From contig PMBG01000104.1 in NCBI GenBank assembly GCA_003153755.1, positions 27,682 to 63,337 on the forward strand: 35,656 nt of DNA, read 5' to 3'. Every line of letters begins with the position of its first letter. Positions within the stretch are counted from its first letter, which is position 1. Below are positions 1 to 35,656 of the stretch, in pieces. The translations under genes were made by a program, and so were the position numbers. Under the pieces are notes generated by a model. The model ran no database searches. It was not told the DNA's origin and saw nothing but the letters and a program-made list of their open reading frames with translations. The DNA is from Chloroflexota bacterium. Lineage in GTDB: Bacteria > Chloroflexota > Limnocylindria > Limnocylindrales > CSP1-4.

Positions 1-1923
1 GATGGCGGCGTTCAGGGCGAGCAGGTTCGTCTGGGCTGCTATGTCCTCGATCGTGGCGACGATCTCGCCGATCTGCTCGGCGTGCGCGTTGGTCTCCGCA
101 ATGATGGCGGCTGAGGAGTCTACGGCCTGCTCGATCGATTCCATCTGCGCAAGTGTCTGGCGGAGTGCGTCGGAACCGCGCTCGGCGGTCGCAACGGCCT
201 TTCTCGTGGCCGACGCAACGGCTTCCGAGCTGGTGCGGGCAGTCTCGACGGCCCGGGCGATGTGGGTCGCCGTCTGGGTAAGGCTGTCGGTGGCCCGCGC
301 CTGATCTCTGGCGGCCTCGGCGATGGCATCTACCGAGCCGGCGATGCGGTGGATGCTGGCGTTTGCGCGCGTAACGGCGGCGGCCTCGTTGTTGGTGGCC
401 TCGGCCATCTGCGAGATCGTGAGCGAGATGCCCTGCGTGGCCTCGCCCGACGAATCAGCCGTTCCGGACAGATTCGCGCTTACGGTGCGGAGCCGGGCTG
501 CCCGCCTGTTGAGCGTGTACATGAGGCCGCGGAGGCTCGACGACTCGGAGTTGAAGGTAGCGACCACCACGCCGGCATCCACTGCCCTGTTGATCGACTT
601 GACGATGCCCGTGTCGTTGATGGGCGTTGCGAGCGCGTCGTAGCCCTTGCCGGCCATGGCTTCGATGGCGGCGGCGCGGATCGGCAGATTCCAGGCAAGG
701 CCGGGCTCGGGGACGATCCACTCCACGCTGGCGTTGTACGGCCGGAGTTCGTCGGCGGCCGCGAGAACGCCGTCACGGACCGGATACCAGAACGAGCTGT
801 CCTCGATCCCGATGACGGCGATGCGCAGCTTCCGCGACGACGCCTTCATGGGCCTGGGCCCGTGTTCGATCGTGGCCTGCGATCGAATGACGCCCTTGCC
901 GGGCTGCCAGAACTGCTGATGGTTGGCCGCGGTGACCAGATCCATCGATGTAACCATGCGCGAGTCGGTCGGCTGCCATCCCGCCGCCAGGTGGTTGAAC
1001 AGGTGGATGGCCGCGTCGTGGCCCTGGGCATACGGATCCTGGCCGATCGTGGCGGAGACGACGCCCTTGATGACGAAAGGCATCAGCTCATCTGTGAGGT
1101 CGTGCGTGATCAGCGTGATGCGGCCGGAGAGACCCGCCGCCGCGACGGCCTGCGCCGGGCCGACCGTCGGTCCGGTGCAATAGAGTCCAACCAGCCGCGG
1201 GTACTTCTTCATGAGCGCAGCCAGGGGAAGGCTGTCGCCGGGCCCGCATTTGACCAGTTCGGTGACCTGGAGCTCCGGATACTTCTCGCGCAATGCGGCC
1301 TGGAACCCTCTGCGCCGGACCTCATAACCCGCGTGGTTCAGGTCGCCCGACAGGATGACGACCTGCCCGCGCCCGCTCGTGAGCCGCCCCATGTGCTCGC
1401 CGCATATCTGGCCCTGCAGGTATCCATCCGGACCTACATAGAGCAGGCGGCGGCACGGCTCGTCCGTCACGCTGTTCAGCTGGGCCGCGCCTTCAGAGAC
1501 GCTCGTCGAGATCCGGTTGAATACGCCGGCGAGGCGGCCAACCTCAGGAGCGCACGTGGAATCGACGACGACGGCGCGCAACTGCGGATCCATCCGATTG
1601 GTCAGGTCGCCCTGGGCGACCGCCGCGAGCATGTCCGATAGGGCTACGATCTCCTGCGACGCCAGCGCTTCGGTCGCGGTCGCGATCTGTACAAGCGGGC
1701 GGGAAATCGTCAGGCGAACGATCCCGAACGTGACGGCCCAGCCTGCCACGATGCCCAGACCCAGGACTGCGTCCGAACCGCCGAGGACCGAGATTCCGGC
1801 AATGGCGGGCAGCGCCCACAGCGCCAGACAGGCCAGACCCAGGGCCAGCCCGGCGTAGATCGTTCCGCGAAGGATCAACGCGCGTCCAGCTCGGATCCTC
1901 GAATGCCCGTTCGTCGCAGTCAT
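1..1923 (-). CDS. Methyl-accepting chemotaxis protein with an internal, lobe-swapped sugar-binding domain (3' end outside window)
   Basis: 641 codons are open from an ATG at 1923 to the window edge. Two hydrophobic segments (about residues 16-43 and 50-70) with almost no loop between them are followed by a HAMP-like linker (about 75-145). Residues 156-340 look like the C-terminal lobe of a LacI/ribose-type periplasmic-binding fold (LLYVGPDGYLQGQ, then GQVVILSG). Residues 366-465 look like the N-terminal lobe of the same fold (LRIAVIGIEDSSFWYPVRDG, then AVDAGVVVATFNSE). The lobes are therefore in reverse order. A coiled-coil chemoreceptor signalling region follows from about 470 and contains AAQTNLLALNAAI next to the hairpin tip. 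With no periplasmic loop, the binding fold should lie in the cytoplasm and sense an internal ligand; this is inference. GGGAG lies 10 nt before the start. The methylation helices and end of the protein are beyond the window. Confidence 0.85.
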   Translation of the reverse strand, partial: MTATNGHSRIRAGRALILRGTIYAGLALGLACLALWALPAIAGISVLGGSDAVLGLGIVAGWAVTFGIVRLTISRPLVQIATATEALASQEIVALSDMLAAVAQGDLTNRMDPQLRAVVVDSTCAPEVGRLAGVFNRISTSVSEGAAQLNSVTDEPCRRLLYVGPDGYLQGQICGEHMGRLTSGRGQVVILSGDLNHAGYEVRRRGFQAALREKYPELQVTELVKCGPGDSLPLAALMKKYPRLVGLYCTGPTVGPAQAVAAAGLSGRITLITHDLTDELMPFVIKGVVSATIGQDPYAQGHDAAIHLFNHLAAGWQPTDSRMVTSMDLVTAANHQQFWQPGKGVIRSQATIEHGPRPMKASSRKLRIAVIGIEDSSFWYPVRDGVLAAADELRPYNASVEWIVPEPGLAWNLPIRAAAIEAMAGKGYDALATPINDTGIVKSINRAVDAGVVVATFNSESSSLRGLMYTLNRRAARLRTVSANLSGTADSSGEATQGISLTISQMAEATNNEAAAVTRANASIHRIAGSVDAIAEAARDQARATDSLTQTATHIARAVETARTSSEAVASATRKAVATAERGSDALRQTLAQMESIEQAVDSSAAIIAETNAHAEQIGEIVATIEDIAAQTNLLALNAAI

Positions 1924-2113
1924 ACTTGGTGCACTCCCGGTCCAGGCTCGCGCTTCGTCCGACACGGGGGCCGTCGGCACACGGCACAGAGCCTTCCAGT
2001 CCGCCGCTCCACTCAACTTGGGCGGACGTACGTGGGAGTCATCGGCTCATGGGGCGTTCGGCAATAGCCGGATTCGGGGCATACCCCTACGGTTCCCGGG
2101 CTGAACGGCTTGC

Positions 2114-3010
2114 CTAGGCTGCGAGGCCCGCGGCGAGAGTCAGGGCGCTGCGCGATCGGTTCAGGATGTAGAGGTGGTAGCCCGGCGCTCCATGCGCCAG
2201 GAGATCGCGTATCTGGGTCAGGGCCCAGTCGATGCCGAGCGCTTCGATGATTTCGGGCTGGTCGCCGGCCGCTTCCACGCGCCGGACCAGCCGTTCCGGT
2301 AGCGAGGCACCGCACATGCCGGTTATGCGCGTGGCCTGACGGAGCGAAAGCACAGGCATGATGCCCGGCACAATCGGCACGGCTATCCCGGCCGCCCGGC
2401 ACCTGTCCACGAAGCGGTAGTAGGCGTCGTTGTCGAAGAACAGCTGTGTGGTGACGAACGATGCCCCGGCGTCCACCTTGCGCTTGAGATTGGCCAGGTC
2501 GGCATCGAATGAGGGAGCTTCCGGGTGCTTCTCCGGATATCCCCCGACGCCCAGGCACAGGTCGGGGTGCAGGCCCTTCAGCAGGGCAACCACGTCGGAG
2601 CCGAAACGCAGCCCGTCGTGGAACGCGCTCTCCGGCGTGGAGCCGCCGGGCAGGTCGCCGCGCAAGGCCATGATGTTGCGGATCCCTCGCGCGTAGTGCG
2701 CATGCGCCACGGCCGCCACCTCGTCTCGAGTGTGGTTGACCGCGGTCAGGTGCGGCATCACCGTGAAGCCGAATTCCTCCTTGAGGATCGACGAGACGTG
2801 GGCGGTACGTTCCTGGGTGCTGCCCCCGGCGCCGTACGTCACCGAGACGAAATCCGGCTCGATCCGCCTCAATGCCGCCGCGGTCTCGCGCAATGCCTGG
2901 ACGCCGGCTTCGTCCTTGGGCGGGAAGAACTCCAGCGATCGAAGCGGCCTGCCCTCATCGAGCAACTCGGAGATGGGTCTGTCGGACGGTGGCGGCTGGT
3001 GGGCGGACAT
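2114..3010 (-). CDS. metF: 5,10-methylenetetrahydrofolate reductase
   Basis: A 298-aa protein, the normal length for bacterial MetF. It reduces 5,10-methylene-THF to 5-methyl-THF with FAD and NAD(P)H, supplying methyl groups to methionine synthase in the cytosol. Family marks visible: SLEFFPPKDE near the N-terminus with the catalytic Glu (residue 27), VTYGAGGST (57-65), MALRGDLP (114-121), the QLFFDN strand and PGIMPV. No methionine synthase gene is adjacent, so it appears to stand alone. The ATG is preceded by TATCAT with only 7 nt between, which suggests a leaderless transcript. I looked for a SAM riboswitch upstream and saw none. It is divergent from the GH6 cellulase gene. Confidence 0.95.
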   Translation of the reverse strand: MSAHQPPPSDRPISELLDEGRPLRSLEFFPPKDEAGVQALRETAAALRRIEPDFVSVTYGAGGSTQERTAHVSSILKEEFGFTVMPHLTAVNHTRDEVAAVAHAHYARGIRNIMALRGDLPGGSTPESAFHDGLRFGSDVVALLKGLHPDLCLGVGGYPEKHPEAPSFDADLANLKRKVDAGASFVTTQLFFDNDAYYRFVDRCRAAGIAVPIVPGIMPVLSLRQATRITGMCGASLPERLVRRVEAAGDQPEIIEALGIDWALTQIRDLLAHGAPGYHLYILNRSRSALTLAAGLAA

Positions 3011-3017
3011 GGATTCG

Positions 3018-3023
3018 ATGATA
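3018..3023 (-). promoter_or_regulatory. -10 box of metF, leaderless type
   Basis: TATCAT on the minus strand ends 7 nt before the metF ATG. At this spacing transcription would begin at or next to the start codon. No convincing -35 element is visible. Confidence 0.5.
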
Positions 3024-3085
3024 GGCGCAAAGACGGGACGGGAAGTGATCGGACGCGCGGCGGGTATGTTCGGCCGGACGACCTA

Positions 3086-3097
3086 AACCTTAAGGTT
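3086..3097. promoter_or_regulatory. Perfect 12-bp palindrome, possible operator
   Basis: AACCTTAAGGTT is fully self-complementary and lies about 75 bp before the metF start and 255 bp before the GH6 start. Its AT content stands out from the GC-rich surroundings. The binding protein is unknown. Confidence 0.35.
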
Positions 3098-3351
3098 GCG
3101 GAGCCAATCCGTTGAGTAGGGCCTTCATGAGATACCTGTCCCATGGGCCTGATCCGACCGGTGCGGGTACCGTCGAGGACAGGCGCTTCTGAGGTTGGCT
3201 AGCAGAGCCATGGCTAGAGGGGCCTCGGTGACGCGCTACAAGGACACGAATGACGGCCCGGGCATCGCTATGTCTGCGGCCGATCCGGAGGAGTGCGCGC
3301 CGCCGTCTTGGGCGAGTGTCCCGACGCCCACGAGTCGTGAAAGGACCGGTA

Positions 3352-5211
3352 ATGCAAGCACGCGTCAATCGGATCTTGGGAGTGGCGGCGGCGTCGCTCC
3401 TGGTAGTGACGGCGATCGCCGCCACGAGGTCGGCACCAATCGTGGCCAACTCTCACGTGGTCAACCCGTACGCCGGCGCCGCGGGGTACGTGGACCCGAG
3501 CTACGCCTACCAGGTGGAGCGGTCGGCCAAGGCCATGGACGCCTCGAACCCGCAGCTCGCGGCCGCAATGCGCGTCGTCGAGCAGCAGTCCACGGCGGTG
3601 TGGCTCCCCAGCATCGCCTCGATCGCCGGGCCGGCTTCTCCTCAGCCCGCCAATGGCTACAGCCTGAAGGGACATCTCGACAACGCCGTCGCTCAGATGA
3701 ACAGCAACGGCGGTACGCCGGTTGTGATCACCCTCGTGATCTACGACGCTCCCGGCCGTGACTGCGGCGCAACGGCATCGGCGGGCGAACTCACCACGGA
3801 CGGGTTCGGGTTCACCCGCTATATGACTCAGTACATCGACCCGATCGCGGCACTACTCAACGACTCGAAGTACGCCGACCTTCGCATCGCGCTGGTCATC
3901 GAGCCCGACGGCCTGCCGAACATGGTCACGAACCTCGTGAGCCAGAACTGGATCGCCCCGCAGACGGTGATCAACTGCAACGCGGCCCACAACTGGGTCG
4001 ACGGTGCGGTCATCTACTCTCTCGGCAAGTTCCACCCGATCGTGAACGCCTATACGTTCCTCGACATCGCCAACTCCACCTGGCTCGGCTGGTCGTCAAA
4101 CCAGGACTTGGCCGCCACCTACTACGCGAACCTGATCACCGGATCGAAGGCCTCCGGCGCACTGCCGGACGGGTTCAACTCCGTCGACGGCTTCTCGTCC
4201 AACGTCTCCAACTTCGTGCCTACGACCGAGCCCTTCTTCACGGCTAGCAAGCCGGTCGACGCGACGAGTGCCACGTTCTACGACAGCAACGCGACGGTCG
4301 ACGAGCTCGGCTACGCCACCGCGGAGCTTGCCAAGCTCAAGGCCAAGGGCTTCACCGCCAACACCGGCTGGATCATGGACACCGGCCGCAACGGCTGGGG
4401 CGGTCCGAACCGACCGACCAAGGCCAGCACCAGCACGTCAGTCAATACATTCATCGATCAGTCGAGGATCGACCGCCGAACCACCCGCGCCGCCTATTGC
4501 AACCCAGACGGCGCCGGTATCGGTGCGCTGCCGAGCGCCACCCCGTCCGGAAGCCCCGGCATCTGGGCCAACGTCTGGGTCAAGCCCCCGGGCCAGTCCG
4601 ACGGCGGTGCCACCAGCGGCATCGCGGGCTACGATTCCAACTGCGACCCGTCCAAGACCGTTTCCATGAAGACCCAGCTAACGGGCGCGCTCCCCAACGC
4701 CCCCAGAGCGGGCACCTGGTTCCCGCAGCAGTTCCAGCAGCTTGTGGCGAACGCCTATCCCGCGCTCAACGGCTACAGCCCGGCCACGAACGGCCCACCA
4801 AGCACCGCGACTCCGGCCGCGGGGGCCTCTTGTATCGTCAACGGGGCGCCCAAGGTGAGCGCCACCGGTGTCTGGTACCCGGACGCGAGGTGGGTCAACA
4901 CCACCGCCCTCGGGCAGCAGTACACGGGCTTCCAGGCAACCGTTACCGTCGTCAACAACGGCACCGTGCCAACCACGGGCTGGAAGGTCACGTGGGTTTG
5001 GAAGACCGGCTCTGGGTGGGATAGCGTCGCGACGTTCCAGAGCTTCTGGAACGGCAACGAGTCCCTGGGCTCGGACGGGAACACCGAGACCGTGACGAAC
5101 ATGAGCTACAACGGTGTCATCCAGCCCGGCCAGAGCACGACCTTCGGGTTCGTTGCGAACGTCAGCAACGGCATCGTTCCGTCGCCGAAACTGACCTGCA
5201 CCGCAAGCTAA
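3352..5211 (+). CDS. Secreted GH6 cellulase (cellobiohydrolase/endoglucanase) with C-terminal CBM2
   Basis: 619 aa. A signal peptide (residues 1 to about 30, MQARVNRILGVAAASLLVV) precedes a GH6 catalytic domain (about 60-480). Both GH6 signatures are present: VIYDAPGRDCGA near 127, and VIEPDGLPNMV with the catalytic-acid Asp near 186. DTGRNGW near 343 and WVKPPGQSDG complete the active-site loops. The last ~120 residues form a family 2 carbohydrate-binding module, with TGWKVTWVW, FQSFWNG and the usual Cys at each end for a disulfide. GH6 enzymes hydrolyse beta-1,4-glucan with inversion, releasing cellobiose; whether this one is exo- or endo-acting depends on loops I cannot judge. Start chosen at the ATG with AAGGA 6 nt upstream and a signal peptide directly after. 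A strong terminator follows. Confidence 0.95.
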   Translation: MQARVNRILGVAAASLLVVTAIAATRSAPIVANSHVVNPYAGAAGYVDPSYAYQVERSAKAMDASNPQLAAAMRVVEQQSTAVWLPSIASIAGPASPQPANGYSLKGHLDNAVAQMNSNGGTPVVITLVIYDAPGRDCGATASAGELTTDGFGFTRYMTQYIDPIAALLNDSKYADLRIALVIEPDGLPNMVTNLVSQNWIAPQTVINCNAAHNWVDGAVIYSLGKFHPIVNAYTFLDIANSTWLGWSSNQDLAATYYANLITGSKASGALPDGFNSVDGFSSNVSNFVPTTEPFFTASKPVDATSATFYDSNATVDELGYATAELAKLKAKGFTANTGWIMDTGRNGWGGPNRPTKASTSTSVNTFIDQSRIDRRTTRAAYCNPDGAGIGALPSATPSGSPGIWANVWVKPPGQSDGGATSGIAGYDSNCDPSKTVSMKTQLTGALPNAPRAGTWFPQQFQQLVANAYPALNGYSPATNGPPSTATPAAGASCIVNGAPKVSATGVWYPDARWVNTTALGQQYTGFQATVTVVNNGTVPTTGWKVTWVWKTGSGWDSVATFQSFWNGNESLGSDGNTETVTNMSYNGVIQPGQSTTFGFVANVSNGIVPSPKLTCTAS

Positions 5212-5231
5212 CGCTTCGCGCAGCCACTCGA

Positions 5232-5263
5232 AGAGGACCGGCTTCGGCCGGTCCTCTGCTTTT
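5232..5263 (+). terminator. Rho-independent terminator of the GH6 gene
   Basis: A perfect 11-bp GC-rich stem (5232-5242 with 5247-5257) is closed by a TTCG tetraloop and followed by GCTTTT. It begins 20 bp after the cellulase stop codon. Confidence 0.9.
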
Positions 5264-5428
5264 GTACGGGCAGGCCATTCGTGGTGGCCGATCTTACCGG
5301 CACGTCTCACGCGCCGACCGTATTGGAATCGGCGTTCCGGCGGCCGACTCCCCACTGAGGGCTTTGCGATTGCCGCACGGGCATCGGACTCATCCTGAGT
5401 CCAAGCCTTGTCACGAGGTCGGGTCCAG

Positions 5429-7147
5429 GTGAGTTCCAGGCGAATCGCGCCGCGGCGGATGGTCGTATTCACTCCGGAGGCCGGGGGCTTCTATGTTGGA
5501 GAGGTCCTCGCCGGGATTGACGACGTCTGTGCCCATCATGACTCCCAGGCCGTGGTCGTCCAGACGGCCGTGGGCTGGCAGGCCTCGCTTGTGAATCACA
5601 ATCCGACCAGCGATTACTACAGGCTCGGACGAAACCAACGGCTCGGGATGATCGTGGTCACGGCAACCGCGCACCCCGAGGAACTTGCCATCCTGTCGCA
5701 AAGCGACGAACCGATGGTCGCGGTCGCGGGTCCACACCCCAAGCCCGGCGGACCGTCGGTCGTCGTCGACAACGCCGGCGGGGCGGCCCAGGCAGTGAGG
5801 CACCTCGTCGCCCACGGGCATCGGAAGATCGGCTTCGTGGGCGCGTTCGTCCAGCACGACATCGTCGAGCGGTATCGAGGCTATCTCGCGGCCCTGGACG
5901 AAGCCGGCATCGAACTGGACCAGACCCTCGTGTACGGAGTCCAGGACGATCAGTCCCACGGTGGCACCGAGGCCGCCGAACTCATCCTGGAAGGGGGCGT
6001 GCCGCTGTCGGCCGTGTTCGTCTCAACGGACACGCACGCCGTCACGCTCATGGACGCGCTTCGGGAGGCCGGACTGAGAGTCCCGGACGACGTCGCGGTC
6101 ATCGGCTTCGACGACTCGGACCTGGCCCAAACCGCCGTCCCGGCGCTCACCTCCATACGCCAGACCCCGAGCGCTCTCGGAACCGCGGCGGCGGACACGC
6201 TGCTCGATCTGGTCGACGGCGTTCCCGGCGCCGACGGCATGCACGTCCTGCCCACGGCCCTGATCCTGCGGCATTCGTGCGGCTGCTTCGAAACGCAACA
6301 CGGGTTCGCGGAGTCGTCGCAAGACTGGAACGCGCCCGATTGGCAGGACCGCCTGCGAGAGATGCTGGAGCAAATGCTCGCGTCTCAACCGGCCGAGAGC
6401 AGCGCCCGTGATCTGGACGAGGCATGGCCGGGCGGTGAAATAGTGATCCGGGCGTTCGACGCGGCCGTTCGAGGCGTGTCCGCCTCGAACGTGGCCGGGC
6501 TGGATGGAGCGTGGCGAAGTGCCAGCATCCGAACTCGAAATTCCGAAACGCTCCTGGGTCTCGTAGACCTCTTCGAGTTCGTGGGTCTGTGCCGCCAGTC
6601 CGGTGCCGACGGTGATACCGAGGCGATCCGGCCCAGACTCGGCGGGTTCCTGGCGCAGGCGCGACTGGAGATCCTCCGTTACGCCTCGATTGCAGATCCA
6701 CTCAGCCACCCCCAGGCGCCACGCATCGTGCGCGACTTGACCCGCTCGTTTCTGAGTCCGGGCTCCAACGGAGCCACGAGTCTCGATTGGCTGCGACACA
6801 TCGAAGCTACGCGTGGGTGCCTGGCCTTGTGGGAGCCGGGCGACAAGGGACGCGTGCTCCGAATCGTTCGCTGGTACGGCGACACGCTGAGCGATGAACC
6901 GCTGGGGGCCGTGGTCGACCCGGAGGACTTCCCGCCGGCTGAATGGGTCGACGACAGTGCGGCGGACGGCCGGCCGAATACGGTAACCATCGTCCCGATT
7001 CTTACCCCGAGTCGCGACTGGGGCATCCTGGCCGCCATCCTGCCCAAGACGCACCGCTACTACGACGGCTTCTGGGCGCTTCAGTACGGGACGTCGCTCG
7101 TGGCCCTTTCCCTCGAACGCGACGTGACCGGCCAAACCTCGGCCTAG
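5429..7147 (+). CDS. LacI-like ligand-binding sensory protein without a DNA-binding domain
   Basis: About 572 aa. The first ~285 residues are a LacI/PurR-type periplasmic-binding fold: MVVFTPEAGGFYVGEVLAGI, AVRHLVAHGHRKIGFVG, GLRVPDDVAVIGFDDSDLA and PALTSIRQ are all typical. The usual N-terminal helix-turn-helix is absent, and none is encoded in the 165 bp upstream in any frame. The C-terminal ~280 residues are mostly helical, ending in a possible GAF-like segment (WGILAAIL then FWALQYGTSLVALSLERD). No GGDEF, kinase or AraC motif is visible. It may sense a sugar released by the flanking glycoside hydrolases and pass the signal by protein contact; this is inference. Start uncertain: GTG 5429 has GAGG 10 nt upstream, with TTG 5408 and ATG 5459 as alternatives. 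Confidence 0.8.
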   Translation: MSSRRIAPRRMVVFTPEAGGFYVGEVLAGIDDVCAHHDSQAVVVQTAVGWQASLVNHNPTSDYYRLGRNQRLGMIVVTATAHPEELAILSQSDEPMVAVAGPHPKPGGPSVVVDNAGGAAQAVRHLVAHGHRKIGFVGAFVQHDIVERYRGYLAALDEAGIELDQTLVYGVQDDQSHGGTEAAELILEGGVPLSAVFVSTDTHAVTLMDALREAGLRVPDDVAVIGFDDSDLAQTAVPALTSIRQTPSALGTAAADTLLDLVDGVPGADGMHVLPTALILRHSCGCFETQHGFAESSQDWNAPDWQDRLREMLEQMLASQPAESSARDLDEAWPGGEIVIRAFDAAVRGVSASNVAGLDGAWRSASIRTRNSETLLGLVDLFEFVGLCRQSGADGDTEAIRPRLGGFLAQARLEILRYASIADPLSHPQAPRIVRDLTRSFLSPGSNGATSLDWLRHIEATRGCLALWEPGDKGRVLRIVRWYGDTLSDEPLGAVVDPEDFPPAEWVDDSAADGRPNTVTIVPILTPSRDWGILAAILPKTHRYYDGFWALQYGTSLVALSLERDVTGQTSA

Positions 7148-7236
7148 GCGGCGCGTATAGGGTGGATGCACCTCCTACTTCGGCTTCGGGGCCGTCGTCG
7201 CTGACCTTGTCCTGGGGCCCGGGCCGGCTCGCCCGG

Positions 7237-7881
7237 TCACTCGACCGGCGTGCCCACGCCTCCGGTGCACGGGCCTCCCGGCTCCCCGCCCTGCCCGCCG
7301 CCGGCGTACTGGTGCATGAAGTCGGCAAGCCGCGGGTCGGAAGCTTGCGGTATGTCGAGCTGTATGCCCCATGCGGTGGCGACGATCGGCGATGGAATCC
7401 CCGCGTAGGGGCTCAGGATCAGGTAGCGCTCGGAGCCCACATAGCTGGAGGTCACCAGCTGCTGGAGCAGGGCGATCTGATCGGCCGCCAGGGTCGGCTG
7501 ATAGGTGATCCACACCGCGCCGTGTTCGAGCGAGTGCACGGCGTTTTCGTTCGGCACCGGCTGCGAGTAGACCCCGCAGTTGAGGGGAGTGGCGTTGTGC
7601 GCGCCGCCGGCCGGCGGAACCCGGTCGTAGGACACGGTTCCGGTCACGTGGGAGTGGTCGTTCTCGGCGAAGATCTGGAGGCCCGGCACCGGGGTCTTGG
7701 AGCCGCCCGCGCCGAAGGCGTTCGTGAGGCTGAGCGCCGCCACCACTATCACCGCCAGGAGCACGACAACGGCGCCCGCGGCAACTCCGATCCTGAGACG
7801 TCGATCGCGCGGCGAAGGGCCGCTATCGGCCGTGTCCGACGGCAGCTTGAGCCTTCGGCTGTTTCGGGTGTGTTGTGCCAT
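7237..7881 (-). CDS. DUF3105 family membrane-anchored protein
   Basis: 214 aa from the ATG at 7881. An N-terminal basic stretch is followed by one transmembrane helix (about residues 31-52, GVAAGAVVVLLAVIVVAAL) and an exported domain. The domain carries the DUF3105 hallmarks: HVTGTVSYDRVPPAGGAH, NCGVYSQPVPNENAVHSLEHGAVWITYQP with its paired His residues, and a late YLILSPYAGIPSPIVATAWG segment. DUF3105 has no established function to my knowledge. The His/Glu-rich core hints at metal binding, which is inference. An in-frame TTG at 7938 would add 19 residues, but the ATG with CGGAG upstream is preferred. It is convergent with the LacI-like gene. Confidence 0.85.
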   Translation of the reverse strand: MAQHTRNSRRLKLPSDTADSGPSPRDRRLRIGVAAGAVVVLLAVIVVAALSLTNAFGAGGSKTPVPGLQIFAENDHSHVTGTVSYDRVPPAGGAHNATPLNCGVYSQPVPNENAVHSLEHGAVWITYQPTLAADQIALLQQLVTSSYVGSERYLILSPYAGIPSPIVATAWGIQLDIPQASDPRLADFMHQYAGGGQGGEPGGPCTGGVGTPVE

Positions 7882-7983
7882 TGCGAGCCGGCTCCGATGT
7901 GGTTGGGCTTTGGAGTCTAGCCGCCGAATCGCGCCCAACCCTGAGCGTGCTCCATAAGTCCCGGCGCACGGATCGGGTAGGGG

Positions 7984-8799
7984 CTACGCCCAATGGGCGG
8001 GACGGCTCCGATCGGGCGGCAGCGTCGTGGCTCGATTCCCCAGCGCTGACTCCAGCTGTGACTGCGTGAGGAACAGGGCGTTCGCGAGGCCGGCGCCCCG
8101 GAGGTCGGCGCCGCGGAGGTCGGCGCCGGTGAGATCGGCGAGGGCAAGGTTCGCGCCGCGAAGGTCGGCACCGATCAGGCTCGCGCCGCGCAGGTCGGCG
8201 CCGCGAAGGTCCAGCGCGCGGAGGTCCGCGCCGATGAGGTCGGCGCCGCGTCGGTCCAGGCGCGCGCCCCGGGAGGCCGCGCGAGCAAGTGCGCTCGCCC
8301 GGCGGAGGAGCTCGTTCACGCGCAGCCGGTGGCCGGCCATGTCGAGCTTGCCTAGTGCCTCCGCGCTGCCGCGGGCCAGAGCCTCGGTCTCGTCGAGGGC
8401 CGCCCTCAACTCGGCCTGGATGGGGCGAGTCGCGGGCAGCGCGAGCGCCTCCGTCAGATACCAGAGCAGTTCGTGCAGCTGCCGCACAACCGCGAAGACT
8501 TCGAAAATGAGCGTCGCGCCGGCCCGATTGGTCCGCCAATTTGCGCCACCGAACGTCACCTGGGTTACGCGCTGCCCGGCGCCGAAGCAGTCGTAGGCGA
8601 CGCAACCGGGGAAGCCGGTCTCTCGCAGGTTCGCGTGGATTCCGCAGCGGAAGTCCGCCTGCAGGTTTGGGCAGGGCCGCCCCGCCGGCTTGGAGATCGC
8701 GAAGTCCGACGATACGGAAAAGGCCGGCGCTACGCAGCACAGCCCGGAGCACTTGTCGCACTCCGCGTGCAGAACCGGATGCGTGGCGGCGTCTTCCAA
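7984..8799 (-). CDS. Cys-rich pentapeptide-repeat protein
   Basis: 271 aa. The N-terminal ~60 residues contain CDKCSGLCC, then CPN, FRCGIH and GFPGCVAYDCFG. This pattern resembles YkgJ-type zinc- or iron-chelating domains and is usually seen on this family of pentapeptide proteins. A helical middle region follows. The C-terminal third is a run of A(D/N)LxG pentapeptides (encoded at about 8075-8265) that would form a right-handed beta-helix. The start is a TTG with GGGGA 6 nt upstream. The frame is open much further upstream, but that part overlaps the opposite-strand SRPBCC gene and lacks conserved sequence. Function unknown. Pentapeptide folds can mimic DNA, as in Qnr proteins, but nothing here shows that role. 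Divergent from the SRPBCC gene. Confidence 0.8.
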   Translation of the reverse strand: MEDAATHPVLHAECDKCSGLCCVAPAFSVSSDFAISKPAGRPCPNLQADFRCGIHANLRETGFPGCVAYDCFGAGQRVTQVTFGGANWRTNRAGATLIFEVFAVVRQLHELLWYLTEALALPATRPIQAELRAALDETEALARGSAEALGKLDMAGHRLRVNELLRRASALARAASRGARLDRRGADLIGADLRALDLRGADLRGASLIGADLRGANLALADLTGADLRGADLRGAGLANALFLTQSQLESALGNRATTLPPDRSRPAHWA

Positions 8800-8925
8800 G
8801 GTTCGTCCCCGATGTCGGTCCGCCGGGCCGGCGGCACGAGGAGGCAAGCTTAGCCCCGGTTGCGCCTGCCGGGCACGAGGACGGCGGCGGACCGGCCCCG
8901 GCCGGGCGGGTGAATACTCACATCC

Positions 8926-9357
8926 ATGACAAGAGGCTTCGACGCGGTCAAGGCGATCACCATCGACGCATCTCCGGCCCGGGTCTGGCACGCGCTCACA
9001 GACCCTGCCGAGGTGAAGCAGTACATGCACGGCACCAATCTCGAGACGGACTGGACCGTGGGCGGCCCCATCCTCTGGAATGGTGAGTGGAAGGGCGGGT
9101 CCTACGTGGACAAGGGGACCGTCCTCGCATTCGAACCTGTGCGACTCCTGCAAGTCACGCATTGGAGTCCGATGGGCGGCACGCCGGACGAGCCCGACAA
9201 CTACCACACCGTCACGTATGAACTGAGCGAGGCCGGCCCCCGAACCGTCCTGACCCTGCGCCAGGACAACAACGCCACGCAGGCCGAGGCGGACCAGATG
9301 GCGGACGCCAACTGGGGTCCCGTGCTGGAAGCTCTGAAGGCGATCGCCGAGGGCTAG
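8926..9357 (+). CDS. SRPBCC (AHSA1/START-like) family protein
   Basis: 143 aa, the normal size for a stand-alone AHSA1-type SRPBCC domain. The family start is recognisable (ITIDASPARVWHALTDPAEV), followed by GGPILWNGEWKGGSYVDKGTV, the conserved LLQVTHWSP strand and a final helix, ADANWGPVLEALKAIAEG. These small cytosolic proteins bind hydrophobic ligands in a helix-grip cavity, but the ligand cannot be told from sequence. There is no clear Shine-Dalgarno. GAATACTCA lies just before the ATG, so the transcript may be leaderless. It is divergent from the pentapeptide-repeat gene with about 125 bp between. Confidence 0.9.
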   Translation: MTRGFDAVKAITIDASPARVWHALTDPAEVKQYMHGTNLETDWTVGGPILWNGEWKGGSYVDKGTVLAFEPVRLLQVTHWSPMGGTPDEPDNYHTVTYELSEAGPRTVLTLRQDNNATQAEADQMADANWGPVLEALKAIAEG

Positions 9358-9428
9358 CGTCGGCTGCTGCTCACAGCGCATGGCGCGCCGGTACTATCGC
9401 GCCGGGGCACGCGCCTTGAGCAGTCCCG

Positions 9429-9434
9429 TACTCT
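9429..9434 (+). promoter_or_regulatory. -10 box, leaderless type
   Basis: TACTCT is followed by exactly 6 nt and then the ATG of the C39-like lipoprotein. No Shine-Dalgarno sequence is present in those 6 nt. Confidence 0.5.
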
Positions 9435-9440
9435 GTTGGC

Positions 9441-10511
9441 ATGCCGATCGATAGTCGAAGACGAGGCACCGCGGCCTCGATCGGGCTGGCGCTGTTCGCG
9501 CTCGCGCTCGCCGGGTGTGGCGTAGCCGCCGATCCCGCGCGCATAGTCCCGGGTCCCACGGCTTCCTCGCCATGGTCGGATGCCGCACTTCCCGTCGCGA
9601 GTCTCGCAGCCGTGCAATCGGCCGATCAGGCGGGGGCGTCGCTGCCTCTGCCGAGTACGTCCTCGCCGGACCCCACGCTCGGTCCCACGCCGAAGCCGGT
9701 CCCGCCGAAGTCCTTCTGGTTCGATACCAGCGTCGTGGGCAACTTCGCGGAGCCGCCGGCGGGGGGACGCGATCACGCCGGCAAGTTCTACTCGGATCAC
9801 AACTACTGGGCCTTCTGTGGCGCCGGCGCCGCGCGAGTCGCTCTTGAATTCGCGGGCAAGGGTCCGGGCTGGGTAGCAGGCAAGTGGCCGCTCACGACCT
9901 ACATCGAGCCTTGGACGTCCGCAACCGGCACCAGGTCGTCGTGGAAAGACGGGGAGCTTTCGGACCAGGGCCGCGGCTACATGATGTATCTGGCCATTGC
10001 CGTACAGCCCCCGTCCTTCAAGGTTCCGGGCGTTGTGACCTTCGGAATGAAGGTCGACGAAACCGGCGGGAGTGTCGTTGGCACGACCGTCGCGCAGGCG
10101 GCCGCGGTCCTCAACTGGGAGGCTTCCGGCCACAAAGGGGAGATCGGCTATTTCGCGGCGCAGACTTCGAATGTCACGCCGGAGGCCTTCTACCGGGCGC
10201 TCGAGCAGGAGATCGGGGTCGATGGGTACCCCGCACTCGTTTCGGTCCTGACGGCCGGATACTGGGCGCAGGGAACGCGCTGGACCCTGCCGAACTGGGT
10301 CAACCGCGGCATCCCCCACTGGATCACGGTTGTCGGGTACGACGCCGCCAGCTTCTACTACGTCGACACGTGCTGGCGCAGTACCGGCTGCGGTCCCCGC
10401 GATCCGATCCTGACCGGGGCGCACCCTGGGACATGGGCCATACCCAAGTACACGTTGTACGAAGCGATGGTCTCCGGGTACGGGGGCTACGTCGCGCCGA
10501 CGGTCAAGTAG
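9441..10511 (+). CDS. Lipoprotein with a C39/papain-like cysteine peptidase domain
   Basis: 356 aa. A lipoprotein signal with lipobox LALAGC (Cys26) is followed by a Ser/Pro/Thr-rich linker to about residue 92, then a globular domain. NYWAFCGAGAARVAL (Cys126 at a helix start) and GIPHWITVVGYD (His293, Asp301), with YYVDTC after, match the Cys-His-Asp layout of C39-type peptidase-like domains. It is probably anchored on the outer face of the membrane, facing the envelope. Whether it cleaves peptides or is an inactive binding relative is open. It lies 189 bp before the xylanase gene in the same direction, but a hairpin between them argues against simple co-transcription. Confidence 0.75.
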   Translation: MPIDSRRRGTAASIGLALFALALAGCGVAADPARIVPGPTASSPWSDAALPVASLAAVQSADQAGASLPLPSTSSPDPTLGPTPKPVPPKSFWFDTSVVGNFAEPPAGGRDHAGKFYSDHNYWAFCGAGAARVALEFAGKGPGWVAGKWPLTTYIEPWTSATGTRSSWKDGELSDQGRGYMMYLAIAVQPPSFKVPGVVTFGMKVDETGGSVVGTTVAQAAAVLNWEASGHKGEIGYFAAQTSNVTPEAFYRALEQEIGVDGYPALVSVLTAGYWAQGTRWTLPNWVNRGIPHWITVVGYDAASFYYVDTCWRSTGCGPRDPILTGAHPGTWAIPKYTLYEAMVSGYGGYVAPTVK

Positions 10512-10525
10512 CCGCCCCGGCCGGC

Positions 10526-10551
10526 CGAAGGCGCCCGTCATCGGGCCTTCG
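10526..10551 (+). terminator. Possible terminator hairpin after the C39-like lipoprotein
   Basis: CGAAGG (10526-10531) pairs with CCTTCG (10546-10551), and CCCG pairs with CGGG around a TCAT loop, leaving a 2-nt bulge. There is no T tract, so termination is uncertain. Confidence 0.4.
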
Positions 10552-10653
10552 CAGGCGCCTAGCACTTCTCCGGCGTCGCCGTCAATCGGGTTAGTGGTCC
10601 TTGACGACTTGCCCCCGATGGGTGAATCCTGACCGCAACTTCGGTGCGCAGCC

Positions 10654-10664
10654 CGAAACTTTCG
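10654..10664. promoter_or_regulatory. LacI-type operator candidate before the GH10 xylanase
   Basis: CGAAACTTTCG is a perfect 5-1-5 inverted repeat and resembles LacI-family operators with CGAAA/TTTCG half-sites. It lies 37 bp before the xylanase start. A LacI-family gene sits just downstream of the xylanase and is the natural candidate regulator; the pairing is inference. Confidence 0.5.
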
Positions 10665-10700
10665 ATTCGGCCGCCCAAGTCAGCCCCTCGGGGGATTGGG

Positions 10701-13700
10701 ATGACTCGTAGCTACTCGATCTGGAAGTACCTGTTCACGATATTCACGCTGGTCGTCCTGGCGGCGCCCGTCGCCCTGGGCGCCCCAACGATCGCGCGTG
10801 CTGCCGACACCACCGTGTCGAGCGTCAACTTCAACGACTCCACCACGGGAACCTGGACGCAAAGTGGCGGACCCACGCTGACGTACGTCGATGACGGCGC
10901 CGGCGGCAAGGCCCTCAGCATCCTGCGTGCCGCGGACTACGAAGGCATCCAGTCGCCGACGGGCATGCTGGCGCACACCACCGTCTACACGTTCTCGATG
11001 CGCGCCAAGCTGCCCGACGGCGCCGCCGGCTCTACGAGCATCCGCTTCGTGGTGAAGCCCAACTACACCTGGGTGGGCAATACCACGATCGACGCTTCCG
11101 GCTGGAAGACCGTCACGGGCACCTACACGCTGCCCGACGACGTCGATCCCACGACCGCCCAGATCTACATCGGCAGCGACAATGCCGCCGACTCCAACCC
11201 GTATGCGCTCCTGATCGACGACATCCTGATCACGGCGCCGCTCGCGCCTCCGCCTGCCGCGACCGTCATCAGCACCGACTTCGAGAACGGCCTGGACGGC
11301 TGGGTGGCGCGCAACTCCCAGGGCACGCCCACCGTGGACCTGACCACGACCGAGGCTCACAGCCCCACCCACGCCGCTCTGATATCGAACCGCACCGGCC
11401 AGGGTGACGGCATCGGCCACGACGTCACCGGCATCATGAAGGCCGGCACGATCTATACGGTCACGGCCTGGGTCAAGTTCGTATCCGGCTCGCCCACGGA
11501 CACGCTGTGGCTCAGCATGCGGCGCACGGTGGGCGGAAGCGATAGCTACGACACCGTCGCCCAGATCGCCGGCGTCCGGGGGGACGCCTGGACGCAGGTG
11601 AACGTCAACTACACGATGGGGACCGCGGACGCGGCCTTCATCTACTTCGAGACGACCTACCCCGACGGCACGGCGGCGTCATTCCTGGTCGACGACATCG
11701 TCATCCAGACGCAGGCCGGCCCCGTCATCGATCCCAACCTGACGCCCCTCAAGGGAACCGTCACCTTCCCGGTAGGTGTTGCGATCGATAACCGCGAGAC
11801 CGTAGGCGCCTATGCGCAGCTCGTGAAGCAGCAGTTCGGCCAGATCACCCCCGAGAACTCGATGAAGCCCGAAGGGTGGTATGACGCGAGCAAGAACTTC
11901 CGGATCAATCCGGACGCGAAGACCCTCATGGACTTCGCGCAGGCGAACGGCGTCCGCGTTTGGGGCCACACCCTCGTCTGGCACTCGCAGACTCCGGACT
12001 GGTTCTTCCAGCACGACGACGGCACCCCGCTCACCTCGAGCGATGCCGACAAGGCGATTCTGCGGGCCCGCCTCCACGACCACATCTTCAACATCGCCCA
12101 GACGCTGAGCAGCATGTACGGGGCGTTCGGAAGCGCCACGAACCCGCTGGTGGGGTTCGACGTCGTCAACGAAGTCGTGTCGGACGGCACGACAGAGTCC
12201 GACGGCCTGCGACGAAGCGCCTGGTACAACGTCCTGGGAGCCGAGTACATCGACGACGCCTTCAACTACGCGAACACGGCGTTCAACCAGACGTACGCGG
12301 CCGCCGGCACGACCCGCCCGATCAAGCTGGCGATCAACGACTACAACACCGAGCAGTCCGGCAAGCGCCAGCGCCTCCACGACCTCGTCGCGGGCCTGCT
12401 CGGCCGCGGCATCCCGGTCGACATCGTGGGCAACCAGTTCCACCTCAGCCTTGCCACTCCCATCCAGTCGATCGACGACGCCCTCACGGCCTTCGAAGAC
12501 CTGCCGGTCATGCAGGACGTGAGCGAGCTGGACATTCCCACGGGAACCCCGGTCGACCAGGCCAAGCTAATCGATCAGGGCTACTTCTACCGCGACCTGT
12601 TCGCGACCTTCCGTAACCACTCGTCTCACCTGTTCTCGGTGACTGTCTGGGGCCTGTACGACGGACGCAGCTGGCGCAGTTCGTCGGGCGCCCCGCTCCT
12701 CTTCAACGACAGTCTCAAGGCAAAGCCGGCCTTCACCGGCGCGATCAACGGCAAGCTCCCTGCGCGCATCCGCACCGGCAATGTGTTCCAGGGCAGCGTG
12801 CCGCTTGACGCCGGCGCCACTTCGTCGCTGGAATGGCAGAAGCTTCCGCTCTTCACCTTCGGCGACAACGGAAAGGTGAGCTTCCAGACGCGCTGGGAGA
12901 CCGATCACCTGACCGCATTCGTCTCAGTGAAGGACGCCACCGTCGATGCAACCGATGCAGTTGCGTTCAACCTCGGCGGCACCGCCTATACCTTCAGCCG
13001 CGGCGGAACCGGCACCGTGTCCGGCGTCGCCCGGGAAGTCGGCGGCGGCTGGCAAGCTGTGGTCTCACTGCCGCTTACAGCCGCCAAGGTGGGCGACCAG
13101 CTTGCGCTGGACGTCGCCGCGACGGACGGCACCACGACGACCGGCTGGAACGATCCGGGGGCGACCGGCACTATGACGCTCGTCGAGCCCCTGTCCTTCG
13201 TGGACATCGCGCCGACGAACGTCGCTCCCACGATCGACGGCACCGAGGACCTGGTCTGGTCGCTGGCGAACACGGCCTCCACCGACAAGCAGATCTCCGG
13301 CACGGGCGGCGCGACCGCGACGGTCAAGACGCTCTGGCACGGCAATACGCTCTACGTACTCGCTCACGTGGTCGATCCCACGCTCGACAACACGTCCTCC
13401 AATCCGTGGGAGCAGGACTCGGTCGAGATCTTCATCGACAACGTGAATGCCAAGAACGGCTCGTACCGCGCCGACGACGCCCAGATGCGCATCAGCTACA
13501 CGAACGTCCAGTCGTTCGGTACAGGCGATGAGGCCGCCCAGAAGGCTCGCCTCACCAGCGCAACGAGCGTCGTCTCCGACGGCTACATCGTCGAGGCGGC
13601 GATCAGCCTCCTGAACACCAGTACCGTCGGCTCGATGGTGGGCCTGGACTTCCAGGTCAACGACGGGACCGGCGGCAAGCGAACCGCCGTCAAGAGCTGG

Positions 13701-14438
13701 GCCGATCCCACCGGCAACGGGTATCAGAGCACCTCGCGCTGGGGCGTGGGACGGTTGGCCCAGGACGTCACGGTTCCGGTGCTCAGCGCTCCCTCTCCGC
13801 TCTATCTCACCGCGACCGCGAAGGACGGCTATCACGGCCTGACGGCGGCTGCCGCCGGAGTAACCGCGACGGACGCCTTCGATCCTTCCAGCGCATTGAC
13901 GATCACCGGCAACGCGCCGTCGGTCCTCCCGATCGGCACGACAACGGTGACCTGGAAGGTGACCGACGCGGCCGGCAACAGCTCCACCGCTGTGCAGCAG
14001 GTGATCGTCGCGCGCCGGGTTTCCACCCTTCCGGTCTACTTCGGTGATCGGCGAGTCGAGGTCCGGCAGAACAGCTCGTTCGGGTTCGGTGCGGTCCTTG
14101 TGGCCGGCACGGCACCCTGCATGGCGGGTCAGACGCTGAGCTTCTCGCTCAGCGTCGATCCGGTCACGGGGCAGAAGGTGACCACGCTCATCGGTACCGC
14201 CAACACGAACCGGTTCGGCTTCGCGTTCCTCAATGTTCCGACAAGCCAGTGGGAGCCCGGGGTCTACAGGCTCACGGTCTCCTACGCCGGCAACAACAAG
14301 GGTTGTCTTGCGTCCTCGACGTCGGTCTCCATCGTCGTGGTCACGCCGAGGCATCCGCGGGTTGGCCCGGGTGGGTTCCTCTCGGACGTCGGCTGGGAGT
14401 CTCCCTCAAGCCTGGCGTCGCGAGAGGTTCGCCTCTAA
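10701..14438 (+). CDS. Secreted multidomain GH10 endo-beta-1,4-xylanase (CBM22-CBM22-GH10-CBM9-like-CBM9-HYR-Ig)
   Basis: 1245 aa. A signal peptide (1 to about 35) is followed by two CBM22-type modules (about 36-180 and 190-350), each ending in a LLIDDILI/FLVDDIVI strand. The GH10 domain spans about 360-690: PENSMKPEGW, VWGHTLVWHSQTPDWF, acid/base Glu491 in FDVVNEVVSDG, nucleophile Glu609 in DVSELDIP, and VTVWGLYDGRSW. A diverged CBM9-like module (about 700-840) and a clearer CBM9 (about 845-1025, with EQDSVEIFIDN) come next. A HYR domain (about 1040-1120, DAAGNSS) and an Ig-like C-terminus finish the protein. It cleaves xylan outside the cell. Start chosen at the ATG before the signal peptide; a GTG at 10644 is in frame but unlikely. 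No dockerin or sorting signal is seen. Confidence 0.95.
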   Translation: MTRSYSIWKYLFTIFTLVVLAAPVALGAPTIARAADTTVSSVNFNDSTTGTWTQSGGPTLTYVDDGAGGKALSILRAADYEGIQSPTGMLAHTTVYTFSMRAKLPDGAAGSTSIRFVVKPNYTWVGNTTIDASGWKTVTGTYTLPDDVDPTTAQIYIGSDNAADSNPYALLIDDILITAPLAPPPAATVISTDFENGLDGWVARNSQGTPTVDLTTTEAHSPTHAALISNRTGQGDGIGHDVTGIMKAGTIYTVTAWVKFVSGSPTDTLWLSMRRTVGGSDSYDTVAQIAGVRGDAWTQVNVNYTMGTADAAFIYFETTYPDGTAASFLVDDIVIQTQAGPVIDPNLTPLKGTVTFPVGVAIDNRETVGAYAQLVKQQFGQITPENSMKPEGWYDASKNFRINPDAKTLMDFAQANGVRVWGHTLVWHSQTPDWFFQHDDGTPLTSSDADKAILRARLHDHIFNIAQTLSSMYGAFGSATNPLVGFDVVNEVVSDGTTESDGLRRSAWYNVLGAEYIDDAFNYANTAFNQTYAAAGTTRPIKLAINDYNTEQSGKRQRLHDLVAGLLGRGIPVDIVGNQFHLSLATPIQSIDDALTAFEDLPVMQDVSELDIPTGTPVDQAKLIDQGYFYRDLFATFRNHSSHLFSVTVWGLYDGRSWRSSSGAPLLFNDSLKAKPAFTGAINGKLPARIRTGNVFQGSVPLDAGATSSLEWQKLPLFTFGDNGKVSFQTRWETDHLTAFVSVKDATVDATDAVAFNLGGTAYTFSRGGTGTVSGVAREVGGGWQAVVSLPLTAAKVGDQLALDVAATDGTTTTGWNDPGATGTMTLVEPLSFVDIAPTNVAPTIDGTEDLVWSLANTASTDKQISGTGGATATVKTLWHGNTLYVLAHVVDPTLDNTSSNPWEQDSVEIFIDNVNAKNGSYRADDAQMRISYTNVQSFGTGDEAAQKARLTSATSVVSDGYIVEAAISLLNTSTVGSMVGLDFQVNDGTGGKRTAVKSWADPTGNGYQSTSRWGVGRLAQDVTVPVLSAPSPLYLTATAKDGYHGLTAAAAGVTATDAFDPSSALTITGNAPSVLPIGTTTVTWKVTDAAGNSSTAVQQVIVARRVSTLPVYFGDRRVEVRQNSSFGFGAVLVAGTAPCMAGQTLSFSLSVDPVTGQKVTTLIGTANTNRFGFAFLNVPTSQWEPGVYRLTVSYAGNNKGCLASSTSVSIVVVTPRHPRVGPGGFLSDVGWESPSSLASREVRL

Positions 14439-14459
14439 CCTCCCCGGAGGCGACTCGCA

Positions 14460-14489
14460 GAAGACGGCGGCCAATCGGCCGTCGTCTTC
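14460..14489. terminator. Bidirectional terminator between GH10 and LacI genes
   Basis: A 13-bp stem (14460-14472 with 14477-14489, one G-U pair) closes on an AATC loop. It lies between the convergent xylanase and LacI-regulator genes and just misses the LacI stop codon. T tracts are short on both sides. Confidence 0.65.
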
Positions 14490-14492
14490 GAT

Positions 14493-15557
14493 TCAGGGCC
14501 GGGGCGAATCCTGGACGCGGAGCGGCGCCGTGCTCGCACGCGTCACGAGACTCGTCGCAAGCTCCACTCGCGTTTCGGTGGGATGCTCGCCGGCGGCGAG
14601 GCGGATAACCAGTCGCGCGGCCGTGACCGCCATCTCGACGAGTGGTTGGCGGACCGTGGTCAGGGGCGGGTTGGCCCACTGGGCGGTGGGGATGTCGTCG
14701 AAGCCTACGACGCTCACGTCGTCGGGGATGCGGAGGCCAAGGTCGCGGGCCGCCAGGTATACGCCGAGCGCCTGGAGATCGTTCAGCGCGAAGATGGCCG
14801 TGGGACGCGTGGACGGATCCCGATCCAGGAGGATGAGCGCCTCACGGATCGCCTCGTTCACGTAGAAGTTGCCGTGGCGGATGAGGCTCGGATCTACCTC
14901 GACGCCGGCCGCGTCCATGGCGGCGCGGTATCCGTCGAGGCGGGCCCGGCTGCACAGGAGATTCTCCGGGCCCGCGATGACGCCTATGCGGCGGTGGCCG
15001 AGATCAAGCAGATGGCGCGTGGCAGTAAGGCCGCCGCTCCAGTTGGTGGCGCCTACAGACGGAGTGTCGTGCAGCGGTTCGCCGGTGGGATCGACAACCA
15101 CGAGCGGTATCCCCCGACTGCGCAGCTGCGCCCGCATGTTGTCGTCGAGCGCCGACAGCACCACGATCACGCCCGCGGGACGGCGCGCCACGACATCCTC
15201 GATCCAGCCGCGGCCCGCGGCGTTGGATCCCTTCATCTCCGAGAGGACGAGCCCGAGATCGTTCTCCGACGCCACCCGGCCGGCGCCCTTTATGAACTCG
15301 CCGGCCCACTCGCTCTCGAACTCGTGGAATGCCAGTTCGAGGAGCGGGGCCCCGCGCGCCTTCCTCCGAGTCGGCGTGTAGCCTTGCTCGCGCATCACGG
15401 CTTCGACGCGTTCACGAGTCAGCATGGAAACGTCCGAACGGCCGTTGATGACCTTGGACACCGTCGGCGCGGACACACCTGCCCGCAGGGCGATGTAGGC
15501 GATCGTCATTGGACGCGGTGCCTCGTCCATGTCCGGGCTGATAGGTTCGGTGGCCAC
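14493..15557 (-). CDS. LacI-family transcriptional repressor
   Basis: 354 aa from a GTG at 15557. The N-terminus has the LacI helix-turn-helix and hinge (TIAYIALRAGVSAPTVSKVI, NGRSDVS, RERVEAVMREQGY). A periplasmic-binding-type ligand domain follows, with GLTATRHLLDLGHRRIGVIAG, LRIPDDVSVVGFDDIP and NPPLTTVRQP. It likely represses carbohydrate genes and is released by a sugar. The xylanase, with a CGAAA-TTTCG operator candidate at 10654, is the closest target; this is inference. TACACT lies 6 nt before the GTG, suggesting a leaderless transcript and supporting this start. An ATG at 15530 would drop nine residues and still keep the HTH. It follows the EamA gene on the same strand with an 83-bp gap. 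Confidence 0.9.
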   Translation of the reverse strand: MATEPISPDMDEAPRPMTIAYIALRAGVSAPTVSKVINGRSDVSMLTRERVEAVMREQGYTPTRRKARGAPLLELAFHEFESEWAGEFIKGAGRVASENDLGLVLSEMKGSNAAGRGWIEDVVARRPAGVIVVLSALDDNMRAQLRSRGIPLVVVDPTGEPLHDTPSVGATNWSGGLTATRHLLDLGHRRIGVIAGPENLLCSRARLDGYRAAMDAAGVEVDPSLIRHGNFYVNEAIREALILLDRDPSTRPTAIFALNDLQALGVYLAARDLGLRIPDDVSVVGFDDIPTAQWANPPLTTVRQPLVEMAVTAARLVIRLAAGEHPTETRVELATSLVTRASTAPLRVQDSPRP

Positions 15558-15563
15558 GGACCG

Positions 15564-15569
15564 AGTGTA
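15564..15569 (-). promoter_or_regulatory. -10 box of the LacI gene, leaderless type
   Basis: TACACT on the minus strand is separated by 6 nt from the GTG at 15557. No Shine-Dalgarno is visible. The box gives the LacI gene a promoter of its own, separate from the EamA gene upstream. Confidence 0.45.
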
Positions 15570-15640
15570 CAGAATGCGCGGCAAGCGATCGGGCCGCGCG
15601 GCGCAGGTGCGGCTCTCGGACTTAGTGCTTTGCGGGGGCG

Positions 15641-16585
15641 TCAGGCCGGGTACGCCAGCTCCGTCTCCGCTTCCTGGCGCGGGTTGCGTATGGAGATCGA
15701 CACCACGACGACTCCGGCCAGCGTCGCCGCCGCGCCGACGAAGTCGAGTGCCGTGAGCGGCTCGCCGAGCATGATCCATGACGACGCGAGGCCCACCACC
15801 GGGACCATCAGGAAGCCCATGCTCACGGCCAGCGGACTCAGCGAACGCGAGACGGACTGCGTGAGCCAGAACGCGAGGGCAGTGGCGATGGGGCCGCTGT
15901 ACAGGACGGCGGCCACGGCCGTGGGTTCCCAGTGGATGGTCCTGCCCGCCTCGAGCGCGAACGCGAGGATGGCGAGCGGCACGAGCGCGGTCAGGAGCTG
16001 CCACGGCATCAGGTTGAACGGTGTTCCGTGCCACTCGTGATGCCGCAGGTGGATCGTCGTGGCGGCCCAGATCACGGCGCTGGCGAGAAGGACGGCGCTG
16101 CCGAACAGCTGACCCCCGGACGCCCAATCGATCGACTGCGGGCTAAGCAGCAGCGCGATTCCGACCAGACCGATGAGCAAGCCGGCGACCTGCCGCCCGG
16201 CACCCCCGGCGCGGAGGCTCGACAGCTGGAAGAGCCCCACCCACAACGGCATCGTGTAGACGAGGATCGAAGACCGGCCGGCCGCCACCAGCGGCAGCGC
16301 GAGGTTCATCGCCGCGATGCCGGCGGCCATCTGGCCCAATCCCACCGAGGCGACTACGGGGAGGTCCCGTCGATCGGGAAGCGACAAACCGCGGCGCGCA
16401 GCGAGCATGACGAGTATCACTGCCAGCCCGCCACCGACCCGCAGCGTCGCGTATGTGAACGGCGGAAGATCGCGAAGGCCGATTTTGGCGACCGGCCAGT
16501 GGACTCCCCACGCGAGCCCCAGGCACAGAAGGAGCAGATACGGACGAACGCGTGCGCCACCCAGCGTCGATCGAATGGTGGTCAT
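15641..16585 (-). CDS. EamA/DMT-superfamily exporter
   Basis: 314 aa from the ATG at 16585, with ten predicted transmembrane segments in two EamA repeats of about 140 residues each. Conserved features include LGLAWGVHWPVAKIGLRDLPPF in the first repeat and GPIATALAFWL plus LMVPVVGLASSWIMLGEPLT in the second. This last pattern is typical of RhaT/EamA family metabolite exporters. The substrate cannot be read from sequence. TATGGT lies 6 nt before the ATG and suggests a leaderless transcript. The 5' part of this gene has a decayed copy at about 18460-18555. Confidence 0.9.
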   Translation of the reverse strand: MTTIRSTLGGARVRPYLLLLCLGLAWGVHWPVAKIGLRDLPPFTYATLRVGGGLAVILVMLAARRGLSLPDRRDLPVVASVGLGQMAAGIAAMNLALPLVAAGRSSILVYTMPLWVGLFQLSSLRAGGAGRQVAGLLIGLVGIALLLSPQSIDWASGGQLFGSAVLLASAVIWAATTIHLRHHEWHGTPFNLMPWQLLTALVPLAILAFALEAGRTIHWEPTAVAAVLYSGPIATALAFWLTQSVSRSLSPLAVSMGFLMVPVVGLASSWIMLGEPLTALDFVGAAATLAGVVVVSISIRNPRQEAETELAYPA

Positions 16586-16591
16586 CGCGGA

Positions 16592-16597
16592 ACCATA
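16592..16597 (-). promoter_or_regulatory. -10 box of the EamA gene, leaderless type
   Basis: TATGGT on the minus strand is followed by 6 nt and the ATG at 16585. No Shine-Dalgarno lies between them. Confidence 0.5.
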
Positions 16598-16649
16598 GCC
16601 GATGGAGCCTGCGGACCGCTTCCCATGATCTTCTCGCGCTCCCCAGCCG

Positions 16650-16655
16650 TACCAT
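16650..16655 (+). promoter_or_regulatory. -10 box of lipoprotein copy A
   Basis: TACCAT sits 28 nt before the start and aligns with TACAAT at the same place before paralogous copy B. The flanking CCCAGC and the GGGGAGG ribosome-binding site are shared by both. Confidence 0.55.
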
Positions 16656-16683
16656 CCCTGTAGAGCCAACGGGGAGGATGGAA

Positions 16684-17583
16684 ATGTTGCGCTTCAGGGG
16701 ATTCGGGCTGGTCGCCGTCTTGGGTCTCGTAGTCGGTGTCGCCGGCTGTACAACCGCGTCTCCCGTGTCGAGCGCGCAGGCGGCCGATCTCCATCGTCAG
16801 GCGCAGGCGGCACTGACCCGCTGGGACGCCGCGGTGGCAGCAAGCGGCGGGGCACCGGATTTCGTGCTCGTCGGAGAGCGGACGCTCTTCGTCGGCAATG
16901 ACTGGGGCCCGAACATAGACGCCGGGAACGCCAAGGTGGCCTGGTACGCGGGGCTCTTCGTGGCCTCGGAGCCGCTCCCAACTGACGCACCACCGGCCGG
17001 CAGCATCCGCTGGCAGGACGGGACGAACCGGGCCGTGGCGGTGATCTCGGCGCAGCAGGCCCTGACCGACATGAAGACTACCGGCGGATCGCCATGCCCC
17101 ACCTGCACGCCCCTCGAGGTTACCGGCGCCAGATTGACCACGGCGACGTTCCAGAGCAGCAAAGGTCCGGCAGAGGTCCCCGCCTGGGAGTTCAGCCTGA
17201 AGGACGCGGAGGCCAAACTCGATCAAGTGGCCGTGAAGACCCGGTTCGCGGTGCCGCCGGTACCCGGCGCGGAGGACCAGACGGGGCAGTGGGTGGGACC
17301 TTCGGTGATGTCGGCGACCGCCGGCGTGGACGGCATAACCCTCACCGTGAGCTTCGTCGGCGCTCCGGAGACCGGGGACAAAGGCTGTGGAGCCGACTAC
17401 ACGGCCGACGCCGTCGAGTCGGACAACGCGGTCGTCGTGATCGTCTACGAGCATCGAAACACTCTGCCGGTCGCGTGCACGGACGTCGGCGCAACCCGGA
17501 CGGCTCGGGTCACCCTCGCCCGTTCGTTCGGCAGCCGGACATTGATCGATCTTCAGGCCCAGCCGATATCGGTGACCAGGTAA
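16684..17583 (+). CDS. Lipoprotein of unknown function, copy A of a duplicated pair
   Basis: 299 aa. A signal peptide ends in the lipobox VAGC (Cys about 21), so the protein should be anchored outside the membrane. The rest is soluble, with the Cys pair SPCPTC and two later Cys (KGCGADY and VACTDV) that could form disulfides. I do not recognise a family. It aligns along its full length with the gene at 18598-19527; conserved blocks include WDAAVAA, PAWEFSLKD, AVESDNAVVVIVY and GSRTLIDLQAQPI. GGGGAGG is followed directly by one ATG and by a second ATG 6 nt later. The second is chosen because its spacing is right and copy B has the same arrangement. Divergent from the EamA gene. Confidence 0.85.
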   Translation: MLRFRGFGLVAVLGLVVGVAGCTTASPVSSAQAADLHRQAQAALTRWDAAVAASGGAPDFVLVGERTLFVGNDWGPNIDAGNAKVAWYAGLFVASEPLPTDAPPAGSIRWQDGTNRAVAVISAQQALTDMKTTGGSPCPTCTPLEVTGARLTTATFQSSKGPAEVPAWEFSLKDAEAKLDQVAVKTRFAVPPVPGAEDQTGQWVGPSVMSATAGVDGITLTVSFVGAPETGDKGCGADYTADAVESDNAVVVIVYEHRNTLPVACTDVGATRTARVTLARSFGSRTLIDLQAQPISVTR

Positions 17584-17631
17584 TCCGGCGGACACAGGCA
17601 CCCCGACCGACCGACCGGTCCGGCCCAGCGC

Positions 17632-18342
17632 TTATGGCAGCCAGGCCTCGGCGCTCAGCGATTGGCCCGTTCCGGACGAGTAGCAGGTTGGGATCGGGGC
17701 CGCGCCGGCTGCCTTTGACACGACCCGCCCCAACCCAAATGGCATCACGACGGCAACGGTGACGTTCTGTGTCGGCGCCGACTTGCACCAGTTGCCCCAG
17801 GTCACGATGTCGTAGATGACGCCGTTTGGGGCGAGTGTGTACACCGGGTCGCCGGTCGAGATCTCGCCGCCGCCGGCTCCCGAATCGGTGATGACGGAGC
17901 CCTTTCCGTCGAGCATCTGCGTCTGCGGCTTGCCGCGCATGCTGCAGCTCGCCGACGACACGTTCGTCGCGGTCAGGTTCGCATATGACATCCCGTTGTT
18001 GTTGTGCCAGACGTTCTCCAGCTTCAGCTGCGCGCCGGTGCACAGACCGATGGCAAGGGCCGGTAGCGGAGTAGGGGCTTTGGTGGGGGCCTTCGTAGGG
18101 GCCGGCTTCGGCGTCGGCGTCGGCGTCGGCGTGGCGATCGCGGTCGGCGCAGGTGTCGGCGTGTCCGTCGGCGCGGCCGTGGCAGCCAATACCGTTTCGG
18201 ACGGCGAGGGCCCAAAGACAAACGTGTTGGCCGGAGACGGGCTGGCGGAGCCCGAACCGCACGCCGAGGCCACGAGCGCGGCGGCCAGGATCAGGCCGGC
18301 AGTGGCGACCGATCGGCGCCCCGCGGAAAGGCTACGTGTCAT
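17632..18342 (-). CDS. DUF4232-type lipoprotein with Thr-Pro linker
   Basis: 236 aa. A signal peptide with lipobox VASAC is followed by a low-complexity Ala/Thr/Pro/Lys stretch (about residues 55-95) that should act as an extended spacer. A ~135-residue domain resembles DUF4232: LCTGAQLKLENVW, a Cys in ASCSMRGKP, then VTWGNWC and PTCYSS, giving four Cys for two disulfides. Function unknown; such proteins are common envelope lipoproteins in actinobacteria and Chloroflexota. GAGGAG precedes the ATG. It lies between the two copies of the duplicated lipoprotein but on the opposite strand, so it either interrupted the duplication or was part of a larger duplicated block and its second copy was lost. 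Confidence 0.8.
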   Translation of the reverse strand: MTRSLSAGRRSVATAGLILAAALVASACGSGSASPSPANTFVFGPSPSETVLAATAAPTDTPTPAPTAIATPTPTPTPKPAPTKAPTKAPTPLPALAIGLCTGAQLKLENVWHNNNGMSYANLTATNVSSASCSMRGKPQTQMLDGKGSVITDSGAGGGEISTGDPVYTLAPNGVIYDIVTWGNWCKSAPTQNVTVAVVMPFGLGRVVSKAAGAAPIPTCYSSGTGQSLSAEAWLP

Positions 18343-18459
18343 GCCCTCTCCTCAGGCCGGCTCGAGTGCAAAGGCAAGTGCATAGGACGCTGGCGAGCCG
18401 GTTCGGCGCATTCTGGCAGCGCCCCGCGCCCGCCGGCATCGATCCGGCAAGCGGACTGG

Positions 18460-18555
18460 ATCATGAAACGCCCGATCCGCAGGGCAGGCCGGCCGGTGGA
18501 TTCCCCATGCGAGTCTCAGGCAGAGGAGCCGCAGCTACGGACGGACGCGTGCGCC
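18460..18555 (-). pseudogene. Decayed fragment of the EamA exporter gene
   Basis: On the minus strand this stretch matches the 5' coding part of the EamA gene (about 16465-16558) with only scattered substitutions over about 70 bp. GCGCACGCG, CGTCCGTA, CTCGC, TGGGGA and GGCCGG line up in order. In the intact gene these bases encode RVRPYLLLLCLGLAWGVHWP. The reading frame is no longer used. It lies upstream of lipoprotein copy B, just as the intact EamA start lies upstream of copy A, so both were duplicated together. About 80 bp holding the EamA start are missing between short CCCAGC repeats. Confidence 0.7.
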
Positions 18556-18562
18556 CCAGCGG

Positions 18563-18568
18563 TACAAT
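18563..18568 (+). promoter_or_regulatory. -10 box of lipoprotein copy B
   Basis: TACAAT, close to the sigma-70 consensus, lies 29 nt before the start at 18598 and matches the position of TACCAT before copy A. GGGGAGG follows as ribosome-binding site. Confidence 0.55.
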
Positions 18569-18597
18569 CCCTTGCAGGGCTAAAGGGGAGGATGGAC

Positions 18598-19527
18598 ATG
18601 GCGCGCTTCAGGGGATTCGGGCTGGCTGCCGTCTTCGGTCTCGTCATCGGTGTCTCCGCCTGTACCACCGCGTCGCCCTTGTCGAGCGCGCAGGCGGCCG
18701 ATGCCCACCGTCAGGCGCAAGCGGCGCTGAGCCGCTGGGACGCCGCCGTCGCGGCAACCCGCGGAGTGCCGGGTTTCGTGCTCGTCGGCGAATCGACGGC
18801 GATGGTCGGCGATGATTGGGGCCCGAAGATAGACGGCGGCAATGCCAAGACGGCCTGGTACGCCGGCCTCTTCGTCACGGCAAGCCCGCTACCGGCAGAC
18901 GCGCCTCCGGACGGCAACGTCACGTGGCCGGAAGGGGGCTCCATGACGGTTCCGGTCATGTCGGCGCAGCAGGCTCTTGCCGAGATGAAGGCTGCCTCCG
19001 CAGGGCCATGTCCCGACTGCACGCCGCTGGAGGTCACCGGGGCGAGGCTGAAGACCTCGCAATTCCAGACGACTCGAGGTGTGGCCACTGTTCCGGCATG
19101 GGAGTTCAGCCTGAAGGATACCGACGTCAAACTCGTTCACGCCGCTGTGGGCGGCCCGTTCGTGAGGCCGCCCGAGCCGACCCCGGACGACCAGGCGACT
19201 CCCCCGCTGTGGACCGGTCTATCGGTCGAAGCGGCGACACTCGCGCCGGACGGAGTGACCCTCACCGTGGGCTTCGGCGGAGCCCAGGGCCACGGCGACA
19301 AAGCCTGCGGAGTCGACTACACGGCTGAAGCCGTCGAGTCGGACAACGCGGTCGTCGTGATCGTCTACGACCATCCGAACACCACGCCGGTCAACTGCGC
19401 GGGTGTCGGCGCGTGGCGGACGGCTCAGGTCACCCTGGCCAGACCGTTCGGCAGCCGGACCCTGATCGATCTTCAGGCCCAGCCGATCACCATGTCGCGC
19501 TCCTCGGGACCGCCGGCGGGGCCTTAG
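18598..19527 (+). CDS. Lipoprotein of unknown function, copy B of a duplicated pair
   Basis: 309 aa. It is a full-length paralogue of the protein at 16684-17583, roughly two-thirds identical by eye. Shared blocks run from MARFRGFGL through SSAQAAD, RWDAAVAA, the SAGPCPDC Cys pair, PAWEFSLKD, AVESDNAVVVIVYD and GSRTLIDLQAQPI. The lipobox is VSAC. It ends with a short extra Ser/Gly/Pro tail. As in copy A, two ATGs 6 nt apart follow GGGGAGG and the second is taken as the start. The upstream DNA contains the EamA gene remnant. Its stop lies only 7 bp from the stop of the convergent arabinofuranosidase gene, leaving no room for a separate terminator. Function unknown. Confidence 0.85.
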   Translation: MARFRGFGLAAVFGLVIGVSACTTASPLSSAQAADAHRQAQAALSRWDAAVAATRGVPGFVLVGESTAMVGDDWGPKIDGGNAKTAWYAGLFVTASPLPADAPPDGNVTWPEGGSMTVPVMSAQQALAEMKAASAGPCPDCTPLEVTGARLKTSQFQTTRGVATVPAWEFSLKDTDVKLVHAAVGGPFVRPPEPTPDDQATPPLWTGLSVEAATLAPDGVTLTVGFGGAQGHGDKACGVDYTAEAVESDNAVVVIVYDHPNTTPVNCAGVGAWRTAQVTLARPFGSRTLIDLQAQPITMSRSSGPPAGP

Positions 19528-19534
19528 CCGCCGC

Positions 19535-21049
19535 TCAGCGAGGTTCGGGCTTCGTGGCCAGCCGAACGACGCTCCACGACGCCGCCGGCAGGACAAGCTC
19601 CAGCGAATCGCCGACGATCGCCGCCTCGGGCAGTTCCCGCGGAACGACGCCTTCGGGTCGCTCGCGCGTGCTCGTTTCCCACGGGTCGCCGCCGCCGATG
19701 ACGAGCGCCTCAATCAGCCGCGCCTCCGGCCATGACCCCAGGCGCACCGCCGCGTGCGCCGTCTCCGATGCGTTGCGGTTCACCAGGAAGAGCACGAGCT
19801 CGGCCTGCGCCTCGTCCAGCGTCGCGGCCACGTCCAGCGCCGGGACTCGCCCGTACTTGCGAGTCTCGATCTCCGGTGCCTCGATCGTCGCTCGGAGCGC
19901 CGTCCCTCGGGCGTGGCGCGCGGCGAGCCGGAACGGGTGGAATACCGACGAGCGCCAGACGCCGTCGGCTTCGGCCCGGATCGGAGCGCCGGCGTTCACC
20001 AGCATCGATTGGCAGGCGCAGGTCACTCGATCGGCGTGGTTGAGCAACGAGACGATGAGTGCTCCTGTCACGACGGCGTCGCCGGCGGTGTAGGTGGACT
20101 CGCCCATCCGCCGCTCGACCGGCCAGTCCTGGGGCTTCGGCGCCTTCAGGTCCACGTCGCGCCAGACTCCCCACTCGTCCACCGAGACCGCGAGCGTGCG
20201 ATCCACGCCGCGCCTCGCCGCCGCCGCGTCCGCCTCGGCGATCGCCCGCTCGATCTCCCTGTCGAGCTCCACGCCCGAGGCGAGGAACGTCTGGATGTCG
20301 CGTTCTACCTCCTGGACGTAGATGTGGACGGCGACGTAGTCGGCGAACTCCACGGTCTCATCGAGCACGATCCGATCCCAGTCGGCCGAACTCGGCAGCC
20401 ACGGCGCGGTGTGCCCCGCGACGACCAGCTGAAGCTTCGCGTCGAACTGGCGCATGCCGCGGGCCGTCTCTGCCGCGAGCCGGCCGTACTCGACCGCGGT
20501 CTTGCGGCCGAGCTGCCAGGGTCCGTCGGGCTCGTTACCCAGGCACCACATCCGCACGCCGAACGGGTCGGGGGCGCCGTTCGCGATCCGCCGGTCCGAC
20601 AGGGTGGTTCCACCGGGGTGGTTCGAGTACTCGAGCATGTCGAGCGCCTCTTCGATGCCGCGCGTGCCCAGGTTGACCGCAAACATCGGTTCGACGCCCA
20701 CCTTCGCACACCAGTCGACGAACTCGTGAAGGCCGAAGCTGTTCGAGTCCGTCGTGTGCCAGGCGAGGTTGAGCCGGCTGGGCCGGGAGTCTCGCGGCCC
20801 CACGCCGTCTTCCCAGCGGTAGCCGGAGACGAAGTTGCCGCCCGGGTAGCGGACCACGGTCACGCCGAGCTCGCGGATCAGCGCCGCGACGTCTTCGCGG
20901 AACCCGTTCGGGTCCGAGAGCGGGCTCTCGGGCTCGAAGATGCCGCCGTATACGCACCGGCCCAGGTGCTCGACGAACGAGCCGAAGAGCCGCCGATCGA
21001 CCTCTCCGATCGCCTGGTCGCGATCGACCACCACCGTTGCCCGAACCAC
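19535..21049 (-). CDS. abfA: GH51 alpha-L-arabinofuranosidase, intracellular
   Basis: 504 aa, the usual length for single-domain bacterial GH51. It releases terminal L-arabinofuranose from arabinoxylan and arabinan oligosaccharides with retention. Visible family marks: FGSFVEHLGRCVYGGIFEP, VVRYPGGNFVSGYRWEDGVG, acid/base Glu173 in MWCLGNEPDGPWQ, and nucleophile Glu292 in VSVDEWGVW. There is no signal peptide, so it acts in the cytoplasm on imported oligosaccharides. The GTG start has GAGG 6 nt upstream; the frame continues 25 codons further up without a ribosome-binding site. It fits with the secreted GH10 xylanase 5 kb away, although no transporter lies between them. Confidence 0.93.
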   Translation of the reverse strand: MVRATVVVDRDQAIGEVDRRLFGSFVEHLGRCVYGGIFEPESPLSDPNGFREDVAALIRELGVTVVRYPGGNFVSGYRWEDGVGPRDSRPSRLNLAWHTTDSNSFGLHEFVDWCAKVGVEPMFAVNLGTRGIEEALDMLEYSNHPGGTTLSDRRIANGAPDPFGVRMWCLGNEPDGPWQLGRKTAVEYGRLAAETARGMRQFDAKLQLVVAGHTAPWLPSSADWDRIVLDETVEFADYVAVHIYVQEVERDIQTFLASGVELDREIERAIAEADAAAARRGVDRTLAVSVDEWGVWRDVDLKAPKPQDWPVERRMGESTYTAGDAVVTGALIVSLLNHADRVTCACQSMLVNAGAPIRAEADGVWRSSVFHPFRLAARHARGTALRATIEAPEIETRKYGRVPALDVAATLDEAQAELVLFLVNRNASETAHAAVRLGSWPEARLIEALVIGGGDPWETSTRERPEGVVPRELPEAAIVGDSLELVLPAASWSVVRLATKPEPR

Positions 21050-21162
21050 AGATGACCTCGCATGCGCAACATCGTCGCAGGGCAGGCTAGCATGCGGGGC
21101 GGGCGCAGCGAGCGGGACGGGCACGGCGGGCGGAACGGCGGCGGATCGTCGGATCGGCGGAA

Positions 21163-21193
21163 GAAGGACTCCCCGGCAAACGGGGAGTCCTTC
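21163..21193 (-). terminator. Terminator hairpin after the ABC exporter operon
   Basis: A perfect 12-bp stem (21163-21174 with 21182-21193) closes on a 7-nt loop, just downstream of the 57-aa gene and upstream of the GH51 gene on the same strand. There is no long T tract. Confidence 0.75.
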
Positions 21194-21229
21194 GGAAGAA
21201 CGTGATCGCGCCGGGTTCGGCGCCGCGGT

Positions 21230-21403
21230 TCAACGAGTCGCCAAAGCCCTCGCGGCGCCGACTACGAACACCACCGCTCCGATTGCGACCCCGCTCTGCC
21301 ACTGGGCCGCCGTCATCACTCCCGCGATGCCCAGGATCGCATGGGCGCCGACGACTACAGCTCCGAGCAGCGCCACCACCAGGGCTAGCTTGTGAGGAAA
21401 CAC
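21230..21403 (-). CDS. Small 57-aa membrane protein in the ABC exporter operon
   Basis: It starts at GTG 21403 with a perfect AAGGAG 7 nt upstream and ends at TGA before the terminator hairpin. The product has two hydrophobic helices (LALVVALLGAVVVGAHAIL and QWQSGVAIGAVVFVVGAARAL) joined by a short loop. I recognise no family. It lies 42 bp after the ABC permease gene and is probably co-transcribed, so it may be an accessory subunit of that exporter; this is inference. The strong ribosome-binding site and clean two-helix pattern are the reasons for calling it. Confidence 0.7.
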   Translation of the reverse strand: MFPHKLALVVALLGAVVVGAHAILGIAGVMTAAQWQSGVAIGAVVFVVGAARALATR

Positions 21404-21445
21404 AGATTTCTCCTTGCTTGGGGTGGATTGGATGTACTGCCGCGA

Positions 21446-22183
21446 TCAGGCGTCGCGGCGGCGTTCGACGACGATTGCCAGGATCGCGATCGCGATCGCG
21501 TACGAAGCAAGGACGACCGCCGCAACCGGCTGGGCGAGGAAGTCGCCGTTGGGGTCCATCACGAGCCCGCGCCCGGCGGCGCCGGGCAACCAGCGGCCGA
21601 TGTCGGGGACGAGGCCCACGATGATGTTCTCGGCGAGCAGCAGCCAGACGAGCCAGCCGACGATCACGGCAACCTGGTTTCGGACGAGGCTGCCCGTGGC
21701 GGCGCCCAGGGCCCCGAGCAGGGCTGCGTAGAGCGCGGCGCCGCCGAGAATCTGCCAGGCCTCAGACGAACTGAGCGGGAACGTGTAGCCCTTGATTGAG
21801 TACAGGTGCGCTGCGAGGGCAACCGCCGAACCGGCGGCAAGTATGCCGAACACAACGCCCACACCGGTCGCCGTCCCGAGCTTCGCGGCGACGACGCGCC
21901 AACGGCGCGGCGTGGTCAGGAAGGAATCGGTAGCGGTCCGGTGGCGATACTCGCCGGCGGAGATGATCGCGCCCAGTACGAGCACGAAGAGGGCGCCGCT
22001 GGCGCTCACATGGAGGACAGTTCGTATTCCGTGGTCGGACTCGAGATCCAGGTTGGCGTTGGACGCCAGAACGACGGCGCCCGTAACCGCAAGCCCGGTT
22101 ATCGCGACCATGGCCAGCAGCAGCCAGCCCATCGTCCTCGTGGTGCGGAGCTTAAGGATTTCGGCGGCAAACAGGTCGATCAT
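21446..22183 (-). CDS. ABC-2 type transporter permease
   Basis: 245 aa with six hydrophobic segments, the usual layout of an ABC-2 export permease. After the N-terminal ETL-like start (AAEILKLRTTRTMGWLLL) comes the typical AGEYRHRTATDSFLTTPRR loop, which is characteristic of this family. It pairs with the ATPase encoded upstream; the ATPase stop and this start overlap by 4 nt, so the two are translationally coupled. The exported substrate is unknown. Related ATPase-permease pairs export peptides, antibiotics or lipids. Control by the divergent TetR regulator is likely. Confidence 0.9.
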   Translation of the reverse strand: MIDLFAAEILKLRTTRTMGWLLLAMVAITGLAVTGAVVLASNANLDLESDHGIRTVLHVSASGALFVLVLGAIISAGEYRHRTATDSFLTTPRRWRVVAAKLGTATGVGVVFGILAAGSAVALAAHLYSIKGYTFPLSSSEAWQILGGAALYAALLGALGAATGSLVRNQVAVIVGWLVWLLLAENIIVGLVPDIGRWLPGAAGRGLVMDPNGDFLAQPVAAVVLASYAIAIAILAIVVERRRDA

Positions 22184-23073
22184 GCGTGAGCCTCGGTAGT
22201 CGTGAGATCGAGGAAGAGATCCTCGAGCGAGCGCGTCGAGGTCTCGCTCGAGAGTTCGGTCAGGGCTATGCCCGAGCCGGCCACGGCGGCGCCGACCGCA
22301 GCGGATGTAGCGCCTCTGATTACCAGGCGATCGGAGCCGTCACGACGAACAGTCCAGCCTTTGCCCGTCGCGAGTCGCTCGATCCCGTCGCAGTTCTCCG
22401 ATCGAACGACGACCGCCCTATCGGAGCCGTACAAATCCTGAGCCGAACCTTCGCGCACCACCCTGCCGCGGTCGATGATCACGATGCGATCGGCGACGAA
22501 CTCGACCTCGGTAAGGACGTGGCTCGAAAAGAGCACCGTTCGTCCCTGAGCGGCCCAGTCGCTCAGCAGACTTCGCAACCACGCCATGCCCGCTGGATCG
22601 AGGCCGTTCGCCGGCTCGTCGAGAAGGAGCACCTGCGGGTCACCGAGCAATGCGCTTGCGAGAGACAAGCGCTGCCGCATCCCCTGGGAGTAGCCGCCTG
22701 CAGCTCGATCGGCCGCGCCCGTCAGATCGACGAAGTCGAGGACCTCGTCCACCCGTTTTCGCGCAATTCCGGCCGCCCGTGCCACCACCCTCAAGTGGTC
22801 CCGGCCCGTCCTGCCGGGATCGAAACCCATCGAGTCGATCACGGCGCCTACGACTCGGCGCGGGGCCGGCAGATCGGCATACCTCCTGCCGTCGATCAGC
22901 GCCGTACCGGTGTCCGGGCTTGCCAGGCCCAGAAGGATCCGCAGTGTGGTGGTCTTTCCAGCACCGTTCGGGCCCAGGAATCCGGTGACGGCGCCGGACG
23001 GAGCGCTGAACGTCACGCCCTCCAGAGCGGTCGTCGCTCCGTACTTCTTGCTGACATCGGTGACCTCGATCAT
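22180..23073 (-). CDS. ABC exporter ATP-binding protein
   Basis: 297 aa. Walker A GPNGAGKT (34-41), signature YSQGMRQR in place of LSGGQ, Walker B LLLDEP followed by ANGLDP, and the switch His in FSSHV are all present, so it should hydrolyse ATP. The C-terminal ~85 residues form the extra domain seen in DrrA/CcmA-type drug and antibiotic exporters. It drives the permease encoded next, with which it overlaps by ATGA. CGGAG lies about 13 nt before the ATG. The upstream region contains a TTCG-CTAT-CGAA element (23097-23108) that shares CGATAG with the TetR operator candidate. Confidence 0.93.
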   Translation of the reverse strand: MIEVTDVSKKYGATTALEGVTFSAPSGAVTGFLGPNGAGKTTTLRILLGLASPDTGTALIDGRRYADLPAPRRVVGAVIDSMGFDPGRTGRDHLRVVARAAGIARKRVDEVLDFVDLTGAADRAAGGYSQGMRQRLSLASALLGDPQVLLLDEPANGLDPAGMAWLRSLLSDWAAQGRTVLFSSHVLTEVEFVADRIVIIDRGRVVREGSAQDLYGSDRAVVVRSENCDGIERLATGKGWTVRRDGSDRLVIRGATSAAVGAAVAGSGIALTELSSETSTRSLEDLFLDLTTTEAHA

Positions 23074-23096
23074 CGCTGCGTCATCTCCGGCTTCCT

Positions 23097-23108
23097 TTCG
23101 ATAGCGAA
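23097..23108. promoter_or_regulatory. Second TetR operator candidate, next to the ABC gene start
   Basis: TTCGATAGCGAA has inverted TTCG/CGAA arms and contains the same CGATAG half-site as 23137-23151. It lies 24 bp before the ABC ATPase start, where a bound repressor would block transcription. Confidence 0.4.
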
Positions 23109-23122
23109 CATTGTGTCCGGTA

Positions 23123-23152
23123 TTGGACTGACAGTGCGATAGTCGCTATCGT
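23123..23152 (+). promoter_or_regulatory. Promoter of the TetR gene
   Basis: TTGGAC (23123-23128) and TATCGT (23147-23152) are spaced by 18 bp, a good sigma-70 match. The inverted repeat at 23137-23151 lies across the spacer and -10 box, a classic position for autorepression. Confidence 0.55.
23137..23151. promoter_or_regulatory. TetR operator candidate
   Basis: CGATAG-TCG-CTATCG is a perfect inverted repeat with a 3-bp centre, placed between the divergent TetR and ABC genes. The half-site recurs at 23099-23104. Confidence 0.6.
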
Positions 23153-23238
23153 GTCGGTAGGAGGTCAACAACCAAATCGGGTCCGATGTGCTGAACGGCA
23201 CAATCGGGCGGTAAGTGTCTCGGAACAGGAGGGCGCAC

Positions 23239-23847
23239 GTGGCTCGGACGACGCCGGATCGACGAGTTCGGAAGACTCGCCAGCTTCTACGTGAGGCGCT
23301 GATGGAGCTCACCCTCGAGCGCGGGTACGACCACGTAACCATCCAGGACATCCTCGACAGGGCCGATGTGGGTCGTTCGACCTTCTACGCCCACTACCAC
23401 GACAAGGACGACCTGCTCGTCAGCGAGTTCGAGGCCTTGCACCCCGACTGGACTCAGGACCTGGAGGCCAACAAGGACGGTGGCCAGCCGGGCGCCGGGT
23501 TGCTCGAGCCATTGCGCACGGCGTTTCGGGGGGCCGGCGACAACCGTCGCCAGTTCAAGGCGATGCTCGGCAGGCAGGGCTCGGAGACAGTGAGGCGCCT
23601 CCTGCCCGAGCCGATCTCGAGGATGGTCCGCGAACTGGTCGTGGCGCGATACCCGGATCGAAGGGTCGACGATCGGGAGCTCGCGGCAGCCGTGCAGTTC
23701 ATCGTCAGCGCGTTCCTGGGGACTCTCACGTGGTGGCTGGACACGGATGCGCCGTTCACGGCGGACGAAATGTTCGAGCTTTGCCAGAAGCTGACTGTCG
23801 ACGGCGCCGCGGCGCTTTTCGGCGACCCGAGCGTCCCCGGTCGCTAG
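23239..23847 (+). CDS. TetR/AcrR-family transcriptional regulator
   Basis: 202 aa. The N-terminal DNA-binding domain is typical: RKTRQLLREALMELTLERGY, then the helix-turn-helix around residues 34-53 (VTIQDILDRADVGRSTFYAH) and YHDKDDLL. The C-terminal ligand domain (about 70-200) resembles the TetR_C_33/YfiR-like type, with VQFIVSAFLGTLTWWLD. Start is GTG 23239 with GGAGGG 6 nt upstream; an earlier frame opening at 23215 lacks a ribosome-binding site. It is divergent from the ABC exporter and probably represses both itself and the exporter through the CGATAG repeats, with the exported compound as a likely inducer. That regulatory link is inference from layout. Confidence 0.92.
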   Translation: MARTTPDRRVRKTRQLLREALMELTLERGYDHVTIQDILDRADVGRSTFYAHYHDKDDLLVSEFEALHPDWTQDLEANKDGGQPGAGLLEPLRTAFRGAGDNRRQFKAMLGRQGSETVRRLLPEPISRMVRELVVARYPDRRVDDRELAAAVQFIVSAFLGTLTWWLDTDAPFTADEMFELCQKLTVDGAAALFGDPSVPGR

Positions 23848-23950
23848 TCGCCGGGCCAGGCAGCTCGGCCCGGCCAAGTTGGACCGGGACGGCGTCTCAC
23901 CGGAGGGGTAGCGCATCGACTCCGTGGGGTAGTTCTGTCAGTCTCTCTCG

Positions 23951-25399
23951 ATGAGCTCTGACGACCCCAGAGGGATCTTCACCGGCATCGCGGCCACTTA
24001 CGACCGGGTCGCAAGTGTCCTGTCGCTCGGCCAGGATCCGCGCTGGAGACGTGCGCTGGTCGACGCGATCGATGCGCGGCCGGCAGACCGGGTGCTCGAC
24101 GTGGCAACCGGGACCGGCATGGTCGCAAAGGCACTACATGATCGATACGGCTGCATCGTGGTAGGGCTCGATCAGAGTGCGGACATGCTTGCCGTGGCCC
24201 GGACTCGGGAAGCGGTCTACGACGCCATCGTCGAGGGACGGGCCGAGCGTCTCCCATTCCCGGACGCCACGTTCGACCACCTGAGCTTCACCTATCTACT
24301 GCGCTACGTTGATGACCCGGCCGCGACCATCCGGGAGATGGTCCGAGTCGTCAAGCCGGGCGGGCGTATCGCGATGGTCGAGTTCGGCCTGCCGCGAGGC
24401 ATCTGGCGTCCCCTGTGGTGGCTCTACACCCGCATCGGTCTGCGTGCCGCAGGGCGTCTCGTATCGACGAGATGGTCGGCTGTTGGCGCGTTTCTGGGTC
24501 CGAGCATCGAGCGCTTCTACGCTCGCCATCCACTGGCCGCGGTGGAGGGGTACTGGCGCGAAGCGGGACTCGGCGATGTCCACACGCGCCGCATGAGCGT
24601 CGGCGGCGGCGTGGTGATGTGGGCGACGAAGCCCGGCGCTTCGATCGCGACGGCCTCCGGCACCGGCGCCTCCACGACCCCGGCGTCACTCGCGCCGGCG
24701 TTCTATGCGCCGCGTGGTCATGGCTGGCGCGACTACTGGACGCTGTTGCATCCGCCCTACACGATCTGGCATCTCTCGTACGTTCTTCTCGGCGCCGCCC
24801 TTGCGCCGGCGCCGGATCCCAAGGTCGTGGCCGGCGCTCTGGTCGCGTTCGGGCTGGCAGTGGGGATCGGCTCGCACGCATTCGACGAGCTCCAGGGACG
24901 GCCGTTGCGGACGCGCATCCCATCTCCCGTTCTCGTCGCAATCGGCGGCCTCGCCCTGCTTGTCTCGGTCTCGATCGGTCTCGTGGGGGCGACGATGTTC
25001 GGGCCTGTATTCCTTCTGTTCGTGATCGGCGGGGCGTCGATCGTCCTCCTCTACGGGTTCGAGGTACCCCCGGTCCACTCGGACGTTGGGTTTGCGCTGG
25101 GTTGGGGGGCATTCCCCGTCCTGGCCACGGCCGCGGCGACGGGCGCTCATCCGGTTCCCACGGGCCTGGCGGCCGTCGGGGCCGCGCTTCTCAGCCTGGC
25201 CCAGCGGCGGCTGTCGACCCGGGCACGGAAGATACGGCGCCGGGCCGTCAGTATGAGCGGCGAGATCGTCTATGCGGACGGATCAAGGGAGACGATCGAC
25301 GCCGGTTCGCTGATCGGCGCTCCGGAAGCCGCGCTGGCCATCCTGTGGTTCGCGATCTTCGCGATGTCGCTGGCGGTGTTGCTCGCGCATTGGCTCTGA
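23951..25399 (+). CDS. UbiE/MenG-like methyltransferase fused to a polytopic membrane domain
   Basis: 482 aa. Residues 1-228 are a class I SAM-dependent methyltransferase close to UbiE/MenG: GIFTGIAATYDRVASVLSLG, SAM-binding VLDVATGTGM (48-57), LPFPDATFDHLSFTYLLRYV and VKPGGRIAMVEFG. After a ~20-residue Ser/Thr/Ala linker, residues 250-482 hold about seven hydrophobic segments with TIWHLSYVLLGAALAP, IGSHAFDELQGRPLRTRIP (307-324) and VPPVHSDVGFALGWGAFP. The Asp/Glu-containing loop after the second helix recalls UbiA-type prenyltransferases, but the standard NDxxDxxxD motif is missing. A quinone or isoprenoid lipid substrate is plausible and unproven. No clear ribosome-binding site precedes the ATG. 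The reading frame is intact through the junction, so the fusion looks real. Confidence 0.85.
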   Translation: MSSDDPRGIFTGIAATYDRVASVLSLGQDPRWRRALVDAIDARPADRVLDVATGTGMVAKALHDRYGCIVVGLDQSADMLAVARTREAVYDAIVEGRAERLPFPDATFDHLSFTYLLRYVDDPAATIREMVRVVKPGGRIAMVEFGLPRGIWRPLWWLYTRIGLRAAGRLVSTRWSAVGAFLGPSIERFYARHPLAAVEGYWREAGLGDVHTRRMSVGGGVVMWATKPGASIATASGTGASTTPASLAPAFYAPRGHGWRDYWTLLHPPYTIWHLSYVLLGAALAPAPDPKVVAGALVAFGLAVGIGSHAFDELQGRPLRTRIPSPVLVAIGGLALLVSVSIGLVGATMFGPVFLLFVIGGASIVLLYGFEVPPVHSDVGFALGWGAFPVLATAAATGAHPVPTGLAAVGAALLSLAQRRLSTRARKIRRRAVSMSGEIVYADGSRETIDAGSLIGAPEAALAILWFAIFAMSLAVLLAHWL

Positions 25400-25468
25400 G
25401 TTGCGCACGAGCCCCGGCCCGGAACCGCGTTCGCGCCCAATGCCCAAAGGCTCAGGCGCAGCCATCGG

Positions 25469-25885
25469 TCAGTCGCGCGGCGCCCGGACGAGTGCGACCG
25501 ACCGGGCGAGTAGTTCCTCCAGCACCGCCGAATCGACCTCGGCCACGTTCTTGAGGTAGAGACAGCCGCCCCCGGTCGTGTGCTTGCCGAGTCGGGCCAG
25601 GATATCGGTGTAGGAGTCGAGCCCGCCGGACAGGTAGATCGTGGTGTTGGCCTTTCGCGGCGAAAAGCCGACTTCCATCCAGTCGATTTCGCGGCCATCG
25701 TCGTAGCGCAGACGCCGCCTGCCGAAGCCCATGATCGCCTTGCCCCACATGACTGGAGGTTCGCCGGTCACGCGCGCGAGCAGGCCGGCGACGATGCGAG
25801 CATCGGCACGGCGGCGTTCGTCTGGTATGGCGGCCAGGAACTCGTCCGGGCTGCCCTCTGTCGCCTGGGTCTTGAGTGCGGCCAA
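25469..25885 (-). CDS. DUF1801 (YdhG-like) domain protein
   Basis: 138 aa, a single DUF1801 domain. Recognisable parts are FLAAIPDERRRADARIVAGLL, PPVMWGKAIMGFGRRRLRYDDGRE, the MEVGFSPRKANTTIYL strand and a C-terminal LYLKNVAEVDSAVLEELL. It is a small cytosolic protein whose biochemical role is not settled to my knowledge; relatives resemble frataxin/YdhG folds. The start is TTG with a strong GGAGGA 7 nt upstream, which decides it over later codons. It is convergent with the methyltransferase fusion and divergent from glpD. Confidence 0.9.
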   Translation of the reverse strand: MAALKTQATEGSPDEFLAAIPDERRRADARIVAGLLARVTGEPPVMWGKAIMGFGRRRLRYDDGREIDWMEVGFSPRKANTTIYLSGGLDSYTDILARLGKHTTGGGCLYLKNVAEVDSAVLEELLARSVALVRAPRD

Positions 25886-26054
25886 GGTCGGCTCCTCCGC
25901 GGCGTGGTCTCTCGCGGCGATGGTGGGGGCTCGCTGCGCTTGCGGTCAACGGGCGGCCCGCAGGGCGCAAATTACGGCCACCAGATGGAGGGCCCGGCCT
26001 TGCGGTAAGCCGACCGGTGAACCAAGATGAGTCGATACTCCATCCGCCGTGGTC

Positions 26055-26067
26055 TGTCGTAGCGACA
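26055..26067. promoter_or_regulatory. Inverted repeat before glpD
   Basis: TGTCG-TAG-CGACA is a perfect 5-bp inverted repeat ending 14 bp before the glpD start. Its position suits an operator; the regulator is unknown. Confidence 0.35.
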
Positions 26068-26081
26068 TAGGGAGATACCCG

Positions 26082-27752
26082 TTGACCATCGCGCCTGCTT
26101 CACGCAAGAGCCGGCCCACGCCCGTTCTCGACGAACGCTCCAGGTCTCTCGAAGCCCTTGCCAGGGATCGCTGGGACCTGCTCGTGGTCGGGGGCGGGAT
26201 CACCGGCTGCGGCATCCTGCTCGACGCCGCCAGTAGAGGACTCAACGCCGCTCTGGTCGAGCGCGACGATTTTGCCGCGGGTACGAGCAGCCGCTCCTCG
26301 CGTCTCATTCACGGGGGTTTGCGATACCTCGAGCAATTCCAGATCGGGCTCGTGCGCGAGGCACTGCGCGAGCGTTCGCTGTTGCTCAAGCTTGCGCCAC
26401 ACCTCGTCCGCCTCGAGCCGTTTCTGTTCCCCGTCTATGGGGGCCCGTGGGCGCGCGCGTTCTACGGCGCCGGGCTGACGATGTACGACCTTCTCGGCGC
26501 GTCCGCCGACGGCGGCTTCCACAAGCACCTCTCGGCTGATGAGTCCCTGACGGCGGTCCCCTCCCTTCATCGGAAGGGTCTGCGCGGCGCGTTTCTCTAT
26601 CACGACGGGCAGGAGGACGATGCACGGTATGCCGTGAGCGTCGTCAGGACCGCTCGCGGCAAGGGCGCTCTGGCCCTCAACCGCGTGATGGCGACGCGCA
26701 CCATCGAGGAAGGAGGGCGCCTCGTTGGATGCGCCGTTCGTGACGACCTCGGCGGGTCGGAATTCGAGGTCCGCGCCGCGTCCGTGATCGACGCGACAGG
26801 AGCTTGGACGGGTCGCGCCGACGGACCATTCCCCTCGGCCGAAACCCGGCTGACGCAGCCGAGCCGCGGCGTGCACCTGGTGGTGCCGCGGGATCGAATT
26901 CCGAGCCGCTATGGCCTGACGTTGCGGATACCGCACCGCGTCTGCTTCCTTGTCCCCGGACCCGACTACTGGGTCATCGGCACTACCGATCACGAGGCCG
27001 ACACGGATCCGGAGCGACCCGCGCCCACGCTGGCGGAGATCGACGAGATCCTCGAGAACGTCAACGGCACTCTCGACGTCGACCTGGCACGAAGCGACGT
27101 GGTGGGTGCGTTCGCGGGTCTCCGGCCGCTGGCGACCGATCCGGGAGGGACGCCCGGCTCGACGGTCAAGGCATCGCGCGAGCATCGGATCAGGATCGAG
27201 CCGAACGGTCTTGTCAGGATCAGCGGCGGCAAGTACACGACATACCGTCTGATGTCGCTCCAGACGGTCGATGCCGCCCTCGGCCCGGTCGCGGCCAAGA
27301 AGCGGCCGTCCATGACCCACAAGCTCCCACTCGTCGGGGCGGCAGACCGGGCATCGCTCGATTCGCTTGGGGACCGCCTCGCCGCCGATGGCGGACTCGA
27401 CTCGGCACGGGCACGGCGTCTGGTGGACCGCTACGGAACCGAGGCTTCGGAAGTGGTCCAACTGGGCAAGGAGCTCGGCTTGCTCACGCCGCTCGGAACC
27501 GGCGCATCGCCGCTTGAGGTTGAGGTCGTCTGGTCGGTCCGGCGCGAAAGCGCCCTATCCGTGGACGATTTCCTGGCCCGCAGGACCAGATTGGCTCAGG
27601 AGCTTCCGGATAGGGGAGCATCCCTGGCCGGCCGCGTCGCCCAGCTCATGGGTCCAGAGCTGGGCTGGTCGTCGTCGGATCAGGCTGCGTTCGTGCGAGC
27701 CTTCCTCCAGGGGGCGCACCGGGAATACGACGTGCCCCGCGAGGGCCGGTAA
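26082..27752 (+). CDS. glpD: Aerobic glycerol-3-phosphate dehydrogenase (FAD)
   Basis: 556 aa, normal for GlpD. It oxidises glycerol-3-phosphate to dihydroxyacetone phosphate at the membrane and feeds electrons into the quinone pool. The FAD-binding Rossmann motif LLVVGGGITGCGILLDAASRG (34-54) and the family block TSSRSSRLIHGGLRYLEQ (69-86) are clear. Further along are YHDGQEDDARY, VIDATGAWTG, GTTDHEAD and SGGKYTTYR, followed by the C-terminal DAO_C domain. Start is a TTG with GGGAG 8 nt upstream; a GTG at 26049 is in frame but has no such site. No glpK or glpF is nearby. Its stop overlaps the next gene's ATG as TAATG. Confidence 0.95.
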   Translation: MTIAPASRKSRPTPVLDERSRSLEALARDRWDLLVVGGGITGCGILLDAASRGLNAALVERDDFAAGTSSRSSRLIHGGLRYLEQFQIGLVREALRERSLLLKLAPHLVRLEPFLFPVYGGPWARAFYGAGLTMYDLLGASADGGFHKHLSADESLTAVPSLHRKGLRGAFLYHDGQEDDARYAVSVVRTARGKGALALNRVMATRTIEEGGRLVGCAVRDDLGGSEFEVRAASVIDATGAWTGRADGPFPSAETRLTQPSRGVHLVVPRDRIPSRYGLTLRIPHRVCFLVPGPDYWVIGTTDHEADTDPERPAPTLAEIDEILENVNGTLDVDLARSDVVGAFAGLRPLATDPGGTPGSTVKASREHRIRIEPNGLVRISGGKYTTYRLMSLQTVDAALGPVAAKKRPSMTHKLPLVGAADRASLDSLGDRLAADGGLDSARARRLVDRYGTEASEVVQLGKELGLLTPLGTGASPLEVEVVWSVRRESALSVDDFLARRTRLAQELPDRGASLAGRVAQLMGPELGWSSSDQAAFVRAFLQGAHREYDVPREGR

Positions 27753-28165
27753 TGGCTGCTTCACGCTCGCTTCACGAAGCCCACGCCCGAAGGCGTCGAA
27801 ACCGCGGCTCCGTTCGGGCCTTGATCGCGGGCGCCATCGCGCTCACCGTGGTGTTCGGTTGCACGCCCCGACCGGCACTCCAGTTCTCGCCCGCGACTCT
27901 GCCGGACGCTCAGACGGGCTCACCTTACGCTGCCACGATCACCGTCACCGAGGCTGCGACGCCTGTCGGCGGCGCGTCGGTCCAGGACGGCGCGCTTCCG
28001 GCCGGCGTCGACCTCGTGCTGGCAAAACAACCCATCAACACGATCCAGATCTCGGGGACGCCCACCGTCTCGGGCACATTCAACTTCACCATCTCGGTGT
28101 GGTGCTACGGCACGAACGTGAGCGGGCAGACGGCCGACCAGCAGTACGTACTGGTTGTGAAGTAA
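27752..28165 (+). CDS. Small lipoprotein with a putative Ig (He_PIG-like) domain
   Basis: 137 aa. A basic N-terminus and hydrophobic helix end in a lipobox-like VVFGC (Cys about 37). The mature part looks like a single putative-Ig domain: ATLPDAQTGSPYAATITV, GALPAGVDL, and ISGTPTVSGTFNFTISV. These domains usually serve in envelope adhesion or protein contact. The ATG overlaps the glpD stop by one base, so translation is probably coupled to glpD, an odd partner for a membrane oxidase. It is convergent with the MFS gene, with stops 15 bp apart. Confidence 0.8.
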   Translation: MAASRSLHEAHARRRRNRGSVRALIAGAIALTVVFGCTPRPALQFSPATLPDAQTGSPYAATITVTEAATPVGGASVQDGALPAGVDLVLAKQPINTIQISGTPTVSGTFNFTISVWCYGTNVSGQTADQQYVLVVK

Positions 28166-28180
28166 GAGCAGGCTGGCTCG

Positions 28181-29488
28181 TTACCCGGCGCCGTCTGCAA
28201 GGCCGGCCGTCTCGATGGGAGGGGCGGGCGGGCTGCTCCACGAAGCGGACACGTCCGTCCGAACTGTCGCGATCGCTCGACTGATTGCCGACCCGGCGTA
28301 CAGGGCCGTGTAGGCGCCCCACGCGGCCGGCGGCGCCAGGGCAAGTGCCATCGCGGAGACGAGCGATCCCGTGCCGGCGGCCGCCGCCGTGGTGCCCACG
28401 AACCGGCTCTGGCAGTGGACGCGAGCCTCCGGCGGCGCGAGGCGGTACAGGCGCTCGTTCGTCGCCAGGGCCCCGGCGTTCCCCGCTCCGTTGAAGAGCG
28501 CCGCGCCGATCAGCAGGAAGGCGGGCGCCGAAGGATTGGCCGGCATTGCCGCGACGCAGGACAGGGCCGCGAGAGTCCGGACGAGGAAGCTGGCTCGCAG
28601 CACTCGGCTCGATGAGCCGCCGAGAAGGAACGACCCTGCCGCGAGCGACCCGGCCAGCGCGCCGGCGGCCGCGACGCCGGAAAGTGCCACGGCGAAGCCC
28701 GCCGACATCCCGAGGACGCTCAGGGCGTAGAGCGACAGCGAGGGCACGAGTCCCTGCCCAAGACCGGCGATGGCGCTAACGTCCGTGAACCGGCGGAACG
28801 CGAGCGGGATTTGGGTGGCCGCGGCGGTTTCGCGGGCGACGAGGACTCGTCCGGGACGGGGCAGCCGCCACACTGCCAGCGGGGTCAGTATCGACGCCAC
28901 TCCTCCGACGACGAAGAAGGCGCCGTAGGCCCACAGACCGATCGCCCGCGTCCCCGCGTCAAGGGCAAGTCCGGCGGGGAGCAGGAGCACGGTCGAGAGG
29001 GCCATGGTCAGCGCTCCCATCCGGGGGCCCACCAGGCGGCGCTCCGCCTCGGGCAGCACCACGGCCGTCCACAGGGATATGTTGGAGCCCGACAGGACGC
29101 CGGCGGTCTGACCGACCGCGACGGTGATCGAGATGAGCGCGATCCCGAGGGCCACGTCCACGGTTCCAGTGGCCAACCCGGCCACGATCGCGGCGAGGGC
29201 AAAGCCACGGACTTCGGCAAGCGCCAGAACCAGTGTGAGACCGCGCAGATTGCCCTTCAGCCGGCGCAGGATCTGCGGCGCGAACGCCTGCAGTGCCGCG
29301 CCGCCAACAGGTGCGGCGCCCACCACGATCACCAGCGCCGGGGGCGCGCCAAGGCGAAGCAGGAGCGGGACGAACAGAGCGTCCGAAGCGTATGAGGCGG
29401 TGAACGCCTGACCGACCGCGATTGCCTGGAAGGGCCGGTACTGTGCCGTGGCGAACGCCCGCCATCGTGTGGGCCGGGGCAGATGCAT
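28181..29488 (-). CDS. MFS-type transporter
   Basis: 435 aa with about twelve hydrophobic segments in two halves (roughly 15-190 and 230-410), joined by a basic loop (WRLPRPGRVLVARETAAA). AVGQAFTASYASDALFVPLLL begins the first half and GVAAAGALAGSLAAGSFLLGG lies in the second. The signature loop RRLKGN between helices 2 and 3 is only loosely MFS-like, so the superfamily is likely but the family and substrate are unknown. TACCCT lies 8 nt before the ATG. It is divergent from a small lipoprotein gene. Confidence 0.75.
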   Translation of the reverse strand: MHLPRPTRWRAFATAQYRPFQAIAVGQAFTASYASDALFVPLLLRLGAPPALVIVVGAAPVGGAALQAFAPQILRRLKGNLRGLTLVLALAEVRGFALAAIVAGLATGTVDVALGIALISITVAVGQTAGVLSGSNISLWTAVVLPEAERRLVGPRMGALTMALSTVLLLPAGLALDAGTRAIGLWAYGAFFVVGGVASILTPLAVWRLPRPGRVLVARETAAATQIPLAFRRFTDVSAIAGLGQGLVPSLSLYALSVLGMSAGFAVALSGVAAAGALAGSLAAGSFLLGGSSSRVLRASFLVRTLAALSCVAAMPANPSAPAFLLIGAALFNGAGNAGALATNERLYRLAPPEARVHCQSRFVGTTAAAAGTGSLVSAMALALAPPAAWGAYTALYAGSAISRAIATVRTDVSASWSSPPAPPIETAGLADGAG

Positions 29489-29496
29489 CGAGACCT

Positions 29497-29502
29497 AGGG
29501 TA
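29497..29502 (-). promoter_or_regulatory. -10 box of the MFS gene, near-leaderless type
   Basis: TACCCT on the minus strand is 8 nt from the ATG at 29488, slightly longer than the 6-7 nt seen at the other such starts in this window. Confidence 0.35.
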
Positions 29503-29567
29503 CGCCGATTCCCGTCTCGGCCACCGGACCCGTGAGGTCGCGCTCCGTCCGCCCGGACCCGCACGGC

Positions 29568-29573
29568 TACGAT
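29568..29573 (+). promoter_or_regulatory. -10 box of the small lipoprotein gene
   Basis: TACGAT lies 34 nt before the TTG start. The leader contains GAGGGGA as a normal ribosome-binding site. Confidence 0.4.
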
Positions 29574-29607
29574 CCTACGACCCACACACCCAACCGAGGG
29601 GAACCTC

Positions 29608-30015
29608 TTGAATCGCCCAGCGTTCACCCTCTTGCTGGCCTTGAGCTTGCTGACCGCCGCCTGCGGCGGCACTACCGCCACGTCGGCTCCGATGGGCAGC
29701 CAAGGTCCGGCCTCGCCCACGGCAGCGGTTACCCGCGGCGCCTCGCCCTCCTCGACCGGACAGCCCGCCGTGGGGGATGGGACGGCCCTGTGCGCCTTCC
29801 TCACCTCGGAGTTACCGGCCCTCCAGGCGGCAGGGTCCACCGGCGGAGCGGTCGCGCAGCTTGCCATCGACTACGCGAACTGGATCGCGGCTGACTCGTC
29901 TCGCGTTCTGCCGGATGCGGCCACGATGGATACGCTGACCAAGGCCTCCTGCCCGCAGGTCCGCACCGACGTCCTCAAGCTCATTGGCGGCGACAGCTTC
30001 GCAAACGGTTTCTAA
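29608..30015 (+). CDS. Small lipoprotein of unknown function
   Basis: 135 aa from a TTG with GAGGGGA about 5 nt upstream. A signal peptide with lipobox LTAAC is followed by a Ser/Thr/Ala/Pro-rich spacer (about residues 22-57). The remaining ~78 residues are a helical domain with two Cys (LCAFLTSELPAL and KASCPQVRTDVLKLIG) likely to pair in a disulfide. I recognise no family. It is convergent with the histidine kinase gene, with stops 35 bp apart. Confidence 0.75.
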   Translation: MNRPAFTLLLALSLLTAACGGTTATSAPMGSQGPASPTAAVTRGASPSSTGQPAVGDGTALCAFLTSELPALQAAGSTGGAVAQLAIDYANWIAADSSRVLPDAATMDTLTKASCPQVRTDVLKLIGGDSFANGF

Positions 30016-30050
30016 AGGGCCGGGGGTTCGAGGCGTCTCCGTGCGGCGGC

Positions 30051-31166
30051 TCAGCGGCTCACCTTGGGCTTATCAGCCGAGCCTATGCCGTCCGGGATCG
30101 ACGGAAGACTGAACCAGACGTTCGTCCTGCCGCCGCCCGAGTCGACGCCCACGGTTCCGCCGAAGGAGCGCACGAGCTCACGGACGATCGCAAGTCCGAT
30201 GCCCGCGCCGCCCCTGGCGACGTCGCGCGACTTCTCGACCCGATAGAACCGCTCGAAGACGTGCGGGAGGTCGGCCGCCGGGATTCCAGGTCCCGTGTTG
30301 GACACCTCGATCCAAACCTTCCCGTCGCGTTGCTCGCCCTCGAGCCGGACGCGACCCGGGACCGACGTGTACCGGAGAGCATTCTGGAGAAGGTTGCCGA
30401 CCACCTGGCTGAGCCCGTCGGGATCGGCCAGGACGAGCAGCGAAGGCGGCAGGTCAACCTCGAACGTCAAGCCGGCGGACGCGAAGGCCGGAGCGGCAAG
30501 GGCGGTGGTGCTCCGGACAACTTCGGCGGCGTCGACCTCGATCAACCCCAGACGCGTGGTCGAAGGAGCATCGGGCAACGTGTCGAGCGACCGGGCCAGG
30601 CGCACGAGGCGCTCGGCTTCCTCCCACAGCGACTGGAAGGTCTCGCGGTCGGCCGGGATGACATCGTCCCGCAGCGCTTCGAGGTAACCCTGGAGGTTTG
30701 TCAGCGGCGTCTTGAGCTCGTGAGCAGCATTGGCGACGAATTCGCGCCGGAGGCGCTCCTGCTCCTCGAGTGCGACTGCCATCTCGTTGAACGAATCCGC
30801 GAGAGCGGTGATCTCGGCGGGTCCTTCCACGGGGACCCTCGCGGCATAGTCGCCGTCCGCGATGCGCCGCGCGGCCAGGCCGAGCGCCCTCAGGGGCCGC
30901 GCGATCTGGCGGGCAAGCAGGATTGCGAGCGCGATCGAACAAACGACGGCAATCGCGACCGCAATCGCCACCATTCGACCCACCGAGGCGTTGAACATCG
31001 CCTGCGATGCGTTCGCGGGGTGCCCGTCGGCAGTCATCAGATCGAGGAACGACTGAGCCCCGAGCACGAGGGTGCCGACGGCGACGATGCCGACCGCCGT
31101 GAGCGCAACCAGGATCGCCGCGCCGGCAATGCGGAAGCCCAGGTCGCCGGCGAGCCTTCTCCTCAT
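30051..31166 (-). CDS. Two-component sensor histidine kinase (BaeS-like layout)
   Basis: 371 aa. Two transmembrane helices (about 12-37 and 65-87) flank a short ~27-residue extracellular loop, followed by HAMP (about 87-140), the dimerisation H-box with phospho-acceptor His149 in ANAAHELKTPLTNL, and an ATPase domain. The N box (GNLLQNALRY, Asn262), G1 (NTGPGIP), F (HVFERFYRVE) and G2 (GGAGIGLAI) are complete, so it should be active. The loop is too short for a folded sensor, so it may sense through the membrane or a partner. Its ATG overlaps the response regulator stop by 4 nt. Natural partners are that regulator and, by context, the DipZ and lipoprotein genes upstream. Confidence 0.93.
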   Translation of the reverse strand: MRRRLAGDLGFRIAGAAILVALTAVGIVAVGTLVLGAQSFLDLMTADGHPANASQAMFNASVGRMVAIAVAIAVVCSIALAILLARQIARPLRALGLAARRIADGDYAARVPVEGPAEITALADSFNEMAVALEEQERLRREFVANAAHELKTPLTNLQGYLEALRDDVIPADRETFQSLWEEAERLVRLARSLDTLPDAPSTTRLGLIEVDAAEVVRSTTALAAPAFASAGLTFEVDLPPSLLVLADPDGLSQVVGNLLQNALRYTSVPGRVRLEGEQRDGKVWIEVSNTGPGIPAADLPHVFERFYRVEKSRDVARGGAGIGLAIVRELVRSFGGTVGVDSGGGRTNVWFSLPSIPDGIGSADKPKVSR

Positions 31167-31885
31167 GTGGCCTCGACATCCGCGAGCACGAAGCGATAGC
31201 CCACTCCGCGGACGGTATCGACGTAGCGCGGCCGGTTCGGGTCGTCGCCGAGCTTGCGCCGCAGCCTCTTGATGAGCGCGTCGATGCTTCGATCGAGAAC
31301 GAACGTCTCGCCCTCGCCGTAAACCGCATCGAGCAGCTGCTCGCGGCTGAGAACTCGCCCGTCCGATTCGAGCAATGTCGCGAGCAGCCGGAACTCGAGC
31401 GTCGTAAGCACGAGCGGTATGCCCGCGAGCTTCGCGGTGTGTCGATCTCTATCGACGATCAGATCGCCCGCCTCCAGGACGGGGGTGGGTCTTGCCGCGG
31501 CTTCGACGGTTCCCGCGGTCGATCTCTCGAGGACCCGCTTGACTCGAACCACCAGCTCCGCCGGCGAGAACGGTTTGGGCAGGTAGTCGTCTGCCCCGGC
31601 TTCCAGGCCGGCGATCCGGTCGGCCGTCGTTCCGCGCGCCGACAGCATCACCATCGGCGTGCGATCGTTTCGCCTGACCGCTCGGATGATCGAGAGTCCG
31701 TCCACCTCGGGGAGCATCAGGTCCAGGACGACCAGCGCGGGTGCCTCGAGCGCTATCGCGGCGAGCGCGGACTTCCCGTCGGAAGCCTCCACCACCCGGA
31801 AGCCTTCGCGCTCGAGGTACGTGCGGACGAGTCGCACGATCTTGGGGTCGTCATCGACCACAAGGATCGTCGGCGCGGGTTGCAT
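31163..31885 (-). CDS. OmpR/PhoB-family response regulator
   Basis: 240 aa. The receiver domain has the acidic pair in VVDDDPK, phospho-acceptor Asp55 in VVLDLMLPEVDG, the switch Ser in MLSARG and Lys104 in LPKPF. The winged-helix effector domain has LTTLEFRLLATLLES, VLSREQLLDAVYG, and DALIKRLRRKLGDD with RYVDTVRGVGYRF. It is the partner of the kinase it overlaps. OmpR-family regulators bind direct repeats spaced 11 bp, and such repeats (TGTCAT type) lie upstream of the lipoprotein at the head of this gene row. TACGAT lies 6 nt before its ATG, so it may also have its own leaderless promoter overlapping the end of dipZ. Confidence 0.95.
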   Translation of the reverse strand: MQPAPTILVVDDDPKIVRLVRTYLEREGFRVVEASDGKSALAAIALEAPALVVLDLMLPEVDGLSIIRAVRRNDRTPMVMLSARGTTADRIAGLEAGADDYLPKPFSPAELVVRVKRVLERSTAGTVEAAARPTPVLEAGDLIVDRDRHTAKLAGIPLVLTTLEFRLLATLLESDGRVLSREQLLDAVYGEGETFVLDRSIDALIKRLRRKLGDDPNRPRYVDTVRGVGYRFVLADVEAT

Positions 31886-31891
31886 CTCCGT

Positions 31892-31897
31892 ATCGTA
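31892..31897 (-). promoter_or_regulatory. -10 box of the response regulator, leaderless type
   Basis: TACGAT on the minus strand is 6 nt before the ATG at 31885 and only 4 bp before the dipZ stop codon. The intervening CGGAG could also serve as a ribosome-binding site, so a longer transcript is equally possible. Confidence 0.4.
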
Positions 31898-31900
31898 GTC

Positions 31901-33691
31901 TCAGCTGCCGAAGGTGAAGGCAAAGGCCTGCGCCCCGGGCGCGTCGAACGTGATCGTGAGCGTCGCCTGCCCGGACGCGGGAAGGTGGACGAGGTGATAG
32001 AGCCTGGAGCCGGACACGGTAATCTCCCCTGAGGACGAGACGTCCTCGGTTGCCGCCGGCGGTGTCGCCGCGCCGTCGACGGTCACGTGCGCCGTGACCG
32101 AACCCGGGGCCGACATCACCAGGTAGACGTCGCGCGCTTTGAAGCTCAGCGTCAGCTTGTCTCCCGATTGCGTTGCGGTGATGTACTGCGACGTCACGTC
32201 CCAGACCCCGTTGAGTCCCCAGGAATTCAGGTCGAGCTGTGACGGCAATTGCAGCGTGTGAGTCCCATCGCCCGGATACGTGCCCTGGAACCCTGCGTGG
32301 CGCGCGGATCCCAGATACGTCTCCGGGGTCTGGTCGTTCGCAATTGGCACGCCGCCCTGTGCACCGCTCTGTCCGGCGGTCGCCCCCGGCAGCGCGGACT
32401 TGCCGGCCTCTTGCAGAAGCGCCCGAATGTCGGCCTCCGTCCCGTCGTAGTCTCCCTCGCCGAATTGCTCGGCTCGGATATGACCGGTCGCGTCGATCAA
32501 GTAGTGCGCCGGCCAGTACTCGTTTCCGTAGGCGTTCCACGTCGAGAACTCGTTGTCCTGTGCGACGGGATATGTGATCCCGAAGCGGGAGATCGCGGCC
32601 GAGACGTTGCCGGTGTCGTGCTCGAAGGCGAACTCAGGGGCGTGGACGCCAACGACCACCAGGCCGTCGGCAGCGTACTTCTGATACCAACTCTCGACGT
32701 GGGGCAGCGTGCGAATGCAGTTGATGCACGAGTAGGTCCAGAAGTCCACCAGCACAACCTTGCCTCGAAGCCCCGCCAGCGTCAGCGGCTTCGAGTTGAG
32801 CCAGTTGTCGATACCGGTGAACTCGGGCGCGGCGCCCATGTCGGGCAGGGCGGACCCGTTCGATGCCGGCCGGCTGGACGGCTGGTCGTGCCCTTCCAGC
32901 TGGCTCAAGGCCGCCTGGACGGGGTTCGCCCGCTCGAGTCCCTGCAGCGCGTCGGTCCAGTTGGGGAGCGCGCCGGTGAGGCCGGCCGACAGGGCGGTGT
33001 CCGCTCCGACTGCCATCAATCCCGCGGTGACGATCACGACGACGCCGAATGCCTTGGTGGCCCACGCGGATGCCGATCTCATCCGGAGCCGCGACATCAT
33101 CGCACGACCGCCCTGGGCTATGACGAGCAAGGGCAACCCGGCTCCAACCGAGTAGGCGAAGACGAGAAGGAGCGTCGAGGAGGAGCCAGGCGCGGTCACC
33201 GCGAGGCTCGTGATCGCTCCGAGAATCGGACCGGCGCACGGCGTCCAAACAAGCCCGAGCCCAACGCCGGTGAGCAGCCCGCCGGCGATGCTGCTGCGCC
33301 GCGGCTTGCCCGCTCCGGTGGTCGATGACATGGACATGGCGCCGGGCGTCGACTGTGTCATCAGACGCGCGCCGGCCCGTTGCAGCCGCCCGGTCGCCCG
33401 CTCGAACACTTCCGAGATGGCCGGAACCAGAAGCGTCAGCCCGAAGATCGCGATTATCGCGATGGCTACGTCCCGGAGCGCTGAGCTTGGGAGCCCCAGC
33501 GCCGAGATGATCTGGACGCTCGCCAGTGTGAAGACCGTGAAGCTGGCAATAAGCCCGGCGATGACCAGATATGGCCGGCGCCGGTCTCCGTCGGCTCCCG
33601 TCGCCAGAACGATGGGCAGGATGGGGAGCACGCAAGGTGATACCGCAGTGACCAATCCGGCGATGAAGGCGACGAGAACGAGTACGAGCAT
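31901..33691 (-). CDS. dipZ: DipZ: CcdA-type thiol transporter fused to a TlpA-like thioredoxin
   Basis: 596 aa. Residues 1-245 form the CcdA membrane domain, with the two redox Cys in VSPCVLPILP (Cys20) and WTPCAGPIL (Cys152). A linker leads to an extracytoplasmic thioredoxin/TlpA domain (about 290-430) with YSCINCIRTLP (Cys322, Cys325) and WPAHYLID. The last ~150 residues are a beta-rich domain, as in mycobacterial DipZ. The protein carries electrons from cytosolic thioredoxin across the membrane to reduce disulfides outside, for example in cytochrome c maturation. Start ATG has AAGGA 8 nt upstream. It sits between the Met/His-rich lipoprotein and the two-component genes, all on one strand. 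All redox cysteines are present. Confidence 0.95.
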   Translation of the reverse strand: MLVLVLVAFIAGLVTAVSPCVLPILPIVLATGADGDRRRPYLVIAGLIASFTVFTLASVQIISALGLPSSALRDVAIAIIAIFGLTLLVPAISEVFERATGRLQRAGARLMTQSTPGAMSMSSTTGAGKPRRSSIAGGLLTGVGLGLVWTPCAGPILGAITSLAVTAPGSSSTLLLVFAYSVGAGLPLLVIAQGGRAMMSRLRMRSASAWATKAFGVVVIVTAGLMAVGADTALSAGLTGALPNWTDALQGLERANPVQAALSQLEGHDQPSSRPASNGSALPDMGAAPEFTGIDNWLNSKPLTLAGLRGKVVLVDFWTYSCINCIRTLPHVESWYQKYAADGLVVVGVHAPEFAFEHDTGNVSAAISRFGITYPVAQDNEFSTWNAYGNEYWPAHYLIDATGHIRAEQFGEGDYDGTEADIRALLQEAGKSALPGATAGQSGAQGGVPIANDQTPETYLGSARHAGFQGTYPGDGTHTLQLPSQLDLNSWGLNGVWDVTSQYITATQSGDKLTLSFKARDVYLVMSAPGSVTAHVTVDGAATPPAATEDVSSSGEITVSGSRLYHLVHLPASGQATLTITFDAPGAQAFAFTFGS

Positions 33692-33811
33692 GGGATGCGT
33701 CCTTGGGCGGCCAGCACAACGGGCTGGAGAGGAGATGCCGTTGAGGGATCCCGCGCGAGTTCCTGGGCCGCTCCGTTCGTTTCGAAGCGGCCCGAGATAC
33801 GGGGCCTAGCG

Positions 33812-34045
33812 CTACTTGCTCGCGCTGGGGCTCACTTCCATCATCGCGCTGGGACTTTCGTGCATCATCGCGTCCGGGCTCGCGCTGGGGCTCTCGTGCA
33901 TCATCGCGCTGGGGCTTTCGTGCATCATCGCGTCCGGGCTCGGACTGGGGCTGGCTGCTGGCTGGGTGCACGCGGCCAGGCCGATGCTCAAGCCCATCGC
34001 GCCGATCGCGAGCAATCCCAGCAGTTTTCGGGGTGATCTGTGCAT
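33812..34045 (-). CDS. Small Met/His-rich repeat lipoprotein
   Basis: 77 aa. A signal peptide with lipobox LAAC (Cys26) is followed by a mature part that is almost entirely low complexity. A Pro/Ser stretch leads to two 20-residue units (38-57 and 58-77), each built from DAMMHESPSAMM; the MMHE motif occurs three times. Met-Met-His clusters outside the cell often bind copper or silver, so a metal-binding or metal-sensing role is possible; this is inference. GGAGG lies 6 nt before the ATG. It is the first gene of a row with dipZ, response regulator and kinase, 120 bp before dipZ. The frame continues upstream but lacks conserved or signal-like sequence. I know of no named family for it. Confidence 0.75.
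   Translation of the reverse strand: MHRSPRKLLGLLAIGAMGLSIGLAACTQPAASPSPSPDAMMHESPSAMMHESPSASPDAMMHESPSAMMEVSPSASK
33815..33934 (-). repeat. Two 60-bp tandem units inside the Met/His-rich lipoprotein gene
   Basis: The DNA repeat encodes the two 20-residue DAMMHESPSAMM units. It is in frame and coding, and could change copy number by slippage. Confidence 0.75.
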
Positions 34046-34409
34046 TTCATCCTCCGGCTTTGGGTGGTTACCGGCCGAAGGATCGGACCTGCCTGTGACG
34101 TCGAAATGACAGGTCGATGACAGGAAGATGACAAAGGTGGTTTGGCTGGAGGAGCCAGCCGATACCCCGCGGGTGAAGAATCGCGCCCTGGTGCTTTCGA
34201 ATTTGACGTACGAGAGATTGGCCGGACGGTCGGCTTCGCCTGATCGAGGGGCGGAGATTCGTTCCCGCACCTGTGTCGACCATACGGGCGCCGGCTGCCG
34301 CCGGTGATTCCTGGCACCGCGACACCAGTTTCGGCTCCGTCCCGCGTTGTGTAGTCAAGACGGGCAACCCCCGACCGCCCCGGACTCATCAACCGAATGG
34401 AGCGCGATC
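34046..34409. other. 364-bp divergent intergenic region
   Basis: It separates the Met/His-rich lipoprotein (minus) from the repeat surface protein (plus). It holds the three 11-bp-phased TGTCAT repeats (34106-34134) and the ribosome-binding sites at both ends (GGAGG on the left, GGAG at 34399-34402 on the right). Open frames here (for example on the minus strand between 34068 and 34367) lack a ribosome-binding site and recognisable sequence. Confidence 0.5.
34106..34134 (-). promoter_or_regulatory. Three 11-bp-phased direct repeats, Pho-box-like
   Basis: On the minus strand the order is TTGTCAT-CTTC-CTGTCAT-CGAC-CTGTCAT. The 7-bp unit with 4-bp gaps is the layout of the PhoB box (CTGTCAT repeated at 11 bp) and fits OmpR-family regulators generally. 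It ends 60 bp before the lipoprotein that heads the dipZ and two-component row. No clean -10 box is placed at the usual PhoB distance. Confidence 0.65.
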
Positions 34410-35656
34410 ATGGACGACATCACCGCGGACTCGAAGCCGGATCCTCAAACAGGAGACACAGCTGTGGAGTCGGACCGGCTGCGGCCCATCGTGCGGCTGA
34501 GGCTGGGGCTCGTTCATCGAGCGAGCACTCGCCTCCCGGCGGGTGTTGTTCTGGGGATGATCGCCGTGCTGGCCGCATCGGGGTTGGCGTTCGGCGCGCA
34601 GATGCTCCCGATCCTCCAGAGCGGAAACCCAGCCGCGAGTCAGATGGAGGGTCAGCTTACGCCCGCAACGCCTGTGGTGGTCTCAGATCAGGAGGAGCCG
34701 ACCGCCCTGCCTACCCTGGCTCCAGAGGACTCGCCGGCCTCAAGCCAGATGTCGCCCGAACTCGAACCGACGCTCGTGCCGAGCGATCCGCCAAACGGGG
34801 TCACCAGCCCGACCTCGACTCCGCGCCCGATAATCCATGCGACGCTTCCACCGTCGGGCTACCTCAGCTTCGCGGCTAAGGCGGAGGGTGGCTGTGCCAG
34901 GCTGTACTGGGCAGCCTTCGACGACCCGAGCCGGGCCTACTACCGAGTCGTCCGTTCGACGGACGCCGGCGTCGAGTGGCCGCTCGGGGCACATGACACG
35001 CTGGTCGCATCATTCCGCGACGCCGGCCAGGTGAGCACCCTGGACTGCCCAGCCGCCGGCACGTACACGTACCGCGTGTTCGTGGACGAGGCGACGAGTG
35101 CCGGATACGTGGTCCTGGTCTCGAGCAATTCCATGACGATCGCCCTGATCGGGTCAACCTCGAGGCCGCCCACGGCCACCCCCGCGCCCACGCCCACCCC
35201 CACGCCCACGCCCACCCCCACGCCGATCGTCACGCCCGTACCGGTTGACATGGGTCCGCTCAACGTGACGGCCAATACCAACGGTACCTACACGATCACC
35301 TGGAATGCCTACAGCGGACCGCTCGCATTCGGCGGCTACGCCATCTGCTACACGACCAACGAGAACGCCTCCTTTGGTTACGTAGAAGGCTTCGGGGGAG
35401 TCATAAGCACCAGCAAGACCGCCATCTCCTGGACGGGCACCTTCCCGTGGGCCGCCACTCTCAAGGTCAAGGTCGAAGCGCTCTACTGGCCGCCCACCGG
35501 CCGCGCCCAGAAGGCCGGCGAAACCACGGTCACCGTCATTCCCTACACGGGAGCAACTCCGACCCCCGCGCCGAACCCAACGCCCACCCCGACGCCGACG
35601 CCGACGCCCACGCCGGTTGACATAGGTCCGCTCAACGTAACGGCCAATACCAACGG
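34410..35656 (+). CDS. Membrane-anchored repeat protein with FN3-like modules and Thr-Pro linkers (3' end outside window)
   Basis: 415 codons are open to the window edge. A cytoplasmic N-terminus (1-43) is followed by one transmembrane helix (about 44-66, VVLGMIAVLAASGLAFGA), a Pro/Ser/Glu-rich spacer to about 148, and a beta-rich domain (150-247) with GGCARLYWAAF and TYTYRVFVDEA. A Thr-Pro linker then leads to a ~100-residue FN3-like module (about 278-385). A second Thr-Pro linker and the start of an identical-looking module follow (PVDIGPLNVTANTNG against PVDMGPLNVTANTNG). GGAG lies 7 nt before the ATG. The protein probably projects from the cell surface. There is no known family, and the number of repeats cannot be seen. 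Confidence 0.8.
   Translation, partial: MDDITADSKPDPQTGDTAVESDRLRPIVRLRLGLVHRASTRLPAGVVLGMIAVLAASGLAFGAQMLPILQSGNPAASQMEGQLTPATPVVVSDQEEPTALPTLAPEDSPASSQMSPELEPTLVPSDPPNGVTSPTSTPRPIIHATLPPSGYLSFAAKAEGGCARLYWAAFDDPSRAYYRVVRSTDAGVEWPLGAHDTLVASFRDAGQVSTLDCPAAGTYTYRVFVDEATSAGYVVLVSSNSMTIALIGSTSRPPTATPAPTPTPTPTPTPTPIVTPVPVDMGPLNVTANTNGTYTITWNAYSGPLAFGGYAICYTTNENASFGYVEGFGGVISTSKTAISWTGTFPWAATLKVKVEALYWPPTGRAQKAGETTVTVIPYTGATPTPAPNPTPTPTPTPTPTPVDIGPLNVTANTN
35168..35222 (+). repeat. Low-complexity Thr-Pro linker DNA
   Basis: A run of ccc/acg/acc triplets encodes alternating Thr-Pro between the first domain and the repeat modules. A similar run occurs at about 35566-35612. Both are simple-sequence stretches prone to length change. 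Confidence 0.8.
35241..35656 (+). repeat. Coding tandem repeat, period 372 bp, running out of the window
   Basis: The 44 bp from 35613 to the window end match those from 35241 with two differences (tgacatgg/tgacatag and gtgacg/gtaacg). The period is 372 bp, or 124 codons: one FN3-like module plus one Thr-Pro linker. Such near-identity suggests recent module duplication or gene conversion. Confidence 0.85.

Follow-up and report, generated by a model that had tools for sequence, protein, structure and literature searches.

A chemoreceptor gene of a Chloroflexota bacterium with a circularly permuted sugar-binding fold between a HAMP-like linker and the signalling coil

The first 1923 nucleotides of the window (the whole 35,656-nt stretch of DNA that was analysed) carry on the minus strand a chemoreceptor gene, which encodes a methyl-accepting chemotaxis protein (MCP) with a permuted sugar-binding domain (1..1923). 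The gene begins with an ATG at position 1923. Its frame runs open through base 1, since the contig is interrupted by a 2-base N gap immediately to the left of the window, and the gene's 3′ part is missing. From N- to C-terminus, the protein consists of two membrane helices, a weak HAMP domain, the later part of a type I binding fold, that fold's first ~95 residues and the chemoreceptor coil. Residue numbers refer to a 672-residue frame counted from base 2016; subtracting 31 gives the numbering of the initial annotation.

All parts of the gene are given here on the minus strand. The two transmembrane helices (1702..1881) form a single hydrophobic block of ~60 residues in hydropathy calculations, made of two near-adjacent segments between residues 46 and 105; the annotated pair of helices with almost no loop is thereby confirmed. 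The HAMP-like linker (1501..1716) scores 17.0 bits against Pfam HAMP, below the cut-off of 25, and the corresponding score of a GGDEF-bearing paralogue (L005) is 24.8 bits. An entry helix (1468..1548; residues 58-84 of the structural model) leads into the later part of the binding fold (892..1467), which holds the C-lobe, the N-lobe return strand and helix, and a C-terminal tail ending near FWQP. A linker (835..891), delimited by comparison with the canonical protein L090/L032, in which FWQP is the end of the open frame, joins the old C-terminus to the old N-terminus and is the re-joined end of the permutation. It is followed by the first ~95 residues of the fold (535..834), comprising N-lobe strands 1-4 relocated behind the C-lobe, and by the signalling helix and chemoreceptor coiled coil (1..534). 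The MCPsignal match over 1-210 reaches 38.0 bits in Pfam, above its cut-off of 34.6 despite truncation, and is complete in relatives. Further, the genome has five CheW-domain matches, one of them within an 846-residue frame of CheA size.

The topology strongly indicates a sensor that lies in the cytoplasm, as had been proposed, because the inter-helix loop is almost absent and because some relatives have either no membrane helix or a lone N-terminal anchor. In particular, two proteins of one genome (L112/L028 and L107, in G178) have no in-frame membrane helix upstream, and several copies in the group of G181 have a single short anchor at the N-terminus, in many cases with basic residues after it. 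An inverted topology with a periplasmic sensor, which would match the location of its nearest relatives, the periplasmic binding proteins, is extremely improbable: with HAMP ahead of it and the signalling coil behind it, the domain shares the side of the MCP or GGDEF output, there is no room for another membrane crossing, and copies without membrane helices exist.

The sensor matches Peripla_BP_4 (PF13407) in two stretches with 109.1 bits against a gathering score of 35.1, the best stretch placing residues 186-339 on profile positions 91-250. When the single sequence is compared to the PDB (phmmer), residues 184-340 align with positions 90-250 of a T. maritima sugar-binding protein and residues 397-492 align with its positions 2-92, the second match being weak (E 0.3). 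A family profile built from 28 relatives sharpens both: the C-segment matches positions 95-256 of T. maritima glucose-binding protein (E 1.2e-34) and the N-segment matches positions 2-92 (E 1.6e-10), so that the two matches adjoin in inverted order with just two residues missing between them. These matches bear out the annotated placement of a C-lobe (156-340 in its own numbering) ahead of an N-lobe (366-465), as well as the agreement of the break points. The N-segment profile by itself again finds T. maritima glucose-binding protein as its best PDB matches (E ~4e-12).

Moreover, every fetched open frame was classed with two profiles, one for each segment. All 48 distinct sensor-fused proteins are permuted, with the C-segment before the N-segment, inverting the canonical N-lobe-then-C-lobe order of Peripla_BP_4; 39 of them have an MCP tip motif, 6 have GGDEF and 3 have an output unrecognised by motif. 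By the same classing, the 20 free-standing binding proteins are all canonical, and an MCP or GGDEF motif occurs in none of them (0/20). An assembly chimera was ruled out, as the same order recurs in dozens of independent genomes. The inverted order stands, but its description as a lobe swap does not fit in full: the 'C-lobe' segment also holds the N-lobe return strand and helix and the C-terminal tail, and the arrangement is therefore a circular permutation with its break at hinge crossover 1 rather than a simple exchange of two whole lobes.

AlphaFold models, calculated as monomers, strongly indicate that both segments form one two-lobed fold with a predicted ligand cleft. The window protein has a pLDDT of 84.3 and a pTM of 0.75, with both segments mostly above 85-90, and a distant relative without membrane helices has a pLDDT of 83.6 and a pTM of 0.73; the strand order of the models places four N-lobe strands in the relocated position. 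In Foldseek searches, which respect chain order, the models align over about 362 columns, the whole length, with TpMglB-2 (Tp0684; PDB 5jx2 and 6bgc), a circularly permuted glucose-binding lipoprotein proposed as 'Type Ic / Cluster Bc' (PMC4990184). The rmsd of 5.6-8.4 Å makes this a superposition at the level of the whole fold only; for 6bgc, the target TM is ~0.5 and the rmsd 5.6-7.2. Canonical proteins align over varying stretches, ~180-230 columns where the rmsd is low. Together, the two models and the alignment to TpMglB-2 agree with the earlier expectation that the lobes pack into one binding fold.

A permuted chain could also work across a receptor dimer, the C-segment of one chain and the N-segment of its partner forming a cleft in which the ligand bridges the two. 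Chemoreceptors are parallel dimers, and the ~20-residue linker between the segments could permit such a swap. We regard this arrangement as unlikely, however, since the monomer predictions give a compact two-lobed domain within one chain at high confidence and TpMglB-2, of comparable topology, is a monomer (PMC4990184).

Cleft positions were read from an alignment of 16 permuted proteins to E. coli ribose-binding protein. We take its contact residues to be F15, F16, D89, R141, D215 and Q235. Their equivalents are kept, with F15 in 16/16 proteins, F16 as W in 15/16, D89 as N in 15/16, R141 and D215 each in 16/16, and Q235 in 15/16, and the conserved positions are drawn from both segments. This retention favours a sugar or sugar-like ligand. 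On inspection, some of the cleft residues seem to have been lost in the spirochaete-like relatives; this lends some weight to the idea that the permuted domain binds no ligand and is a spacer or docking platform, with sensing left to the membrane helices or HAMP. A spacer would have no need of R, D, Q, N and aromatic cleft positions that are near-invariant across distant groups, making that idea improbable.

The same data bear on the alternative raised by the initial annotation, that the segments are half-domains left over from tandem binding domains that each lost one lobe and do not act as a single binding fold. Tandem duplication is indeed the likely historical route, and a canonical tandem pair exists: a single frame at the L040 locus (2763-4781) encodes two canonical binding domains in tandem, with a 300-nt repeat of 82% identity spaced 930 nt apart. 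Even so, separate half-domains are very unlikely and the earlier alternative is disfavoured. Two complete binding domains in one protein were looked for among the 48 distinct relatives and found in none (0/48), the same canonical protein is closest to both lobes, cleft residues are kept in both, and AlphaFold packs both segments as one two-lobed domain.

The permuted domain is joined to its flanking helices without indels. Among 27 relatives, the alignment has no gap at the entry junction, from column 66 in the entry helix up to the first strands of the C-lobe. It has none at the exit junction either, where the N-lobe end passes into the signalling helix. The GGDEF start motif lies 34 residues past the junction in all 6 copies. 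Of the 27 permuted MCPs measured, 17 have 177 residues between the sensor end and the MCP tip and 10 have 149; the two lengths differ by 28 residues, exactly four heptads. Such spacing is expected of a continuous, phase-sensitive helix, and the indel-free junctions fit a mechanical link by which closing of the lobes would act on the signalling helix, which we infer.

These results are combined in one explanation, which we hold with fairly high confidence: a membrane-anchored chemoreceptor whose sensor is a natural circular permutant of a type I solute-binding domain of the ribose/glucose type, which lies on the cytoplasmic side with HAMP before it and the signalling coil after it, is of one origin, and is predicted to drive output by ligand closure. 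Both new ends would sit at hinge crossover 1, the HAMP-side helix leading into the C-lobe at its first strand and the signalling helix exiting from the last of the relocated N-lobe strands. Binding of a cytosolic sugar or sugar-like ligand in the cleft would close the lobes, and closure would shift the entry helix relative to the exit helix, altering the activity of CheA or of the GGDEF domain.

As read from the aligned sequences, the trees show a single origin of the permuted sensor module. The tree from both lobes places the permuted proteins on one side of a branch with support 99/100, beside an ordinary Bacillota binding protein, and the C-lobe-only tree recovers the permuted clade at 97/99. 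The N-lobe by itself is too short for a well-resolved tree, and the permuted proteins do not form a single clade in it. The best canonical scorer for both lobes is L090/L032, a binding protein from a Bacillota metagenome-assembled genome (C 238 bits, N 105 bits); the second-best for both is L111, whose contig also has, next to it, a gene resembling a sugar ABC permease, RbsC-like by eye. L090 and the permuted proteins share the tail ending in FWQP, which in the permuted ones is followed by a ~20-residue linker into the old N-terminus, and this is what a tandem duplication with loss of the outer halves would leave. The permutant thus probably arose, once, when the gene for the sugar-binding protein of an ABC transporter was duplicated in tandem and the outer halves were lost. 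The tandem pair of L040 is the kind of intermediate that could yield a permutation, and such pairs do occur.

The permutant would later have been re-used with a GGDEF output. The permuted sensor is joined to GGDEF, with no MCP coil, at L005 (364-2658, minus strand), L024, L025, L026 and L068-L071, L005 being a paralogue in the window's own genome. The GGDEF-fused sequences form one subclade in the tree, and the output was therefore probably swapped from MCP to GGDEF once within the genus.

Within the class, the permuted sensor occurs in 15 of 177 genomes, all of the window's genus. It is also present in 10/82 genomes of the group of G180, in 8/296 of the group of G181 and, in a group labelled Acidobacteria, in G178 alone, with four permuted copies; the remaining matches in that last group score far lower, and the ones that were inspected have the canonical order. 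This patchiness across groups suggests horizontal transfer. FlaA, a spirochaete flagellar sheath family, is present in the permuted-sensor genomes of the group of G181 and absent from 14 control genomes, and these genomes are therefore probably spirochaetes.

Several known systems resemble the receptor in part. Solute-binding proteins normally contact chemoreceptors outside the cell. Canonical CUT2-type sugar-binding proteins (T. maritima 2h3h/3c6q, L090/L032 and L111) also belong to Peripla_BP_4, have the same cleft residues and are homologous in both lobes, but unlike the receptor sensor they have the N-lobe first and are exported and free-standing. Cytoplasmic or HAMP-linked chemoreceptors with PAS or GAF sensors have a cytosol-facing sensor in line between HAMP and coil; the window receptor has, in that same position, a permuted two-lobed sugar-binding fold instead. 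TpMglB-2 is likewise a natural circular permutant of a type I binding protein in which an extra crossover joins the old ends. However, it relocates three N-lobe strands (PMC4990184), whereas the model of the receptor sensor has four relocated and the cut at hinge crossover 1, and it is a free periplasmic ABC-transporter lipoprotein, in contrast to a sensor fused to HAMP and to MCP or GGDEF. The receptor sensor thus shares the permuted type I topology of Type Ic and departs from it in the number of relocated strands and in not being a free tethered protein. With these different cuts, four strands against three in a predicted structure, the two permutations are probably independent events. The order of the matches to 5er3, a solute-binding protein of Rhodopirellula baltica (profile positions 151-386 on chain positions 31-261; 259 Foldseek columns), suggests that this type I binding protein is permuted too. 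Its cut apparently falls inside the C-lobe, and it is not fused to a signalling domain; the open-access literature searched contained no paper on it.

It is generally recognised that signalling proteins can have sensor domains of the binding type (PMC9602780), and TpMglB-2 had already made permutation of a type I binding protein known. The open-access literature searched yielded no account of a permuted one within a chemoreceptor or diguanylate cyclase, and by that measure the use of such a domain as a receptor or GGDEF sensor appears new. We lean, by a small step past even, toward a cytosolic sensory module of a new class, in which a Venus-flytrap domain is opened at the hinge strand and set in line in a dimeric signalling coil (HAMP to MCP, HAMP to GGDEF), its closure scissoring the flanking helices, with a single origin and a range covering Chloroflexi, the spirochaete-like group and two or more other groups. 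A binding protein would here have been brought into the cytoplasm and re-wired by circular permutation into a plug-in sensor for two outputs, and internal sugar sensing is predicted to feed chemotaxis and c-di-GMP. With both ends at the moving hinge, it is a testable case for the use of permutation and a natural counterpart to engineered sensors. For example, cpGltI in a red fluorescent protein is an engineered permuted binding-protein sensor (PMC6335823) whose new ends also lie where ligand closure can drive output; that sensor is man-made with a fluorescent output, whereas the window receptor is natural with a coiled-coil output.

The neighbours of the receptor gene vary among relatives, including a helicase/nuclease, an aldo-keto reductase, a phosphofructokinase and a GH109-like gene, and here MTHFR and a GH6 cellulase. 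A conserved operon pointing to the ligand was accordingly rejected, as nothing in these neighbourhoods is decisive. The GH6 glycoside hydrolase with CBM2 near the receptor gene (3250-5208, plus strand), probably a secreted cellulase, is at most a hint at the ligand. Beyond it, the plus-strand frame at 5408-7147 encodes a LacI-type binding domain (Peripla_BP_3/1) with no Pfam DNA-binding match, followed by ~290 unassigned residues.

Follow-up and report, generated by a model that had tools for sequence, protein, structure and literature searches.

Segmental and tandem duplications in bacteria may leave a truncated flanking gene at the join, and short direct repeats can delete the DNA between them through replication slippage or end joining. 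Two lipoprotein (LP) genes, A and B, in a window of 35,656 nucleotides (the whole stretch of Chloroflexota DNA that we analyzed) resemble the products of both processes. As in such duplications, the copies are neighbors and in the same orientation (both on the plus strand), the join lies inside a neighboring gene, and the partial copy of that gene later decayed. Unlike in a plain tandem repeat, a second DUF4232 gene is not found here, so that such a repeat is not fully shown. The six-base sequence CCCAGC lies at both edges of the DNA that is missing from B and is left there once, as expected for a deletion between short direct repeats; here the repeats would be its cause, judging from a single case.

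The window is carried by contig 18 of a genome of 3.3 Mb and 69% completeness, the one genome from which the A/B duplication is known. All seven relatives with named records that were found by sequence are Chloroflexi MAGs. The gene order is GH10 protein (+), LacI regulator (-), EamA transporter (-), LP A (+), DUF4232 gene (-), LP B (+) and arabinofuranosidase-like gene (-), with the DUF4232 gene between the copies, as the first-pass annotation had it. The features that matter for the argument are:

15641-16585, minus strand: intact EamA-family transporter gene (Pfam PF00892)
16492-16566, unstranded: EamA 5' coding stretch that has a copy upstream of B (blastn and local alignment)
16560-16647, unstranded: CCCAGC repeats (16560 and 16642) and the DNA between them, including the EamA start; missing from B
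16684-17583, plus strand: LP gene, copy A (ORF, lipobox, relatives)
17632-18342, minus strand: DUF4232 gene, between the LP copies (Pfam PF14016)
18343-18488, minus strand: upstream region of the DUF4232 gene, common to its contig 23 paralogue
18489-18563, minus strand: dead EamA 5' remnant, without a start and with an in-frame TAG
18598-19527, plus strand: LP gene, copy B; its C-terminal tail differs beyond about 19487

The EamA gene matches PF00892 with 102.7 bits against a gathering score of 28.2, and the DUF4232 gene matches PF14016 with 36.7 bits against 27, placing both in their families. Across 10644-21124 the lipoproteins are flanked by the GH10 protein, which carries CBM9 and CBM4_9 domains, the LacI regulator and the arabinofuranosidase-like gene, which suggests a plant-polysaccharide locus. 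A search for tRNA genes within the window and a promoter and terminator scan of 16400-19600 returned none, and a literature search, judged from search results rather than full texts, returned nothing on this locus.

Alignment by blastn demonstrates that A and B are homologous from the putative promoter region through the gene (717 of 944 columns identical, 76%), and their proteins are 67% identical. The genes at 16684 and 18598 are thus full-length paralogues, as had been proposed together with aligned promoters and double-ATG starts; indeed, the alignment begins in the promoter region, and the aligned start codons read ATG-GAA-ATG in A and ATG-GAC-ATG in B. The homology stops near 19487, just short of A's stop codon, and B continues to another stop. 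In bacterial lipoproteins, an N-terminal hydrophobic stretch that ends in a cysteine, the lipobox, marks the protein. Such a stretch closes with LVVGVAGC in A and LVIGVSAC in B, as read from the sequence, so that both look like secreted lipoproteins by their N-termini. Searches for a named family gave no Pfam match (best E 0.014 among nine members) and no NCBIfam match. Foldseek found no PDB match at E ≤ 0.001 to the AlphaFold model of A (one model from nine rows, pLDDT 74, pTM 0.65), and the single match in a profile search against solved structures (E 0.36) was taken as chance.

Upstream of B, 18489-18563 aligns with 16492-16566 in the 5' coding portion of EamA, with 62 of 75 columns identical. 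The local score is 84, whereas 500 dinucleotide shuffles of the DNA upstream of B average 23.6 and never exceed 42. The core of the match is a gap-free stretch of 67 nt in which 11 sites differ from the window's EamA. Read in the EamA frame, the remnant contains a TAG stop, and it has arginine changes at positions kept by nearly all orthologues. With its EamA homology, its lack of a start and its in-frame TAG, 18489-18563 qualifies as a pseudogene remnant and is a real but broken copy of the 5' end of the EamA gene. The core matches the window's EamA at 56 of 67 sites and the G001 EamA at 55 of 67; because it is about equally close to both, the remnant alone does not place the copying in this lineage.

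Close examination of the left edge moved the boundary of the remnant. The EamA match upstream of B was real as first described, but its proposed start at 18460 was not: 18421-18488 aligns with 16421-16491 at a score that 17.1% of 1000 shuffles reach. Comparison by blastn of 15601-21200 with a DUF4232 locus on contig 23 of the same genome, which carries a second DUF4232 gene, aligned 3479-4323 of that contig with window positions 17641-18488 at 70% identity. Because the extension to 18460 is at chance level and the contig 23 alignment runs up to 18488, the remnant begins at 18489. By its homology, 18343-18488 is upstream DNA of the DUF4232 gene, and the DUF4232 block abuts the EamA remnant at a join between 18488 and 18489. 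Past the point that corresponds to the join, contig 23 resembles neither EamA nor B (score 22 each, against 32 and 34 for the best of 200 shuffles). The copied segment most likely had its edge within EamA, some 94 bp from the start codon. Since the DUF4232 upstream DNA directly adjoins the remnant, the duplication probably took in no more of EamA than about its first 31 codons, and the EamA copy was probably a stub from birth, rather than a whole gene broken later.

Within the DUF4232 upstream region, 34 bases at 18388-18421 are identical upstream of the contig 23 paralogue, in a surrounding block of about 70% identity, and part of this motif also precedes the DUF4232 gene of G008; it looks like a conserved promoter or operator. 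Genes for Kelch-repeat proteins adjoin both the second DUF4232 copy (L085, 976-2478) and the LP gene of G011 (L016, 5940-7634).

The right part of the remnant reveals how B lost the EamA start. In line with the first-pass annotation, A has CCCAGC at 16560 and 16642, B has a single one at 18555, and the DNA between the repeats, with the EamA start codon, is missing from B. Aligning the EamA starts of nine genomes establishes the polarity of this difference: the window, G001 and G014 have in common the start and the 30 bp or so that precede it, so that the region was lost from B and not gained by A. The EamA start of B was removed by a deletion of about 82 bp between the CCCAGC repeats. At the EamA start region, A reads as the ancestral state and B as the derived one. 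This comparison, together with the in-frame stop and arginine changes of the remnant, bears out the proposed direction from A to B.

The relatives qualify the idea that copy A stands in its original context. A search of 61 genomes, including our own, found LP in 13 (counting G012, which has a fragment only), and 11 of these are among the 21 genomes of the genus. A corresponding search of 37 genomes found EamA in 12, again including our own; 11 of the 12 belong to the genus. Both genes occur in six genus genomes (G000, G004, G006, G007, G008 and G012), and in all five others besides our own the two genes are on separate contigs. Searches for LP at 11 EamA loci gave no match better than E 0.01, and searches for EamA at 14 LP loci from 11 genomes gave none better than E 0.048. 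The EamA locus of G004, at a contig edge, is outside these 11 loci; neither of the two LP loci of G004 has EamA. Thus, among the genomes examined, EamA and LP are adjacent in the window only. The check on relatives that had been proposed found LP at other places and the EamA-copy A pair in none of them. Because the pair is seen in the window alone, A's context is original relative to B, but not more broadly.

LP seems to be an accessory gene with a patchy distribution. In G016 and G011 it is flanked by an ABC transporter gene on one side and an arcC-OTC cluster on the other; the LP gene of G009 is located about 5.5 kb from arcC. Across 11 genus genomes that have this ABC gene, the gap between it and arcC measures 12-133 bp in six, including the window's genome, about 0.5 kb in two and 1.8 kb in one; in the remaining two (G016 and G011) it contains LP. 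In genomes outside the group of six the gap reaches up to 6 kb with accessory genes. The gap (L077, 5790-5918; L078; L079) is an insertion spot in the genus, and not a proven home of LP; a move of LP to EamA from this slot was considered and is weakened, with LP in two of 11 slots and a gap of at most 133 bp in six. G004 carries two LP genes on different contigs (L011, L015) that are sisters of each other (support 100/99), which is a second, independent duplication.

A and B are sisters in the LP trees, with support of 87/84 among 14 LP rows and, among eight rows, 97/96 for protein and 97/94 for DNA. In AU tests on protein, trees that group either A or B with five close relatives are not rejected (p 0.17 and 0.19), and on DNA the grouping of A with these relatives is borderline (p 0.049). 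The dS between A and B is 0.51, smaller than that to every relative compared (0.67-0.92 for the five close LP relatives, measured from either copy); the dS of EamA to nine orthologues is 0.62-0.98. The duplication is old and probably younger than the compared species splits. With a dN/dS of 0.47, both copies were apparently kept under purifying selection and are seemingly functional. The B branch is longer than that of A (0.37 vs 0.22). Of 163 positions that are invariant in the five relatives, 20 are changed in A, 24 in B and six more in both (p 0.65), and because of this result we claim no rate asymmetry and set aside faster protein change in B. The higher identity at both ends of LP led us to consider gene conversion between the copies, which we dropped when third-codon identity, scanned along the gene and compared with 5000 permutations, gave p 0.48.

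We consider it likely that a nearby duplication in this lineage copied a segment from the edge of EamA through LP, and that a deletion at CCCAGC, decay of the remnant and retention of both LP copies followed, presumably in that order. The segment would have run from about 94 bp inside EamA across the EamA-LP intergenic region and through the LP gene, so that the new copy B took along just the clipped EamA 5' end. The deletion of about 82 bp would then have cost B the EamA start and left the remnant immediately ahead of B's putative promoter region, and the two LP copies would have diverged under purifying selection while the remnant decayed.

Two routes could have placed the DUF4232 gene between the copies: either it belonged to a tandem unit of about 2.0 kb and its second copy was later lost, or the block was inserted later. 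A tandem duplication spanning the DUF4232 gene, the second copy of which would since have been lost, is the route we tentatively infer, and the join at 18488/18489 fits a unit of 1,997 bp. The simple tandem model predicts a second DUF4232 gene after B, and finding no trace of one at 19488-19540 (15.7% of 1000 shuffles reach the score) counts against it. That same absence favors insertion of the block between two directly adjacent copies of the EamA 5' end and LP, outside the duplicated unit, as do the dispersed contig 23 paralogue and its homology to 17641-18488, which ends right at the remnant. Paralogues in 19 of the 21 genus genomes (E ≤ 1e-5) mean, however, that the block need not be a late arrival, and we hold late insertion to be possible but short of probable. 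The first-pass annotation had the exporter gene carried along and then broken. For this, a later deletion could have taken the remainder of a complete EamA copy up to the DUF4232 upstream region, but it would have had to stop exactly at the edge of the DUF4232 homology, and the DNA upstream of B, including 18421-18488, holds no more EamA homology. With DUF4232 upstream DNA abutting the remnant, the breaking step is unneeded, and we regard a complete EamA copy as unlikely.

The EamA-like stretch might instead be retained for a function, as a promoter or a regulatory element of LP, since its identity to EamA (84%) exceeds the A-B third-codon identity (66%). The 84%, however, is for the best-matching stretch and therefore biased upwards, the relatives searched (L016-L022) lack the stretch upstream of LP, and no sigma-70-like promoter was found; such a role is very unlikely. 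More speculative still, and in our judgment highly improbable, LP and DUF4232 would be roaming accessory surface-protein modules of this Chloroflexi genus, moving together with their own promoter regions, the EamA stub would be part of B's control region, and the copies would be expressed under different conditions.

On the preferred reading, a nearby duplication with a clipped EamA edge, the A/B pair is an ordinary, well-resolved gene duplication. It changes nothing about mechanism. Rather, it illustrates how parent and offspring genes can be told apart in bacteria, namely by a clipped neighboring gene at the edge of the copy, polarized by relatives.
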